64,000 bases of DNA, from the NCBI RefSeq assembly GCF_013004105.1, contig NZ_CP053085.1, positions 4,278,001-4,342,000 of the forward strand, given 5' to 3'. Numbering within the stretch: the stretch's first letter is position 1; the number at the start of each line of letters is the position of its first letter. This stretch comes from Gemmatimonas groenlandica (lineage in GTDB: Bacteria; Gemmatimonadota; Gemmatimonadetes; Gemmatimonadales; Gemmatimonadaceae). A program made the translations under genes and the position numbers. Positions 1 to 64,000 of the stretch are shown piece by piece. Under the pieces are notes generated by a model that had not been told where the DNA came from, ran no database searches, and worked only from the letters and a program-made list of their open reading frames with translations.

Positions 1-260
1 TCCGCATTCTGGGTGCGGCAGCACTCGTAAATGTGGTGAACAACCATTTCCGCTATATGCTGCTGGCCACCAACCGCCAGCGGGTGGATTTGCGCAATAC
101 GATGCTGTCGACGGGCGCTCACGTGACGTTGAAGCTGGCGCTGATCCCTATCGCCGGGATCGAGGGGGCGGCGCTGGGTACCCTCGGGGGTGAACTGGCG
201 GTGCTGGCGCTCGGCAGCTGGGCCACGCGCGCTGACTTCCGTCGCCGGGGCGCGTCCTGA
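1..260 (+). CDS. Membrane flippase-like protein, C-terminal fragment
   Basis: The reading frame is open from base 3 to a TGA at 258-260; the gene starts upstream of the window. About 85 residues are visible. They contain hydrophobic helices rich in Leu, Ala and Gly (for example LKLALIPIAGIEGAALG) and end in a basic cytoplasmic tail (RADFRRRGAS). This matches the last two helices of MATE/MOP-type polysaccharide flippases (Wzx/MurJ-like), in which GxxGAAxGT is common. The coupled glycosyltransferase and surface-protein genes that follow fit a role in exporting lipid-linked sugars. The assignment rests on a short fragment and on context. Confidence 0.5.
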   Translation, partial: RILGAAALVNVVNNHFRYMLLATNRQRVDLRNTMLSTGAHVTLKLALIPIAGIEGAALGTLGGELAVLALGSWATRADFRRRGAS

Positions 261-330
261 GTGACAATAGATGAAGCTTCCTCTATACTTGGGGACGACG
301 ACCCGGTGGACTGACCATTTTCCAACGAGC

Positions 331-1260
331 ATGCCCAGGATTCACAACGTGATGACGTCGTCGGTACTGCCGGCGGTGCTGCTTGTCGGCGCCTTGCTTC
401 CCGGAGCCCGGGCTGCGCACGCTCAGGTGGACTATCGGAACATCGATTCGGGGCGTCCGGTCCGCATCGGCGATGCGACGCCTACTGCGCGCAAGTCGCT
501 CGAACTGAATCTTGGCAATGGACGCGTCGAGCAGCTGTCGCAGGGGCGCTATCGCCTGCAGCTGGAGCCGCGTCTGACGTACGGGTTGCTCCCTCGCACC
601 GAAGTGTCCGTGCGCTCGCCGGTCTTCTTCAACGAACGGGCGCTGCGACCGCGCGCCGGCGTCGCGGGAGTCGGCATCGGCTTCGAGCATCAGCTCCGCA
701 TCGAATCGCTGCACTTGCCGAGCGTGGGGCTCGGCACTGAGCTGTTCGTGCCCACCGGTCCGGCGGCGTTGCCGCCCACGTACTCCGTGCGTGGCATGAT
801 GACGCGCTCGTTTCCGGTGGGACGCATCCATTTCAACGGCGCCTACGGCACCTTCAACGTGCGCACGCCGGTCGGCTTCGAAAAGATCCTCCCGCCCATT
901 CACGGCGCCTGCAGTGTGGCGCCGACCGAACTGGCGATGACCGTGCGTTTCGCCTGTATGCCCTCGACGTTGCTGAGCGCCGCCGCCCCCGGCGCGACGC
1001 GCACGCACGATCGCTGGCTGTTCGGCATGGCGGTCGACAAGTCGCTACCGCTGCGCTCCACGCTGCTCATGGCCGACGTGTTCGGACAGAAATATCGCAG
1101 TATCGGTCGTCCGGTCGACTGGACCGGCGAAGTGGGCGTGCGGACCCAGCTCTCGCGTTCCATCGTGATCGACGCGGCTGTCGGTCGCTTGTTCACCGGT
1201 GAAAGCCGCGCGACGTTCCTGACCTTCGGCACGACGCTCAGTCGTGCCCTTACGCTATAG
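331..1260 (+). CDS. Predicted outer-membrane beta-barrel protein
   Basis: About 309 residues. The ATG at 331 gives a basic n-region followed by a hydrophobic core (MTSSVLPAVLLVGALLPGAR) and an AHAQ cleavage site, so the protein is Sec-exported. An in-frame ATG at 271 and a second at 352 are the alternatives; 331 is preferred because it supplies the positive charge before the core. The mature part alternates hydrophobic and polar residues with many Arg, Tyr and Gly (RYRLQLEPRLTYGLLPRTEV), as in porin-like 'transporter' barrels. The last residues read TLSRALTL. It lies 70 bp after the flippase fragment and 6 bp before the next gene. No specific substrate can be read from the sequence. Confidence 0.6.
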   Translation: MPRIHNVMTSSVLPAVLLVGALLPGARAAHAQVDYRNIDSGRPVRIGDATPTARKSLELNLGNGRVEQLSQGRYRLQLEPRLTYGLLPRTEVSVRSPVFFNERALRPRAGVAGVGIGFEHQLRIESLHLPSVGLGTELFVPTGPAALPPTYSVRGMMTRSFPVGRIHFNGAYGTFNVRTPVGFEKILPPIHGACSVAPTELAMTVRFACMPSTLLSAAAPGATRTHDRWLFGMAVDKSLPLRSTLLMADVFGQKYRSIGRPVDWTGEVGVRTQLSRSIVIDAAVGRLFTGESRATFLTFGTTLSRALTL

Positions 1261-1266
1261 GCCATC

Positions 1267-2343
1267 ATGTCCCTTCACACGCAGTCGTCCCGCCGACTGC
1301 TCGCACGTACGCTGCTGGCGGCCGCGGCCGTCAGTGGTGCCGTGTCGGCGGTATCCGCCGCGCCGCTACAGGCGCAGGCCGGCAAGTACTTCGAGCAGAC
1401 GTATCTGCCGGGCGCGCACAGCTTCGCCTTCAACGCGCTGCATCCGCGTGCCAGCTACTTGTTCAACGCCTTCGACTACGGACACGCCATTCTGTACGAA
1501 CGGTTGTGGCGTTCACCGGGTACGGCGGCGCGTGATCTCGATGGACAGGAATACGACTTCCTGACCAAATCACTGCTCGAAAAGCCGCCCCGTGTGCCGC
1601 TCGATGAAGCGGCCGTTGGTCCGTCGTGGTCGCTGCTGGCTCCGGAAACGCTTGCGATGTTCAGCTGGGCGCACATGCTGCACCGGCAGCTGTACGACGT
1701 GCTCGCGCACGACGCCGGCAAACCGGCCGAGCGCGACGCACATGTGGCCGATCTGCTGCGTTACTACAAGTCTCGCCCGGCGCTCGCCTTCAGCTCGCAT
1801 CCGAAGGACATGAACCTGATGGAAGGTCAGTCATACTCGCTGGCCTTCCGCAAGCAGAACCCGAAGTTCAACGGGCTCGTGTGGTCGTACCACTGGATTC
1901 AGATGACGCTGTACGACGCCATGCTGGCCTCCGATGCGAAGGCGGACATGGACGTGAACGTGAACGCCGTGGTCGATCGGTTCTACGAGATGACGCGCGG
2001 CGGCATCGACAAGTTGCCCACGGTCATGCCGATGTCGCCGGCGATCGCGCCCGACTTCTCCACGCGTTATCCGGAAGCGGCGATCATCTTCGACAACCTG
2101 CATTCTCTACATGACGTCGTATCGGACATCCTCGCCAATCCGAATGTCCCGCGCGAGAAGAAGCGCGCCACGATTCTCGAGGCATCGGCCAAGTACCGCG
2201 ATGCCACGTCCAACATCACGACCGTCGATGAGTGGGTGTCGATGGGACACGCGATGGGACTCACGCAGCAGGGAGGCCCGGCGCCGTTGCCGCGCCGTCC
2301 GGCACCGAAGGCGGCGGCACCTCACAAACATCCAGGCTCATGA
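1267..2343 (+). CDS. Secreted protein of unknown function
   Basis: 358 residues with a clear Sec signal: basic start (SSRRLLARTLLAAAAVSG) and a cleavable APLQAQA region near residue 37. The mature part is rich in His, Tyr and Trp, with segments such as HSFAFNALHPRASYLFNAFDYGH at its start and VWSYHWIQMTLYDA in the middle, which suggest an alpha-helical periplasmic domain. The tail is Pro/Ala/His-rich (PRRPAPKAAAPHKHPGS) and probably flexible. I do not recognise a family. It starts 6 bp after the barrel gene, and its TGA overlaps the next start (ATGA), so it is part of a coupled operon with surface proteins. Confidence 0.65.
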   Translation: MSLHTQSSRRLLARTLLAAAAVSGAVSAVSAAPLQAQAGKYFEQTYLPGAHSFAFNALHPRASYLFNAFDYGHAILYERLWRSPGTAARDLDGQEYDFLTKSLLEKPPRVPLDEAAVGPSWSLLAPETLAMFSWAHMLHRQLYDVLAHDAGKPAERDAHVADLLRYYKSRPALAFSSHPKDMNLMEGQSYSLAFRKQNPKFNGLVWSYHWIQMTLYDAMLASDAKADMDVNVNAVVDRFYEMTRGGIDKLPTVMPMSPAIAPDFSTRYPEAAIIFDNLHSLHDVVSDILANPNVPREKKRATILEASAKYRDATSNITTVDEWVSMGHAMGLTQQGGPAPLPRRPAPKAAAPHKHPGS

Positions 2344-2825
2344 TGCTTCGTTCGCTTCGTTCCGTCCGCTCGTTTGCCCGTCGTGTGTCGACGCTGGCCA
2401 TGATCGCGCTCGTGTCTGCATGCGGCGGTCCGGCACCGACCGATGCCGATCCGAATGTCCCGGCCCAAACCGCCACGTCGTACTGGGTCGGCATCGAGCA
2501 GACCGGCGCAGTGCATCTGCACATCACGTTGGTGCAGACCGGCACGTCGCTCTCGCTGCTCCCCAACTGCGATCCGGAGCGGTGCGGCCTCTTCCCGTTC
2601 AGCCCGACGGGCGTCGCATTCGTGGGGAGCGACTTGCCGGTCACGGTGCGGTCGGTCACGGGATCCTTCAACAATCCGAACATCACGTTCACCTTCACGC
2701 TCAGCAACAACCGCACCTATACCTTCACCGGACGGATGGCAGAAGATCGCCTGATGACGGGGAAGATCAGTGGGCCGACGTTGCCTGAGACGACGATCAC
2801 GTTCGAGAAGAGCATTACGACGTGA
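2340..2825 (+). CDS. Small lipoprotein with a beta-rich domain
   Basis: 161 residues. The ATG at 2340 overlaps the previous stop (ATGA); a second ATG follows directly at 2343. An Arg-rich n-region and hydrophobic stretch end in the lipobox LVSAC (Cys28), so this is a lipoprotein. The mature domain (about residues 45-161) is rich in Thr and hydrophobics, with blocks ITLVQTGTSLSL, VRSVTGSF, TYTFTGRM, KISGPTL and TITFEKS. The same blocks in the same order form the C-terminus of the next protein. Function is unknown; the domain looks like a small beta sandwich or barrel. Confidence 0.75.
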   Translation: MMLRSLRSVRSFARRVSTLAMIALVSACGGPAPTDADPNVPAQTATSYWVGIEQTGAVHLHITLVQTGTSLSLLPNCDPERCGLFPFSPTGVAFVGSDLPVTVRSVTGSFNNPNITFTFTLSNNRTYTFTGRMAEDRLMTGKISGPTLPETTITFEKSITT

Positions 2826-5557
2826 TCGCGCGTGCCCGGGCGGTTCGCTGGATGCGGGCGGTTGGCGCGCTGGCCGCCGTGGCGTGTTCGGGAGACCCCA
2901 GCGGTCCCGTCGCGCCCTCGGCGCCGACCGGCGTCACGGTGACACTCACCTCGCTGACGTCGGTCCGGGTCGACTGGACGGCGAACCCCGCGCGCGAATC
3001 GGTGAAGAGTTATGCCGTGCTGCGCAACGGCGCGAAGGTCGGCGATGTCACGGTGCCCACGTACACCGACTTCGGTCTCGAAGAGCTGAAGACGTACACA
3101 TACACCGTCATCGCGCAGGGCAGCGGCAGCGCCCAGTCGGCGCCGTCTCCGGTTACCACGCAGTCCACCTTCACGTTGCCCGATCTCACCGGTCCCACGG
3201 TGGTGAGCTCGGTGCCCGCGACCAACGCCCTCAACGTGGCGATCGCGGCGCCGATCACGGTCACGGTCAGCGAGGCGCTCGACGCGAGCACGCTTGTGTC
3301 CGCGAACCTGATCCTGCGCGCCGTCGGCTCCAGCCAGAACCTCGCCGGCACGGTGTCGTATACCGCCGGCGCCAAAGCATTCACGTTCACGCCGTCGGTC
3401 CCGCTCACGCCCAGCACCGCGTACACGTTCGACGTCACGACCGCGATCAAGGATGGCGCGGGAAATCGTCTGCTCGTGGCCTATCGCGCGTCGTTCACCA
3501 CCGCCGCCCCAATCGATGCCACGGCGCCCACCGTGCTGGCATTCGCGCCCGTGGCGGGTGCCGTCGATGTGCCCGTGCGCGCGACCGTCACCGCCACATT
3601 CAGCGAAGAGATGAATGCGGCGTCGATCTCGGCGACCTCGATGACGCTCGCGCCGACCGCCGGTGGCGCGAATGTGGCTGCCACTGTCTCGTACGCGGCC
3701 GGTACCCGCATTGCCACGCTGGCGCCGACCGCGCCGTTGGCGGCGTCGACGTCGTACACGGCCCGTATGTCGACCGCCGCGACCGATCTGGCGGGCAACG
3801 GGCTCGCGTCGGTCGCGACCACCCAGTTCGTCACGTCGGCGCCGGTCGATGAATCGGCACCGACGGTCACGGCCGTGTCGCCGGTCAATGGCGCGGCGAA
3901 CGTGCCGATCGCGTCGGCCATCACGGTGACGTTCAGTGAAGCGATGAACGCCACGACGATCACCGCCTCCACCCTCTCGCTCACGCGCGCCCCGGGCGCG
4001 GTGGCGGTGCCGGCCGCTGTGGAGTTCTCACCGGCCACCAACCGCGCCACCCTCACGCCATCGACACCGCTCACGCTCGGCAGCACGTACACGCTGACCG
4101 TGACCACCGCCGTACGCGATCTGTCGGGTAATCCGCTGGCGGCACCGTTTACGTCGCAATTCACCGCGATCGGCGCGGACATCGTGTCGCCTACCGTAAC
4201 CGCCACGTTTCCAGCCAACGGCGCCGCGAATGTCGACCCAGCCTCGACGCTCACCGCGACGTTCAGCGAAACGATGAATGTGGCGTCGCTCACCGCCGCC
4301 GCCTTCGTGTTGCGCACCACCACCGGCGGCACCGCGATCGCGGGAGCCGTGACGTACAACGTGGCGACGCGGACGCTATCGTTCGCGCCGGCGGCACGAC
4401 TGGCCGGCAACACCGGCTACACGGCGACGATCACCACCGCCGCGCGTGATTCCGCTGGTAATGCCCTGGCCGCAGCGCGCGACGTCAGCTTCACGACGGC
4501 CGCGACCACCGACGACACGCCGCCGCGCATTGCGAGCAGCGTCCCCGCGGAGAACGCGGCCGCCATCGACATCGCGACGGCGATCAGTGTGCGCTTCAAC
4601 GAAGCCATGAACGCGGCCACCCTCACGACGGGTGTGATCACACTCCGGGTGGCGAACACCACCGAGTCGATTGCCGGGTCCCTCACCTACGACGCGGCTA
4701 CCACGACGCTCACCTTCCGTCCCGCCTCGCCGTTGGAATACGTGACCACGTATACCGTGTCGGTGAGTGCGAACGCGCGCGACCTCGCCGGCAATCGATT
4801 CGAGGCCACGTCGTTCAACTTCCAAACACGTCCGGCGCCGGCGCGGGTGGTGTCGTTCACGCCGCCCGATCGATCGGTCGACGCCGCCGTGAACGGTCCG
4901 GTGTCGGTCACGTTCAGCTTGCCGATGCTTGCCAGCACCGTGAATGGCAGCACGTTTTTCGTGCGCAACCGCAACACCGCCGAACTGGTGCCCGGTACGG
5001 TATCGTACAACAGCGCCACTCGCACCGCGTCATTCACGCCGAGCTCCGCGCTGAACAACAACAATGGCTACGTTGCCACGGTGACCACGGGCGTGGCCGA
5101 TGTAAACGGCCAGACATTGCCGGCGCAGGTACAGAGCTGCTTCACGCCGGTGCCCGGCTCGGTGGCGCCGGTCACGATGACGGGTTTCTGGTCGGGTGAA
5201 TCGGCGTGCAGTGATGTGCACTGGCATGTCCGCCTCGTTCAAACTGGCAATACGATCGCGCTGGCCTCGCCGAGTGGATGCGCGGCGACTGCCGGTGACT
5301 GTCAGCTGTCTGCGCTCAATACCGACGGTGTGCTGGCGTTGGGCGGCCAGAGCATCGTGCAGGTCGCGTCGGTCACCGGTACCGTGAGCGGCAACGTCGT
5401 GGAGTTCACGATTACGACGGCGAACGGGCTCACCTTCGCCTTCACGGGCGCGTTCGCCGCGAATCCCTCGGCGCAACCCAATTCGTGGATCATCGGTCGT
5501 ATCAGCGGAGCGACGCTGGCGGCGGTCGGGATCACCTTCGAGAAGCAGCGACCGTAG
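2822..5557 (+). CDS. Large lipoprotein with FN3 and six Ig-like (Big_5/SbsA) repeats
   Basis: 911 residues from a GTG overlapping the previous stop (GTGA); an ATG at 2852 is the alternative start. Lipobox AAVAC at Cys22. A fibronectin type III-like unit covers about residues 35-115. Six Ig-like repeats of about 111 residues then begin near 119, 230, 341, 452, 563 and 669. Each opens with a PTV...P.NGA.NV.....TVTFSE.MN pattern typical of SbsA/Big_5 domains. The last 125 residues repeat the domain of the preceding small lipoprotein. The layout suggests a long surface-anchored stalk, perhaps an adhesin or glycan-binding protein; the ligand is unknown. It is coupled to the glycosyltransferase downstream (TAGTG overlap). 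Confidence 0.8.
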   Translation: MIARARAVRWMRAVGALAAVACSGDPSGPVAPSAPTGVTVTLTSLTSVRVDWTANPARESVKSYAVLRNGAKVGDVTVPTYTDFGLEELKTYTYTVIAQGSGSAQSAPSPVTTQSTFTLPDLTGPTVVSSVPATNALNVAIAAPITVTVSEALDASTLVSANLILRAVGSSQNLAGTVSYTAGAKAFTFTPSVPLTPSTAYTFDVTTAIKDGAGNRLLVAYRASFTTAAPIDATAPTVLAFAPVAGAVDVPVRATVTATFSEEMNAASISATSMTLAPTAGGANVAATVSYAAGTRIATLAPTAPLAASTSYTARMSTAATDLAGNGLASVATTQFVTSAPVDESAPTVTAVSPVNGAANVPIASAITVTFSEAMNATTITASTLSLTRAPGAVAVPAAVEFSPATNRATLTPSTPLTLGSTYTLTVTTAVRDLSGNPLAAPFTSQFTAIGADIVSPTVTATFPANGAANVDPASTLTATFSETMNVASLTAAAFVLRTTTGGTAIAGAVTYNVATRTLSFAPAARLAGNTGYTATITTAARDSAGNALAAARDVSFTTAATTDDTPPRIASSVPAENAAAIDIATAISVRFNEAMNAATLTTGVITLRVANTTESIAGSLTYDAATTTLTFRPASPLEYVTTYTVSVSANARDLAGNRFEATSFNFQTRPAPARVVSFTPPDRSVDAAVNGPVSVTFSLPMLASTVNGSTFFVRNRNTAELVPGTVSYNSATRTASFTPSSALNNNNGYVATVTTGVADVNGQTLPAQVQSCFTPVPGSVAPVTMTGFWSGESACSDVHWHVRLVQTGNTIALASPSGCAATAGDCQLSALNTDGVLALGGQSIVQVASVTGTVSGNVVEFTITTANGLTFAFTGAFAANPSAQPNSWIIGRISGATLAAVGITFEKQRP

Positions 5558-6615
5558 TGAGTTCTACGGCGCCATTTCTTTCGGTGGTGGTGCCGGCCTA
5601 TCGCTGTGCGGCGTACCTGCAGCAGTGTTTGCACGGACTGCAGGCCAGCGAGCTGCCGCGCGCGTCGTGGGAACTGATCGTGGTGGACGACGGCAGTCCG
5701 GACAACACGGCCGACGTCGCGCGGGCCGCGGCCGATCGTGTACTGCGCGTGGCCGATGGCCCGCGTGGTCCGGCCCACGCCCGCAACATGGGTGCACGCG
5801 CCGCCACGGGTTCGGTGCTGGTGTTCATCGATGCCGACGTGGTCGTGGCGCCGGGCACGCTGCGTGGTTTTGCCGCGCACTTCGCCGCCGACCCCACACT
5901 CGGCGCCGCGTTCGGTGCCTACGACGATGCGCCGGCGGAAACGGATTTCATTTCACAGTACCGCAACCTCCTGCATCGTTACGTGCACACGTTGCACCCC
6001 GGCGAGGCCGATACGTTCTGGGCGGGCTGTGGGGCCGTGCGGCGTGACACGTTCCTGGCGGTCGGTGGATTCGACGCGGTGCGCTATCCGCGCCCACAGA
6101 TCGAAGACATCGAGCTGGGCTATCGGCTGCGCGAAGCCGGCGCGCGCATCCTGCTCGATCCGGACTTGCAGGGCAAACACCTCAAGCGATGGAGCTTCAG
6201 CAACATGGTGCGCACCGATCTGCGTGAGCGCGCCATTCCCTGGATGCACCTGATTCTGCGTCGGGGCGAAGCGATGCAACGCGGTCCGCTCAATCTTCGC
6301 GTGCGCGAGAAGCTGTACACCGTGTTCACCGCGATCGCCGTCGCGGCCACGTTCGGCGCGCTGGTGTTCCTGAACAACGCGCTGGCCTACATCGCGGCGT
6401 TTTGTGTGATGATTGTACTCCTGGGCAATGCCGCGCTGTTGTCGTGGTTCGGCTCACGTCGCGGCTTCTTCTTCGCGATTGGGGTGGCGCCGTTGCGACT
6501 GCTCTACTACGCCGAGGCCGGTCTTGGTGCCGCCTGGGCGATCGTCACACACAAGCAGCAAGTCGGACCTGTCCGGCTCCCACCGCTCGCGGCGTATGAG
6601 CAAACGGCGTCGTAA
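5557..6615 (+). CDS. GT2-family glycosyltransferase, membrane-anchored
   Basis: 352 residues from a GTG whose first base is the last base of the preceding TAG. The GT-A fold is clear: VVVPAYR at the N-terminus, VVDDGSPDN near residue 45, a DxD-type metal/nucleotide site FIDADVV near residue 92, WAGCGAVRR (acceptor region) and the catalytic-base segment QIEDIELGYRLREAG. Two or three hydrophobic helices near the C-terminus (about residues 255-330) anchor it to the inner membrane. It probably transfers a sugar to a lipid carrier or to a surface glycan. Its 3' end overlaps the next gene by 20 bp, consistent with the glycan-export setting. Confidence 0.88.
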   Translation: MSSTAPFLSVVVPAYRCAAYLQQCLHGLQASELPRASWELIVVDDGSPDNTADVARAAADRVLRVADGPRGPAHARNMGARAATGSVLVFIDADVVVAPGTLRGFAAHFAADPTLGAAFGAYDDAPAETDFISQYRNLLHRYVHTLHPGEADTFWAGCGAVRRDTFLAVGGFDAVRYPRPQIEDIELGYRLREAGARILLDPDLQGKHLKRWSFSNMVRTDLRERAIPWMHLILRRGEAMQRGPLNLRVREKLYTVFTAIAVAATFGALVFLNNALAYIAAFCVMIVLLGNAALLSWFGSRRGFFFAIGVAPLRLLYYAEAGLGAAWAIVTHKQQVGPVRLPPLAAYEQTAS

Positions 6616-8824
6616 CTCGGCACCGGCGCCAGCGGCGGTAACGTCGCCGTCACCGGAAAGCGTGGCCACTGAGTCGCCCTCGACGGTGAACTGGGAGCGC
6701 CTCTGCTTGGCGCTGCTGGCACTGGTGCCGTTGCTGGTGACGGCGTGGCAACTGCTGCCCGAGTTCACGACGCCGGTGCCCGCCAGCAACGATCTCGCCT
6801 TGCATTGGCAGATGGTGCAGGGCGCCAGTCGCGAAATGGCGCAGTGGCGCAATCCGCTCGACTTCTGGATGCCGCAGCTCGAACTCGGCTATCCGCAGTT
6901 CCTGTATTACCAGAACCTGCCGCACCTCGTGGTGGCGGGTGTGCACCGCCTGCTGTTCGGCCTCGTCGAGCTGCGCACGGTGTTCGACGGCGCGCGCTAT
7001 CTGCTGCTGATTGGCTTGCCGCTCACCGTGTATTGGTCCATGCGCCGCATGGACTTCTCGGTGCGTGCGGCGGCGATCAGTGCCGCCGCGACCACCCTGT
7101 TCGCCAACCGCGATGGCTATGGTTTGGAGTACGACGGGCAGCTGTGGGTCGGTCGCGGTCTCTTCACGCAGCTGTGGGCCGAGCATCTTTCGCTGATCGC
7201 GATGGCGGGACTCTATCGCCTCATGCGTACGGGGCGCGGCTACGCCGGCACCACGGCCGCACTCGCCGCGCTCGCGCTGTCGCATTTCATCTGGTCGTAC
7301 ATGATGGCGATGACCGGTGTGTTGCTGTGCGTGCTGCTGTCGACGCGCGACACGTGGAAGGCGAACGTGCTGCGGCTTGTCATCGTGGGCGCGCTCGCGA
7401 TGGCGATGTCGGCGTACATGCTGATCCCGTTCGCGATGAGCTCCGGCAGCTATCTCGCGATGTTTCCCGGCATTACGTCGCCGGATCTCGATGGCAGCCG
7501 TTCGCTGCTCAGCGCGTTGCAGCGCCTGGTGATCGACGAAGACCGCTGGCCGATCCTGACCGCGCTCGCCCTGTTGGGCGGCGTGGCGACGTTCTTTATG
7601 CGGACCCGTGCGGCGCGCTTCGCGCTGGTGGGGACACTGGTGTGGCTGCTGCTCTACCAACTCCGCCCCACTGAAGTGAACTGGCTCGGGCGCGTGCTGC
7701 GGTATGACGGGCACCTCGTATACCGGTTCATCGGCATCGCCGACGTGTTCTTGCTGATGCTGGTCGGCGTTGGAGGTGAGTGGATTTGGCGCGCCATTGT
7801 GGATCGTCAGGTGGGACGCGACTCCGAGGCCATGATACCCCGCGCACCGCGCTCCATCGGTGCGCTCGTGGTCGCCACCGTACTGCTGCTGGCGATCCTC
7901 TCGCCGGCGATGCGCGACCGCGCCACGTTCTTCGGTCGCGACGGCCGTGCGATGACGGCGACGCGCGCTGCGTTGGAGGCCGATCCTGACCTGACCACGG
8001 TGCTCGACACCATGGCGGCACAACCAGGCGGGCGCGCCTACATGGGTCTCGCCAGCAACGGCGGCAAGCAGTGGCGCATCGGTCCCCTCATTCGCGCGTA
8101 CGACGTGCTCAAGGGTCGCGGACTGCCGGCGGTGGCGCCGCTGTTCCAGGGGCTGTCGCTCAACGCCGATATGGTCGTCAGCTTCCGCGATCGTGATCCC
8201 GCGCAGTACGATCTGCTCGACGTGCGCTACGTGGCGTTGCCGAGCGGCGCGCCGGTGGACGGCTTCATGACGCCGCTCGCGCGTACGCCGCGCTATACGG
8301 TCTATCGCGTGGCCACCACCGGTATCGCGACCTACGGTGCAGTGGTGGAACGACGTGCCGCCGGTTCGCAGCTCGAGCTCCTGCGCGGCGTGGAAGCGTG
8401 GAGCAAGAGTGCAGCGCCGGTAGCGAAGCAGTTCATCCGCTGGGACTTTCGCCAGCCGAGCGGTCCGGCGGTGCCCACCGGTGCCTGTCCCGGTGGCGGC
8501 CGCACACTCTCAGAGCGTGCGGAAGCAGGCATCATCGATCTCGTCGTCGAATGCCAGTCGCCGTCGTCGCTGATACTCAAGACCACGTACCACCCCAACT
8601 GGCGTGTGACCGTGGACGGTACGCCGGTGCGCACGTACATGGTGTCGCCGGTGTTCATCGGCATCGACCTTCCCGCTGGGCAACACACCATCGCTGCGCG
8701 CTACACGATGGCGACCGTTAAGTGGATCCTGCTGGCTTTTGGTACGCTGGTCCTAGCGATCGTGTGCGTGGTTCGCGACCGATTCGACTGGCTGCCTCGG
8801 CGTCTGCTGGCTGCGTCAGCCTGA
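6596..8824 (+). CDS. Multi-pass membrane protein, YfhO/GT-C glycosyltransferase-like
   Basis: About 742 residues from the ATG at 6596, inside the end of the glycosyltransferase gene. The start gives a basic cytoplasmic head (MSKRRRNS). About ten to twelve hydrophobic helices follow between residues 35 and 470. The first periplasmic loop contains acidic residues (NDLALHWQMVQGASREMAQW), a GT-C-like feature. The last 250 residues form a soluble domain ending in a membrane helix (WILLAFGTLVLAIVCVV), with HPNWRVTVDGTPV like the C-terminus of YfhO-type proteins. It probably uses a polyprenyl-phosphate sugar to modify a glycan or protein; substrates are unknown. Confidence 0.7.
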   Translation: MSKRRRNSAPAPAAVTSPSPESVATESPSTVNWERLCLALLALVPLLVTAWQLLPEFTTPVPASNDLALHWQMVQGASREMAQWRNPLDFWMPQLELGYPQFLYYQNLPHLVVAGVHRLLFGLVELRTVFDGARYLLLIGLPLTVYWSMRRMDFSVRAAAISAAATTLFANRDGYGLEYDGQLWVGRGLFTQLWAEHLSLIAMAGLYRLMRTGRGYAGTTAALAALALSHFIWSYMMAMTGVLLCVLLSTRDTWKANVLRLVIVGALAMAMSAYMLIPFAMSSGSYLAMFPGITSPDLDGSRSLLSALQRLVIDEDRWPILTALALLGGVATFFMRTRAARFALVGTLVWLLLYQLRPTEVNWLGRVLRYDGHLVYRFIGIADVFLLMLVGVGGEWIWRAIVDRQVGRDSEAMIPRAPRSIGALVVATVLLLAILSPAMRDRATFFGRDGRAMTATRAALEADPDLTTVLDTMAAQPGGRAYMGLASNGGKQWRIGPLIRAYDVLKGRGLPAVAPLFQGLSLNADMVVSFRDRDPAQYDLLDVRYVALPSGAPVDGFMTPLARTPRYTVYRVATTGIATYGAVVERRAAGSQLELLRGVEAWSKSAAPVAKQFIRWDFRQPSGPAVPTGACPGGGRTLSERAEAGIIDLVVECQSPSSLILKTTYHPNWRVTVDGTPVRTYMVSPVFIGIDLPAGQHTIAARYTMATVKWILLAFGTLVLAIVCVVRDRFDWLPRRLLAASA

Positions 8825-8837
8825 CTGGTTGGTGTCT

Positions 8838-8864
8838 GCCGGAATTTGTCGGCGTTTTATTTTT
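8838..8864 (+). terminator. Weak candidate intrinsic terminator
   Basis: Fourteen bases after the stop of the membrane protein gene, GCCG (8838-8841) can pair with CGGC (8850-8853) across an 8-base loop. A T-rich run follows (TTTTATTTTT, 8855-8864). The stem is only 4-5 bp, so termination strength is doubtful, but the T run stands out in this GC-rich sequence and sits just before the repeat array. Confidence 0.35.
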
Positions 8865-8868
8865 GGAT

Positions 8869-9395
8869 ACGGACGGAAACCAGCGGTTCCCGCCTGCCAC
8901 GGATACGAACTGAGAAAAACCGATAGCAGCCAATCATCGTCGTTGTGCGACGGACTCGGTGGCTCGCCGGCTGCGCACCGCAGGGAATGAAAAGCCCGGA
9001 CTGACGATGGCGGTGCCGTGTGCACGGAGCAGATCCGTTCGCAGCCGTTGCTATCGGTTCGTATCCGAATCAGGCGGGAACAGTCTGCTTCAGGTCCTGT
9101 CCCGAGCCCCGACGCCGCGTGATCCAGCGGCCACGGGATACGAACGGACACGTGCTGTTCCAGCTAGAACGGATACGAACTGATAGCAACCGATAGCAGC
9201 CGATCATCGTCGTTCTGCGACGGACTCGGTGGCTCGCCGGCTGTTCACGGCAGGGAACGAAAAGCCCGGACTGACGATGGCGGTGCCGTGTGCACGGAGC
9301 AGATTCGTTCGCAGCCGTGGCTATCGGTTCGTATCCGAGTCAGGCAGGAACAGTCTGCTTCAGGTCCTGTCCCGAGCCCCGGCGCCGCGTGATCG
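8869..9395. repeat. Tandem palindromic repeat array, family 1, two copies (270-bp period)
   Basis: Fills most of the 589-bp gap between two convergent genes (stops at 8824 and 9414). Two direct copies lie at about 8899-9124 and 9169-9394, exactly 270 bp apart and nearly identical. Each copy is an imperfect palindrome: a left arm with ACGGATACGAACTGA and a right arm with GCTATCGGTTCGTATCCG, separated by a core of about 100 bases. The core contains GCGACGGACTCGGTGGCTCG, a small hairpin CCGTG-TG-CACGG (near 9017-9028) and CACGGAGCAGATCCGTTCG. The same core elements recur at 12.3-13.3 kb. No coding frame is conserved. Function is unknown. Confidence 0.9.
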
Positions 9396-9413
9396 ACCAA
9401 GTCTGGAATGACA

Positions 9414-10838
9414 TTAGCTGCGTTGCCGCCCGTATCCGGTGACCACCGCGAACAGCACCGTGGCGACCAGCGCCCAGGCGTAGCTGTTGTAGAGGCCCAC
9501 GGTACCGGCGGCCAGGGCAGGCATGCCGAAGGCCTCGCCGCTGCGGCTCGCGCTGGCCGTCAGAATCGTAGGCAGAAAGTACGGCAGGAGAAACGGCCAC
9601 GTGCATACGGTGAGGTCGAGCAGATTGGCGCGACGATAGCCGTCAATGCCGAAGCGCTCACCGGTTTGTCGCGCAAACTCGCCGACGGCCAGAATGGCCA
9701 CCACACTGTGCGTGGTGAGCAGCACCGCCGCCGACACTACACCCACCATCCATCCTTCCGCCGCGCGGGCGGTATGTGCCCGTTGCTCGGAGGCGCGGAC
9801 CAACCGATCGAGCACGTCGGTGGCTTGCAGCGTGCCCACCAGCGCCACGAGCAGCAGTGTGAACACGCTCACGCCGATCGCGCGCTTCATGCCTTCCACC
9901 AGCACGCCCGTCGCACCGAAGGTCCCCGGCGCGATGTGTAGCAGGTCGTATGGACTCACCAACTGAAACGCGAGCGCGATACCCACGGAGGTCGCCACTC
10001 CCGTCAGCAACGCGGTAATGAGATGCGTTCGGCGCAACAGCATCGCGATCACGAGCGCGGGCGAGAACAGCAGCACCAAGCCTTTCGGAGAGGCTGGTGC
10101 CGACTGGGCGGTACTCGCGACGGTGGTGGTCACGGCATCGACCACCGTACCGCCGCCCAGCAGCGCCGACGCGACCAACGCGACAAGCCCCGCCGGTACG
10201 GCGTATCGCAGCCGACTGCGCACGGTGCCGCCGATATCCACGCGCTGCGTGCCACTCGACGCAATCGTGGTATCCGATACCGGTGACATCGAGTCGCCGA
10301 ACGTGGAGCCGGCGAGCACCGCACCCATGAGCGCCGCCGGCATCGCACCGGCCGCACCACCAGCGGGATACAGAATCGGGCCACACAACAGGATCGTGCC
10401 GAAGCTCGTGCCGGTGGCCGTCGATACGATCGCGGTGGTGAGGAAGGTCGCGGCGACGTACGCACCACCGCTCAGCCCCAACGTCCGCGAAAGCCAGGCG
10501 AGTCCGGTCACCAGACCACCCGCGCTCAACACCGCCCCCATCACGCCGGCGAACAGCCAGGCGCACAGCATCACCATCACCACCCGCTGGCTCATACCGT
10601 CCAGCATCGCGTCAGCGTACCGCTCGCGATCCTTGGCGAGCAGTAGGCCTAGAATGAGCGCGCCGAGCAGGATCGGCCAGAAACCCTTCTCATCGGGCGC
10701 GCCGTTCAGTGCGAGCCACGCCACGCCGCCCAAGAATGCCGCGAACGGGGCCAGCGCGCCCGCGAGCCCGCCGATGAACGTGAGCGGAGCCGGGGGCGTG
10801 GCTGCGGGAGATGTTGGGCTTGGCATCTGGCTGGACAT
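9414..10838 (-). CDS. nhaC: Na+/H+ antiporter, NhaC family
   Basis: 474 residues, about 11-12 hydrophobic helices. Family features include the helix-break region STATGTSFGTILLCGPILYPAG and the conserved GSTFGDSMSPVSDTT segment, whose Asp/Ser/Thr residues lie in the ion path of NhaC and related ion-transporter proteins. Expected role: exchange of Na+ (or an organic ion) for protons across the inner membrane. ATG at 10838 is used; a second ATG four codons later is possible, and neither has a clear Shine-Dalgarno. The gene stands alone between repeat array 1 and a divergent two-gene unit (38-bp gap). NhaC-like proteins can also exchange malate/lactate or amino acids, so the substrate is not certain. 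Confidence 0.8.
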   Translation of the reverse strand: MSSQMPSPTSPAATPPAPLTFIGGLAGALAPFAAFLGGVAWLALNGAPDEKGFWPILLGALILGLLLAKDRERYADAMLDGMSQRVVMVMLCAWLFAGVMGAVLSAGGLVTGLAWLSRTLGLSGGAYVAATFLTTAIVSTATGTSFGTILLCGPILYPAGGAAGAMPAALMGAVLAGSTFGDSMSPVSDTTIASSGTQRVDIGGTVRSRLRYAVPAGLVALVASALLGGGTVVDAVTTTVASTAQSAPASPKGLVLLFSPALVIAMLLRRTHLITALLTGVATSVGIALAFQLVSPYDLLHIAPGTFGATGVLVEGMKRAIGVSVFTLLLVALVGTLQATDVLDRLVRASEQRAHTARAAEGWMVGVVSAAVLLTTHSVVAILAVGEFARQTGERFGIDGYRRANLLDLTVCTWPFLLPYFLPTILTASASRSGEAFGMPALAAGTVGLYNSYAWALVATVLFAVVTGYGRQRS

Positions 10839-10876
10839 ATGGCAGGAGAAGGTCGTGTGGCGCTATCGTTCGCGCC

Positions 10877-11272
10877 ATGTCTGAGACCAATCGGGACCCC
10901 GCGCGGCACACCACACCGCCCGCGCGCGACGACGCGTTCACGCTTTTCGACCTGCGCGTCGAGGTGATCGGGACCGACCGACCGATGGTGTGCAATCACC
11001 AGGTTGGCGACTACTTCACGCTGCGCGGCGAGAACCTCGCGTTCCCCGCCGGTCAGACGTTTCCACTCTATCCACTGGCGGCACTGTTGCCGCTACTGCC
11101 GGCCAAGCAGCGCCCGACACATCCCAACGACTGGATGACGACCGACGCCGACATCGCCTGTCCCGATCCGCACTGCGGCGGCCGGTTTCGCATCACGCGC
11201 ACGGGCACGACGACCTTTCGGCATGCCGATGTCACGCTGGTACCGCTGCCGCCGACACCGGAGCCGTCGTGA
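10877..11272 (+). CDS. TIGR04076-family protein
   Basis: 131 residues from ATG 10877. The pattern FDLRVEVIG...CNHQVGDYF...FPLYPLAALLPLLPAKQR...ADIACPDPHCGGRFRI matches the TIGR04076 family: a short beta-rich protein with conserved Cys residues (one near residue 38 and two in CPDPHC), which may bind a metal. The biochemical role is not established. Its TGA overlaps the GTG start of an aldo/keto reductase; members of this family often sit beside aldo/keto reductases, which suggests a joint role in a redox step. Confidence 0.7.
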   Translation: MSETNRDPARHTTPPARDDAFTLFDLRVEVIGTDRPMVCNHQVGDYFTLRGENLAFPAGQTFPLYPLAALLPLLPAKQRPTHPNDWMTTDADIACPDPHCGGRFRITRTGTTTFRHADVTLVPLPPTPEPS

Positions 11273-12333
11273 GCGCCGCGGAGCATCCGCCGGTTCCTAC
11301 GCGCGAACTGGCGCCGGGTTATGTGCTTCCCCGTCTCATCAAGGGCGGCTGGCAGCTGGCCGGTGGACACGGCACGGTCGATCGCGCGCATGCGATCGCC
11401 GACATGGTGGCTTTCGCGGAAGTGGGAATCACAGCGTTCGACTGCGCCGACATCTACACCGGCGTGGAGGAGCTCATTGGGGAGTTCCTGCGCGGCTGGC
11501 ATGAACGGTACGGGGCCGCCGCCCCCACGATTCGCGTGCACACCAAGTGTGTGCCGGATCGTGACGCACTGCCCACGCTCTCCCGCGCCGATATCGAGCG
11601 TCTCGTCGACCGCTCGCTCTCGCGACTCGGCGTCGAGGCCCTCGACCTCGTGCAGTTCCACTGGTGGAACTTCGACATCTCGGGCTGGCTCGAAGCGGCT
11701 GGCCATCTGGCCGAGCTCAAACGCATCGGCAAGATCCGGCAGCTTGGCGTGACGAACTTCGATACGCCGCGACTACGGGCGTTGCTCGACGCCGGTATCC
11801 CGATCGTGTCGCATCAGGTGCAATGCTCGTTGCTGGACCGCCGCGCACTGGGCGATATGGCGACACTCTGCGCCGAACGCGGTGTCGGGCTGCTGACCTA
11901 CGGCGCGCTGGCCGGCGGCTTCTTTCACGAACGCTGGCTCGGCGTGCATGAGCCCATCGCCCCGCTCGAGAACCGCTCGCTGGTGAAGTACAAACTGATC
12001 ATCGACGAGTTCGGCGGCTGGCCCGCGTTTCAGCAGTTGCTGCGCACCATGCGTGACATTGCCGATACCCACTCCACCACGATCGGCGCAGTGGCGCTGC
12101 GTGGGGTGCTCGACGAACCCGCCGTGACGTCGGTGATCTTCGGCGCGCGCCACGCCGATCACCTGCCGGCCACGTTGGCTTCCCTGTCGCTCGAGTTCTC
12201 GGTGGCCGAGCGTGCGGTGCTTCAGGCGCTGATAGCTGCCGCGCCCGGTCCACGTGGTGATGTGTACGAGCTGGAGCGAGATATGACCGGTGTACACGCG
12301 GGGATCATGCGGTACAACCTGAACACGGCGTGA
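11269..12333 (+). CDS. Aldo/keto reductase
   Basis: 354 residues from GTG 11269, coupled to the preceding gene by GTGA. A TIM-barrel NADPH-dependent carbonyl reductase. The catalytic residues of the family can be placed: Asp58 and Tyr63 in FDCADIYTG, Lys in VHTKCVPD and His in LVQFHWW. The C-terminal NADP-binding part includes SVIFGARHADHL. The region AGGFFHERWLGV is unlike most family members and may shape the substrate pocket. The natural substrate is unknown. Repeat array 2 begins just after its stop. Confidence 0.88.
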   Translation: MSAAEHPPVPTRELAPGYVLPRLIKGGWQLAGGHGTVDRAHAIADMVAFAEVGITAFDCADIYTGVEELIGEFLRGWHERYGAAAPTIRVHTKCVPDRDALPTLSRADIERLVDRSLSRLGVEALDLVQFHWWNFDISGWLEAAGHLAELKRIGKIRQLGVTNFDTPRLRALLDAGIPIVSHQVQCSLLDRRALGDMATLCAERGVGLLTYGALAGGFFHERWLGVHEPIAPLENRSLVKYKLIIDEFGGWPAFQQLLRTMRDIADTHSTTIGAVALRGVLDEPAVTSVIFGARHADHLPATLASLSLEFSVAERAVLQALIAAAPGPRGDVYELERDMTGVHAGIMRYNLNTA

Positions 12334-12344
12334 CCGGTCTCTGC

Positions 12345-13322
12345 GACGGGATATCAACAGAAACGGACTGTTCCAGCCTGACGCGGATACGAACCGACAC
12401 GAACGGATAACAACCGATTATCGTCGAGGCGCGACGGACTCAGCGGCTCGACGGCTGTTGTGTTCAGGAAATTGAACGCCCCGTGTGCGAGGGGAAGCCG
12501 TCCCACTCACGGAGCCGATCCGTTCGTAGCCGCTTCTGTCCGTTCATATCCGTGTCAGGCTGGAACCGCGGTTTCTGTTCCTATCCTGCTGGTGGGATAC
12601 AAATTGAAACCAGCAGTTCCAGCCTGACACGGATACGAACCGATACAAACGGAGAACAACCGATCATCCTCGATACGCGACGGACTCGGCGGCTCGACGG
12701 CTGTTCACGTCAAAAGATTGACCCCCCGTATCCACGGGGATTCCGTCGAACGCACGGAGCCGATCCGTTCGTAGCCGCTTCTGTCCGTTCATATCCGTGT
12801 CAGGCTGGAACCGCGGTTTCTGTTCCTATCCTGCTGGTGGGATACAAATTGAAACCAGCAGTTCCAGCCTGACACGGATACGAACCGATACAAACGGAGA
12901 ACAACCGATCATCCTCGATACGCGACGGACTCGGCGGCTCGACGGCTGTTCACGTCAAAAGATTGACCCCCCGTATCCACGGGGATTCCGTCGAACGCAC
13001 GGAGCCGATCCGTTCGTAGCCGCTTCTGTCCGTTCATATCCGTGTCAGGGAGGAACCGCTGTTTCTGTTCCTATCCTGCTGGTGGGATACAAATTGAAAC
13101 CAGCGGTTCCAGCCTGACACGGATACGAACCGATACGAATGGATAACAACTGATCATCCTCGATACGCGACGGACTCGGCGGCTCGACGACTGTTCATGT
13201 CAAAAAATTGAACGCCCCGTGTCCACGGGGATTCCGTCGAAAGCACGGAGCCGATCCGTTCGTAGCCGCTTCTGTCCGTTCATATCCGTGTCAGGCTGGA
13301 ACCGCGGTTTCGGTTCCTATCC
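12345..13322. repeat. Tandem palindromic repeat array, family 1, four copies (245-bp period)
   Basis: Occupies nearly all of the 1078-bp gap between the aldo/keto reductase and the DGPF gene. Copies start near 12345, 12586, 12831 and 13076; the last three are 245 bp apart. Copies 2 and 3 differ at only three positions that I can see (13050, 13051, 13060). Each copy is an imperfect palindrome. In copy 2, GTTCCAGCCTGACACGGATA (12616-12635) is the exact reverse complement of 12792-12811. The core carries GCGACGGACTCGGCGGCTCG, a hairpin CCCCGT-ATCC-ACGGGG (12724-12739) and CACGGAGCCGATCCGTTCG. It matches the core of the array at 8.9-9.4 kb. The period is not a multiple of three, so the open frames inside are not genes. 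Confidence 0.93.
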
Positions 13323-13398
13323 CCGATGTGCTACTCGCTTGTCGAATTCCCCGTCCCCCGTTCGACCAGATGGTGTCCACCCCGACTCACCATCCGCC

Positions 13399-13403
13399 AG
13401 GAG
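13399..13403 (+). promoter_or_regulatory. Ribosome binding site of the DGPF gene
   Basis: AGGAG lies 8 bases before the ATG at 13412 and is one of the few strong Shine-Dalgarno sequences in the window. It fixes the start of this short gene. Confidence 0.7.
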
Positions 13404-13411
13404 CTTGAAGT

Positions 13412-13765
13412 ATGAAGTATCTCTGCCTGATCTATGACGCTGAGGCCACGCTGGCCGCCATGTCGCCCACCGAGATGGGCGCCTTCATGGGCGAATACGG
13501 CACGTTCACCAATGACATTATCGCCAGCGGCAACATGATCGCCGGCGAGGAGCTGCAGCCGGTGCACACCGCGACCACCGTGCGCATTCGCAACGGTAAG
13601 ATGTCCACCACCGACGGGCCGTTCGCCGAGACCAAAGAGCAGCTGGGGGGCTTTTACTTGATCAACGCCCGCGATCTCAACGAGGCCCTTCAGATCGCGT
13701 CGCGCATCCCGTCAGCGCGTACCGGCAGCATCGAAGTACGGCCCATCTCCACCCAGATGGCTTGA
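13412..13765 (+). CDS. YCII-related (DGPF) domain protein
   Basis: 117 residues. It has the DGPF-family motif TTDGPFAETKEQLGGFYLI (residues 66-84) and the usual N-terminal MKYLCLIYDAE strand. The fold is ferredoxin-like, related to YciI, but enzyme activity of DGPF proteins is not established. The stop overlaps the TTG/ATG start region of an ECF sigma factor. DGPF gene plus sigma factor with a C-terminal TPR-like extension is the known context of ECF group 42, in which the two are co-regulated. Confidence 0.9.
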   Translation: MKYLCLIYDAEATLAAMSPTEMGAFMGEYGTFTNDIIASGNMIAGEELQPVHTATTVRIRNGKMSTTDGPFAETKEQLGGFYLINARDLNEALQIASRIPSARTGSIEVRPISTQMA

Positions 13766-13773
13766 GTACGACC

Positions 13774-14997
13774 ATGCGCGACGCGATCGAGGCCGTGTAC
13801 CGGGAGGAGTCGCGTCGCATTCTCGCCACCCTGATTCGGCTCCTCGGCGATTTCGATCTCGCCGAGGAGGCGATGCAGGATGCCTTCACGGCGGCGGTCG
13901 AGCGGTGGCCGTTGGAAGGCATGCCGGCCAACCCGCGCAGCTGGCTCATCTCGGCCGGTCGATTCCGTGCCATCGACCGACTGCGCCGCGCCACCCGCTT
14001 CGCGGAACTCGACCTACCCAGCGTCGACGTGCACGAGCCTGCGCTCGACGACGAGACCATCGCCGACGATCAGCTACGCCTCCTGTTCACCTGCTGTCAT
14101 CCGGCGCTCTCGCCTGATGCGCAAATCGCGCTCACGCTACGCGAGGTGTGTGGGCTCACCACCGAGGCCATCGCCCACGCGTTTATCACATCGCCGCCGA
14201 CCATCGCGCAGCGCATCGTGCGCGCGAAAGCCAAGATCCGCGGTGCGCGCATTCCGTACGCCGTGCCGCTGCCCGCTGATCTCCCCGATCTGCTCGACGC
14301 CGTGCTGCACGTGATCTATCTCGTGTTCAATGAAGGCTACTCGCCGTCGAGTGGGGCCGACGTGACTCACGCGTCACTGTCGGCCGAGGCGATCCGCCTG
14401 GGGCGCGAGCTCATGACGCTGCTCGATGAGCCCGAGCTGCACGGACTCGTGGCGCTGATGCTGTTGCATGAGGCCCGACGCGATACACGATCCAGTGCCA
14501 ACGGCGACATCGTCTTGCTGGAAGATCAGGACCGCGGGCGGTGGAACCGCGAGATGATCGCCGACGGCAGTCAGTTGGTCAAACGCGCTCTACGAAGCCG
14601 ACGCATTGGTGCGTTCACGTTGCAGGCGGCGATCGCGGCGGTGCACGCCGAGGCGCCATCAGCCGACGCAACTGATTGGCGCAAAATCGTCGCGCTCTAC
14701 GATCTGCTCCGGCGCGCCGATCCGTCGCCCATCGTGGAACTCAATCGCGCGGTTGCGGTCGCTATGCGCGATGGCGCGGCGATCGGTGTCGCCATCATCG
14801 ACGACCTGTTCGCGCGCGGTGAGCTGGGGCAGTACCGCTTTGCACACGCTGCGCGCGCCGAGCTCTGTCGACGGGCGGGTCGCTTCGCCGACGCGCGCGA
14901 CGGCTTCGAGCGAGCGCTCGCGTTGAGCGAGTCGGCGCCGGAGCGACGACTGATCGAGTTGCGGCTGGGCTCACTCGCCGGGCATTCCAACGAGTGA
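13774..14997 (+). CDS. ECF42-type RNA polymerase sigma factor with C-terminal extension
   Basis: 407 residues from ATG 13774; a TTG at 13762 overlapping the previous stop would add four residues. Sigma region 2 spans about residues 8-70 (LLGDFDLAEEAMQDAFTAAV...NPRSWLISAGRFRAIDRLRR). Region 4 spans about 95-155 (LTLREVCGLTTEAIAHAF..PTIAQRIVRAKAKIR). A helical extension of over 200 residues follows (LVFNEGYSPSSG, LMLLHEARRDTR, VELNRAVAVAM). This is the DUF6596/TPR-like tail of ECF42 factors, which lack a classical anti-sigma partner; the tail itself is reported to control activity. It is expected to direct transcription of the upstream DGPF gene. Confidence 0.9.
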   Translation: MRDAIEAVYREESRRILATLIRLLGDFDLAEEAMQDAFTAAVERWPLEGMPANPRSWLISAGRFRAIDRLRRATRFAELDLPSVDVHEPALDDETIADDQLRLLFTCCHPALSPDAQIALTLREVCGLTTEAIAHAFITSPPTIAQRIVRAKAKIRGARIPYAVPLPADLPDLLDAVLHVIYLVFNEGYSPSSGADVTHASLSAEAIRLGRELMTLLDEPELHGLVALMLLHEARRDTRSSANGDIVLLEDQDRGRWNREMIADGSQLVKRALRSRRIGAFTLQAAIAAVHAEAPSADATDWRKIVALYDLLRRADPSPIVELNRAVAVAMRDGAAIGVAIIDDLFARGELGQYRFAHAARAELCRRAGRFADARDGFERALALSESAPERRLIELRLGSLAGHSNE

Positions 14998-15086
14998 ACA
15001 GATCGCGCTGCGGTTGACCGGATCCGAAGCAGCGCGCATGCTTCTGGGACAAGACGAAGCTCCAAACCACGCCCGCCCCTGTTCGC

Positions 15087-17348
15087 ATGCCCTTGCCCGA
15101 TTGGCAGCAGACTCTCCGTGCACTGGACGTTGGCGTGGTGGTACAGGCGCGCGATCTGTCCATCGTGTACGCGAACCCCAAGGCCACCGAGATGCTTGGG
15201 ATCGCCGCTGCCGAGATGACCTCGCGAACGACCGATGACGCACGATGGGATGTCATCGAGGCGACCGGCGACCCCGTCGCGCCGGATGAGCATCCGGGGC
15301 CGCGCGCCTTGCGTTCCGGCGAACCCGTGCGCGGCGTTATCCTCGGTGTGCGCCGCGACGATAGGCCGGAACGGGCCTGGATCCAGGTGTCGGCCATTCC
15401 TGAGCGATCGGACAACGGCGTCGTCGAGCGCGTCGTGATTACCCTGAGTGACGTCAGCGATGCGCACCGCGAGTATCGCGAGCAGGATGCGGTGTACAAG
15501 TCGGTGTTCCGCTCGATGTCAGAAGGCCTGGTGCTACACGCGCCGGACGGGTCGATCCGTGCGGCCAACGCCGCGGCAGAGCGTGTCCTCGGGCTCACCG
15601 TCGATCAGATGAGCGGACGCGCCGCCACCGATCCGCGATGGCAGCTCGTGACGACCGACGGCGTGGCGGCTGACGCCACCGTCATCCCGTCGGAAATTGC
15701 CCGTCGCACGGGCCAACCCGCCGGCGAGACCATTCTCGGCGTGTCGCGTGCCAGTGGTGCCCTGGCTTGGGTGGCCGTGCGCGCCGACCCGATGTTCGAC
15801 CCCGGCGACGTCGCATTGCGCGGCATTGTCGCGACCTTTACCGACATCACGGCCGAACGGGAGACCACGCTCGCGCTCGAGGCGAGTCGCGCGCAGATCC
15901 AACGCGTGCTCGATGCGGTACCTGGTGTCGTGTATCAGTTCCTTCGACCCACCGAGGGTCCCGACCGGATGCCATTTCTGGCCGGACGAATCCGCGAGGT
16001 GCTCGGGGTGGATCCCCAAGTTGCCGCCGCAAACCCGATGCTGCTGCCGACGCTACTCGGCCAGTCCGAGCAGGCCGCCCTGTTCGCCAACATCGACGCG
16101 TACGTCGCGAAGCAGGAGATCTTCGATCACGTGCTGTCGGTCACGCTGCCCGACCGGGGGCTGCGCTGGCTGCGTGTGCACGGCATACCGGAGCGCACCG
16201 ACGAGGGCGTCCTGTACACCGGGGTGATCCTCGACGTCACCGAGGAGCACCGGATGGCAGAGGCGTTGCGACGCCGACAGCGGCGCGAGGCGATGGGCGA
16301 CATGGCGGCGGGGATCGCGCACAACTTCAACAACATGCTGGCCGTCATACTCCCCAACGTCGAGATGGCGCGGGACGACGCGTCGCCGGAAACGCGCGCA
16401 TCGTTGTCGGACGCGGCACGTGCCGCCAGCAGCGCCGCCGATCTTGTGCGGCGTATGCTCGCCCTTGGTCGGGCGGAGCCGACGGCCGCGGATGCATCGG
16501 TCGATCTCGCCGCGATCACGCGCGAAGCGGTGCACATGTGCCGACAAACCTTCGATCGCGGCATCACGATCGTGGATGACATCGCACTGCCGGTGGCGTT
16601 CGTGCGAAGCAGCGCGAGTGAGCTGCAGCAGGTTGTGCTCAATCTGTGTCTCAACGCCCGTGACGCGATGCTCGGAGGCGACCGCTGCCGACTCTTCGTG
16701 CGATTGGAGGCGGACGGGGCCGATGCCGTGAGTTTGACGGTGCGCGATTCCGGTCACGGCATGTCGCGTGACACGCTGCAGCGACTTGGAGAGCCGTTCT
16801 TCTCAACCAAGGGTCCGGGACGAGGGACCGGGCTCGGCCTGGCGTCGGCCTTTCACAGTATCGCCGACGCGGGCGGCACCTGGCGGGTTGAGTCCACGCT
16901 GGGGGATGGCACCGCATTCTTCGTGCGCCTGCCGCTCGTCGCGCCGCAGACCAACGAATCCTCCGCGTCGTCACCGTCGCAATACGTGTTTCCGGATGGC
17001 GTTGTCCTGCTGATCGACGACGAGCCGATGGTGCGCACCGCTGTTTCGCGTCAACTAACCAGAGGTGGCGTGCGTGTGGAGGTGGCAGAGAGTGCCGAGG
17101 TCGCGCTTGACTGGTTGCGCGAGGTTCGCACGGAGCCCGTTCTCGCGGTCATTCTCGACCTGTCGATGCCCGGGTTGTCGGGCGCGCAGGCGCTACCGCA
17201 GATCCGCTCCTCCCTTCCCCGCGTGCCCGTCATTGTGCTCTCGGGGCACGTTTCCGACGCGCAGGAGCTCGTTGGCGCCGCGATGGTACTGCAGAAGCCG
17301 ATCAGCGGTCGCGAACTGCTGGATGCACTGCAGTCCGTGATCGGATGA
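15087..17348 (+). CDS. Hybrid histidine kinase: three PAS domains, HisKA, HATPase, receiver
   Basis: 753 residues without transmembrane helices, so a cytoplasmic sensor. PAS-like units cover about residues 1-130, 135-260 and 265-390. The phosphoacceptor is His412 in AAGIAHNFNNML, the H-box variant seen in many hybrid kinases. The ATP-binding domain follows, with the N-box VVLNLCLNARDAML, G1 box RDSGHGMS and G2 box GRGTGLGLA. A C-terminal receiver has acidic DDEP and the phosphorylation site Asp691 (ILDLSMPG). No dedicated response regulator lies next to it. The signal is unknown; PAS domains here could bind a ligand, haem or flavin. The gene ends 16 bp from the convergent glgC stop. Confidence 0.88.
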   Translation: MPLPDWQQTLRALDVGVVVQARDLSIVYANPKATEMLGIAAAEMTSRTTDDARWDVIEATGDPVAPDEHPGPRALRSGEPVRGVILGVRRDDRPERAWIQVSAIPERSDNGVVERVVITLSDVSDAHREYREQDAVYKSVFRSMSEGLVLHAPDGSIRAANAAAERVLGLTVDQMSGRAATDPRWQLVTTDGVAADATVIPSEIARRTGQPAGETILGVSRASGALAWVAVRADPMFDPGDVALRGIVATFTDITAERETTLALEASRAQIQRVLDAVPGVVYQFLRPTEGPDRMPFLAGRIREVLGVDPQVAAANPMLLPTLLGQSEQAALFANIDAYVAKQEIFDHVLSVTLPDRGLRWLRVHGIPERTDEGVLYTGVILDVTEEHRMAEALRRRQRREAMGDMAAGIAHNFNNMLAVILPNVEMARDDASPETRASLSDAARAASSAADLVRRMLALGRAEPTAADASVDLAAITREAVHMCRQTFDRGITIVDDIALPVAFVRSSASELQQVVLNLCLNARDAMLGGDRCRLFVRLEADGADAVSLTVRDSGHGMSRDTLQRLGEPFFSTKGPGRGTGLGLASAFHSIADAGGTWRVESTLGDGTAFFVRLPLVAPQTNESSASSPSQYVFPDGVVLLIDDEPMVRTAVSRQLTRGGVRVEVAESAEVALDWLREVRTEPVLAVILDLSMPGLSGAQALPQIRSSLPRVPVIVLSGHVSDAQELVGAAMVLQKPISGRELLDALQSVIG

Positions 17349-17363
17349 CACGCACGACGGGGC

Positions 17364-18629
17364 TCATTCGGGCAGCCGGTCGATCATCGGCTGCGTAATC
17401 AACACGCGACCCTTGTCCGTACGGCGGAATCGCTTGGCGTCCTTCTCGGCGTCTTCACCGACCACGAGACCGGCGGGAATGACCACACCGCGATCGATCA
17501 CCACATCGCGCAACCGGGCGCCGCGACCGATTTCGACGTACGGCTGTACCACGGCGCCATCGAGGTGCGCGAACGAGTGCACCTTGACGCCGGTGGAGAG
17601 CAGCGATTTCTCGACGTGCGAGCCGGACACGATACAGCCGCCGGCCACCAGCGAATTGATGGCGGCACCACGGCGATGCGTATCGTTATGCACGAACTTC
17701 GCCGGCGCGGTGATTTCGCTGTAGCTCCAGATCGGCCAGTTTTGATCGTACAAGTCGAGCGACGGAATCACGCTGGTGAGGTCGATGTTCGCTTCCCAGT
17801 ACGCGTCGATCGTGCCGACATCACGCCAGTAGGCCTCCAACTCGCGATGCGCCTTCACACACGACGTGCCGAAGCGATGCGCCACTGCCTTGCCGTGCGC
17901 GACGACATACGGAATGATGTCCTTGCCGAAATCGCGTGAGGAGCTCGGGTCGGCGGCATCGCGGCGCAGCAAGTCGAACAAGAACGTGGTCTTGAACACG
18001 TAGATGCCCATGCTGGCCAGCGCCCGCTCCGGATTGCCCGGAATCCCCGGCGGGTCGGCCGGCTTCTCGAGGAAGTGCACGATGCGATCCTCGGCATCGA
18101 CGTGCATCACGCCGAATCCGGACGCGTCTTTGCGGGCCACTTCGAGTACGCCAACCGTGACGTCGGCGTTCTGCGCGACGTGCTGCTCGAGCATCTGCTC
18201 GTAGTCCATCTTGTAGATGTGATCGCCGGCGAGAATCACCATGTACTCCGGGTGATACGCCTCGATGATATCCATATTCTGATACACGGCGTCGGCGGTG
18301 CCGTCATACCACTGCGTTTCGCTCACACGCTGACTGGCCGGCAGAATGTCGAAGCTTTCGTTGCGCTCGGGGCGCAGAAAGTTCCAGCCGCGCTGCAGGT
18401 GTCGGATGAGACTGTGCGCCTTGTATTGCGTGGCCACGCCGATGCGCCGAATGCCCGAGTTGAGCGCGTTCGAGAGGGCGAAGTCGATGATGCGCGTCTT
18501 ACCGCCGAAGTACACCGCTGGCTTCGCCCGTCGATCGGTCAACTCGTAGAGTCGGGAGCCGCGTCCCCCCGCCAGTACGTAGGCCATGGCGTTACGGGCA
18601 ATCGTGCTCGGGCGGGATGGTGACGTCAT
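17364..18629 (-). CDS. glgC: Glucose-1-phosphate adenylyltransferase
   Basis: 421 residues from ATG 18629; the frame stays open upstream to 18782, but that would run into the glgA coding region. ATP + glucose-1-phosphate gives ADP-glucose, the sugar donor for glycogen. The nucleotide-binding loop [14 protein letters not shown] is near the N-terminus. It is followed by [18 protein letters not shown], the catalytic Asp in [16 protein letters not shown], and the glucose-1-phosphate site FLEKP. The C-terminal left-handed beta-helix ([19 protein letters not shown]) is where allosteric effectors bind in this family. It is divergent from glgA with a 109-bp shared upstream region. Confidence 0.96.
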
Positions 18630-18738
18630 ATCGGGGATACTCGCAATCGGGAAGGAAATCGCCCTCTCTGCATTCTGTGTCGCGGGTTGATCGCGCGGAA
18701 GGGTGTCCCGAAGCGATTCCAGACTGCATTTTTCAGCC

Positions 18739-20181
18739 ATGAACGTCCTCTTCGCGGCTGCTGAAGTCGCCCCCCTGATCAAGACGGGTGGACTGGCCGA
18801 CGTGGCTGGTGCGCTGCCGGCGGCGCTGCGGCGCGCCGGGCATGACGTCCGCGTGGTGATGCCCTACTTCCGCGAACTGCGCGAGCGCGGCATCCCGGTG
18901 GAAGGCCCCATTGCCGCATCGTTCGTCACGGTTGGCGAGCGACAGGAGGAGCTCCGGGTCTGGCGGTTAGCCGGCAGCGAGACGCCCGTGTATCTGCTCG
19001 ACATCCCCGCCGCCTTCGAGCGTTCGGCCATCTACGGGGAAGGGGACGACGATCGCCGCTTCATTCTCTTCGCGCGCGGCGTGCTGGCGCTGATGCAGCA
19101 TCTGCGTGAAGTGGAACGCTGGCAGGTCAACGTGGTGCACAGCCACGATTGGCACGCTGCGCTGATCGCCAATTATCTCAAGACGTATCTCGCGTACACG
19201 TTCGGCCACGTCGCCACCGTGTTCACGATTCACAATCTGGCGTATCAGGGGCAGCGCAGCACCAAGACGTTGGCGCTGGCGGGGCTGACCGAAGGCGGCT
19301 TGCCCGAAGACGGCATGGGCCCCGGGATCGCCGGCACGTTCAACTTCATGGCGCGTGGCATCCTGTTCAATGACGTCGTCACCACCGTCAGCCCGACGTA
19401 CGCGCAGGAGATCATGACGCCAGAGTACGGCGAGCGGCTCGATGGCTTGCTGCGCGCCAAGCGGGATCGGGTGGTCGGCATTCTGAACGGCATCGATCGC
19501 GAGGCGTTCGATCCGTCCACCGACGCGCAGCTCGCGGCCACTTTCGATGTCGACGATCTCTCGGGCAAGGCCGTGTGCAAGACCGCGCTGCAGGAGGAGT
19601 TCGGACTTCCAGTTGCCCCCGATCGTCCGCTGCTGGGCATCGTGTCGCGGCTGGTGGAGCAGAAAGGACTCGACCTGCTCGATCAGGTCATGCCGTGGAT
19701 CCTGCAACGCACCGATGCGCAGTTGGTGATTCTGGGTTCGGGCAATGCGCACCTGCAGTTTGTGATGCAGCAACATGCGCGGGCTCATCCGCACCGCATT
19801 GCCGTGCGCATCGGCTTCGACGCCGCCTTGGCCCAGCGTATCTACGCCGGCAGCGACGCCTTCCTCATGCCATCGCGCTTCGAACCCTGCGGACTGGGAC
19901 AGATGATCGCGTTGCGCTACGGCAGTGTGCCGATCGTGCGTGCCACCGGTGGTCTCAACGACACCGTGCGCGAAGGCTTTGATGGCAACGGCTTCCGCTT
20001 CCATCCGTACGAGGCGCAACATTTCGCCGACGCGATTGCACGTGCGCTGCAGGTGTATCGCGACCCCGAAAGCTGGGCGCTGCTGCGGGCGCGCGGCATG
20101 CGCGAGGACAACTCGTGGGATTTCGCGGCCCAGCAGTACGGCGGCGTGTACGACTGGGCCGCGAGGTTGGCGCGACGGTAA
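18739..20181 (+). CDS. glgA: Glycogen synthase (ADP-glucose type, GT5)
   Basis: 480 residues from ATG 18739 ([12 protein letters not shown]). It adds glucose from ADP-glucose to alpha-1,4-glucan chains. The family signature KTGGLADV (residues 15-22) binds ADP-glucose. [13 protein letters not shown] and [11 protein letters not shown] are conserved GT5 segments, and the C-terminal GT-B domain has [12 protein letters not shown], the E-X7-E region [10 protein letters not shown], and TGGLNDTV. Length matches bacterial GlgA. It is divergent from glgC, so the two steps of glycogen synthesis share one 109-bp intergenic region. No branching enzyme (glgB) is in the window. Confidence 0.96.
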
Positions 20182-20229
20182 GACACGCTGCCCTTGCGAT
20201 ACCGCATGCTCGAGGCGCACGTTAGCGGG

Positions 20230-21093
20230 ATGCTGACATCTCTTCTGCGCCGCGTGGTTGGCTACGCGGTCGCCCTCGTTGCGCTCTCGGTGACCGTCCC
20301 CCGAGTCGCCCATGCCACCTGGTCGGTGATCGCCGTCGACGCGGCGACCGGTCGTGTCGTCATCGCCTCGGCGACCTGCGTCAACAACAACGACGCCTTC
20401 CTCATGGGCATTCAGGCGGTGGTCGTTCCCGGCAAGGGTGTCGCCGCCTGTCAGGCCGGCGTGGACGGGACGCACGCCAATCAGATGCTGGTGTATCGTG
20501 AACTCCAGAAGGGCACCGACCCGACGCGTATCATCGAGATGCTCTCCGAAGATCCCGCCTTTCAATCACGACAGTTCGGTATCCTCGATCTCACCGGGCG
20601 CAGCGCCGGACACTCGGGGCTCACCAACGGCTACGTGAGCCAAGACATTCAGGGCCGCGTGCCGGGGACGCAGATCTACTACTCGATTCAGGGCAACATC
20701 CTGCGTCCGGGTGAAGTGATCCCGAACGCGGTGAAGGCTTTTCTGCACACCAAGGGCGCGCTCACCGATCGCGTGATGGCGGCACTCGAAACGGCCGATC
20801 AGTACGGCGGTGACAGCCGATGTGTCTGTCCGCCCCTGCCGACCGATGGCTCGGCCCCGGCGAGTCCGTGTGAAGGACGCACATCGTACATCGCGTACAT
20901 CCTGATGGCCAACGCGAACGACGCCAGCGGCGACTCGCACAGCAACGGGACCTACGCGATGTATCTCACGGTGGTGCAGCCGGAGCAGGGTGGACCGAAC
21001 GCGATCAAGGCCGGCGAGAATTTGAATCCGGTAAAGACGCTGCGAGCACGGTACGACGTGTGGCGGAAGCGCATGCCGAAGTCGTTCTCATGA
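20230..21093 (+). CDS. Secreted DUF1028-family protein
   Basis: 287 residues from ATG 20230, which gives a proper Sec signal (MLTSLLRRVVGYAVALVAL...RVAHA). Upstream starts at 20194 and 20206 would add a charged head. The mature protein begins ATWSVIAVDAATGRVVIASATC, the typical start of DUF1028, whose fold resembles Ntn-hydrolases with an exposed first strand. DQYGGDSRCVCPPLP carries the conserved GGDxR-type segment of the family. Function of DUF1028 proteins is not established; a hydrolase is possible. It is translationally coupled to the next gene (ATGA), the first of four coupled genes. Confidence 0.8.
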   Translation: MLTSLLRRVVGYAVALVALSVTVPRVAHATWSVIAVDAATGRVVIASATCVNNNDAFLMGIQAVVVPGKGVAACQAGVDGTHANQMLVYRELQKGTDPTRIIEMLSEDPAFQSRQFGILDLTGRSAGHSGLTNGYVSQDIQGRVPGTQIYYSIQGNILRPGEVIPNAVKAFLHTKGALTDRVMAALETADQYGGDSRCVCPPLPTDGSAPASPCEGRTSYIAYILMANANDASGDSHSNGTYAMYLTVVQPEQGGPNAIKAGENLNPVKTLRARYDVWRKRMPKSFS

Positions 21094-21683
21094 GCGCCGT
21101 GATGACGAAGGCGCTGGCCCGCGTTGCGCTCGTGAGCGCGGCGCTGTGCGTTGCTACCAGCGCGTTTGCGCAGCGTCGGCCGGCGACGCAGGTGATGACG
21201 CTCACGTCTACGGCGTTCACCGACGGCGGTATGATTCCCTCCCGCTACGCGCAAGCCGGACGCGATCTGTCGCCCGCGCTGAGCTGGAGCGGTGCGCCCG
21301 ATTCCACGCGCAGCTTCGTGCTGCTGGTGCACGATGCCGACGCGGCCATCGGTGACGGCTACGACGACCTGCTGCACTGGATGGTGTGGAATATCCCCGG
21401 CAACGCCACGTCGCTGCCGGAGGGCGTACCGCAGGGCGCGCAGGCATCGAACGGCATGCGCCAGATCAGTGGTACGGGCCCGTACTATCGCGGCCCGGCG
21501 GCACCGGCCACCGGACCGGCGCATCACTACGTGTTCGAGCTGTACGCGCTCGATGCCATGGTGAACGTGGCACCGACGGGCATGTCGCCACCGCTCACGC
21601 GGCGCGAGGTGATGACGGCCATGGCCTCGCACATTCGCGGCAAGGGTGTGCTGGTGGGTCTGTACAAGCGGTCGGCGCCGTGA
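21090..21683 (+). CDS. YbhB/YbcL-family (PEBP-like) protein, exported
   Basis: 197 residues from ATG 21090, overlapping the previous TGA. A signal peptide ends at SAFAQ near residue 28. The PEBP-fold signature is clear: SPALSWSGAPDSTRSFVLLVHDAD, LLHWMVWNIPG, GYYRGP-type loop (GTGPYYRGPAAP) and HHYVFELYALD. These form the anion-binding pocket of phosphatidylethanolamine-binding/Raf-kinase-inhibitor-like proteins. The bacterial role is not well defined. It overlaps the next start by GTGA. Confidence 0.88.
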   Translation: MSAVMTKALARVALVSAALCVATSAFAQRRPATQVMTLTSTAFTDGGMIPSRYAQAGRDLSPALSWSGAPDSTRSFVLLVHDADAAIGDGYDDLLHWMVWNIPGNATSLPEGVPQGAQASNGMRQISGTGPYYRGPAAPATGPAHHYVFELYALDAMVNVAPTGMSPPLTRREVMTAMASHIRGKGVLVGLYKRSAP

Positions 21684-22696
21684 CGTCATCGGTGAACAAT
21701 ACGGACGTCGAGATCGATTTCCCGACCGTCGAGGCGATCCGCGCCAACCGCGCACGACTCGGCGATCGCGTGATCACTACGCCGGTGCGGCTGCTGGTCG
21801 ACGACGCGCTGTCGCGCGCAGTGGGTGACACCACGCGCGTGTGGCTGAAGGAAGAACTCTTCCAACGTACCGGCAGCTTCAAGCCGCGCGGCGCGTTGTC
21901 GGTGATGCTCGATCTCGATGCCGACGCACTCGCGCGCGGCGTGGTGGGCGTATCCGCCGGCAACCACGCCATTTCACTCGGCTACTCGGCGCGCGTACTC
22001 GGCACTACCGCCACGGTCGTGATGCCCAAAACCGCGAACGCCTTTCGCGTGCAAGTGTGTCGTGAACTGGGCGCCACCGTGGAACTGGTGGAGAACGTAC
22101 ACGCCGCCTTCGCACGCGTGGAAGAGATCGAAGCGAGCGAAGGACGCACGTTCGTGCACCCGTACGAGGGCCCAAAGACCGCGCTTGGTACCGCCGGTGT
22201 GGGCATGGAGTTCATCGATCAGGTGCGCGCTGCCGGCGAGGAGCTTGATGCCGTGATCGTCGCGGCGGGCGGGGGAGGACTCACCGCCGGCGTCGCGTGT
22301 GCGGTGAAGCAGATGAGCCCGAGCACGGCGGTGTACGTGGTGGAACCCGAGGGCGCCGACACGCTGGCGCGGAGCTTCGCCGCCGGGTCGCCACAGTCGA
22401 TCGACGCCGTACGCACCATCGCTGATTCACTCGGTGCGCCGCGTTGCGAGCCGTATTCGTACGCGCTCAACCGCCGCTTTGTCGACGAAGTGGTGCTGGT
22501 GAGCGACGATCAGATCCGCGAGGCGATGCGTCTCACGTTCCGTGCGGCGAAACTTGCCGTGGAGCCAGCTGGTGCGGCGTCGCTGGCGGCGTTGATGTAT
22601 CCGCTACGCCAACGGCTAGAAGGGAAGCGCGTCGGCATCGTGGTGTGTGGCGCGAATATCGACGCGGCGACGTTTGCGGCGCAGTTGCTCGCGTGA
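21680..22696 (+). CDS. PLP-dependent threonine/serine dehydratase
   Basis: 338 residues from GTG 21680, coupled to the previous stop. It is a fold-type II PLP enzyme. The Schiff-base lysine is in GSFKPRGA, the substrate Asn loop is SAGNHA, and the phosphate-binding glycine loop is AAGGGGLTAG. There is no C-terminal ACT regulatory domain, so it resembles catabolic threonine/serine deaminases (TdcB-like) or serine racemases rather than biosynthetic IlvA. Expected reaction: threonine to 2-oxobutanoate, or serine to pyruvate, with ammonia release. Its neighbour on the 3' side is a transporter that could bring in a substrate. Confidence 0.88.
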   Translation: MTSSVNNTDVEIDFPTVEAIRANRARLGDRVITTPVRLLVDDALSRAVGDTTRVWLKEELFQRTGSFKPRGALSVMLDLDADALARGVVGVSAGNHAISLGYSARVLGTTATVVMPKTANAFRVQVCRELGATVELVENVHAAFARVEEIEASEGRTFVHPYEGPKTALGTAGVGMEFIDQVRAAGEELDAVIVAAGGGGLTAGVACAVKQMSPSTAVYVVEPEGADTLARSFAAGSPQSIDAVRTIADSLGAPRCEPYSYALNRRFVDEVVLVSDDQIREAMRLTFRAAKLAVEPAGAASLAALMYPLRQRLEGKRVGIVVCGANIDAATFAAQLLA

Positions 22697-23991
22697 GCCT
22701 AGCATCTCTCGCTCCCTCCGACGCCGGCCTGATGGGCTGGTGGCGCGTTGCTCCCTCGCAGGCCCGCCGCGCGTTGGTCGCCGCCTCCATGGGCTGGGCG
22801 CTCGATGCCTTCGACGTGATGCTCTTCTCGCTCACGCTCTCGGCGGTGATCGCCGAGTTGGGCCTCACGAAGGCGCAGGCTGGTGCGCTGGGTTCGATCA
22901 CGCTGCTGGGCGGCGCGGCGGGCGGCCTGTTTTTCGGATGGGTGGCTGACCGCTACGGTCGCACGCGCTCGATGATTGCGAGTGTGCTGCTGTACTCCGT
23001 GTTCACCGCTGCCTGCGGCCTGTCGAACACGTTCTGGCAGTTCGCGTTCTTCCGCGCGTTGCTGGGACTCGGCATGGGCGGCGAGTGGGCCAGCGGTGCC
23101 GCGCTCGTGTCGGAAAGTTGGCCAGCCAAGTCGCGTGGACGCGCGCTCGCGTTCATGCAGAGCGCGTGGGCGATCGGCTTCGCGGCGGCGGCCACGGTGG
23201 TGGGCTTCGTGCTGCCCACCTACGGATGGCGCGCCGTGTTCTTCATCGGCATCCTGCCGGCATTCTTCACACTCTGGGTGCGCCGCAGCGTGGAAGAGCC
23301 CGACGCGTGGAAGTCGCTGCACGCGGCGCGTCTCGACGCCAAGCGGACTGGTGCGGCCAAGCTTCCCGATGCGCAGCGCATGCATTCGGTGTTCGACATT
23401 TTCCGCGGCGCGATGTTCAAGCGCACGGCGGCGGTCACGTTCATGAACGCCTGTACGCTGTTCGGCTGGTGGGGCATGAACGGCTGGATTCCGGCGTATC
23501 TCTCGCTACCCGCGACGCAGGGTGGTATCGGTCTCAGCACCGCCACCATGTCCAAGCTGGTGGTGTTCATGCAACTCGGCATGTGGCTGGGCTACGTGTC
23601 GTTCGGGTACATCACCGACGTCATGAGCCGCAAGAAGGTGTACGTGGTGTACTTGCTTGGTGCGAGCCTGTTGCTGCCGCTGTACGGCTCGTTGTCGAAC
23701 CCGTTGCTGCTGCTGTTGCTCGGACCCTTCGTGGCGTTCTTCGGCACCGGCTTCTTCAGTGGCTTCGGTGCAGTGACGGCCGAGATGTACCCCACGCAGA
23801 TCCGCGCCTCGGCGCAGGGATTCACGTATAACATCGGACGCATCGCGAGCGCGGCGGCACCGTTTACGGTGGGGTCATTGGCTACGTCTCGCGGATTTCA
23901 AACCGCATTCGCGGTAGCGGGTTCGGCGTATCTATTGGCGGCGCTTACGTGGTCGGTAATCCCGAATACGCAGGGGAAGGAGCTGGAGTAG
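22693..23991 (+). CDS. MFS transporter, sugar/organic acid-proton symporter type
   Basis: 432 residues from GTG 22693 (GTGA overlap); ATG 22732 is an alternative. Twelve hydrophobic helices. MFS signatures are present: DAFDVMLFSLTLS in helix 1, the loop GWVADRYGRTRS between helices 2 and 3, ALLGLGMGGEWASGAALVSE in helices 4-5, and a second-half loop GYITDVMSRKKVY. This resembles the metabolite:H+ symporters (aromatic acid, sialic acid or dicarboxylate carriers). It ends a four-gene coupled unit; the substrate is unknown. A palindromic repeat element follows. Confidence 0.85.
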   Translation: MSLASLAPSDAGLMGWWRVAPSQARRALVAASMGWALDAFDVMLFSLTLSAVIAELGLTKAQAGALGSITLLGGAAGGLFFGWVADRYGRTRSMIASVLLYSVFTAACGLSNTFWQFAFFRALLGLGMGGEWASGAALVSESWPAKSRGRALAFMQSAWAIGFAAAATVVGFVLPTYGWRAVFFIGILPAFFTLWVRRSVEEPDAWKSLHAARLDAKRTGAAKLPDAQRMHSVFDIFRGAMFKRTAAVTFMNACTLFGWWGMNGWIPAYLSLPATQGGIGLSTATMSKLVVFMQLGMWLGYVSFGYITDVMSRKKVYVVYLLGASLLLPLYGSLSNPLLLLLLGPFVAFFGTGFFSGFGAVTAEMYPTQIRASAQGFTYNIGRIASAAAPFTVGSLATSRGFQTAFAVAGSAYLLAALTWSVIPNTQGKELE

Positions 23992-24019
23992 CGGCAGCGC
24001 GGAAGTGACGGCTCCAGCG

Positions 24020-24290
24020 CCGTACCGCGCGGATTCAGTACTCAGTGAACTGGCTTCAGAACTCTGATCGGTATAGTGTTCAGAATCGAGCAGCGACAGT
24101 GCTCAGTACCGAGCGGGTTTCGTGGAGCTGACGGTTCGCGGGGTCTGTCGCGAGCCGTCGCCCCAACGCATCCCCGCCGTCGCACGCGCAGTCAGGATAT
24201 TCTCGGTACTGAGCACTGCGGCTGCTCGATTCTGACCACTATACCAAGTCTGACGCCTGTCGCCAGAGCACTGAGAACTGAGTACTGAGC
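24020..24290. repeat. Long palindromic element, family 2, copy A
   Basis: Fills the 310-bp gap between convergent stops (23991 and 24302). Inner arms 24070-24113 and 24202-24245 are near-perfect reverse complements over 44 bases, from GGTATAGTG to the TACCGAG end. Outer ends AGTACTCAGT (24037-24046) and ACTGAGTACT (24277-24286) also pair. The central loop contains its own hairpin, GACGGTTCGCG with CGCGAGCCGTC near 24130-24160. A related copy with compensatory arm changes lies at 52.3-52.5 kb. The open frames in it run through palindrome and are not genes. Confidence 0.92.
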
Positions 24291-24301
24291 AGTTCGCCGC
24301 G

Positions 24302-25510
24302 TCAGCCCGCAAACACCGCTCGCAGCTGTCCCACCGCCCACGCCAGATCTTCCCGGCTCACCACCAGCGGCGGCGACAGTCGAATCACCGTGTCGTGCGT
24401 TTCCTTGCACAGCATGCCGTGCGCTTTGAGCGCCTCGCAATACGGCCGTGCCTTCTCGTGCAGCTCGATCGCGATCATCAGGCCGCGACCACGCACGGTT
24501 TTGATAGCCGGATGACGCAGCGTACGCACCTGCTCCAGGAACCACGCACCCTGCTCGGCCGATCGCTCCACCAGATGCTCGTCTTGCAACACGCTTAGCG
24601 CGGTGCGCGCCACGGCGCAGCCGAGTGGATTGCCGCCGAAGGTGCTGCCGTGCGAGCCGGGGCCGAACACGCCCAATACCTCGCGGCGCGATACCACCGC
24701 CGACACCGGATAGAATCCGCCGGAGAGTGCCTTGCCCAGCACGTACATGTCTGGTGTCACGCCATCATGATCGCAGGCGAACATGGTGCCGGTGCGACCA
24801 AGTGCCGTTTGAATCTCATCGGCGATCAGCAGTACCTGTTGTTCGGTGCACAACGCCGAAAGCTCGGCCAGAAATCCGTCGGGCGGCATCAGCACACCGG
24901 CCTCGCATTGAATCGGTTCGATCAGCACCGCACACGTGTGCGCCGTCATCGCCGCGCGTACTGCCGCGATATCGCCGAACGGTACAAGCACGAACCCCGG
25001 TGCGAACGGGCCGAAGTCGGCCTTGTACGCCGGCTCCGACGAGAAGCCCACGATGGTCGTGGTGCGTCCGTGAAAGTTGTTCTCGAAGGCGATGATCGTG
25101 GCCTGACTCTCAGGTATGCCTTTGGTGCGATAGCCCCACCGTCGTGCGGCCTTGATGGCCGTTTCCACCGCTTCCGCGCCGGTATTCATGGGCAGCACCA
25201 TTTCCATGCCGCACAGCGCCGCGAGTTCTTCGCAGAACGGACCCAGCTGATCGTTGCGGAAGGCGCGCGACGTGAGCGTGACGCGCGACGACTGCTGCAC
25301 CAACGTGGCGAGAATGCGCGGATGACAGTGGCCTTGGTTCACCGCCGAGTAGGAGCTGAGGCAGTCGAGGTACCGCTTGCCTTCAACGTCGGTCACCCAC
25401 GCGCCCTCGGCGTGATCGATCACCAAGTCGAGCGGGTGATAGTTGTGCGCGCCCCACGCGTCTTCGCGGGCGATCAGTTCGTCGGTGGTGGTCATCGTGG
25501 TCGACGTCAT
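24302..25510 (-). CDS. rocD: Ornithine aminotransferase
   Basis: 402 residues from ATG 25510, which has GGAG 8 bases upstream. It converts ornithine + 2-oxoglutarate to glutamate-5-semialdehyde + glutamate, using PLP. Class III aminotransferase features: SAVNQGHCHPRI near the N-terminus, TGAEAVETAIKAARRWGY, NNFHGRTTTIVGFS, LIADEIQTALGRTG (Asp binds the PLP ring nitrogen) and the Schiff-base lysine in LGKALSGGFYPVSAV. HGSTFGGNPLGC is also typical of RocD. It starts 14 bp after the arginase gene, so the two form the arginine-to-glutamate pathway in one operon. Confidence 0.94.
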   Translation of the reverse strand: MTSTTMTTTDELIAREDAWGAHNYHPLDLVIDHAEGAWVTDVEGKRYLDCLSSYSAVNQGHCHPRILATLVQQSSRVTLTSRAFRNDQLGPFCEELAALCGMEMVLPMNTGAEAVETAIKAARRWGYRTKGIPESQATIIAFENNFHGRTTTIVGFSSEPAYKADFGPFAPGFVLVPFGDIAAVRAAMTAHTCAVLIEPIQCEAGVLMPPDGFLAELSALCTEQQVLLIADEIQTALGRTGTMFACDHDGVTPDMYVLGKALSGGFYPVSAVVSRREVLGVFGPGSHGSTFGGNPLGCAVARTALSVLQDEHLVERSAEQGAWFLEQVRTLRHPAIKTVRGRGLMIAIELHEKARPYCEALKAHGMLCKETHDTVIRLSPPLVVSREDLAWAVGQLRAVFAG

Positions 25511-25524
25511 GGTGTGCTCCGTGC

Positions 25525-26475
25525 TTAGAGAATCCGACGGCCGAACGCGCTCGCGATCAGTTCCGCGCACAGTTCAGCGGTCTGGTTCTGTCGATCGAGA
25601 ATTGGGTTGATTTCCACCAGGTCCATCGCCACCATCGCGCCGGAGTCGTGCACGATCTCCATCGCGAGATGCGCTTCACGCAGCGTGGCGCCACCACGTA
25701 CCGGTGTGCCCACGCCCGGCGCTTCGGCGGGATCGACCCAGTCGGCGTCGCACGACACGTGTACGCCGCCGGTGCCGTCGGTCGCGATGCTGACCGCTTC
25801 GTCCATCACGGCGCGCAGTCCGCGCTCGTCGATGTCGCGCATGGTGTACGCATGCAGACCCAGTTCGCGGATCATCGCCCGCTCGGCGTCGTCGAGATCG
25901 CGCAGCCCCACGTATACGAGATGCTCGGGGCTCACCGCTGGAATGGCCGTGGACAGCTGACGCAGCGGACGATGCCCGAAGCCCAGAAGGTGCGCGACCG
26001 GCATGCCGTGCACATTGCCGCTCAAGCTCGATTGCGGCGTGTTCAAGTCGGCGTGCGCGTCGAGCCAGATGAGTCCCGTGCGCTGCCCGCGTTCGGCAAG
26101 GGCGGTGGCGGTGCCGGCCACGGAGCCGGCGGCCAGCGAGTGATCGCCGCCCAGCACCAGCGGGCGGATGCCGGCGCGCACGGCCGCGGCGGTGCGGTCG
26201 GCGAGATCGATGCACACCTCGGTGATCGCGTCGAGCACGGCGCGCGGTTCGTTCGCGAGCGACGTGCGATCGGGCACCGGCACGTTGCCGGCATCTTGCA
26301 CCGCGAGTCCCAGTCGCTCGAGTTGGGCGGTGAGGCTGGAAAGGCGCATGGCCGACGGGCCCATGTCCACCCCTCGGCGGCTGGCGCCCAAGTCCATGGG
26401 GACGCCGATCAGCTGGACGGTGCCGGTCCACGGTTTGACTACTGCGCGGGCAGGGGAGGCGAAGGTCGCATTCAT
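25525..26475 (-). CDS. rocF: Arginase
   Basis: 316 residues from ATG 26475, with TTGGAG 6 bases upstream; longer in-frame starts would run into the regulator's promoter. It hydrolyses arginine to ornithine and urea. The dimanganese-binding motifs of the ureohydrolase family are all present: GGDHSLA, WLDAHADLNTP, and CDADWVDP, followed by PGVGTPVRGG. The N-terminal IGVPMDLGASRRGVDMGPSA is typical of true arginases rather than agmatinases. It is the first gene of an operon with rocD and is transcribed divergently from an Lrp/AsnC regulator. Confidence 0.94.
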   Translation of the reverse strand: MNATFASPARAVVKPWTGTVQLIGVPMDLGASRRGVDMGPSAMRLSSLTAQLERLGLAVQDAGNVPVPDRTSLANEPRAVLDAITEVCIDLADRTAAAVRAGIRPLVLGGDHSLAAGSVAGTATALAERGQRTGLIWLDAHADLNTPQSSLSGNVHGMPVAHLLGFGHRPLRQLSTAIPAVSPEHLVYVGLRDLDDAERAMIRELGLHAYTMRDIDERGLRAVMDEAVSIATDGTGGVHVSCDADWVDPAEAPGVGTPVRGGATLREAHLAMEIVHDSGAMVAMDLVEINPILDRQNQTAELCAELIASAFGRRIL

Positions 26476-26490
26476 GACTCCAAGCTGCCG

Positions 26491-26570
26491 ATTGCCAGTG
26501 ACAGCAACAAGTTCAACGAATTGCCATAAATGCTTCACTATCTGACGAAATGCAGGATAAATTTGGCAAT
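26491..26570. promoter_or_regulatory. Candidate Lrp/AsnC operator sites between rocF and its regulator
   Basis: The short stretch between the divergent starts holds three copies of the same 7-mer: ATTGCCA at 26491-26497 and 26520-26526, and its reverse complement TGGCAAT at 26564-26570. The region is AT-rich compared with its surroundings. Repeated half-sites around a divergent Lrp-family promoter are expected for autoregulation and control of rocF-rocD. The sites are seen; binding is inferred. Confidence 0.5.
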
Positions 26571-27020
26571 ATGCTCAAAGACCTAGACGCACAGGACCTA
26601 CGCCTGATCGGGCTCCTTCGCGAAAACGCCCGCATGTCGGTGGCGCAGCTGGCCAAACAGCTCAAGGTGTCGCGGGGCACGGTGCAGAACCGCATCGACC
26701 GGCTCATCGCCGACAACGTGCTGCTGGGCTTCACCGTGCGCACCACGCCGGAAGCGGCGGCGCATCGCGTGCGGGCGATCATGTCGATCGCGGTGGAAGG
26801 CGACCGCATTGAAGGGGATCGCTCGGACGCGATCCTGCGCACACTGCGGGGCTACCCCGAGGTGCAGGCGCTGTACACGACCAACGGGCGCTGGGACATC
26901 GTGGCCGAAATCGGCACCGACAGCTTGGAGACATTCGACGCGGTGTTGCGTCGCATTCGTAGTATTAAGGGCGTGGCCAATTCCGAGACCAGCCTCCTGC
27001 TGTCGACGCAGAAGCTCTGA
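26550..27020 (+). CDS. Lrp/AsnC-family transcriptional regulator
   Basis: 156 residues from ATG 26550; ATG 26571 (seven codons later) is also plausible. The N-terminal winged HTH covers about residues 14-65 (LDAQDLRLIGLLRENARMSVAQLAKQL, then KVSRGTVQNRIDRL). The C-terminal RAM/ligand-binding domain follows (VRAIMSIAVEG, VQALYTTNGRWDIVAEIG). Lrp-family proteins bind amino acids and form dimers to octamers. Divergence from arginase and ornithine aminotransferase suggests it senses arginine or ornithine and controls their breakdown, as several ArgR-like Lrp proteins do. Confidence 0.92.
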   Translation: MQDKFGNMLKDLDAQDLRLIGLLRENARMSVAQLAKQLKVSRGTVQNRIDRLIADNVLLGFTVRTTPEAAAHRVRAIMSIAVEGDRIEGDRSDAILRTLRGYPEVQALYTTNGRWDIVAEIGTDSLETFDAVLRRIRSIKGVANSETSLLLSTQKL

Positions 27021-27065
27021 CCACGAGCCTCGCGTCGACAGCGGGAGAAGACCTACACGCGGCGC

Positions 27066-28094
27066 TTACTTCACGCCGAGGTTCTTCTTGAGGAAGGCGA
27101 TCGTCTTGGGCCAGCCGTCTTTCGTAGCCGCGAGATTGGCCGCTTCTTCGGCTTCATCCCGCGTGGCCTTGGGGTCACCCTGCGCGCGCAGGAAGCCGTG
27201 TGTAGCACCCTCGTAGTTCGTGCCCGAGTAATCCTTCTTGAGCCCCTTCATGATCGAATCGAGGGCCGGCATTGCGGCCGCAATGCGCGCGTCCTTCGAG
27301 CCGTTCAACAGCATCACCGGCTGCTTGATCTTGGCGATCGAGTCGGTGTTGATGCTCGCTGGCACCGCGGCCGTCGTCGCCGTCGCGGGCGTACCGCCAG
27401 TGGTGTACGGCAGGCCGTAAAACGCCACGCCGCCCGAGAAGCCCTTCAGGCCGCCGTTCACGGCATGCATGAACACCGTCTGTCCGCCCCAGCAGTAGCC
27501 GATCACGGCGTACTTCTGCTGCGCACTGGGCAGCATCATGGCGTAGTTCGCGGCGGCACTGATCGCGCGATTGCGCTCGGCTGCATTCACGCCTGCAATG
27601 AGCTTGCGAGCGGAATCCGACGACAGCTCCACGCTGCTCGGGCCGCCACGCACCTTCGACAGAAAATCGGGGGCAATCGCGATGAAGCCATCGGCGGCCA
27701 CCTGATCGGCCACACCACGGACCCACGTGGAGAGTCCGAAGATCTCGTGCACCACGACGACCACTGGCGCCTTGGCGCGGCTGTTCGGGCTGGCGGGGTA
27801 GACCACCCACGCCATGATCGAGTCGGCCGACCCGGCTCCCCACGCGATCTTGACCCATTCGGCGTGACGCGGGCTCGCCTTGAGCCGTGCCGGCGCCGTG
27901 TTGTTGCTAGCGGGGAGCCCGGCGATGCCCTGACCGGCGGTGGCACCCGCGGCCGGCGCCGCGCGATCGGCGGCATTCATATGCGCCATGTGATCGTCGG
28001 CCGTCGGATTGGACGACGAACGCTGGAGCGTGCAGCCGGCGAGGATCGCGACGGTGGGCAGGGCGACGGCGATCAGGGAAGTGCGGCGGGACAT
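27066..28094 (-). CDS. Dienelactone hydrolase-family lipoprotein
   Basis: 342 residues from ATG 28094, preceded by AGGAAG. A lipobox (AILAGC) gives a lipoprotein, unusual for this mostly cytoplasmic family. The alpha/beta-hydrolase core has VVVVHEIFGLSTWVRG, nucleophile Cys in GYCWGGQT, acid in GSKDAR and His in ATHGFLRA, the Cys-Asp-His triad of dienelactone hydrolases. A His/Ala-rich linker follows the lipid anchor. It is likely a periplasmic esterase/hydrolase of unknown substrate. Its 3' end is 45 bp from the convergent Lrp gene. Confidence 0.88.
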   Translation of the reverse strand: MSRRTSLIAVALPTVAILAGCTLQRSSSNPTADDHMAHMNAADRAAPAAGATAGQGIAGLPASNNTAPARLKASPRHAEWVKIAWGAGSADSIMAWVVYPASPNSRAKAPVVVVVHEIFGLSTWVRGVADQVAADGFIAIAPDFLSKVRGGPSSVELSSDSARKLIAGVNAAERNRAISAAANYAMMLPSAQQKYAVIGYCWGGQTVFMHAVNGGLKGFSGGVAFYGLPYTTGGTPATATTAAVPASINTDSIAKIKQPVMLLNGSKDARIAAAMPALDSIMKGLKKDYSGTNYEGATHGFLRAQGDPKATRDEAEEAANLAATKDGWPKTIAFLKKNLGVK

Positions 28095-28186
28095 GGGAGC
28101 TTCCTGGCAAAGGTGGGAACGACACACGGAATCTCAGTGGGGAGAGACCGTCGCGCCAGCGGGCGCGAGAGGAACGCCGCCAACGA

Positions 28187-28222
28187 CAACGCGCCGTCAC
28201 CTTGGGAGGTGACGGCGCGTTG
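28187..28222 (-). terminator. Long perfect hairpin after the Oar-like receptor
   Basis: 28187-28202 and 28207-28222 form a perfect 16-bp stem with the loop TGGG, 18 bp beyond the receptor's stop on the minus strand. The following minus-strand bases (TCGTTGG) lack a strong U tract, so it may act as a transcript end or stabiliser more than a textbook terminator. Confidence 0.6.
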
Positions 28223-28240
28223 GACCCAACGAGGAGCGGC

Positions 28241-31200
28241 TTAGTTGAACGTGTACCGCACACCCAACTGCATGCGCCACACGTCCGAGATGCCGGCGGT
28301 GTGCTGGTACGTGGTGTTGAGCAGGTTCGTGCCGAAGTTGCGGAGGCGATACTGCAGCGCGCCATTCGCGTCCGCTCCCTGCGGAATGAGCGGCGTGCTG
28401 GACACGAGACGATCGCCGGCGCCCCACTTCTTGTTGATCAGGTTGTCGAGATTCAGGATGTCGAAGCGGATGGCGAGCGTGTTCCGCTTGCCGCCGACAT
28501 TCTGGAAGATCTCCTGCGTAACGCCGAGATCGCTGCGGAACAGCACCGGCAGGAATACCGCATTGCGCTCGGCGTACTTCCCGCGGCGCGCCGAAAGGTA
28601 CTTGTCCTGCGTGATGTAGGCTTCCCACGCCGCCTGCTGCTCGGCCACGGTGAACACCTTTACCGGATTCGTGGTGACCACGGTGCCGGCCGCATTCACG
28701 CCATACTGCTGGAAGTTCATCTCCGACGTGTTGCGCGGGATGTAGATCAGATCGTTCGCCCCCGCTGCGTCGCCGTTGGCGTCGGCACTGAAGGTGTAGC
28801 TGGAGTTACCCTGCGTACGGCCTTCAGTGAAGAGCGAGATCGACGTTGCGCCGAACTTGAAATACTCCTTGCGATACGACACCGCGAGGAACACGCGATG
28901 TCCCGGCGAGAACGCCGAGAACTGCACGCCGGGGTTGTTCGGGTCACCGGCCTGCGCGTTCGCCGTCCAGTTCGTGGACGCCGTCGAGCCTGGATCGTAG
29001 GAGTTCTTGGTCACGCCGTACGAGTACGCTGATTTCGCGAAGAAGCCGTTGGTGAACGACTTCTGCAGCGAGCCGGCAATGTTGTACGAGTGTCCCGTCG
29101 TTGCGTTGCTGATCACGTAGGCCGCGGTCACGTTGCTGTTCACGCGGTTGTTGCCCGCCGTCCAGCGCGGACGCGTGTCGGCGCCGGTGAAGGCGGAGTT
29201 GGCCGCCGGCAGGTTCGCGTTGATGTAGTACGGGCCGTTCACTTCCTTGCCGTACAATCCTTCAAGCGTACCGATGAATCCCCACGGCAAGCGACGATCG
29301 ACGGCGATGTTCGAGCGCCATACCTGCGAAAACTTGTAGTCCGGTGCGGTGACGTTCAGTTCGTACGTGGCCGCCGGCGCGCCGGTCACGGTCGTCGGCT
29401 TGTACGTTTCCGGGTTCGGGTTGAACGGGCGCGTGGTGGTGTTGTCGCGCTGATCGAAGCCCGTGAGTACGCCCGTGTTGCCGAGCTGGTTGGAAATCCA
29501 GACGTACGGCGGCGTACCGCTGAATATACCCGTACCGCCGCGCACGACCGTGCGACGATCGCCTTCCACGTCCCAATTGAAGCCGACGCGCGGCGAGATG
29601 AGCAGGTTGGCGTCGGGCAGCTTGCCGGTGTTGTATTTGACGGCCGCACCGGTCTCGTCGCGAAACGACAGGGCGTTGGCCTGTGCGTTGTTGAACGCAG
29701 TGTTTTCGAACACCGGCAGGTCGATACGCAAGCCTGCGGTCACCTTGAGGTTGCGCGTCGCGCGCCATTCGTCCTGCGCGTAGGCGCCGTACGTGTTGAC
29801 ACGCAGCGGCTGGATCGGCGCGTCGATGCCCGGGATATTGTTGTAGCGGACCTGGAAGCGGCCGAGCGTCACCGGTGACGTGGTGCGCGTCGGATTGGCC
29901 AGAAAGCCGTTCGCGTCGGTATAGAAGTCGGCGAGCGAGTTGTACACGTACGCGCTCTGCAGGCCGGGCGAGAATCCGTTGTCGGACTGGTAGCGTTGCG
30001 CCGTCACACCGAAGGTGAGATCGTGCTTGTCGGTGTAGATGGAGAAGTTGTCCTGAAACTGCAGCGTGTTGTACTTCAGCACGTTGTTCGGCGTGAACGG
30101 CTCGAAACCGAACGAGAGATAGTTGGTGCCGTTGTTGTTGATGTCCACGAGCGGGAACAGCGTGCCCTTCGACTCACGGCTCTCATCGTTCGTGGTGTAC
30201 CCGGCGATGATCTGGTTCGACATGTTCGACCCGATCTGCGAGTTCAACTCACCGATGTACGACCGCGCGTTCTCCTTGATGGCGTAGCCGGAATTCTGGA
30301 AGCTCATCGAGTTCAGATTGTCGCGACGATTGCCCAGCGTGCCGAGCGCATTGGAGTTCGAGATCGGCTGGTCGGACTTGGACTCGAGATCGGAGTAGCG
30401 GAAGCTGAACTTGTTCCGGTCGTTGACGTTCCAGTCAATCTTGGCAATGATGCGCGTCGACGGGACGGCCAGATTGAAGCCCTGCGCCGGACCGGTCTCG
30501 TAGTTGAACTTGTCCTTCAGGAAGGCGCTGAGCGTGGTGATGTCCGTCTGCAGCACGCGCGTCGTGTTGCTCTTGATCTCCTGCCCACCGGTGTTCGCCT
30601 GGAAACTGGTGGCCGGCTGGGTCAGTTCGTCCGTCTCGTAGTCGACGAAGAAGAACAGCTTGTTCTTGATGATCGGACCGCTCACGTAGCCACCCGGCTG
30701 CGTGAACTTGAACGTGCCCTTGTTGTAGAACGCACCAGCCGTGCTGTCGCCGACCAGCCCCTGATTACGCGTGGTGTAATACAGCGAGCCCTTGAACTCG
30801 TTGCCGCCGCTCTTGGTGACGGCGTTCACGCCGGCGCCGGTGAAGCCGCCCTGACGCACGTCGAACGGGGCGATGTTCACCTGAATCTGTTCGATGGCGT
30901 CGATCGGGATCGGCGACACGCCCGTGCGGGCACCTGGCTGCGAGCCAAGCCCGAACGAGTTGTTGAAGAACGAACCGTCGAGCGTGATGTTGTTCAGGCG
31001 GTTGTCCTGACCCGCGAACGACGAGCCGCTCGACTGGGGCGTCAGGCGCGTAAAGTCGGTGATCGTGCGCCCGATGGTCGGGAACGCCGCGATGGCTTCC
31101 CGCGGAATGGTCGTCGAGGCGCCGGTGATGCGCGAGCTGAGCGCGCCGCCCGTGGCGGTGACTTGTACTCCGGTCAGCGTGACCGCGACCGTCTTGAGCT

Positions 31201-31546
31201 CGAAGCTCACGTCGGTGGACGAGCCGAGGGTGACGTCAAGGCCGCTCTGGGCGTTGCGCTCGTAACCCAGCGCCACGGCCGTCACGGTGTACGGTCCACC
31301 GACGCGCATGGCGGGAATGAGGAAGCGTCCGTCGGCGCGCGTCGTCGCCTGGTAGGTGGTGCCGGACGGCTGGTGCACGGCGACGACGCGGGCCGAGGCA
31401 ACGACCCCCTTGTCACTCTTCACCGTTCCGCTCATCGAGCCGGTGGTGACACCCTGCGCGTGGAGCGCGGCGGTCGGAAGGGCCAGCAGGCACCCGCACG
31501 CGAGCAACCACGCTGCCCGCGTGAACTTCATGAACCACGGCTTCAT
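28241..31546 (-). CDS. Oar-like TonB-dependent receptor with carboxypeptidase regulatory-like domain
   Basis: 1101 residues from ATG 31546; AGGAG ends 6 bases upstream, which favours this over the ATG at 31552 that directly abuts it. A signal peptide ends near ALHAQG. Residues about 35-110 form a carboxypeptidase D regulatory-like beta sandwich (GTVKSDKGVVASARVVAVHQPSG). The plug domain follows (IPREAIAAFPTIGRTITDFTRLTPQ...DNRLNNITLDG...IPIDAIEQIQV...VNAVTKSGGNEFKG), then a large barrel ending RYTFN. Oar-like receptors import large or complex ligands through energy from TonB; the ligand is unknown. It is divergent from hppA. Confidence 0.92.
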   Translation of the reverse strand: MKPWFMKFTRAAWLLACGCLLALPTAALHAQGVTTGSMSGTVKSDKGVVASARVVAVHQPSGTTYQATTRADGRFLIPAMRVGGPYTVTAVALGYERNAQSGLDVTLGSSTDVSFELKTVAVTLTGVQVTATGGALSSRITGASTTIPREAIAAFPTIGRTITDFTRLTPQSSGSSFAGQDNRLNNITLDGSFFNNSFGLGSQPGARTGVSPIPIDAIEQIQVNIAPFDVRQGGFTGAGVNAVTKSGGNEFKGSLYYTTRNQGLVGDSTAGAFYNKGTFKFTQPGGYVSGPIIKNKLFFFVDYETDELTQPATSFQANTGGQEIKSNTTRVLQTDITTLSAFLKDKFNYETGPAQGFNLAVPSTRIIAKIDWNVNDRNKFSFRYSDLESKSDQPISNSNALGTLGNRRDNLNSMSFQNSGYAIKENARSYIGELNSQIGSNMSNQIIAGYTTNDESRESKGTLFPLVDINNNGTNYLSFGFEPFTPNNVLKYNTLQFQDNFSIYTDKHDLTFGVTAQRYQSDNGFSPGLQSAYVYNSLADFYTDANGFLANPTRTTSPVTLGRFQVRYNNIPGIDAPIQPLRVNTYGAYAQDEWRATRNLKVTAGLRIDLPVFENTAFNNAQANALSFRDETGAAVKYNTGKLPDANLLISPRVGFNWDVEGDRRTVVRGGTGIFSGTPPYVWISNQLGNTGVLTGFDQRDNTTTRPFNPNPETYKPTTVTGAPAATYELNVTAPDYKFSQVWRSNIAVDRRLPWGFIGTLEGLYGKEVNGPYYINANLPAANSAFTGADTRPRWTAGNNRVNSNVTAAYVISNATTGHSYNIAGSLQKSFTNGFFAKSAYSYGVTKNSYDPGSTASTNWTANAQAGDPNNPGVQFSAFSPGHRVFLAVSYRKEYFKFGATSISLFTEGRTQGNSSYTFSADANGDAAGANDLIYIPRNTSEMNFQQYGVNAAGTVVTTNPVKVFTVAEQQAAWEAYITQDKYLSARRGKYAERNAVFLPVLFRSDLGVTQEIFQNVGGKRNTLAIRFDILNLDNLINKKWGAGDRLVSSTPLIPQGADANGALQYRLRNFGTNLLNTTYQHTAGISDVWRMQLGVRYTFN

Positions 31547-31788
31547 TCCCATCTCCTGAAGGTTTCTATCTAGGGGGCGTGACTAGCTGCCGGGGGGGAA
31601 TGTACGCGGAGCGGCGTGTGGCGAGCGAATCGGCCACGTCGCGAATGGGCAACAATTCGGCACGGTTCCTCCCATTTTCAGTCCGCTCCGTCCAGTCCTG
31701 GATTCGGTCCCGTCCCTGCTAGATCGCAACAAAGCAGACTCTGGGGACTGGCCTAACCCCAGCCAAGGAACGAATTTGCGGGGATCCT

Positions 31789-33879
31789 TTGCATTACGGG
31801 CTCCCAGGCCTCCCCTCCATAAATAACCCCGGACACCCCGTGCTCGAGCAGTACGCTCTCGTCCTTGCCCTCGTGTGCTCGGCCGTTGCCATTGTTTACG
31901 GCATCCTTTCGGCCAGATGGATCGTTTCGCTGCCCGCCGGCAATGCGCGCATGCAGGAGATCGCCGGCGCTATCCAGGAAGGCGCGGACGCCTACCTGAA
32001 GCGCCAGTACACCACCATCGCCATCGTCGGCGTGGTGCTCTTTCTCGCCGTCGGCTTCGGTCTCGGCAGCTGGGTGACCGCCGTCGGCTTCGCGATTGGC
32101 GCCGTGCTCTCCGGGCTGGCCGGCTTTATCGGCATGTTCGTGTCGGTGCGCGCCAACTCCCGCACCGCACAGGCCGCAACCAGCGGGCTCAACGCTGCGC
32201 TGAACGTGAGCTTCAAGGGCGGCGCGATCACCGGCATGCTCGTGGTCGGCCTCGGCCTGCTGGGCGTGGCTGGCTTCTATATGTATGTCCTCGGCAACGG
32301 GACGGGCGAAGAAGCGATCCGCGCGGCGCTCGAACCGATGATCGGTCTGGCGTTCGGTTCGTCGCTCATCTCGATCTTCGCCCGTCTCGGCGGTGGCATC
32401 TTCACGAAGGGCGCGGACGTCGGCGCCGACCTCGTGGGTAAAGTCGAAGCCGGCATTCCCGAAGACGATCCACGTAACCCGGCCGTGATCGCCGACAACG
32501 TCGGTGACAACGTCGGTGACTGCGCGGGCATGGCGGCCGACCTGTTCGAGACGTACGCGGTGACGATCATCGCCGCGATGCTGGTCGCCGGTCTGTCGTT
32601 CGCCACCTATGGCAACACCGGCGTGCTGTATCCGCTGGTGCTCGGCGCGGTGTCGATCCCGGCGTCGATCGTGGGCACGTTCTTCGTGAGCGTGAAGCCG
32701 GGCGGCAAGATCATGAATGCGCTGTACCGCGGCCTCATCGTGTCGGGTGTGCTGGCGGCGATCGCATTCTTCTTCGTGACGCGCACCATGTTCCCCGGTG
32801 AACTGGGCACGAACCTGTTCAGCTGCGCGATGATCGGCCTCGCCCTCACGGCAGCGCTGGTAGTGATCACCGAGTACTACACCGCCACCGAGTACGGCCC
32901 GGTGCGGCAGATCGCGAAGGCGTCGGAGACGGGACACGGCACGAACGTCATCGCCGGTCTGGCGGTGTCGATGAAGTCGACGGCCGCGCCGGTGCTGGTG
33001 GTCGCGGCCGCGATCTACTTCTGCTACGATCTGGCCGGCTTGTATGGCATCGCCATTGCGGCCACGTCGATGCTCTCGATGGCGGGCATGATCGTCGCGC
33101 TCGACGCGTACGGTCCGATCACCGATAACGCCGGTGGCATCGCCGAGATGAGCCATCTCGGTCCGGAGATTCGCAAGATCACCGACGCGCTCGACGCGGT
33201 GGGTAACACCACGAAGGCCGTCACGAAGGGCTACGCGATCGGTTCGGCCGGCCTCGCCGCGCTGGTGCTGTTCGCCGACTACTCGAGCAAGCTGGGCGTG
33301 CATCTGGGCAGCCCGGTCAACTTCTCGATCGACGATCCGAAGGTCGTGATCGGCCTGCTCATCGGCGGCATGATTCCGTACCTGTTCGGCGCCATGGCGA
33401 TGCAGGCGGTGGGTCGCGCGGCTGGTGCGGTCGTGCAAGAAGTGCGGCGTCAGTTCAAGGAGCTGCCCGGCATCATGAAGGGCACGCAGAAGCCGCAGTA
33501 CGACAAGGCGGTGGACCTGCTCACGAAGGCCGCCATTCGCGAGATGATTCTCCCGTCAATGCTGCCGCTCGTCATCCCGCCCATTGTCGGTTTCCTGCTC
33601 GGTGGCGCGGCGCTGGGTGGACTGCTGATGGGCACGATCGTGACGGGCTTGTTCGTGGCGATATCGATGTGCACCGGCGGCGGCGCGTGGGACAACGCAA
33701 AGAAGTACATCGAAGAAGGCAATCACGGCGGCAAGGGCAGCGAAGCCCACAAGGCGTCGGTAACCGGTGACACCGTGGGCGATCCGTACAAGGATACCGC
33801 GGGCCCGGCGATCAACCCGCTGATCAAGATCATCAACATCGTGGCGCTGTTGCTGGTGCCGCTGCTGGCGAAGGCGTAG
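31789..33879 (+). CDS. hppA: K+-independent H+-pumping membrane pyrophosphatase
   Basis: 696 residues from TTG 31789, with GGGGA just upstream; a GTG at 31840 that begins at LEQYALVL is an alternative. It couples PPi hydrolysis to proton export across the membrane. The substrate motif [11 protein letters not shown] and the acidic loop [18 protein letters not shown] are intact. GNTTKA near 33205-33222 carries Lys where K+-dependent enzymes have Ala, the known marker of the K+-independent, H+-pumping group. About 16 hydrophobic helices, as usual. A strong terminator follows. Confidence 0.95.
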
Positions 33880-33923
33880 TCGCGCGTCACGACCCAACCT
33901 CTGGTCGCATCATCCGCATCATG

Positions 33924-33956
33924 ACCGCGCGGACCGGCAACGGTCCGCGCGGTTTT
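33924..33956 (+). terminator. Intrinsic terminator after hppA
   Basis: ACCGCGCGGACCG (33924-33936) and CGGTCCGCGCGGT (33941-33953) form a perfect 13-bp stem with the stable GCAA tetraloop, followed by TTTT. It is 45 bp past the hppA stop. Its stem sequence recurs at 42903-42932 and in part at 44083-44114. Confidence 0.9.
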
Positions 33957-34113
33957 GCGTCGGCGCCTACTGTCAACGCATTGCTTGCGCGTTTACTCGC
34001 ACCGACCGATACTCTGCGCTATGTAGAGCGGACGCGACGAGGCGCCTCGTGCAGTACCAGAGCGAATACGGCCTGCAAGGCCCGCCTCGTGCGTCCCACC
34101 TTCCGCTCGACAT

Positions 34114-36411
34114 ATGACGCTACCGCTCGACCTCTTCCGTGCGCTTACCGAGTCGATGCCGCAGCTGGTGTGGAGCTGTCGTGGCGACGGGCCGTGCGAT
34201 TACCTCGGCCCGCAATGGGTCGCGTACACGGGAATTCCGGAGTCGGAGCAGCTTGGCTCTGCGTGGCTGGAGCAAATCCACCCGGACGATCGGGTCGCCA
34301 CCGCTGCCGGGTGGGCATCCGCCGTTGACCGGAAGGAACCCGCCGATCTCGACTTCCGCATCCGTCGGCACGACGGCGTTTACCGATGGTTCAAAACCCG
34401 TGCGACCCCAGACGTCGCGCCGGACGGCACCATTCTCCGCTGGTACGGCACCAACACCGACGTGCAGGAGCTCCGGGACAGCGAGACCGCGCTGGCGGCG
34501 CTGAACGCTGACCTTGAACTGCGCATTCACCAAGGCACCGAGGCGGCGCTCGCCACCGCGGAGAAGATGCGAGTGCTGGCCGCGTCGCTCGAGACCGCGC
34601 AGCAGATTTCGCACACCGGTAGCTGGAGCTTTGATCTCGATGACAATCAAGTCAGCTGGTCCGCTGAGCTCTTTCGCATTTTCCGGTTGCCGGTCGGCGA
34701 TACGCCCCCGCCGTTCGACACGCATCACGCGCTCTTCACAGAGCGCGATTGGATCGCGTTGTCGGCGGCGATCCGACGCGCTAGAGAGCACGGCGATCCG
34801 TACGAGCTGGAACTGCAGCTTGCGGGCGCGTCCGAGACGCCACGTTTCGTGGTCGCCCGCGGATACGCGGAGCGAGACAATGTGGGCGTGGTTCGTCGTC
34901 TGTATGGCACCCTTCAGGATGTGACCGAACTGGCGCTGGCGCGCCGCGAGCGGGATCGTGCAGCCGCGCGCATCGCGATAGCGGCCTCCTCTGCCGGCAT
35001 CGGGATCTGGGACTGGACCGTTGAGACGGGCACGTTGACTTGGGATGACAATATGTATGACTTGTATGACATCCCTCGCGGCACGCCGGTGACATACGAC
35101 GATTGGACATCGGCCGTGCACGAGGATGACAGAGCGGAGGCCGATGCGATCGTTCAGGCGGCATCCGCCAGCGGCACCAGCTACATCACCAACTTCCGAT
35201 TGCGGCCGAGCAGCCGCGGCGTGCGGCACCTTCGCGCCAGCGGACGCGGCTTCCTCGACCACGACGGATCCCCGATTCGCATGATCGGCGTGAACTTCGA
35301 CGTGACTGCGGAGGTGGTCGCCGCTAGCCTGCAGGAGGAGAGCGCTGCGCAGCTCAAGGAGTTCATTCGGCACGCGCCGGCGGCGATTGCCATGCTCGAC
35401 AAGGACGTGTGTTATGTGGAAGCGAGTGACCGCTGGATGACCGACTACGGTCTGCAGCGCGAGGCAGTCATCGGCCGCTGTCATTACGACGTTTTTCCTC
35501 ACCTGCCGGAGCGCTGGAAGCTGATTCATCAAAAGGTGCTCGCGGGTGAAGTGCATCGCCATGATGGTGACCCATTCCCGCAGCCCGATGGCAAGACGAC
35601 CTGGCTGCAATGGGAGGCGCGACCATTCTACGAGGCGAATCATGTACTTGGCGGGATGCTGTTCTTTACCCGTGATGTGAGCGAGGCGATGGAGTTGCAG
35701 ACCGAGCTGCGGTCGCAAACCGACGAGTTGGCTCGCAGCAACAAGGACCTGCAGCAGTTCGCGTACGCTGCCTCGCACGACCTGCAGGAGCCGCTTCGCG
35801 CGGTCTCCGGCTGCGCGCAGATCTTGCGACAGCGGTACCACGGCAAGCTCGACCTGCAGGCCGACGAACTGATCGGCCACATGGTCGGTGGTGCTGATCG
35901 GATGCGAAGTCTGATCGACGACTTGCTCGCCTATTCGCGAGTGGGCACGCAAGGTGCCGAGTTGACGGAAGTGTCACTCGCTGAGCCAGTGGAAGAGGCG
36001 GGTCGCAACCTTCACCTGTCCGCGACCGAAGCGAGCGCCGTGGTCACGGTCGGCCAGCTCCCTTCTCTGCAGGTTGACCGTCGCCAGATGGTGCAGCTGT
36101 TTCAGAATCTCATGTCCAACGCCATCAAGTATGCGGGTAGCGCCCCGCCTCGGATCGAGATCCGCAGCTGGTGTGAAAATGGCAGCTGGATCCTGGCAAT
36201 CCGGGATCAAGGGATCGGCATACCGACGGACGCGCGCGAGCGGATTTTCGAGATCTTTCAGCGACTTCACACGCGGGAGGAGTACCCAGGCACGGGCGTT
36301 GGCCTGGCGCTTTGCCGGAGAATCGTAGAGCGGCATCATGGCCGGATCTGGGTGGAACCAGTTGAGGGAGCGGGAACAGAGTTCCGCTTCACGTTGCCGG
36401 CGCCTCGATGA
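34114..36411 (+). CDS. PAS-domain sensor histidine kinase
   Basis: 765 residues, no membrane helices. Four PAS units: about residues 8-125 (HPDD...FRIRRHDGVYRWFKTRATP), 165-280, 290-410 and 420-525. The PAS-PAC layout is that of cytoplasmic light, redox or ligand sensors. The phosphoacceptor is His555 in YAASHDLQEPLRAVSG, the HisKA form typical of phytochrome-type and cyanobacterial kinases. The ATPase part has NLMSNAIKYAG, RDQGIGIP, IFQRLHTREEYPGTGVGLALC and HHGRIWVEP. Its stop overlaps the start of a protein with an Rcp1-like receiver domain, its likely partner. Confidence 0.9.
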   Translation: MTLPLDLFRALTESMPQLVWSCRGDGPCDYLGPQWVAYTGIPESEQLGSAWLEQIHPDDRVATAAGWASAVDRKEPADLDFRIRRHDGVYRWFKTRATPDVAPDGTILRWYGTNTDVQELRDSETALAALNADLELRIHQGTEAALATAEKMRVLAASLETAQQISHTGSWSFDLDDNQVSWSAELFRIFRLPVGDTPPPFDTHHALFTERDWIALSAAIRRAREHGDPYELELQLAGASETPRFVVARGYAERDNVGVVRRLYGTLQDVTELALARRERDRAAARIAIAASSAGIGIWDWTVETGTLTWDDNMYDLYDIPRGTPVTYDDWTSAVHEDDRAEADAIVQAASASGTSYITNFRLRPSSRGVRHLRASGRGFLDHDGSPIRMIGVNFDVTAEVVAASLQEESAAQLKEFIRHAPAAIAMLDKDVCYVEASDRWMTDYGLQREAVIGRCHYDVFPHLPERWKLIHQKVLAGEVHRHDGDPFPQPDGKTTWLQWEARPFYEANHVLGGMLFFTRDVSEAMELQTELRSQTDELARSNKDLQQFAYAASHDLQEPLRAVSGCAQILRQRYHGKLDLQADELIGHMVGGADRMRSLIDDLLAYSRVGTQGAELTEVSLAEPVEEAGRNLHLSATEASAVVTVGQLPSLQVDRRQMVQLFQNLMSNAIKYAGSAPPRIEIRSWCENGSWILAIRDQGIGIPTDARERIFEIFQRLHTREEYPGTGVGLALCRRIVERHHGRIWVEPVEGAGTEFRFTLPAPR

Positions 36412-38462
36412 CAGCCCGCGTCGCCGCCCCGGGCAAATCGGCCGTCGTGATTCTCCTGGTGGAGGATTCTCCCAGCGATCGCCTGATCACCAAGGCCGCG
36501 CTGGAAGAAGCGCGCCTGCTGAACACGCTGCACACGGTCGCCAACGGCGTGGAGGCGCTGGCGTTTCTGCGCCGCGAAGGCTCGTACGCTGATGCGCCGC
36601 GTCCCGACCTCATCCTGCTCGACCTGAATCTCCCGCGCATGGACGGGCGCGAGGTGCTCGTCCACATCAAGGCCGATCCCTCGTTGCGCCACATTCCGGT
36701 GGTGGTGCTGACGACTTCGGCCGCGCCGGAAGACGTGGCCGCCGCCTACGCCGCACACGCCAATAGCTACATCACCAAGCCTGTGGATTTCCGGCGCTTC
36801 CATGAGGCCCTGGCCTCGCTTGAGCGCTACTGGTTCGAGGTGGTCACGTTGCCGCCGCACGCTGCGCCGTCGGGGAGTCCGTCCGCCGTACCTGCCGAGA
36901 TTGGACGGAGCGCGGCGGGCCGTGTTGCCGTGCTGCTGGTCGAGGACTCGCCGTCGGATGCCCTGCTTGTGCGGTCGTCGCTCGCGGCCAAATCGACGGC
37001 ATTCGAGCTTGTCCACGTGACCCGGCTTTCGGATGCTGCACCGCTGCTGGCCGAGCGCCGATTCGACGTCATCGTCACCGATCTCTCGCTACCGGACGCG
37101 CAAGCGCTGGAAGCGGTGCACGCCCTGCGTCGGCTGTCCACGCATGGCGAGCCAATCATTGTGCTTACCGGCAACGCGGACGGACGGAGCGGGGAGGAGG
37201 CTCTGCGCTCGGGCGCCGAGGACTATCTGCAGAAAAATGAGCTCGGCGGCAGCGGACTCGGTCGTGCCATCCTCTTTGCGATCCAACGACGGGAAGCCCG
37301 CGACGAGAGGCACCAGCGCCAGCGGGTTGACGCAGTCGGGCGGCTGGCCGCCGGTGTGGCGCACGACTTCAACAACCTGTTGACGGCGATGGCGGTCAGC
37401 GCCGAGATGGTGCTGACGGGCAGCGATCCGATGGAGCGGACGGAGTTGCTTCAGGAGATTCTCGCCACCGCCGACCGCGGTCGCGCACTCACCCGGCACT
37501 TGCTCACATTCAGTCGACGCGACCGGTTCGAGGCACACCCGATGTCAGTGAACGGTGTGATTGTGGCGATCGCCCGGTTACTCGAGCGATTGATCGTCGT
37601 TGATGTCGCGGTTGAGCTTGAACTGGCGGCCGACTTGCCGCTGGTGCTGAGCGATGAGCAGCACCTGGAGCAGGTCGTGCTCAATCTGGCCATGAACGCC
37701 AGCGATGCGATGCCGGGCGGCGGCAAGCTCACGATGGCCACTACGCGGCAGGCGGTGGATGTTGCTGCTGCTGCTGCCATCAGCGCGGCGATGCGTCCCG
37801 GCGAATACGTGCGCATCTCGGTGCGTGACACGGGTAGCGGCATCCCGGATGACGTGCGCGCGCGGATGTTCGAACCGTTCTTCACGACCAAGGCGGAGGG
37901 CCGCGGCACCGGACTAGGCCTCGCCACGGTACACGAGATTGTGCAGCTGCACGGTGGCGCGATCGGCGTTACCGCTCGCGATGGCGGCGGGACCGTGTTC
38001 GACGTCTACCTCCCGGCGTGCGACATGCCGCCGAAGCGCGAGGTTCGCGCGAGCGTGCGCGCCGAATCGAAACCCGGCAGCGGCACCATCCTGCTGGTCG
38101 ACGATGAGGCGTCCCTGCGATCAGTCATGCAGCGGGTGCTCAGCCGCAATGGATACACCGTGCTCGTGGCCGACTGCGCGGAGGCCGCGTGGCACATTTG
38201 GGATGCGCAGCGCGACGCCATCGACCTCGTGATCACCGACCTGATCATGCCGGGCAGCTTCACGGCGCGTGATCTCGCGGCCAGGCTGGCCGTCGAACGG
38301 CCAGCACTCCCGGTGATTTTTTGTAGCGGCTATTCGGACTCGTTCGACGACCCGACGCTGGCGCTGTCCAAGGGAGCGAACTTCATCGCGAAGCCGTACT
38401 CGATCGAGACGCTCCTGAACACCGTGTCAGGCGCGTTGGCGCGTCAGGCTCAGGCGTGGTAG
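36408..38462 (+). CDS. Multi-receiver hybrid kinase: REC-REC-HisKA-HATPase-REC
   Basis: 684 residues from ATG 36408, overlapping the previous stop (ATGA). Receiver 1 (about 10-145, Asp72 in LILLDLNLPRMDG) is of the Rcp1 type that partners phytochrome-like kinases. Receiver 2 (about 165-290) has Asp225 in IVTDLSLPD. The kinase core has His319 in AAGVAHDFNNLL, then N-box LNLAMNASDAMP, RDTGSGIP and GRGTGLGLATVHEIV. Receiver 3 (about 560-680) has Asp611 in LVITDLIMPG. There is no DNA-binding domain. The layout suggests a phosphorelay hub fed by the coupled PAS kinase. Confidence 0.88.
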   Translation: MTARVAAPGKSAVVILLVEDSPSDRLITKAALEEARLLNTLHTVANGVEALAFLRREGSYADAPRPDLILLDLNLPRMDGREVLVHIKADPSLRHIPVVVLTTSAAPEDVAAAYAAHANSYITKPVDFRRFHEALASLERYWFEVVTLPPHAAPSGSPSAVPAEIGRSAAGRVAVLLVEDSPSDALLVRSSLAAKSTAFELVHVTRLSDAAPLLAERRFDVIVTDLSLPDAQALEAVHALRRLSTHGEPIIVLTGNADGRSGEEALRSGAEDYLQKNELGGSGLGRAILFAIQRREARDERHQRQRVDAVGRLAAGVAHDFNNLLTAMAVSAEMVLTGSDPMERTELLQEILATADRGRALTRHLLTFSRRDRFEAHPMSVNGVIVAIARLLERLIVVDVAVELELAADLPLVLSDEQHLEQVVLNLAMNASDAMPGGGKLTMATTRQAVDVAAAAAISAAMRPGEYVRISVRDTGSGIPDDVRARMFEPFFTTKAEGRGTGLGLATVHEIVQLHGGAIGVTARDGGGTVFDVYLPACDMPPKREVRASVRAESKPGSGTILLVDDEASLRSVMQRVLSRNGYTVLVADCAEAAWHIWDAQRDAIDLVITDLIMPGSFTARDLAARLAVERPALPVIFCSGYSDSFDDPTLALSKGANFIAKPYSIETLLNTVSGALARQAQAW

Positions 38463-38479
38463 GGTAGCGACGATCGGCG

Positions 38480-38893
38480 CTACGCGAACACGCGCAGCGC
38501 TATCGCTGGAACACCGGCCACCGTCGCCATCGCGTCGCGATCGAATTCGAGTACGGTCGCCGGGTGCGAAGGCGCCGTCACCTCGAGCGTCGTCCAGCCA
38601 TCGGCATCTGACGTACCGATGCGCAGCTGCAGCCCCGGCTCGGCGAGCGTCATGAGGCGGGCTACGCGGGACGTCCATGCCACCGCGTCACCCACTTCCG
38701 GCATCAGTGCGGACGACGCACTGGGGCGCACGAGCGCATGCGGGTGCCACTCGAGATTCCACGTGCCGCGAACCGCGCGCGCGTCGTGGCCGTCGCCGAT
38801 GATCACTTCGCCCATCCACGTGAATCGGGACGCACGCGCGTAGTCGTGCTCCCCGATCTGTTCTTCGCGCGGACGACGTGAGGCGTCCGCCAC
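38480..38893 (-). CDS. Small protein of unknown function
   Basis: About 137 residues from a GTG at 38893 whose first base is the last base of the upstream gene's TAG (TAGTG), so translation is probably coupled. A later ATG (MGEVIIGDGHD) is an alternative start. The sequence is mixed alpha/beta with Trp-rich parts (FTWMGEVIIGDG, GTWNLEWHPHALV, DGWTTLEVTAP). No signal peptide, metal motif or known family is recognised. The frame is supported by the overlap and codon pattern. It is convergent with the REC-HK gene (17-bp gap). Confidence 0.6.
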   Translation of the reverse strand: MADASRRPREEQIGEHDYARASRFTWMGEVIIGDGHDARAVRGTWNLEWHPHALVRPSASSALMPEVGDAVAWTSRVARLMTLAEPGLQLRIGTSDADGWTTLEVTAPSHPATVLEFDRDAMATVAGVPAIALRVFA

Positions 38894-39897
38894 TACTTCT
38901 TGTCCGCCGCCGCGAGGAACGCGCGCGCGTCCTTCACACTCTGCTCGGCAGCGTCCCATTGCGTGATGTGGGCTGCGTCTTTGTAGACGATGTACTTCGC
39001 CCCAGGGATGAGCTTCGTGTGTTGCTCGATGAGCTTGGGCCCGAGTTCGTCGAACTCACCGGTGGTCATGAGTACCGGCACCTTGATCGTCGGCAGGATG
39101 CTCATGGCGCTGTATCCCTTGAGCGTGCCGACCACGATCGTCTCGTTTTCGCCCTGGAAGTACCGGTACTGGTCCATACCGATCATCGCGAACATCGAGT
39201 CGAGATCGGCTTTGACCGGGCGCCGGAAGACGTTCTTGGCGTAGAACTCCTCGGTGGCGGCCTTGTAGGCGGGTGCCTCGAGATTCTTGTCGGTGTTGTA
39301 CTGCGCGAAGGCTTTCTGCGCCGAATCCGACAGGGTCGCCACCCACTTGTTGATTTCCTTCTCGGCGGCCGTGATGTCGAAGGCCTCGCCGCTGAAGATG
39401 ATCCCGGCCACGTGCTCCGGATGCGCCTTGTAGTACTCGACGGCGACGATCGTGCCCCACGAATTGCCGTTGAGAAATACTTTGTCGTACTTGAGCGTGC
39501 GACGGAGCGAATCGAGCTCCTCGATGTAGCGCGGAATCACCATCAGCGTGGTGTCGGTCATCCGATCCGACTTGCCCGCGCCGAGCTGGTCGTAACGCAC
39601 CACCGGACGGTCGACGCCAAGTCCTTCCATCGACTTGAGATAGAAACTGCCCATACCCGGGCCGCCATGCACGAGGATGACCGGGGTGCCTGTGCCAGTG
39701 CCGCTCACCTTATACCAGATCCTGCCGCCGGTGACCGGGAGCATGGCCTCGCCCGGGCCAAGCACCGGCGTGGCTGGAGCGGGTGAGGTGGCCGCCGCAG
39801 TGGCCGCGGCACTGTCGTTCGTGGAGCGCGTATCACCGCGGCAGGCGCAGAGTGCGGCGGCGGTCAGGCCGCACCAGATCGCAAAGTGTTTGGGCAC
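38893..39897 (-). CDS. Proline iminopeptidase-like alpha/beta hydrolase, lipoprotein
   Basis: 334 residues from GTG 39897, which gives a compact signal with lipobox ALCAC; a TTG at 39933 would add 12 residues. An Ala/Thr/Pro linker follows the lipid anchor. The S33 family pattern is clear: HGGPGMGS (oxyanion region), DQLGAGKSD, nucleophile Ser in GNSWGT, Asp in GEFDELGP and His in AAHITQWD. Such enzymes remove N-terminal residues, often proline, from peptides; others in the family are esterases. The anchoring suggests work on peptides in the periplasm. It is divergent from a TonB receptor gene, which could bring in peptide-like ligands. Confidence 0.87.
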   Translation of the reverse strand: MPKHFAIWCGLTAAALCACRGDTRSTNDSAAATAAATSPAPATPVLGPGEAMLPVTGGRIWYKVSGTGTGTPVILVHGGPGMGSFYLKSMEGLGVDRPVVRYDQLGAGKSDRMTDTTLMVIPRYIEELDSLRRTLKYDKVFLNGNSWGTIVAVEYYKAHPEHVAGIIFSGEAFDITAAEKEINKWVATLSDSAQKAFAQYNTDKNLEAPAYKAATEEFYAKNVFRRPVKADLDSMFAMIGMDQYRYFQGENETIVVGTLKGYSAMSILPTIKVPVLMTTGEFDELGPKLIEQHTKLIPGAKYIVYKDAAHITQWDAAEQSVKDARAFLAAADKK

Positions 39898-40080
39898 AGC
39901 GGAAGAGTGCAGTACGGAAGGCTGGTGCGCCAACCCTCAGGGAACCTCACCGCTGAGCTTCCCGTTACACCTTTCGTCCCGGCGTTAATCCCTCCTTTCG
40001 TCCCTCTCGCCTCCCACCCGCCGAGAGCCGGTCTGTCCGTATCGCCTGAGACCGGGCCGCGCTTCCAACACCCCGCCCCT

Positions 40081-42807
40081 ATGATGACTCTCCCGCTCCG
40101 AACCCTCGTGGCCGGACTTGGCGTTGCGCTGTGTGCGTTCGCCATGCCGGCAGTCGCCCAGTCTACCGGCATCGTGACCGGCGTGGTGCGCGACGACGCG
40201 AATGCCCCGATCACGGGTGCCACCGTCGTCGTCTCCGGTACGGCCTTCGGCACGCAGGCCAAGGCCGACGGCAGCTATCGGCTGGTGTTGAGCGCCGGCG
40301 ACTACACGCTCGTCGCCCGCCTTATCGGCTACACCTCCGCCGTCAAGACCGTGCGCGTCGCGACGGGCGCCACCGTGACCGTGGATTTCACGCTCAGCAA
40401 GTCGGCCGCGCAGTTGTCGGCGGTTGCCGTGACCGGATCGCGTCGGCAGGAACGGAGCGTGGTGGAAGCGCCGGTTCCGGTCGACGTCATCACGGCCGAA
40501 GACATCAAGCAGACCGGGCGCACCGAGACCGCGCAGATCCTGCAGATGCTGGTGCCTTCGCTCAACTTTCCGCGCTCGTCAATCGCCGGCGGTGTGGACG
40601 GACAGCGACCGTTTACGCTTCGCGGCATGGGGCCCGATCAGGTGCTGGTGCTCATCAACGGTAAGCGTCGGCACGCCGGCGCGGTGATCGCCGCCAACAA
40701 TTCGGTGGGACGCGGATCGGCGGGCATCGATTTGAATGCGATCCCGGCGTCGAGCATCGATCGCATCGAAGTGCTGCGGGACGGCGCGGCGGCGCAGTAT
40801 GGATCGGACGCCATCGCAGGCGTGGTCAACGTGATCCTCAAGCAGAACGCACCAGCCACGTTTTCCACCACCTTCGGTCAGGTGAACTCGTCGTACGACA
40901 AGACGAGTTACAGCGACGGTGGCGTGACGCAGGCCGACGGCAGCTGGTCGCGTGGGTTTCGCGATCGTGGCTTCCTCAATGTGAGCGGCGAGTATCGCGA
41001 CCGCGGGCTGACCAACCGGGCGACGCCCGATCTGCGGCCCTTGTATTTCAACGACGACTCGGTGGCGCGGGTGAATCCGGCGTTGCTGCCGCAGGCGCGT
41101 AACAACAGCTGGTATGGCGACGCGGCGCTGCGTGAAGGCGGCCTGATGCTCAACAGCGGCTACTCCACCGCGTCGGGCATCACGCTGTACGCGTTCGGCG
41201 GTGGGACGGTGCGCGAATCGCAGGCCTTCGGCTTCCCGCGTCGTCCATCGGAACGTACCGTGGTGCGTGCGCTCTACCCCAACGGCTTCCTGCCAGAGAT
41301 CTGGGGCACATCGCTCGATCTCTCGCTCACTGGTGGCGCGAAGGGACAGGCGAAGGGATGGCAGTGGGACCTCAGCAGCTCCTTCGGCGGCAACAACTTC
41401 CGCTTCGATGTCAAGAACTCGGTGAATCCCACGTTGGGCGTGAACAGCCCCACGGAGTTCTATGCCGGTATGCTGCGCTCGACGCAGTCCACCACGAACA
41501 TCGACCTCTCGCGTGCGGTGAATATCTCGGCCTTCGCGACACCGGTGAACGTGGCCGTGGGCGCCGAGTTCCGGTCGGACAACTATCGCATTCTGCAGGG
41601 CGACAGCACGTCGTACATCGACGGCGGCGTGCGCGTGCTCGACGGCCCCGAGCGTGGGCAGCTCACGGTGCCGGGATCACAGCTGTTCTACGGATTCCGC
41701 CCGGTTGACGAGCGCAACGTCGGGCGCACGTCGTTCGCGGGCTATGTGGATCTCGAAGGGAATCCGACGAAGCGCCTCACGGTAGGTCTGGCCGCGCGCG
41801 GCGAAAACTTCTCGGACTTCGGATCCGCCGTGATCGGCAAGGCCACAGGCCGATTCGCGATCGGTCGTGGTGTGGCCGTCCGTGGCGCGTACAACACGGG
41901 CTTCCGGGCGCCGTCGCTGGGGCAGGCCAACTACTCCGCCACCGCGTCCAACGTGTTGATCGTGGGTGGTGTACCGACGACGAACGAAGTGTACACGGTG
42001 CCCGTCGACCTGCCGGTGGCGAAGGCACTGGGTGCCAATCCACTGGAAGCCGAGAAGTCCACCAACACCTCGGCAGGAATCACGTGGTCGCCGGTGCGCA
42101 ACTTCAGCACGACGGTGGACTACTTCAACATCGAAGTCGTCAACCGCATCGTGCTGTCGGAAAATTTCGTGGGCGCCGGTGTGCGGGCGATCATCGAGCC
42201 GTTCGGTCTCCGTGGCGACGTGCGTCCACGCTACTTCACGAATGCCGTGGACACGCGCACGCGTGGCGTGGACGTCGTGCTGCGCTACGTGCGGCAGCTC
42301 GAGAATGACGCCTCGCTGTCAACCACATTCGGGTACAACCACAATCGCACGTCGCTGCTGCGCGTGGCAGCGCCGCCGCCGCAGCTGGCGGCGCTCAATC
42401 AGCAGCTGTATGGCCGGGTCGAGCGGTCGCGCCTGACCGAGGCGCAGCCGCGCAATCTGGCCCGCATCAACGTTCAGTACTCCAAGCCGTCGTGGTCGCT
42501 GAATGTGCAGCAGGCCTACTTCGGCGGATGGTGGACGCGTCCCGACCTGGCGCTGGCACCCACGGTGGCCCGCGCGTCGAGCGATCAGTATTTCACGGGT
42601 CGATGGATCACCGACGCGAGCGTCACACGTCGCCTCGACAAGTCGTTCTCGCTCTCGCTGGGCGTGGACAATCTGTTCGACGTATATCCCGACCGCATTT
42701 CGGCGTCGAACCCCGAGAACACCGGGGCTACGCGCCTGTTCTCGCCGTTCTCGCCGTTCGGAGCGAACGGGCGATTCCTGTTCGCGCGTTTGGTGTTCAC
42801 ACCGTAA
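40081..42807 (+). CDS. TonB-dependent receptor with CarboxypepD-like N-terminal domain
   Basis: 908 residues from ATG 40081 (a second ATG follows at once). Signal peptide ends at AVAQ. An N-terminal regulatory-like domain covers about residues 28-105 (GVVRDDANAPITGATVVVSGT). The plug has the usual blocks: SRRQERSVVEAPVPVDVITAED, FTLRGMGPDQVLVLINGKRR, IPASSIDRIEVLRDGAAAQYG and DAIAGVVNVILK. The barrel carries FRAPSLGQANYS and ends FLFARLVFTP. It imports a chelated nutrient using TonB energy. The sequence resembles siderophore, haem or vitamin receptors, but the ligand cannot be named. No exbB/exbD/tonB in view. Confidence 0.93.
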   Translation: MMTLPLRTLVAGLGVALCAFAMPAVAQSTGIVTGVVRDDANAPITGATVVVSGTAFGTQAKADGSYRLVLSAGDYTLVARLIGYTSAVKTVRVATGATVTVDFTLSKSAAQLSAVAVTGSRRQERSVVEAPVPVDVITAEDIKQTGRTETAQILQMLVPSLNFPRSSIAGGVDGQRPFTLRGMGPDQVLVLINGKRRHAGAVIAANNSVGRGSAGIDLNAIPASSIDRIEVLRDGAAAQYGSDAIAGVVNVILKQNAPATFSTTFGQVNSSYDKTSYSDGGVTQADGSWSRGFRDRGFLNVSGEYRDRGLTNRATPDLRPLYFNDDSVARVNPALLPQARNNSWYGDAALREGGLMLNSGYSTASGITLYAFGGGTVRESQAFGFPRRPSERTVVRALYPNGFLPEIWGTSLDLSLTGGAKGQAKGWQWDLSSSFGGNNFRFDVKNSVNPTLGVNSPTEFYAGMLRSTQSTTNIDLSRAVNISAFATPVNVAVGAEFRSDNYRILQGDSTSYIDGGVRVLDGPERGQLTVPGSQLFYGFRPVDERNVGRTSFAGYVDLEGNPTKRLTVGLAARGENFSDFGSAVIGKATGRFAIGRGVAVRGAYNTGFRAPSLGQANYSATASNVLIVGGVPTTNEVYTVPVDLPVAKALGANPLEAEKSTNTSAGITWSPVRNFSTTVDYFNIEVVNRIVLSENFVGAGVRAIIEPFGLRGDVRPRYFTNAVDTRTRGVDVVLRYVRQLENDASLSTTFGYNHNRTSLLRVAAPPPQLAALNQQLYGRVERSRLTEAQPRNLARINVQYSKPSWSLNVQQAYFGGWWTRPDLALAPTVARASSDQYFTGRWITDASVTRRLDKSFSLSLGVDNLFDVYPDRISASNPENTGATRLFSPFSPFGANGRFLFARLVFTP

Positions 42808-42830
42808 GGAGGGCAGGGCTGTGGATTGGT

Positions 42831-42863
42831 GTCGCTGCTGATGCCGCTGCTGACCAAGGCGTG
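42831..42863 (+). pseudogene. Possible fossil 3' end of a second pyrophosphatase gene
   Basis: The bases from 42831 read GTG TCG CTG CTG ATG ..., encoding VSLLMPLLTKA and TGA. This closely matches the last residues of hppA ([12 protein letters not shown], stop at 33879). It is not part of the receptor gene, which ends at 42807. A terminator with the same stem as the hppA terminator follows 40 bp after this stop (45 bp in hppA). Coding end plus terminator together suggest a duplicated hppA tail. The coding match is short, so chance cannot be excluded. Confidence 0.4.
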
Positions 42864-42902
42864 AACCGGTAAGCACGCTCGCCGACCACACGCATCGACA
42901 CG

Positions 42903-42935
42903 ACCGCGCGGACCGACACGGGTTCGCGCGGTTTG
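42903..42935 (+). terminator. Intrinsic terminator after the second TonB receptor
   Basis: ACCGCGCGGACC (from 42903) pairs with GGTTCGCGCGGT across the loop GACACG, with one mismatch, followed by TTTGTG. The stem is nearly identical to that after hppA. The rest of the 354-bp gap 42808-43161 holds the possible hppA remnant before it and nothing I can assign after it. Confidence 0.8.
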
Positions 42936-43161
42936 TGTCGTTGTGGCCCACGTTCGTTTAGGCGTCGATGTTACGTGACGACCGCCAGTGCGCGCCCGCC
43001 AAATCAGTCAGTGCCTCGGCATTATCGGTCGTGCGCTGTTTGTGTTTCACGAAACGAACTCGGCCATTGAGTGCACGGGACCGGTTGAACGAAGAGATCC
43101 GGCACGAGTCTGGCGACGTACCGTCCGTGCTGCTTCTTCCTCCCTCCCTCCCGAGCCTCTC

Positions 43162-44058
43162 ATGACGAACCGTCTCTCCTTCCTCCTGGCCGCGATCGTC
43201 CTCGCCGCCTGCGCGGAAACACCCACGGCCGTGCCGACCGACATCTCTTCCGCCAGCGCGCGTGCGGCAGAGGCCGGTGCCGCTACTTCTGGCGAGGCCT
43301 TGATCGGGCTCACGGAGAACAATGAGCTCGTCAGCTTCAGTTCCGACAAGAGCAATCAGACCACGGGTATCGTGCCGATTACGGGACTGGTCGACGGCGA
43401 AACGGTCGTCGGGATTGATTTCCGTCCGAGCGACACCGGCGCCAACGGTGTCAACGAAATTGGCACGCTGTACGCGGTGACCAGCGCCAGCCGTTTGTAC
43501 AAAGTCGATCCCGTCACCGGTGCTGCCACCATGCCGGTGACGCTGAGCATTCCCTTGGAGGGTTCGGCATTCGGTGTTGGCTTCAATCCGGCGGCGGATC
43601 GCCTTCGCATTCACAGCAACACGAATCAGAATCTCCGCATCAACGTGGAGTCCGGCTTGACCATCCGCGACGTGCCGCTGGCCTACTCGATGGGAGATGT
43701 GAACGCGGGCGCTGATCCGGATCTCACGGCGTTGGGTTACACGAACAACGACGCCAACCCGGCGACGGGAACGGAACTGTACGCCATCGATGCCGCGCAG
43801 GATGTGCTGGTGGAGTTTGGCGCTGGAGGACCAAACGGTGGCATGCTGGTCACGGTGGGCGCGCTTGGCGTTGACGCCGGCCTGCTCTCCGGATTCGACA
43901 TCAGCAATGCGACCGGAACCGCATATGCCGTGTTGAGCACATCGGCTTCGGAGAAGTCGGTGCTGTACACGGTGAACCTCGACACCGGCCTCACCACCAA
44001 GCTCGGCCTGCTCGCCCAGACGAAGGGCGCACTCCTGAGCGTCGTAGTTCGACCGTAA
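43162..44058 (+). CDS. DUF4394-domain lipoprotein
   Basis: 298 residues from ATG 43162. Lipobox VLAAC near residue 17. The mature part has the DUF4394 pattern: ALIGLTENNELVSFSS, ETVVGIDFRPSD, IGTLYAVTSASRLYKVDPVTG, GFNPAADRLRIHSNTNQNLRI and GAGADPDLTALGY-like repeats (NAGADPDLTALGYTNND). The repeated strand pattern suggests a beta-propeller on the outer or periplasmic surface. Function of the family is unknown. It is flanked by terminators on both sides and so is a single-gene unit. Confidence 0.85.
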   Translation: MTNRLSFLLAAIVLAACAETPTAVPTDISSASARAAEAGAATSGEALIGLTENNELVSFSSDKSNQTTGIVPITGLVDGETVVGIDFRPSDTGANGVNEIGTLYAVTSASRLYKVDPVTGAATMPVTLSIPLEGSAFGVGFNPAADRLRIHSNTNQNLRINVESGLTIRDVPLAYSMGDVNAGADPDLTALGYTNNDANPATGTELYAIDAAQDVLVEFGAGGPNGGMLVTVGALGVDAGLLSGFDISNATGTAYAVLSTSASEKSVLYTVNLDTGLTTKLGLLAQTKGALLSVVVRP

Positions 44059-44082
44059 GACGCTTCGCTCACGATGCAACGG

Positions 44083-44114
44083 CCGCGCGAACCTCACGAG
44101 GTTCGCGCGGTTTT
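44083..44114 (+). terminator. Intrinsic terminator after the DUF4394 gene
   Basis: CCGCGCGAACCTC (44083-44095) and GAGGTTCGCGCGG (44098-44110) are exact reverse complements and form a stem of 11-12 bp with a small loop, followed by TTTT. It is 25 bp past the stop and shares its outer stem and the trailing TTTTGCGT with the hppA terminator. Confidence 0.88.
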
Positions 44115-44159
44115 GCGTTCGTACCGTGCGTCAGTCGCGACGCGCGAGAGCGCGCCGAG

Positions 44160-44188
44160 TTGACGGATGTAGGCAGGGACGCCATATC
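44160..44188 (+). promoter_or_regulatory. Candidate promoter of the propeller-amidohydrolase pair
   Basis: TTGACG (44160-44165) is followed after 17 bases by CATATC (44183-44188), a -35/-10 arrangement of the housekeeping type with a weak -10. It lies between a terminator and the start at 44246, where a promoter is expected. Confidence 0.35.
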
Positions 44189-44245
44189 ACGACCACACGA
44201 TCCTGCCTCCTCCACGTCTCCGTCGTCTTTCTCGGGAAATTCCTC

Positions 44246-45394
44246 ATGCGACTCACCTTCGGTTCGCTGCGCCTCGCCGCGCTCGTGGCGATTTCCATCG
44301 CGCCAGGTACGACGGTCGCGCAGTCGCCGAGCACTGACGGGCCGTACAAAGTGTTGCAGCGCGCGCGGGTTGGTGGGGAGGGCGGCACGGACTACATCCA
44401 CGCGAATACCACCGACGGGCGCTTGTATATCACGCGCAATGCGGTGCGTGGCGCAGCCGCCACTGACAGCACACCAGCGCGAGAGGCGATTCCCGGCCGT
44501 GTGACCGTGTTTGATTTGAAAACGCTCGCGCCACTCGGTGAGATCATGAATGGTGGCGGCAACGGTGCGGTGGTCGACGCGAAGTCGCATCACGGCTTCG
44601 CGAGCAGTCATCCCGATCTCACGATGTTCGACACCAAGTCGATGCAGATGCTCAAGAGCATCGACCCGAATGCGGACGCCCCGTCGGCCAATCCGAAGTT
44701 CAGTGCCGACGGGATCTGGTTCGACGCGTCTGACGACCGGGTGTATGTCGGGAGTCATCCCACGAAGGATCTCATCGTGCTCGACGCCCGCAGCGGCAAC
44801 GTGCTCGGCAAGATCGCTCTCGGTGGTATCCCCGAGCAGACCGTCTCCGACGGCAAGGGCACACTGTACGCGGTGTTGCAGGATTCGGCGGGCAGCGTGG
44901 CGGTGGTCGATCAGCGCGCGATGAAAACGACGGCGCATTACCCGTTGGGTGATATCGGTCGCTGCAATGGCCTCGCACTGGACGCGAAGCATCACATTCT
45001 CTTCGCTGCGTGCGCATTGGGTCGTACGCCGGGGCAAGCTCCACAGCCCGTCATGGTGATCTTGAGTGCGACAGACGGAAAGATTCTTACCAAGCTGCCG
45101 CTGGCCGGTCCTTCGGATGGAGCGGCGTTCAATCCGAAAACGATGGAAGCGTTCAGCTCGCACAGCAACGGCACGTTGACCGTGGTGAAGGAAACGAGTC
45201 CGACCACGTTCGAAGTGGTGCAGAATCTTCAAACCATGAGCGGCGCACGCACGCTGGCACTTGATACCAAGACGGGAAACATCTACGTGATGAGCGTCGA
45301 GCGCGGACCGGTGCCTCCCGCACCCGCTGGCGGACGCGCAGTCCCCGCGCCGGTGATTTCCGGCTCGTTCACGATTCTCAAGATCGGCAAGTAA
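44246..45394 (+). CDS. Exported YncE-like beta-propeller protein
   Basis: 382 residues from ATG 44246. Signal peptide MRLTFGSLRLAALVAISIA ends near TVAQ. Seven-bladed propeller repeats: YKVLQRARVGGEGG, GRVTVFDLKTL, HPDLTMFDTKSM, DLIVLDARSGNVLGKI, GSVAVVDQRAMKT and TGNIYVMSVERG. The YVTN/YncE family is known for periplasmic proteins that bind DNA, metals or peptides; no catalytic residues are visible. It lies 12 bp before an exported amidohydrolase and is probably co-transcribed with it. Confidence 0.85.
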   Translation: MRLTFGSLRLAALVAISIAPGTTVAQSPSTDGPYKVLQRARVGGEGGTDYIHANTTDGRLYITRNAVRGAAATDSTPAREAIPGRVTVFDLKTLAPLGEIMNGGGNGAVVDAKSHHGFASSHPDLTMFDTKSMQMLKSIDPNADAPSANPKFSADGIWFDASDDRVYVGSHPTKDLIVLDARSGNVLGKIALGGIPEQTVSDGKGTLYAVLQDSAGSVAVVDQRAMKTTAHYPLGDIGRCNGLALDAKHHILFAACALGRTPGQAPQPVMVILSATDGKILTKLPLAGPSDGAAFNPKTMEAFSSHSNGTLTVVKETSPTTFEVVQNLQTMSGARTLALDTKTGNIYVMSVERGPVPPAPAGGRAVPAPVISGSFTILKIGK

Positions 45395-45406
45395 GTGGGA
45401 CCGCGT

Positions 45407-46717
45407 ATGAATATTCGCCTGATCGCGTCAGCTGCGGTGAGCTTCATCGTCGGCATGCTGCTACCGACATCTCGAGCACTCGCACAAACGGTCACGATCG
45501 ACAACGTGACGATCGTCGATGTGAGTAGCGGCCGACTGCAAGCGAACAAGTCGATCGTCGTCGGGGGCAAGCGCATTGCGCGCATTGAAGATGCCAGCGT
45601 AGCGACGCGCGCGACGGCGACGATCGACGGCACGGGCATGTTCGTCATTCCCGGACTCTGGGATATGCACGTGCATGCGTACTTCACCAACGACACGTCG
45701 CGTTTTCACACCACCAACGACGTCATGTTCCCGCTGTTCATCGTGAACGGCGTAACGGGTGTACGCGACTTGGGGAGCAATCTCGATGCAACTCTGGCGG
45801 CACGCGATAGTGTAGCCGCGCACCAACTCATCGGGCCGCGAATGCTGGTGTCGGGCCCGATGATCGATGGCCCTACGACACGGTACGCGGCGGCGATCAA
45901 GGTGACTACGGGCGACGAAGCTCGCGCGGCCGTTCGCATGCTCAAGGCGCGAGGCGTCGATCTGATCAAGACGCAGACACTCGTTCCGAAAGACGCGTAC
46001 TTCGCGTTGGCCGATGAGGCGGCACGCATCGGCATTCCCTTTGAAGGACACGTGCCGCGTGAGATCACGGGGCTCGAGGCCGTGCGCGCTGGTCAGCGCA
46101 GCTTCGAGCACATGATTGGCGTGACCGATACGAACACGAAGCTCATTGCGGCGCTCGCGCAAAACATGGTTTGGCAGTGTCCGACCGTGATCAACAGCGT
46201 GGGTACCTCGTCCGATTTTGCGAACGATCCCGGTATCCCGTATTGGCTCCGTTCGGCGGTGGACGGCTGGCGTGCAACGGCCAAGACGCAGGCGGCTCTA
46301 CCAGATTCAGCGGCTCGGGCGGCCAATCAAAGGGCCACGCGCCGGCTCGCGCTCGTCAAGCAATTGTACGACGCGAAGATTCCGTTGTTGGCCGGCACCG
46401 ACGCGCCGGCGGGGTACGATCTGGTTCCGGGCGCGAGTTTGCATCGCGAGCTGCAGCTGTTTGTGCGGGCCGGACTCACGCCGTTACAGGCGCTGCAGAC
46501 GGCGACACTCAATCCCGCGCGGTACTTCGGCAAAACCGACAGCTGGGGTACGATCGAGCCGGGTAAGGTGGCCGACCTCGTGCTCCTGGCGCGAAATCCG
46601 TTGGTTGATATCGCGAACACGCGCCAGGTTGTCGCTGTGGTGGCTGACGGTCGGTACTACTCGCCGCGCGAATTGGATCGTATGCGCGTTCGTATCATGG
46701 AGCTCGTCGCGAAGTAG
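45407..46717 (+). CDS. Exported amidohydrolase-family metallohydrolase
   Basis: 436 residues from ATG 45407; a GTG four codons earlier is possible. Signal peptide ends near SRALAQ. The TIM-barrel amidohydrolase metal ligands can be placed: HVHAYF (first pair), Lys in LIKTQT, His in FEGHVP, His in FEHMIG, and Asp in AGTDAPAG. The C-terminal ALQTATLNPARYFG...TIEPGKVADLVLLARNPL matches imidazolonepropionase-like or prolidase-like members. It may hydrolyse cyclic amides or dipeptides in the periplasm. The exact substrate is unknown. Confidence 0.88.
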   Translation: MNIRLIASAAVSFIVGMLLPTSRALAQTVTIDNVTIVDVSSGRLQANKSIVVGGKRIARIEDASVATRATATIDGTGMFVIPGLWDMHVHAYFTNDTSRFHTTNDVMFPLFIVNGVTGVRDLGSNLDATLAARDSVAAHQLIGPRMLVSGPMIDGPTTRYAAAIKVTTGDEARAAVRMLKARGVDLIKTQTLVPKDAYFALADEAARIGIPFEGHVPREITGLEAVRAGQRSFEHMIGVTDTNTKLIAALAQNMVWQCPTVINSVGTSSDFANDPGIPYWLRSAVDGWRATAKTQAALPDSAARAANQRATRRLALVKQLYDAKIPLLAGTDAPAGYDLVPGASLHRELQLFVRAGLTPLQALQTATLNPARYFGKTDSWGTIEPGKVADLVLLARNPLVDIANTRQVVAVVADGRYYSPRELDRMRVRIMELVAK

Positions 46718-46726
46718 CGCGGAGGT

Positions 46727-47677
46727 TTATGCGCTCAAAAGCGCGTCGAGCTTGTCGAACGAACCCGTCCATCCCTGCGTCATGCCGCTCTTCTCCGCTA
46801 CGAAGGCGGCGACTTCTTCCGGCGTGGCTGCACCGTACACATCCCAGCGCACCGTCACGCGCGTTTGCGTTGCTCCTTCGGATGTGAGCAGCACCGTGGT
46901 CTTCATCTTCTCCGGCCACGTGGGCGCACCGGGGTGCCGCGAGATATTGCCGTCGGCATCGGTGAAGCACTGCGTGTACTCGAGTCGGTCGGGCGGCTGC
47001 ACGAGCAGGTAGTCCACGCGGCCGTACATCGTGAATTGCCCGTTCGTCATCGCATAGGAGCCGCTGCCGCCCGTGCGCAGGTCGATGTGCGAGAAGCTCA
47101 TGGTAAAGCCAGTGGGCGGTAGCCACGCCGCGAAGTGCTCCGGCTTGGTCCACATGTCGAACATGGTGTTGAGCGGTGCATTGAAGCTGCGATTGATGAC
47201 GAAAATCTCTTGATGCGTCGCCTGCTTCTCGAGGTACTCGGCGAGGCGATCCCACGTGGAGTTACCACCCGCCGCCTTGATGATCGCGCGCGACTGCGCC
47301 ACCTCTTCAACACTGGCGAACGTCATGCGCATATCGAGCTCGGTGCGCTGCCCCAAGTCGCGGAACTGCACCGTCACGCGGAACATGGGCTTCGCGTCTT
47401 CCGATGACGCGCCGTGATCGTACACCAACCGCGACTGCGGCACGACCTCGTGATAGCGCGTGAAATTCGGCCAGTCTTTGCCGTCGGGGCCGTGCATCGT
47501 GTACACCCAGCTCCCGCCTTCGCGCAGCTCTTTGCTGTGCGTGGTAATGCTGAAGCCACGCGGGCCCCACCACTGCGCCACCTGCGCGGGATCGGTCCAG
47601 GCATCCCACACGAGCGCCACCGGCGCGTCGTAGATGCGAGTGATGGCAATGTCGAGGGCGCTATCCGTGGTGGTCAT
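46727..47677 (-). CDS. Tandem-domain SRPBCC (AHSA1-like) protein
   Basis: 316 residues containing two AHSA1-type START-fold domains in one chain: residues about 8-150 (ITRIYDAPVALVWDAWTDPAQVAQWWGP) and about 160-312 (INRSFNAPLNTMFDMWTKPEHFAAWLPP). Most relatives have one such domain. Each forms a hydrophobic cavity for a ligand. The start overlaps the end of the ArsR gene upstream, so the two are translationally coupled; this is a known pairing in which the regulator controls the SRPBCC gene. Ligand unknown. Confidence 0.9.
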   Translation of the reverse strand: MTTTDSALDIAITRIYDAPVALVWDAWTDPAQVAQWWGPRGFSITTHSKELREGGSWVYTMHGPDGKDWPNFTRYHEVVPQSRLVYDHGASSEDAKPMFRVTVQFRDLGQRTELDMRMTFASVEEVAQSRAIIKAAGGNSTWDRLAEYLEKQATHQEIFVINRSFNAPLNTMFDMWTKPEHFAAWLPPTGFTMSFSHIDLRTGGSGSYAMTNGQFTMYGRVDYLLVQPPDRLEYTQCFTDADGNISRHPGAPTWPEKMKTTVLLTSEGATQTRVTVRWDVYGAATPEEVAAFVAEKSGMTQGWTGSFDKLDALLSA

Positions 47678-48056
47678 CTGGGGAGTCCGGTGAGGTGGTG
47701 GGGGCTGACGGTGGTGTGGTCTTCGTGACGGTCTTCGTGACGGTCTTCAGGTATTCGCCGAGTCGATCGAGGCTGGCTTCCATGTGGGCGCGGTACTCGT
47801 CCATCCAGGCCGCCACGTCGTTGAGCGGCTCCGCATTGAGCGTGCACGGACGCCACTGGGCTTCGCGGCCTTTGGTCACCAGGCCGGCCTTCTCGAGCAC
47901 CTTGAGGTGCTTGGTCACCCCGGGCAGCGTCATCTGCCCCAGGAACGGCTCGGCGAGCTCCGACACACTGGCCTCGCCGTGTCGCAGCCGCGCCAGAATG
48001 GCCCGACGGGTGGGATCAGCGAGTGCAGAGAAGGTTTGACTGAGCGTGTCTTGCAT
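47661..48056 (-). CDS. ArsR-family transcriptional regulator
   Basis: 131 residues. Winged HTH covers about residues 5-90: SALADPTRRAILARLRHGEASVSELAEPF, then MTLPGVTKHLKVLEKAGLVTKGREAQ, with wing residues RPCTLNAEPL. The ArsR metal-binding ELCVCDL motif is absent, as expected for the SRPBCC-associated group. The tail is Thr/Pro-rich. It overlaps the SRPBCC gene by 17 bp and has a palindromic operator candidate 2 bp upstream. Confidence 0.92.
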   Translation of the reverse strand: MQDTLSQTFSALADPTRRAILARLRHGEASVSELAEPFLGQMTLPGVTKHLKVLEKAGLVTKGREAQWRPCTLNAEPLNDVAAWMDEYRAHMEASLDRLGEYLKTVTKTVTKTTPPSAPTTSPDSPDDHHG

Positions 48057-48058
48057 GG

Positions 48059-48074
48059 TTTACCACATGGTTAA
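48059..48074 (-). promoter_or_regulatory. Candidate ArsR operator
   Basis: TTTACCACATGGTTAA is a 16-bp palindrome with one mismatch, two bases upstream of the minus-strand ArsR start codon (48056). An AT-rich palindrome of this kind is a typical target of ArsR-SRPBCC regulators, which usually repress their own gene. Binding is inferred. Confidence 0.5.
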
Positions 48075-48131
48075 TTAGCTGAGGGGTAAAGTACGAGGAT
48101 CGAGTCCTTTGGCAAGGCCTCGCGGTCGCTC

Positions 48132-48159
48132 TTGACGTATTCCGTTATGGGTATAGGTT
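48132..48159 (+). promoter_or_regulatory. Candidate promoter giving a leaderless ArsR transcript
   Basis: TTGACG (48132-48137) and TAGGTT (48154-48159) are 16 bases apart. Transcription would start about 7 bases further on, at the ATG (48166) itself. No Shine-Dalgarno is seen before this ATG, which fits a leaderless mRNA. Confidence 0.4.
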
Positions 48160-48165
48160 GGAATC

Positions 48166-48522
48166 ATGGCTCGCGCACCAACGACGTCGGACCCCTTCAA
48201 CGCCATCGCGGAACCGCGCCGGCGCGACATCCTGACCTTTCTGGCTGAGGCCGAACGGCCCGTGGCGGAGATCGTAGACGAACTGCGGATGGGGCAGCCG
48301 TCGGTGTCGAAGCACCTGCGGGTGCTGCTGGAGGTCGGGTTGGTGGACGTGCGGCGTGAGGGTCGCCACGCGTACTACCGCACCAATCCGGCGCAGATCA
48401 AGGCGATCCACGATTGGACACGGCACTTCGAGCGTTACTGGCAGAACCAGCTGTCGCGTATCAAGGCGCGTGCCGAGGGCACCGCCTCCACCGCCGTTCG
48501 CCCACCAGGAGACCACCCATGA
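48166..48522 (+). CDS. ArsR-family transcriptional regulator
   Basis: 118 residues. Winged HTH: FNAIAEPRRRDILTFLAEAERPVAEIVDELRMGQPSV..KHLRVLLEVGLVDVRREGRHAYY. No metal-binding cysteines. The tail FERYWQNQLSRIKARAE is typical of the SRPBCC-linked ArsR group. Its TGA overlaps the start of an SRPBCC-domain gene (ATGA). It is divergent from the first ArsR-SRPBCC module with 109 bp between starts; the two regulators share only the fold. Confidence 0.92.
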   Translation: MARAPTTSDPFNAIAEPRRRDILTFLAEAERPVAEIVDELRMGQPSVSKHLRVLLEVGLVDVRREGRHAYYRTNPAQIKAIHDWTRHFERYWQNQLSRIKARAEGTASTAVRPPGDHP

Positions 48523-48971
48523 TCACCGTTGCATCCGCACTCGACGACCTGACGCTCGACATCACGCAGGACACACGCGTGCGTGCGTCGATCGAGGACA
48601 CCTTCGCCGCGTTGCTCGAGGAGCTCGGCCCGCACAACAAGGGCATGGCCGATGCGCCGATGCCGATGGTGCTCGAGGCGCATCCCGGCGGACGTTGGTA
48701 CCGCGATCTTGGGCAGGACAACGGCCATTGCTGGGGCACGGTGCAGGCGATCCGCTCACCCAACCTTCTCGAGATCAGCGGACCACTGATGATGTCGTTC
48801 GCGGTCGCGTCGAATGTGCAGTATCGCCTGCGCGCCGACGGCGACGAGACGGTGATCACGCTGCGGCACACCGCGCTCGGGCTCTTCCCTGAGGGCTTCC
48901 GCGACAACCTCACGCTCGGCTGGACGGCGATGACGCGTCGTGTGCAGACGCGCTTCGCTGTTATCACTTGA
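48519..48971 (+). CDS. SRPBCC-domain protein
   Basis: 150 residues from ATG 48519. A single AHSA1-like START-fold domain: DITQDTRVRASIEDTFAALLEELG, HPGGRWYRDLGQDNGHCWGTVQAI, EISGPLMMSFAVASNVQYRL and HTALGLFPEGFRDNLTLGW. It forms a ligand-binding cavity; no enzymatic residue is evident. It is coupled to the upstream ArsR gene and followed 18 bp later by a DinB-family gene, a common trio in this protein group. Confidence 0.88.
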   Translation: MITVASALDDLTLDITQDTRVRASIEDTFAALLEELGPHNKGMADAPMPMVLEAHPGGRWYRDLGQDNGHCWGTVQAIRSPNLLEISGPLMMSFAVASNVQYRLRADGDETVITLRHTALGLFPEGFRDNLTLGWTAMTRRVQTRFAVIT

Positions 48972-48989
48972 CGCTCGGAGATCACGACG

Positions 48990-49490
48990 ATGTCACTTGC
49001 CGCCACGTTGATTCAGGAACTCCAGATGGAATCGGCCACAACGCGTCGCGTACTCGAACGCGTGCCCGACGCGAAGCTGGGCTGGGCGCCGCATGCCAAG
49101 TCGCGCACGCTGGGCCAGCTGGCAATGCACCTCGCGAACAATCCCGCCGGTGTCACAACGCTCGCCTCGCAGAATCCGGCCGAGCTTCCGGGCTTCGGTG
49201 ACGCCGATCCCGCCTCGACCGCCGAGGTGCTGGCCGCGCTCGATGCCAGCGTGATGGAAGCAACGCGGTTGCTGAGCGGCATGTCCGACGAGGCGCTGGC
49301 CGAGACGTGGCGGGTGCACGCGAACGGGGCCGAACTCATGGCCATGCCGCGGATCGCGTTTCTGCGCACGATCCTGCTGAATCACTGGTATCACCATCGC
49401 GGCCAGCTGAGTGTGTATCTGCGATTGCTCGAAGTGCCGGTGCCGTCGATCTACGGCCCGAGCGCCGACGAGAATCCGTTCGCGGCGTAG
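48990..49490 (+). CDS. DinB-family protein
   Basis: 166 residues forming a four-helix bundle. The metal-binding histidine pattern of DinB/YfiT proteins is present: His in LGQLAMHLANN and the pair in LNHWYHHRGQL near residue 133. Related proteins include thiol transferases (bacillithiol and mycothiol S-transferases) and metal-dependent hydrolases; activity here is unknown. It ends a three-gene unit with ArsR and SRPBCC proteins. Confidence 0.88.
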   Translation: MSLAATLIQELQMESATTRRVLERVPDAKLGWAPHAKSRTLGQLAMHLANNPAGVTTLASQNPAELPGFGDADPASTAEVLAALDASVMEATRLLSGMSDEALAETWRVHANGAELMAMPRIAFLRTILLNHWYHHRGQLSVYLRLLEVPVPSIYGPSADENPFAA

Positions 49491-49611
49491 CAGCCGGGGA
49501 CGGGAGGCGGGGGAGAGGGTGCAGCAGAGCGGACAAACGCGGCGTATATAAGCAGAGTCGGTCACCCGCCCGATCTGTTCGCCCGCCGTTCCCCGCGCCC
49601 CGCCTCTCCTC

Positions 49612-50487
49612 GTGTCCAAGCCTCGCGGCAACAATCTGGTCGCTCTCGGTTCAGCGGCCGTGCTGATCGTGTACACGGCCGGCTTCGCGAAAACGAAGTC
49701 GGCGGCAGATCGCATGGCGGCGGAGAGCGCCGAACGGCGTCCGCGCAGTGCGTCGCGGGCCGGTGCAGGGGCGGCGGGTGCGCGGACCGCAGCCGGGGAA
49801 TCGGGAGAGGCGACGGTTCCGGCGATACCGGCGGTGGCGGTGGTGGACGCGCCGACTGCGGCGACTCCGGCGACGGGCGCGGCGGGTGGGATGGGCGCGA
49901 CGACTCCCGCTCCGTCGTCGCCGGCGGTCGTGCTCTCGGATGCCAAGGCGACTGCGACGACCCCTTCCGCGGCCGTGCAGGTCGCCACGGTTGAAACCGC
50001 ACCGCCGCCAGCGGTGAGTGCGCCCGCTAGGGTGCCCGCGTCGCCGACGGCCGTGACGCCGCCGGTTGTTGCGCCGCTGACTACGCCGAGTGCACCGGCA
50101 CCGGTTGCGACTGCTCCGGTGCAGAACACGCCGGCGCCCGTCACGACATCGACATCGGCGCCTACACCGACGCCGCCTGCTGCGGCACCTGCGCCCGCGC
50201 CTGCTACCAAGTCGGCCGCCAAGACGACGTACAAAGACGGCGTGTACCTCGGCCGCGGCACCTCGCGACATGGCGATATCGAAGCGATGGTCGAGATCCA
50301 GAACGGACGCATCACGAACACCGTGATCTCGCAGTGTCTCACGCGCTACTCGTGCTCGTGGATCGCCGTGCTCGTGCCGCAAGTGGTGGCGCGTCAGTCG
50401 GCCGAAGTGGACTTCGTGTCGGGCGCCACGGTGAGCTCGGATGCGTTCTACTACGCGGTGACACAGGCGCTCGCGCAGGCGAAGTGA
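49612..50487 (+). CDS. Tethered periplasmic FMN-binding protein (RnfG/NqrC-like domain)
   Basis: 291 residues from GTG 49612. An N-terminal membrane helix (NLVALGSAAVLIVYTAG) is followed by a 165-residue Ala/Pro/Thr-rich linker (about residues 35-200) and an FMN-binding domain of about 85 residues. The covalent flavin site SGATVS is present, with Thr273 as the expected attachment residue. Two cysteines (SQCLTRYSCSW) lie in the same domain. The coupled next gene encodes ApbE, the enzyme that links FMN to such threonines. The long linker would let the flavin swing through the periplasm. Electron donor and acceptor are unknown. Confidence 0.88.
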   Translation: MSKPRGNNLVALGSAAVLIVYTAGFAKTKSAADRMAAESAERRPRSASRAGAGAAGARTAAGESGEATVPAIPAVAVVDAPTAATPATGAAGGMGATTPAPSSPAVVLSDAKATATTPSAAVQVATVETAPPPAVSAPARVPASPTAVTPPVVAPLTTPSAPAPVATAPVQNTPAPVTTSTSAPTPTPPAAAPAPAPATKSAAKTTYKDGVYLGRGTSRHGDIEAMVEIQNGRITNTVISQCLTRYSCSWIAVLVPQVVARQSAEVDFVSGATVSSDAFYYAVTQALAQAK

Positions 50488-51449
50488 GTCGCGCCGCGCT
50501 CGATGGCGTGCCCGCGCGTGCCGCGATCACCTCGCGCCCGCGCATGGGTACTGTGGTCACGATTCACGTGGTCGGTCACGATCGCAGTGCGCGCGCCCGA
50601 CGCTCGCGTGATCTCGACATCGAGCGCGCCTACGCCTGGTTTGATCGCGTGGAGTCGGTGTGCTCACGCTTCGATGCGAACAGCGAGCTTCGGCGCGTGT
50701 GTGCTTCGCCTGGTGTCGATGTCGTGGTGTCACCCATGCTGTTTGAAGCGGTGCGGTTTGCCATGGCGGTGGCCGAGGAAACACACGGGGCGTTCGATCC
50801 GACCGTGGGGGCGCGCATGGAAGCCCGCGGGTTCAATCGCGACTATCGCGATGGCGCCGTGGTGAGTTCCGCGGTGCCCGCCGACGAGCCAGTGTCGTTC
50901 CGCGATGTGGTGCTGAACGAGTCCGCGCGATCGATCCGGTTGGAGCGTGCGCTGCTGCTCGATTTGGGCGCCGTGGCCAAAGGACTCGCGATCGATATGG
51001 CGGTGCAGGAGCTGAGGCCGCTCGAGAATTTCGTCGTTGACGCCGGCGGCGACTTGTACTGCGGCGGACACAACGCCGCTGAGCAGCCCTGGACGATCGG
51101 GATTCGGCATCCGCGTGAGCCGAATGCGCTGCTCACGCGGGTCGCGATCACTGATGCCGCGCTCTGTACGTCGGGCGACTACGAACGGCGTGTAGCCGAC
51201 GGCGCGGTTGTCGACTCGGCGTCGAGTGAACATCACCTGCTTGACCCGACTACGGGCGTGTCGCCGCGCGAGGTGATCAGTGCCACGGTGATCGCGCCGA
51301 CCGCGATGGTCGCCGACGCACTTGGCACCGCGGCCTTTGTACTGGGGTGCGCCGAGGGACTCGCGCTGCTGGAACTCCATGACCTTCGCGCGTGCCTCGT
51401 GGATGCGCAGCTCGTTCGTCACACAACGCCGGATTGGATCGATGTCTGA
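50484..51449 (+). CDS. apbE: FAD:protein FMN transferase
   Basis: 321 residues from GTG 50484, coupled by GTGA. It transfers FMN from FAD to a threonine in a target protein. ApbE signatures: RPRMGTVVTIHV at the start, VCSRFDANSELRRV, HGAFDPTVG, LDLGAVAKGLAIDMAV, DAGGDLYCGG and HHLLDPTTGVSP near the Mg2+ site, and ALGTAAFVLG. No signal peptide is clear, whereas many ApbE proteins are periplasmic lipoproteins; the site of action is thus open. The target is almost surely the preceding FMN-binding protein. It overlaps the next gene by 8 bp. Confidence 0.93.
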   Translation: MSRAALDGVPARAAITSRPRMGTVVTIHVVGHDRSARARRSRDLDIERAYAWFDRVESVCSRFDANSELRRVCASPGVDVVVSPMLFEAVRFAMAVAEETHGAFDPTVGARMEARGFNRDYRDGAVVSSAVPADEPVSFRDVVLNESARSIRLERALLLDLGAVAKGLAIDMAVQELRPLENFVVDAGGDLYCGGHNAAEQPWTIGIRHPREPNALLTRVAITDAALCTSGDYERRVADGAVVDSASSEHHLLDPTTGVSPREVISATVIAPTAMVADALGTAAFVLGCAEGLALLELHDLRACLVDAQLVRHTTPDWIDV

Positions 51450-52293
51450 AGTGGTCGCGACCATGTCGCCGATGCCGAGCAACTCGTTCAAGTCGCTCAC
51501 GAAGTTCTTCAAGACACCGAAAGGTCTGCTGGTGATCGCGCTCGCCGTGCTGATCCCGCTCGCGGGCACGCGCAGCGGTTTTGCGGTAGTCGCACCAGGC
51601 GTCGCGGCCGCGGCCATTGCCGCGATGCTCGTCGACGCACCGATTCTGCGTTATCGCGACAAGGAGTGGTCGTTTCCGAGTGGCGCGTTGCTCACGGGAC
51701 TGTTGGTGGCGATGGTGCTGAGCCCGTTCGGCTCGTGGAAGATCGCGGCGATGACTGCGGTGATTGGTGTGCTCAGCAAGTACGTGGCCCGCGGACGCTC
51801 GGCCAACGTGTTCAATCCCGCGGCGCTGGCGCTGGTGGTGAGCTATTTCGCCTTCGATACGGGTCAGAGCTGGTGGGGCGCGTTGCCCGAGCTGCCCATT
51901 CTCGCGATCGCCGCGTTGTTCGTAACCGGCGTGTTCATCACCGATCGTGTGAACAAGATGCCGGCGGTACTGGCGTTCCTTGGTGTGCACTTTCTGCTGT
52001 TCACGCTCACCGCGTTCGTTGGCGATCCGGCGAAGGTGGCCGAGCTGTACCGAGAGCCGGACCTGCACGCGGCGCTGTTCTTTGCGTTCTTCATGGTGAC
52101 CGATCCGCCCACGTCACCGCCCAAGGCGCGTGATCAGATCGTGTTCGGCGTGATCACCGCGGTGGTGTCGTATCTCGTGTTCGAGCTGGTGGGCGCGGTG
52201 TACTTCCTGCTGGCGGGACTACTGGTGGCCAACGGGTGGGAAGCGTGGAGACGATATCGCGTGCGGGCGCGGAGGAACGGATCAGTGAACTGA
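51442..52293 (+). CDS. RnfD/NqrB-like membrane electron-transport protein
   Basis: 283 residues from ATG 51442, overlapping the apbE end. About eight hydrophobic helices. Family blocks include WSFPSGALLTGLLVAMVLSP, SANVFNPAALALVVSYFAF and FFAFFMVTDPPTSPPKARDQ, as in RnfD and NqrB. It lacks the SGAT-type covalent FMN site of full-length RnfD/NqrB, and is shorter. It probably passes electrons across or along the membrane to the tethered flavin protein. No RnfA, B, C or E subunit is nearby, so this is a reduced system. Confidence 0.82.
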   Translation: MSEVVATMSPMPSNSFKSLTKFFKTPKGLLVIALAVLIPLAGTRSGFAVVAPGVAAAAIAAMLVDAPILRYRDKEWSFPSGALLTGLLVAMVLSPFGSWKIAAMTAVIGVLSKYVARGRSANVFNPAALALVVSYFAFDTGQSWWGALPELPILAIAALFVTGVFITDRVNKMPAVLAFLGVHFLLFTLTAFVGDPAKVAELYREPDLHAALFFAFFMVTDPPTSPPKARDQIVFGVITAVVSYLVFELVGAVYFLLAGLLVANGWEAWRRYRVRARRNGSVN

Positions 52294-52304
52294 TTACAGA
52301 CGGT

Positions 52305-52520
52305 CAGGTACAGGCGTCAGACTGTTTATAGTGTTCAGCGTTCAGCAGCTACAGTGCACAGTTTCGAGAATTTCCTTCGTGACGTGCGCGGCGCGGATTT
52401 GTGGTTCGCCCGTCCGATGCGCCGCCAGTCAAACTCTCGCAACTGTGGACTGTAGCTGCTGAACGCTGACCACTATACAAAGTCTGGCGCCAGAATTCTG
52501 AAAACTGAGTACTCTGCCGT
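52305..52520. repeat. Long palindromic element, family 2, copy B
   Basis: Fills the gap between convergent stops (52293 and 52521). Arms 52327-52363 and 52441-52477 are reverse complements with two mismatches. Pairing continues outward (GGCGTCAGACT near 52313 with AGTCTGGCGCC near 52481). The loop has its own stem GCGGCGC/GCGCCGC. Relative to copy A at 24 kb, the arm segment TCAGAATCGAGCAGC is TCAGCGTTCAGCAGC here, with matching changes in the other arm. Confidence 0.92.
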
Positions 52521-54116
52521 TCACTGCCGACACAGCGGCGCCGGCCCCATCACCGCGTCCGCCCTCATCGGCAGCACCGTGAACTGCTGCACGCGCGCCG
52601 GTTCCGTCGGCGCCAGTGTAATGCCGACCGAAAGCGCCCCGTTCGCGCACTGCATGCGCCACACGCCGCGCAACGCGTTCTCGGCCCAGATCTGACCAAC
52701 TGCTTTGCAGTTACCGCCCACGGCATTCGACATCTTCTCGATCGCCGCCGCGCGACGCGGGCCTGACTCGTCGAGAAACAGATTCATCGCCGCGATGCTG
52801 TCGGCCAGCGGCTGATTCCACTCCTGCACCAGTCGCGTGACTTGGCTCTGCATGGCCAGCAGCACCGGCGCCGGCTGCGGCTCTCGCGGCTTGAGTCCAC
52901 CGCTGCGAGCCAGGATCTCGAACGACTGATCGATCACACCCGTCCACCCCGTGTACGTGAGGTTGCCCAGCGCCACGACGCCCACGCCGTGCTCGGGGAG
53001 CCAACGCATCTGCGAGCCGAAACCCGGCAGGCCACCGGAGTGCGACACGATGTGCGCGAATAGGCAGTTCGACGCCGAGCGCAGCCCGTACGCGTAACCA
53101 CCGGCATTCAGCGACAACACACCCGCCGCATTGCGCGCGGCCGTCGCGCCGCCGAAGCGCGCGATCTGCTGCATCTCGCGCAGCGACGACCGCTTGAGCA
53201 CTGGCGACTCAGCGCCGTCGCGCGCCGGCCACGCGTCGAGCATCAATGCGACCCAGCGTGACAGGTCGGCGCTGCTCGTGAGCATGCCGCCCATCGCGCC
53301 GAACGAGCCGTCGGGTAGTGCCGCTTCTTCCAGCCACGCACCGTCCTGCAAACGATAGCCGTGCGCCAAGCGATTGGCCGGCACGTCGCGCGCTTCCATG
53401 GTGGTGGACGTCATGCCAAGCGGGCGCAGCACCCTCTCCTGTATGTAGCGGGCGTACGGCATGCCGCTAACGTTCTGCACGATACGACCGAGAATCGCGA
53501 AGCCGAAGTTTGAGTACTCGTACGCCGTGCCGGGTGCGTTCGAGAACGGAATGCCCGCTTTGATCATCGCCGACAATTGCGCGTCGGTGGCGGCGAGCTG
53601 CTGGTCACCCCACGGATTGTCTTCCGGAAAACCCGCCGAGTGCGACAGCAGATGCCGGATGGTGATACGCGGCGCGTCACTCGTCGCGTAGCGCATGGCC
53701 TTCAGTTCCGGCACATATCGCTCGGCAGGATCATCGAGCGACAGTTTACCGGCGTCGCGCAGCTGCAGAATCGAGAGCGCGGTGAAGCTCTTGGTCATCG
53801 AGGCAATACGGAACACCGAGCTGGTGTCCACCGCCGCCTTGCTCGGCACGTCGCGCAATCCCAGCGCGGACACATGCAACAACTGGCCGTCCACGATCAC
53901 ACCGTAGGCGATGCCTGGCACGCGCGAGCTCGCGGCAAAGGCACGCATCACGCTGTCGATCTGCGGCAGCGCGGCGCGCAGTTTCGTGACGCGATCGGGG
54001 TCGGTGAATCGCGCGGGCGGGGCGATGCTGGACTGTGCAGCGGAACTGACGGAAGCGATGGTCGAGAGCAGCGCGGCACCAAACGCACGCGAGACGAAGG
54101 CGGAGAGAGGTCTCAT
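52521..54116 (-). CDS. Exported beta-lactamase-fold serine hydrolase
   Basis: 531 residues. Signal peptide ends near SSAAQ. Class C beta-lactamase/penicillin-binding-protein fold: nucleophile Ser and Lys in SMTKSF, Tyr-x-Asn in YEYSNFGFAILG, and LLSHSAGFPEDN typical of the esterase/D-aminopeptidase subgroup. A later HSGGLPGFGSQM segment takes the place of the KTG box. A C-terminal extension of about 150 residues follows. It may be an esterase, peptidase or transpeptidase-like enzyme rather than a resistance enzyme. Its start overlaps the stop of the kinase gene upstream (TGATG). Confidence 0.9.
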   Translation of the reverse strand: MRPLSAFVSRAFGAALLSTIASVSSAAQSSIAPPARFTDPDRVTKLRAALPQIDSVMRAFAASSRVPGIAYGVIVDGQLLHVSALGLRDVPSKAAVDTSSVFRIASMTKSFTALSILQLRDAGKLSLDDPAERYVPELKAMRYATSDAPRITIRHLLSHSAGFPEDNPWGDQQLAATDAQLSAMIKAGIPFSNAPGTAYEYSNFGFAILGRIVQNVSGMPYARYIQERVLRPLGMTSTTMEARDVPANRLAHGYRLQDGAWLEEAALPDGSFGAMGGMLTSSADLSRWVALMLDAWPARDGAESPVLKRSSLREMQQIARFGGATAARNAAGVLSLNAGGYAYGLRSASNCLFAHIVSHSGGLPGFGSQMRWLPEHGVGVVALGNLTYTGWTGVIDQSFEILARSGGLKPREPQPAPVLLAMQSQVTRLVQEWNQPLADSIAAMNLFLDESGPRRAAAIEKMSNAVGGNCKAVGQIWAENALRGVWRMQCANGALSVGITLAPTEPARVQQFTVLPMRADAVMGPAPLCRQ

Positions 54117-56554
54117 CAGGAGCCCGGTTTCGGTTTTAGCACAACACCAAGCCGCCCGCCGCGCGGTTGCACGAGCGGCGAGTTTCCAAGGTTGTACCGC
54201 TTCATCGCCGCCTTGAAGCGCGGCGTGGTGCGAATGGGGTCAAACCACGGGTTGGCGAGAATGACCGACGGCACGAGGTCGCCGTCGCTCGCGGCCGCGG
54301 CCTCTAGCGCGGCGAGCGCGCCGCTTGTATCGCCGGTCACGAGGCGCGAGCTCATGCGGCCGTACCACACGCCGCGCACATCGTTGCCCATGCGTTCGAG
54401 GCGCTGCGATATGCGCGTGGCTTCGCCCATCTGCCCGCCCACGGCCAGCGCGCGGGCCATTGGGCCGAGGTACATGGGGTCGCTCACCAGTGGGGCCAAC
54501 TTCGCCGCACGCTCGGCGCCCTCTGAATGGCGACCGGCCATGGCAAACGCCGAAAGCATGATGGTCTGAATGGGCGCCACCGTTGGCGCCAAGTCATGCG
54601 CGCGAATCGCCAGGGCCACGCCTTCATCAAATCGCCCGGCGCTCGCCATCGTAACTCCTTCCCACGCCAGAATAATTCCAGACAGCGGGTCCAGCTCGCG
54701 GGCGCGCGTGAACGCGACCAGCGCTTCCGCCACCCGGCCTTGGTTGCTCCAGTTGAAGCCAAGCCGCCAGTGCGCAATGGAGCTCACGGAATCGAGTGCG
54801 ATGGCCCGTCGCGCTTCGCGCTCTGCACCGGCCCAATCAAACTGCTCGGCGGCAATCGCGGAGAGCGCGATGTGTACATCGGGGCTGAGCGAGTCGAGGG
54901 CCAGCGCGCGCGCCGCCGCAACGCGGGCCACGGGGATGACATCGCGCATGTGGCGCAGCGCGTAGTACGGGGTGCCCATGAGGGCGATGGACTTTCCGGC
55001 CCACGCGCGCGCAAACGACGAATCCGCGCGAATGGCCGCGTCGAAATACCGCTCGGCGTCGGTAAAAACTGGCCCGCGGTTGCGATACACCTGCATGCCA
55101 CGCAAGTACTGTTCGTACGCCTCCGGATTGCTCGTGCCTGCGCTCACGGTTGTGCCGCCGAGACGCAGCTGCAGTTGGGCGCCAATGGCTTGCGCCAGTA
55201 GCTCCTGCATACGAAAGACGTCGCGCGCATCCTGCTCGAAGGTATCCTGCCAGAGCACACGTCCGTTGCTCGCGTTGCTCAGTTCGGCGGTGACGCGTAC
55301 GCGGTCGCCGGCGCGTCGCAGGCTGCCGATCAGGATCGTGCGCACGCCAAGCGTGTCGCCGAGCTGCGTCGCGGTGAGCGTCGAGCCCTTGAATCGCGCG
55401 GCGGTGGCGCGGCCGGCTAGGCGCAGGCCGGGTACGCGCGAGAGAACCGTGGTGAGTTCGTCGGCGATGCCCTCGGCGAGAAACGTGTTCGTCGTGTCGC
55501 CACCGACGGACGCGAAGGGGATGACGGCGAGCGACGCGACGGCTTCTTGCGCGGTCGCGGCGCTATTCGCTGAGCCAGCCATTGGCGACGTGGCCTGCGA
55601 ACGCCACCACGCCATGCCGGCCGCGAGCACGGCGATCGCGGCGACGCCGATCGCCACGGGGGCACGCCGACTGGTGTGAGCGGGAGGCGCGGCGGCAGGA
55701 GACTCGGCGCTCGTGGACAGCGCGGTGAGCACCACGTCCATGCCCGCCGGCCGGTCGGAGGGATCTTTCGCGAGGCAACGCGTGATCAGCGCGCGGACTG
55801 CGGCAGGCACAGTCGCGGCGGTGACGACGGGCGCTGGTGTCGCAATGTGCGCCGCAGTCATCGCCGCCGGTGTCGTGCGATCGGCAAACGGATGTGCGCC
55901 CTGCAGTAGCTCGTACGCCAGCACGCCCCACGCGTAAATGTCGGCGCGGTGATCGGTGTTCACGTCGCCAGTGGCCTGCTCGGGCGCCATGTAGGCCGGC
56001 GTACCGATCGCCATGCCCGCCTGTGTCAGCGAGGCGTCGGGTGCCTGCGTTCGCGACGCGCTCAGCGCTTTGGCAATGCCGAAGTCGGCCACCACGGCCG
56101 TGCCGCTCGACAGCAGCACATTCTCCGGCTTGATGTCGCGGTGCACGATGCCGCGCGCGTGGGCATAAGCGAGCGCCTGAGCCACATTGCGCAGAATGCC
56201 CAGCGCGTCGGCAGCCGGGAGTGCGCCGTGGGCGATGCGATCGCGCAAGGACTCGCCGGCCACGAACGGCATGGTGAACCACGGCAGGCCATCGGCCGTT
56301 GCGCCCGCGGTCAGCACCGGCACGATATGCGGCTCCTGCAACGACGCGGCGAGCTTGATCTCGCGCGTGAAACGCTCGGCGCTCAACCCTGCGGCCAGCT
56401 CGGGCGAGAGTACCTTGACCACCACCTCGCGCCCCAGCGCCTCGTCGCGCGCGAGGAACACCCGGGACATGCCGCCGCCGCCAAGCTCGCGCTGGAGCAG
56501 GAGGGTGTCGGGAAGGGCGTGTTGCAGCGTGCTACGGAAGGTGGTGTCGATCAT
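54116..56554 (-). CDS. Ser/Thr protein kinase with TolB-like and TPR C-terminus
   Basis: 812 residues from ATG 56554; the open frame continues upstream but would cross the neighbouring promoter. The kinase domain covers about residues 20-280: ELGGGGMSRVFLA (P-loop), VVVKVL, catalytic GIVHRDIKPENVLL, VADFGIA and YMAPEQATG. A membrane helix follows (VAIGVAAIAVLAAGMAWW). Outside the membrane lies a TolB-N/FlgO-like domain (LAVIPFASVGG, GIADELTTVLSRV, GVRTILIGSLRR) and then TPR-like repeats to the end. This is a common sensor-kinase plan in Gemmatimonadota and Acidobacteria. It is coupled to the hydrolase downstream. Confidence 0.92.
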   Translation of the reverse strand: MIDTTFRSTLQHALPDTLLLQRELGGGGMSRVFLARDEALGREVVVKVLSPELAAGLSAERFTREIKLAASLQEPHIVPVLTAGATADGLPWFTMPFVAGESLRDRIAHGALPAADALGILRNVAQALAYAHARGIVHRDIKPENVLLSSGTAVVADFGIAKALSASRTQAPDASLTQAGMAIGTPAYMAPEQATGDVNTDHRADIYAWGVLAYELLQGAHPFADRTTPAAMTAAHIATPAPVVTAATVPAAVRALITRCLAKDPSDRPAGMDVVLTALSTSAESPAAAPPAHTSRRAPVAIGVAAIAVLAAGMAWWRSQATSPMAGSANSAATAQEAVASLAVIPFASVGGDTTNTFLAEGIADELTTVLSRVPGLRLAGRATAARFKGSTLTATQLGDTLGVRTILIGSLRRAGDRVRVTAELSNASNGRVLWQDTFEQDARDVFRMQELLAQAIGAQLQLRLGGTTVSAGTSNPEAYEQYLRGMQVYRNRGPVFTDAERYFDAAIRADSSFARAWAGKSIALMGTPYYALRHMRDVIPVARVAAARALALDSLSPDVHIALSAIAAEQFDWAGAEREARRAIALDSVSSIAHWRLGFNWSNQGRVAEALVAFTRARELDPLSGIILAWEGVTMASAGRFDEGVALAIRAHDLAPTVAPIQTIMLSAFAMAGRHSEGAERAAKLAPLVSDPMYLGPMARALAVGGQMGEATRISQRLERMGNDVRGVWYGRMSSRLVTGDTSGALAALEAAAASDGDLVPSVILANPWFDPIRTTPRFKAAMKRYNLGNSPLVQPRGGRLGVVLKPKPGS

Positions 56555-56742
56555 GCGGGCTGATGGGGGGCGCGACAATGTCAGAGAGTCTACTGCGCCG
56601 GACAGAGCGGGGTAATGCATGCCGCGGGCGGACCGTGCGTTTTTCCGCCACCACAGGCAGGAAACCGATGATGCACGGTACGCCGCGGACGTCCATCATG
56701 GGTCGTGACCCCTTGCCATCTCCCCCCGCTGCTCGGCACACT

Positions 56743-57312
56743 ATGGCCATGCCCGCGCTCATGCCCCGTATCTGGACTGCCGCCGAGGTGCAGGCGCTGC
56801 CGGACGACCCGACGCAACGGTACGAGTGTGTGGATGGGGTGCTGCTGGTGAGCCCGTCGCCGCGCACGCTGCATCAGTCGGCGTTGATCGTGCTGACCGT
56901 CACGCTGGAGGCGATCTTGCGCCCAGCCGGGGTTGGCGTCGTGTTCGTGGCACCGTCCGACTGGGTCCTAGACCCTCGCACGCTCGTGCAGCCCGACCTC
57001 TACGTGGTGCCACTCGTCGACGGGCGGCGCCCGCGTACCGACGAGGAGCGCGGCCACCCGCTGCTTTTCGTCGAAGTCCTGTCGCCCAGCACCGCGCGAT
57101 TCGATCGCGTGGTGAAGCGCGGCCGCTATCAGCGCGCGAACATCGAGTACTGGATTGTGGACCTCGACTCTCGCCTGATCGAGCGATGGCTGCCGGGTGA
57201 CGAGCGCCCGAGCATCCACGCCGAGCGCGTGGAGTGGCAGCCTGCGGGTGCCGCTGCGCCCTTCGTGATTGAGCTCGATCTGTTCTTCACCGAGGTGCTG
57301 GGTCCGGCCTGA
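56743..57312 (+). CDS. Uma2-family PD-(D/E)XK nuclease-like protein
   Basis: 189 residues from ATG 56743; in-frame ATGs at 56749 and 56761 are alternatives. The Uma2 (DUF820) pattern is clear: PRIWTAAEVQALPDDPTQRYECVDGVLLV, the metal-binding Asp in VQPDLYVV, Glu in LFVEVLSPST, Lys in VVKRGRYQRANIEYWIVD. This restriction-endonuclease-like family is very abundant in some bacteria, and its function is unresolved. Nothing else in the neighbourhood points to a restriction or defence system. Confidence 0.88.
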   Translation: MAMPALMPRIWTAAEVQALPDDPTQRYECVDGVLLVSPSPRTLHQSALIVLTVTLEAILRPAGVGVVFVAPSDWVLDPRTLVQPDLYVVPLVDGRRPRTDEERGHPLLFVEVLSPSTARFDRVVKRGRYQRANIEYWIVDLDSRLIERWLPGDERPSIHAERVEWQPAGAAAPFVIELDLFFTEVLGPA

Positions 57313-57324
57313 CGCGCTGACGCG

Positions 57325-58719
57325 CTACTTCCGCCGCGCCGCGTCGGCATCCACGTCACGTTCCCACGCCTGCAGCATGAGGGTCAGTCGGCGTACGACG
57401 TCCGGCTGCATGCGGGCGAAGTCATGCCGCTCACCCGGATCGCGCCGTATATCGTAGAGAAAAGTGTGGTTGCTCTCGACCACCATCTTGGTGTCGCCAT
57501 CACGCACCGCGCGCATGTCACGTTTGGCTTGCACCGACCGCCAAAAGAGCGTGCGCGGGGCCACGGGTATCTTCGCTTCGAGTACGGGAAAGAGGTTCAT
57601 ACCCTCGAGCTGCGCGCCGGATGGCACGACGACTTGCGCCGCGGCCAGCACCGACGCCGCGAGGTCCATGGTCATGCCTACTTGCGCTGTCACCGTCCCC
57701 GCGCGGATACGCCCCGGCCAGCGCACGATCGCCGGCACGCGGATGCCGCCCTCCCAGGTGGAATACTTGCGATTGAACAATGGCGTGTTGTCCGACAGCC
57801 ACTCGCCGCCGTTGTCGTTGGTGAAGATCACGATGGTCTTGCGAGTGATCGCCCGGTGCTCGAGGGTGGCGAGCACGCGACCGACGTGCCTGTCCATCGC
57901 TTCCACCATGCTGGCGTAATCGGCGCGCGTGCTGGGAAGTGAATCCGCCGGCTTGAGAAAGCGTGCGTTCCCGACCGCTTTGCTGGGCGTGTCGGGGCGT
58001 TGGAACGGCCAGTGCGGTGCATTGAACGCGATGTCGATGAAGAACGGCGCGTTGGCGTGCTGCTCGATGAAGGCAATCGCCCGGTCAGCGATCAACGCCG
58101 TGCTGTAGCCATCGACCTCCACGCGCGCATCATTCTCCCACAGATCGGGTGCGCCGCGACTGTCGTTGTGATGCCAGTAGTCGTGATAGCCGCTCTTGAG
58201 GCCGAAGAAATAGTCGAAGCCGTGTGCGAGTGGGCTCTGCGTGGGTGCGTAGCCCAGGTGCCACTTGCCCACGAGCGCGGTCGCGTAGCCACTGGACTTG
58301 AGTAACCGCGGAAGCGAGTACGGCGACGCGTCGAGCCCCCGCTCGCCGTCAGCGACTGCGGCGCCGTTCGCGGGGAGTGGTTGCTCCACGCCGTAGCGCT
58401 GCTGATAGCGGCCGGTGATCAGCCCGGCGCGGGTGGGCGAGCAGGTGGTGCCGTTGGCGTAGAAGTCGGTGAAGCGCACGCCCTCGCGCGCCAGCCGATC
58501 GATGTTCGGCGTACGGATATCCTTCGCGCCGTAGACGCCCAAGTCGGCGTAGCCCATGTCGTCGGTGATGATGAGGACGACGTTGGGGCGGTTGGCTGGC
58601 GATTGCGCGGCGAGTGGCGCCGAGCGCAGGGTGACGAGCACGGCGACCGCGATAGCGCCGAGGCCTGCGCGCAGCGCGCGACGTGTCGCGAAGAAACGCG
58701 GAGCAGTTGGTGGGAGCAT
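57325..58719 (-). CDS. Exported sulfatase (FGly type)
   Basis: 464 residues. An N-terminal basic/hydrophobic signal ends near LAAQS. Sulfatase features: NVVLIITDDMGYADLG (two metal-binding Asp), the formylglycine site Cys93 in TTCSPTRAG (CxPxR form), GKWHLGY, and the metal site IVIFTNDNGGE. The Cys must be oxidised to formylglycine by a maturation enzyme, which is not in the window. It removes sulfate esters, perhaps from polysaccharides outside the cell. It ends 12 bp from the convergent Uma2 gene. Confidence 0.93.
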   Translation of the reverse strand: MLPPTAPRFFATRRALRAGLGAIAVAVLVTLRSAPLAAQSPANRPNVVLIITDDMGYADLGVYGAKDIRTPNIDRLAREGVRFTDFYANGTTCSPTRAGLITGRYQQRYGVEQPLPANGAAVADGERGLDASPYSLPRLLKSSGYATALVGKWHLGYAPTQSPLAHGFDYFFGLKSGYHDYWHHNDSRGAPDLWENDARVEVDGYSTALIADRAIAFIEQHANAPFFIDIAFNAPHWPFQRPDTPSKAVGNARFLKPADSLPSTRADYASMVEAMDRHVGRVLATLEHRAITRKTIVIFTNDNGGEWLSDNTPLFNRKYSTWEGGIRVPAIVRWPGRIRAGTVTAQVGMTMDLAASVLAAAQVVVPSGAQLEGMNLFPVLEAKIPVAPRTLFWRSVQAKRDMRAVRDGDTKMVVESNHTFLYDIRRDPGERHDFARMQPDVVRRLTLMLQAWERDVDADAARRK

Positions 58720-58735
58720 CGTCGTTGTACGCCTT

Positions 58736-61438
58736 TCAAGGTCCCGGCTGCAGATTCAACACGACTTCGAGACCAAGCAGCCGGAGTAGTTGTGCCGTAT
58801 CGATGAAGATCATGCGCGTTCCGTCGGGCGAGATCGTCCAGTTGCGCACGTAGCCGCGATTGAAAATGGTCCGTGCGGCGCCCAAGGCTGCCGTGCCATC
58901 AGCACCTGTTGAGAACGGCAACCCGATGAATGCGTTCTTGGCGTCGACGTAGTACAGCGTGCGGCCATCCCCACTCCACACCGGCAGCCGTCCGCCGTTT
59001 CCTGACACCGCCGTGCGGGAGGTGGGTGTCGGAAATGGACTCACGTACACTTGGTCAACGCCCGAAACGTTCGCGGAATACGCGAGCCAATGTCCGTCCG
59101 GTGAAATCGCGGGTGCCTCTTCGCGCGCGGCAGTGTGCGCATAGGGCTGCACCGGACCGCCCACGCTCCGACGGAACACACCGATGTCGGCGCTCGTCGC
59201 TCCGACGGCGGCGGTGCCTGACACGGCAATCCAGTCACCGTTCATCGAGATCTCGTTCACGGTCGACCAATTGGTGAGCGCGGGAAGCGCGACGGCACTA
59301 CCACTCCCGTCGGACGGTCGCACGGAGAAGGTCAGCGGTTCTCGCGACAGATACACGATGCTGTCGTCGCGCGCCGTGAACGCCGGGAGTCGACCGTAAT
59401 CATCGCCCGTGACCGTTTGCGTCACACCGCGTTGGAGATCCTGCATCACCACGCGCCAGCCGTCGAAGCCGCTGCGCGACGGCATGATCAGTCGATTCCC
59501 GTCGTGCGAAAACGAGGCGCTGCCCAAGACGAACGCGCCGTTGCTGGGAATGACAATCGGTGTATTCACACCGTTGCGTCGCATCGTGATGCTGCTGTTC
59601 GGCGTCCATTCCCCGGCGGCGCCGTCGGATTCCCGCCGCGCAAGCACCAAGGTACCGTTCGGCGCAACAGCATATTCGGCGTGCGCGAGAATGGGTGAGC
59701 GCAGCACGTTGCCGTCGGCCACTTTCACGGCGGGGCCAGTGGTGTCTCCGGTAACTGGATCGAATGGAAACGCCAGCAGCGCACCGGTGCGATTGACCAG
59801 CAATCGTCTCCACGCCGGCACGTAGGTGGGCGTGGCACCCGGCATCAACCGTCGTGGCGTGGTGGAGCCGGTCGGGAGCCAGTGCACCGACGGTACGCGC
59901 TCAGGGCCACTGTACGAAAACAGCATGCCGTGGCCGCCATCCACTGCCGATGGTCCAACAGGCTGTCGTTCGAGGGAGTCTGCCTTCAAGAACGTCGACA
60001 GCTGCGACGACTGCACATCGGCGCTGTATATGGCCGTACCAACAGTCACCAGGATGCGGTCGTTGCTGAGCCACGTGCTACCGCTCACGAATCCGGTGGG
60101 CAGTTGAACGACCTCGGTGACGGCGCCACCACGCAATGGCGTGCGATAGAGTCGTTGCTTGGCGACGAACGCCACCTGTTGCCCATCGGGCGACACGGAC
60201 ATCGACGTCGCGCCGACGGTGCCCGGGAGCACGGTGGACGTCAGTGAACCGAGGTCGCGCACGACCAGCTGTTGCGGTTGCGCCGGGGCCACCGAATCCG
60301 TGACGACCGGTCGGGCCTGATACACCAGCGTGCGACCGTCGGGTGAGAGCAGCATCATCAGCCCGCAACAGACCGCCTGGAGCTCGAGCGAATCGGGAGC
60401 GGTGACGAGAAATCGAATCGGCTGCGCGTTGGGGTCGGCGGCGCTGGCCGTGCCTCGCTCACGGCCCTTCGCGATCACGGCGCCAATCAATAGGCCAGCG
60501 GCGAGACCGCCAATCCACGGGAGTGCACGTCGCGCGGCGGAAGGACGGCTGGCCCGTGCCGAAGCGACGCGTGCACCACTGACATGCCGCGGTACGGCCG
60601 TGCTGTCGCTCAGTGCCGCCGCGAATCGCTCAGCACTCGCGTGCCGGTCGGCCGGCAAGTTCTCGAGCGCCGTCGCCACCGCTTCCCACACATGTTCCGG
60701 CACACTCTTGCGCAGCTCAGTGAGTGGCACCGGTTCGCTGGCCAGCACCTTCGCCACGATCGCCTGCATCGTGGGCCCGGTGAATGGCGGTTCGCCGGCC
60801 AGCATCTCGTAGGTCACCACGCCAAGCGCGAATACATCGGCGCGCGCATCGACGGTCTTCTCGCCCATCGCCTGCTCGGGCGCCATATACTGAGGTGTGC
60901 CGAGCGAGAGGCCGGTCTGCGTCATCCGCTGTCCGCCGGCTTCCTTCACGGCGAGGGCAATGCCGAAGTCGGCCACCATCGGACGACCGTCGTGCAGCAG
61001 AATATTCTCGGGCTTCACGTCACGATGCACGACGCCACGCTTGTGCGCGTAGTCGAGCGCACTGGCCACGTCTTGCGCGATGCGCACGGCGTCGGCGATC
61101 GGCAGCTGGCGTTCGCGCTCGAGTCGCGCGCGCAGCGTCTCGCCATCGACGAAGGGCATGACGTAGAACACCAGTCCATCAGCGCTGCCCGAGTCGAACA
61201 ACGGCAGAATGTGCGGGTGCTGCAACCCGGCGGTGAGCTCGATTTCCTTGAGGAACCGCTCGGTGCCGAGGACCGCCGACAGCTCGGGATGGAGCACCTT
61301 GATGGCGACACGACGGTGGTGCCGCTCATCGTGGGCGAGATACACGGTGGCCATACCGCCGGCGCCGAGCTCGCGCTCGAGGCGATAGCGTCCGGCCAGC
61401 GCCGTGGTCAGGCGCGCGTGTACGTCAGACGGGTTCAC
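58736..61438 (-). CDS. Ser/Thr protein kinase with beta-propeller sensor
   Basis: 900 residues. Kinase domain about residues 15-275: ELGAGGMATVYLA, VAIKVL, RGVVHRDVKPENILL, VADFGIA, YMAPEQAMG. A membrane helix follows near residue 315 (LPWIGGLAAGLLIGAVIA). The extracytoplasmic part has TolB/PD40-like propeller repeats (LLSPDGRTLVYQARP, SVSPDGQQVAFVAKQ, ISPDGHWLAYSANVSG, PVWSGDGRTLYYVD, TISPDGTRMIFID). The domain is a common partner of PknB-type kinases in this phylum. It starts far from other signalling genes; its substrate is unknown. Confidence 0.92.
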   Translation of the reverse strand: MNPSDVHARLTTALAGRYRLERELGAGGMATVYLAHDERHHRRVAIKVLHPELSAVLGTERFLKEIELTAGLQHPHILPLFDSGSADGLVFYVMPFVDGETLRARLERERQLPIADAVRIAQDVASALDYAHKRGVVHRDVKPENILLHDGRPMVADFGIALAVKEAGGQRMTQTGLSLGTPQYMAPEQAMGEKTVDARADVFALGVVTYEMLAGEPPFTGPTMQAIVAKVLASEPVPLTELRKSVPEHVWEAVATALENLPADRHASAERFAAALSDSTAVPRHVSGARVASARASRPSAARRALPWIGGLAAGLLIGAVIAKGRERGTASAADPNAQPIRFLVTAPDSLELQAVCCGLMMLLSPDGRTLVYQARPVVTDSVAPAQPQQLVVRDLGSLTSTVLPGTVGATSMSVSPDGQQVAFVAKQRLYRTPLRGGAVTEVVQLPTGFVSGSTWLSNDRILVTVGTAIYSADVQSSQLSTFLKADSLERQPVGPSAVDGGHGMLFSYSGPERVPSVHWLPTGSTTPRRLMPGATPTYVPAWRRLLVNRTGALLAFPFDPVTGDTTGPAVKVADGNVLRSPILAHAEYAVAPNGTLVLARRESDGAAGEWTPNSSITMRRNGVNTPIVIPSNGAFVLGSASFSHDGNRLIMPSRSGFDGWRVVMQDLQRGVTQTVTGDDYGRLPAFTARDDSIVYLSREPLTFSVRPSDGSGSAVALPALTNWSTVNEISMNGDWIAVSGTAAVGATSADIGVFRRSVGGPVQPYAHTAAREEAPAISPDGHWLAYSANVSGVDQVYVSPFPTPTSRTAVSGNGGRLPVWSGDGRTLYYVDAKNAFIGLPFSTGADGTAALGAARTIFNRGYVRNWTISPDGTRMIFIDTAQLLRLLGLEVVLNLQPGP

Positions 61439-61504
61439 GGAGTCGGGGCTGGAGGAATCACCACTCCAAAGTACGACCGCGCCCCGACACTACGCGAGTG
61501 TGTC

Positions 61505-62122
61505 CTACTTGCCCTGCGTCTTCTCCCACAGCGCCGGATACTGCTTCTTCAGCGCGTCGATCTTGGGCAGGTCGTTGTACACGATGTACGGCTGGTCGGT
61601 GTGGCTGTACAGGTAGTTCTGATGGTACGTCTCCGCGTCGTAGAACTTGGAGAGCGACGCCACCTGCGTCACGATCGGGCGCGGAAATGACTTGGCCTTG
61701 GTGAGCTGCGCAATAACCGTAGTGGCGCTCTTCTGCTGCTCGGCGCTGGTGAAGAAGATCGCCGAACGATACTGGGTGCCCACGTCGGGACCCTGTCGGT
61801 TGAGCTCCGTGGGGTTGTGGGCCACGGTGAAGAACACGGCCAGCAAGGTTTCGTACGACACGACGGCCGGGTCGAAGGTGACCTTTACGGCTTCGGCATG
61901 TCCGGTGCGACCGCTGCTCACGGTCTCGTAGTCTGGGTTCACCACGGCGCCACCGGCGTAGCCCGAGACGACCGACTTCACACCCTTCACGTGCTCGAAC
62001 ACGGCTTCGACGCCCCAGAAGCAGCCACCGGCAAAGACGGCCGTCTGTAGCGTCGCGGCGCGCGCGGTCGAGGTAAGCGAAACGGTGGCCAGAAGAACCG
62101 CCGCAATGAGTGTACGAACCAT
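61505..62122 (-). CDS. msrA: Peptide methionine sulfoxide reductase MsrA, exported
   Basis: 205 residues. A signal peptide (LIAAVLLATVSLTSTARA) marks a periplasmic form. The catalytic Cys34 is in FAGGCFWGVEAVF, with family blocks GVKSVVSGYAGG, GHAEAVKVTFDP and the YRSAIFF segment. It reduces the S-epimer of methionine sulfoxide in proteins. A C-terminal Cys for recycling is not visible, so an outside thiol donor is needed. The export suggests repair of oxidised surface proteins. Confidence 0.95.
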   Translation of the reverse strand: MVRTLIAAVLLATVSLTSTARAATLQTAVFAGGCFWGVEAVFEHVKGVKSVVSGYAGGAVVNPDYETVSSGRTGHAEAVKVTFDPAVVSYETLLAVFFTVAHNPTELNRQGPDVGTQYRSAIFFTSAEQQKSATTVIAQLTKAKSFPRPIVTQVASLSKFYDAETYHQNYLYSHTDQPYIVYNDLPKIDALKKQYPALWEKTQGK

Positions 62123-62220
62123 GTCACGTCTCCCGAAAGGAATACTCGCGCAGCGCGGACCGCCCCGACTCCAGCACGCAGGCTGCAGAAGATAGCCGGA
62201 ATCGGGGCGGGAAGTTCCCG

Positions 62221-62802
62221 CTAGCGGCGCCGGCCACCACCGCGCGGTCCGCCCACGATGATGGGCACGCCGACGAAGCCGGTGTAGAACGGGCGGAAGC
62301 CGAGGCCACCGTAGAACCCGCCGTAGCCGTAGCCACCGCCGTACATGAACGGGTCGAAGTACGGATAGCCGCGGGCATAGGCGTTCCTGTCATCCTTGGC
62401 CGTCGCAGCCACTTCGAGCGGAGCGACCATCACGGACGCGTTGCCCTGTACGTCCTTGCACGCGCGCTTTTCCTTCTCGGCCTTGGCCACCAGCTTGCCG
62501 CCGATCCAGAGTTCGAGCGGTTCCTTGGCCTTCGATTCAAGTTCGACCAGTTCGCGCGCGCCAAGCGTGAGCTTGGTGTGTTCGGTACCCTTCTCGACGG
62601 CGTACTCGAGATCCACCGGCTTCGTGCCGTCGTTGCGGATCACGAAACGGTCTTCACACAGCTGCCCGAAGGTGACGTGGACGGCATCGTCGATCGCCGT
62701 GCGCGACACCACGGCAATCTGCGCCGATGCGCGTGAGGAAACGGTGAGTGACCCAAGGGCGAGCGCGAGCAGCGCCGTCCATCGCGTGGAGTGGTGCGTC
62801 AT
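62221..62802 (-). CDS. Exported protein of unknown function, Gly/Tyr-rich C-terminus
   Basis: 193 residues from ATG 62802, with GAGAGG upstream. Signal peptide ends near SRASAQ. The middle part (about 30-125) alternates charged and hydrophobic residues (RFVIRNDGTKPVDLEYAVEKGTE is its start), like a small beta domain. The end is unusual: a Tyr/Gly/Phe-rich run (MYGGGYGYGGFYGGLGF) and GGPRGGGRRR. It might be a surface or cell-wall associated protein; no family is recognised. It has two Cys residues that could pair. Confidence 0.7.
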   Translation of the reverse strand: MTHHSTRWTALLALALGSLTVSSRASAQIAVVSRTAIDDAVHVTFGQLCEDRFVIRNDGTKPVDLEYAVEKGTEHTKLTLGARELVELESKAKEPLELWIGGKLVAKAEKEKRACKDVQGNASVMVAPLEVAATAKDDRNAYARGYPYFDPFMYGGGYGYGGFYGGLGFRPFYTGFVGVPIIVGGPRGGGRRR

Positions 62803-62912
62803 GGTGCCTCTCTCTGTGATATGTCGGGATGGCCCTTGGCGCGGAGATACCATCGCGCAGCGCGGGCTCCTGGAGAAAGACACGCGCCGTGGCGCGCTAC
62901 CCTATTCCGGAT

Positions 62913-63521
62913 CTATGCCGACGCGTTGCGATCGGCGGCATCTTGCCGGCGCTGCGCTTCCTGCCAGTCCACGATGGGCGCGACACCGCGATCGTCGAGC
63001 GACAAACTCGCCATCGCGCGTTCCACGACCGGTGCGCCGAGTTCTGGCGGTAACGCCTGACCGAATGCCAGCTCGGCGCGGCGACACAGTCGCTCTTCAC
63101 GCGGCAGTTCGGCTTCCGTGCGATACACGCCCATCGCGTGCACGCGCGCATGCACGCCTTCGTGCAAGATCGACGAGGCCACCGGTGCCGCGCTGATATC
63201 GCGTCGCGCCAGAAACGTGAGTTCGGTGATGATCACGTTGTCCTGCGGAATGAAGGCGCCGCGGCAGGCGAAGCGCTCTACGCGGATGCCGCGGATGTCA
63301 CGCCGCAGATGCGCCAGGCGCCACGGCTGATACGTACCGATGAGCGCCAGTGATTCGTCGAGTCGCGCCAGCACGTCAGTTGTGTCGATGTCGGGGCGCG
63401 TGTTGATCACTTCGACAGGCACGCCGCGCAGCGTGGTGCGCACGATCTCGGGCGCAGAGCTGCTATCACCGGCGGCAGGGGCACCGAACATCGCAGCGAG
63501 TCGACTGAAGAATCCGGACAT
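62913..63521 (-). CDS. Unknown protein with an HExxH-type motif
   Basis: 202 residues from ATG 63521; a TTG three codons upstream is possible. The central segment SSILHEGVHARVHAMGVY contains HEGVH, the zincin-type HExxH pattern, with a following Glu-rich helix (EERLCRRAELAFGQ) that could supply the third ligand. The rest gives no family match. It has an N-terminal amphipathic segment (MSGFFSRLAAMFG) rather than a signal peptide, so it is probably cytoplasmic or membrane-associated. A metal-dependent peptidase is possible. It is divergent from prpE. Confidence 0.65.
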   Translation of the reverse strand: MSGFFSRLAAMFGAPAAGDSSSAPEIVRTTLRGVPVEVINTRPDIDTTDVLARLDESLALIGTYQPWRLAHLRRDIRGIRVERFACRGAFIPQDNVIITELTFLARRDISAAPVASSILHEGVHARVHAMGVYRTEAELPREERLCRRAELAFGQALPPELGAPVVERAMASLSLDDRGVAPIVDWQEAQRRQDAADRNASA

Positions 63522-63637
63522 GACGGACAAGTATGGGGGAAAACCACTCTGGCGCGAGACCTTGGGCGCCGCAATCGTTCATCGACTGCCGATCCCGCTT
63601 CGTACCCCGTGGCCCGTGAAATGGCTGAGACCGCACT

Positions 63638-64000
63638 GTGACTGACTCTCCGAGCGCCTACGACCTCGCCTACGCCGCCGCCCAGGCCAATCCCGAGGAG
63701 TTCTGGGCCGAGGCAGCGATGGCGCTGCACTGGGACACACCCTGGGAGCGCGTGCTCGACGACCGGGCGGCACCACTGTACCGCTGGTTCAGCGGCGGGC
63801 AAATGAACACCTGCTTCAACGCCATCGACCGGCACGTGCTGAACGGTCGTGGTGCGCAGGCGGCGGTGATCTATGACAGCCCGGTCACCAGCACGAAGCG
63901 CACGATCAGTTACGCCGAGTTGCAAGAGGAAGTCGCGCGCTGTGCCGGCGTATTGCGCTCGATTGGCGTGGAGCAGGGCGATCGGGTGATCATCTACATG
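63638..64000 (+). CDS. prpE: Propionyl-CoA synthetase, N-terminal fragment
   Basis: 121 residues from GTG 63638 to the window edge, still open. The N-terminal segment of the acyl-CoA synthetase family is visible: EEFWAEAAMALHWDTPWERVLDD, then YRWFSGGQMNTCFNAIDRHVLNGRG and AVIYDSPVTSTKRTISYAEL, a pattern more like PrpE than acetyl-CoA synthetase. It activates propionate (or acetate) to the CoA ester using ATP through an acyl-AMP intermediate. The catalytic core is outside the window. Confidence 0.85.
   Translation, partial: MTDSPSAYDLAYAAAQANPEEFWAEAAMALHWDTPWERVLDDRAAPLYRWFSGGQMNTCFNAIDRHVLNGRGAQAAVIYDSPVTSTKRTISYAELQEEVARCAGVLRSIGVEQGDRVIIYM

Follow-up and report, generated by a model that had tools for sequence, protein, structure and literature searches.

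Structure of the tandem array

The stretch of DNA analyzed here (the window) covers 64,000 nucleotides of the Gemmatimonas groenlandica genome, which is 5,179,092 bp long and consists of one contig. Just downstream of an aldo/keto reductase gene it contains an array of long palindromes. The array (positions 12348-13322) is composed of four tandem, strongly palindromic units of 238-239 bp on the plus strand: unit 1 (12348-12586, 239 bp), unit 2 (12594-12831, 238 bp), unit 3 (12839-13076, 238 bp) and unit 4 (13084-13322, 239 bp). Successive units begin at intervals of 246, 245 and 245 bp and are separated by an identical 7-bp spacer (TGCTGGT), and TRF detected the array at 12370-13322 with a period of 245 and 3.9 copies. 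This agrees with the sequence-only reading, which had described four tandem copies with a period of exactly 245 bp for copies 2 to 4. Between units 2 and 3 there are only the three differences counted in that reading (12805, 12806 and 12815), and unit 4 differs from unit 2 at 13 positions; unit 1 is the most divergent copy, with 34-38 of 239 positions different from the other three. The contrast between 3 and 34-38 differences supports the proposal that units 2 and 3 were recently duplicated or homogenized, and array copy number varies between species at orthologous sites (see below).

Within each unit, arms of approximately 58 bp that are 76-78% complementary enclose a variable core. For unit 2, the left arm (12608-12665, plus strand) carries GATAnnAAC words 10 bp apart, the core of the long subtype (12666-12761, 96 bp) includes a small GC hairpin and the right arm (12762-12819) is 78% complementary to the left one. 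The predicted RNA fold of a single unit was far below those of shuffled sequences, with z values of -8.8 and -10.9 for the two strands. The small GC hairpin (CCCCGTG..CACGGGG), which had been ascribed to the core of each copy, occurs in units 2 to 4 and, in a weaker form, in unit 1. The arms also pair across the junctions between units, so that the two alternative folds proposed earlier can indeed be formed; however, palindromes in tandem give both automatically, so they are no evidence of a switch, and nothing independent supports the junction fold.

Unit 1 starts 14 bp past the stop codon of the reductase gene (PF00248, 11290-12333, plus strand), and a YCII-domain gene (PF03795, 13412-13765, plus strand) lies downstream of the array. 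In G. groenlandica, this gene together with DUF6596 sigma-factor and sensor-kinase genes (13412-17348) separates the array from glgC. Six relatives lack these three genes there, and their reductase gene is directly convergent with glgC.

A dispersed family of palindromes in the G. groenlandica genome

The sequence-only reading had missed that the array is part of a dispersed family. Across the whole genome, a profile of the four array units resolved 21 loci with a total of about 35 copies, hereafter family A, and the same places were obtained by a one-unit genome search and by an independent pattern search (18 bases, at most 2 mismatches; the control pattern had 0 matches in this genome). A second array, of two copies with a start-to-start distance of 271 bp, is located in the window at 8864-9374 between convergent genes (8824+ / 9414-); its first copy (8864-9103, plus strand) belongs to the long subtype and is followed by the second at 9135-9374 on the same strand. 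Family A units are 190-300 bp overall, have conserved ends (GGGATA...TATCCC) and carry the GATAnnAAC words at 10-bp spacing in the left arm. The arms, which make up approximately half of the element, are shared by two core subtypes, a long one of ~240 bp and a short one of ~195-210 bp with a few longer members. Family A copies are thus dispersed, lie at the 3' ends of genes and combine conserved terminal arms with a variable core.

These findings bear on the simplest explanation, namely that the array arose by simple local slippage or duplication and has no wider identity. The near-identity of units 2 and 3 would be expected from such a process. However, further copies were found in other parts of the genome and, in other species, at orthologous sites; they refute this explanation and leave it virtually no chance of being correct. 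The outcome that the sequence-only reading had named as pointing to simple slippage DNA was therefore not observed.

The earlier impression that the element belongs to no named family holds: Rfam gave no match to the array at gathering cut-offs, so that a known RNA family was rejected, and literature searches by organism, architecture and repeat words found no description of family A. Integron attC sites and CRISPR repeats were judged by sequence; no conserved integrase core site was seen, and the unit is 240 bp long. An exact-pattern scan among named genomes found family A only on contigs of one Gemmatimonadetes MAG, RE-26jul17-69.

Family A copies are found no more than tens of bp from a stop codon and frequently between convergent genes (11 convergent, 8 co-directional and 2 divergent loci versus 207, 724 and 175 background junctions, with genes taken from simple ORF/GC3 calls). 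This location directly past stop codons and the enrichment between convergent genes, as well as the very stable fold on both strands and the few terminator-like sites on the minus strand of the array, would suit a hairpin that acts as RNA, either as a large bidirectional terminator or as a 3'-end stabilizer for convergent genes. On the other hand, the arms appear to be conserved as sequence and not by pairing. Among 61 arm pairs, 18 are invariant and 20% of arm cells are unpaired. Changes on both sides were found in 13 pairs versus 10.6 +- 1.9 in shuffles (75/500), a value within reach of relatedness alone in an alignment that mixed paralogous and orthologous copies. The covariation analysis suggested earlier was therefore not clearly beyond shuffles, and a selected hairpin is unsupported. 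In addition, REP-like repeats occupy the same location (PMC3733652).

Other palindrome families and RAYT transposases

Family A is not the only family of long palindromes in this genome. When eighty 20-kb pieces (1.6 Mb) were scanned de novo, 50 palindromes with a score of at least 17 were identified, compared with 0 in Markov-2 shuffles. They represent several families built of short words and lie mostly past gene ends (18 convergent, 22 co-directional and 0 divergent for all sampled palindromes versus 207/724/175 for all junctions). Two palindromes of family B are found in the window, one (24070-24245) at a junction where the related genome G011 has family A instead and the other at 52313-52491. 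In G017 (L129) and G028 (L128), the core between the arms of the family B element has the opposite orientation, with respect to the neighboring genes, from that in five other species. In G021, 4 long palindromes were found in 400 kb; this genome has long intergenic palindromes with other words (L183, L194 and L195), such as GATGACACGGAAACGCGCGGAAAC.

Considering that family A is palindromic, intergenic, located 3' of genes and arranged in tandem groups, a REPIN/REP family mobilized by a RAYT tyrosine transposase was one candidate. REPs are 20-40 bp long and carry a GTAG or CGTC tag that is unpaired; their families are mostly distributed genome-wide (PMC3733652). Family A has no such tag at its ends and is roughly sixfold the usual size. 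A PF01797 search detected no RAYT (Y1) transposase in either G. groenlandica or G011, the two genomes rich in family A, and the RAYT-type Y1 genes of G025, G014 and G024 (L101, L102 and L103) are flanked by a different hairpin, TTCAAGGGGTCAGAGTCGTTGAAC (family K). A RAYT/REPIN origin of family A is thus largely refuted and appears highly improbable. The family K hairpin TTCAAGGGGTCAGAGTCGTTGAAC is also present in the G. groenlandica genome, without a Y1 gene. All genome pattern and BLAST matches pair as short elements, and no transposase bracketed by family A arms was seen.

Family A at orthologous junctions in related species

Among 29 members of the genus, whose genomes are fragmented assemblies, only G011 has abundant family A copies, and they are rare in G024 and G025. 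Comparison of flanking genes showed that family A positions are often orthologous between species. At the reductase-glgC junction, family A is present in G. groenlandica and G011, and an unrelated palindrome of family B occupies the junction in G014, G015, G017, G024, G025 and G028. Family B also adjoins glgC in G027, with the main part of the reductase gene on another contig.

Similar replacements, gains and losses were observed at other family A junctions. At 3.435 Mb, family A is found in G. groenlandica, G025 and G011 (two copies) and another palindrome in G015. At 3.605 Mb, a further palindrome occupies the junction in G011 and G015, with nothing in G025; family E is found in G015 at 4.2625 Mb. 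The junction at 3.788 Mb is empty in three relatives and that at 4.345 Mb is empty in G015 and G025. Left-arm-like remnants of family A were detected at 3.059 Mb (G025) and 3.453 Mb (G015 and G025). Copy numbers at the same junction differ between genomes (4 versus 1, 1 versus 3 and 1 versus 2). Orthologous junctions may therefore hold family A in a different number of copies, remnants of its arms, an unrelated palindrome or no element at all. Such gains and losses, the remnants and the changes in copy number are directly visible, as is tandem duplication of the unit with its spacer.

The junction at 3.835 Mb carries at least two copies in G011, and G015 and G025 have only a short hairpin resembling an intrinsic terminator. 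That such a hairpin serves the same junction in two relatives and that several junctions are empty further argue against the reading of family A as a functional RNA hairpin, which we consider rather unlikely. A terminator or mRNA-end role is conceivable, although the data do not require one.

Because many family A positions are common to different species, ongoing transposition could not be demonstrated. No target-site duplication was evident by eye at filled or empty junctions; the flanks of the empty sites have diverged too far to define an exact junction.

Distribution relative to the replication origin

In G. groenlandica, dnaA and dnaN (TIGR00362 and TIGR00663) are located at 3.686-3.689 Mb, and the sampled GC skew switches sign near them, noisily. 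Almost all family A loci (20 of 21) lie within 0.66 Mb of dnaA, and their midpoint is within about 15 kb of this gene. The binomial P value is 2e-11 under a uniform null and 4e-7 when the whole palindrome class is used as the null; the 0.66 Mb cut-off was chosen after seeing the data, and neighboring loci are perhaps not independent. According to whole-genome pattern maps, only 12 of 26 family D loci and 3 of 13 family B loci (0 within 0.45 Mb) lie within the same distance, so family A differs from both families in the same genome (P=0.0004 for D and P=0.00002 for B). All three families are nearly missing from the third of the chromosome closest to the terminus: 1 of their 60 loci is more than 1.75 Mb from dnaA, compared with about one third expected. 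Sampled blocks from the terminus-proximal region at ~0.56-1.93 Mb contained no long palindrome, and many were found elsewhere in the genome.

The long core subtype occurs only to the right of dnaA (8/10 versus 0/10, P=0.0007). We also considered local spread of family A along the chromosome: similarity correlated with distance (rho -0.28, P=0.0045), but the correlation reflects the subtype split because it disappears within subtypes (P=0.23 and 0.63). All placeable family A loci of G011 are in the same origin zone, part of them shared by descent; two G011 loci were left unplaced because the mapping search scored 40 of 83 candidates. The single outlying family A copy of G. groenlandica is about 33 kb from a gene (L209:14071-15846, ~1.714 Mb) for a 590-aa protein with two tandem DnaA-type ATPase domains.

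Sequences bound by chromosome-organizing proteins, such as parS and Noc sites, suggest another explanation, that family A is an address of the origin-proximal domain, bound by a protein of this type and kept by selection. The concentration of family A around dnaA, its difference from families B and D, the same zone for all mappable G011 loci and the 10-bp spaced words in the arms are what such an address might show. However, most of the genus has no family A, individual sites are empty in relatives, the cut-off was picked post hoc and G011 loci are partly shared by descent. We regard this explanation as decidedly unlikely. For a broader version, in which family A marks the domain via a putative DNA-binding protein and different zones carry different palindrome families that are interchangeable at fixed junctions, we see a similarly small chance.

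Evolutionary interpretation

On balance, family A is probably, if by no means certainly, a non-coding, non-autonomous, REP/MITE-like interspersed palindrome that has spread, has been kept at the 3' ends of genes and has been locally amplified by recombination. The 21 dispersed loci, the 10-bp spaced words and invariant pairs of the arms, the gene context and the variable orthologous junctions speak for this interpretation. We favor a non-autonomous mobile-type repeat because its arms are conserved in sequence, no RAYT gene was found in G. groenlandica or G011, and those of three relatives are flanked by family K. The arms may have been recognition sites through which some enzyme or recombination process formerly dispersed the element; the mobilizer may have been lost. 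Insertions would survive where they are harmless, just downstream of genes, with selection removing the others. Unequal recombination between direct copies might then expand and contract the arrays and could also homogenize them; any effect of the hairpins on mRNA 3' ends would be secondary. That neither an autonomous partner nor a clear target-site duplication was found counts against this interpretation, as do the many positions shared between species, and the near-restriction to the origin-proximal quarter, its least well explained feature, is unexpected for a freely moving element.

Descriptions of intergenic palindromes in bacteria usually have them dispersed throughout the genome. Compared with known systems, family A resembles REP/BIME elements of the GTAG and CGTC super-families, which are also palindromic, intergenic, near gene 3' ends and grouped, are enriched at convergent and co-directional junctions and form several sequence families per genome (PMC3733652). 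It differs from them in its units of ~240 bp, in the absence of any tag or RAYT found and in its confinement to the origin-proximal quarter. MITEs and ERIC/RU-type elements of bacteria are likewise short and non-coding, with inverted terminal arms, many dispersed intergenic copies and presence/absence differences between relatives, and QMITE2 elements are mainly 3' of ORFs (PMC10969869, PMC2759123). In contrast to MITE/ERIC elements (ERIC compared by description), the arms of family A occupy about half of the element and have 10-bp spaced words, and neither a target-site duplication nor a parental IS was demonstrated. Stem-loop repeat families found by clustering (PMC2267715), also compared by description, are similarly dispersed, intergenic and foldable.

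Family A thus closely resembles known kinds of repeat but is unusual in its origin-proximal restriction, and the presence of unrelated palindromes at the same gene junctions in different species is a second unusual feature. Family A is concentrated symmetrically around the replication origin, while other families in the same genome are not. If this holds in more complete genomes, it would link repeat dynamics to chromosome geography and provide a system open to testing in a phylum that has received little study.
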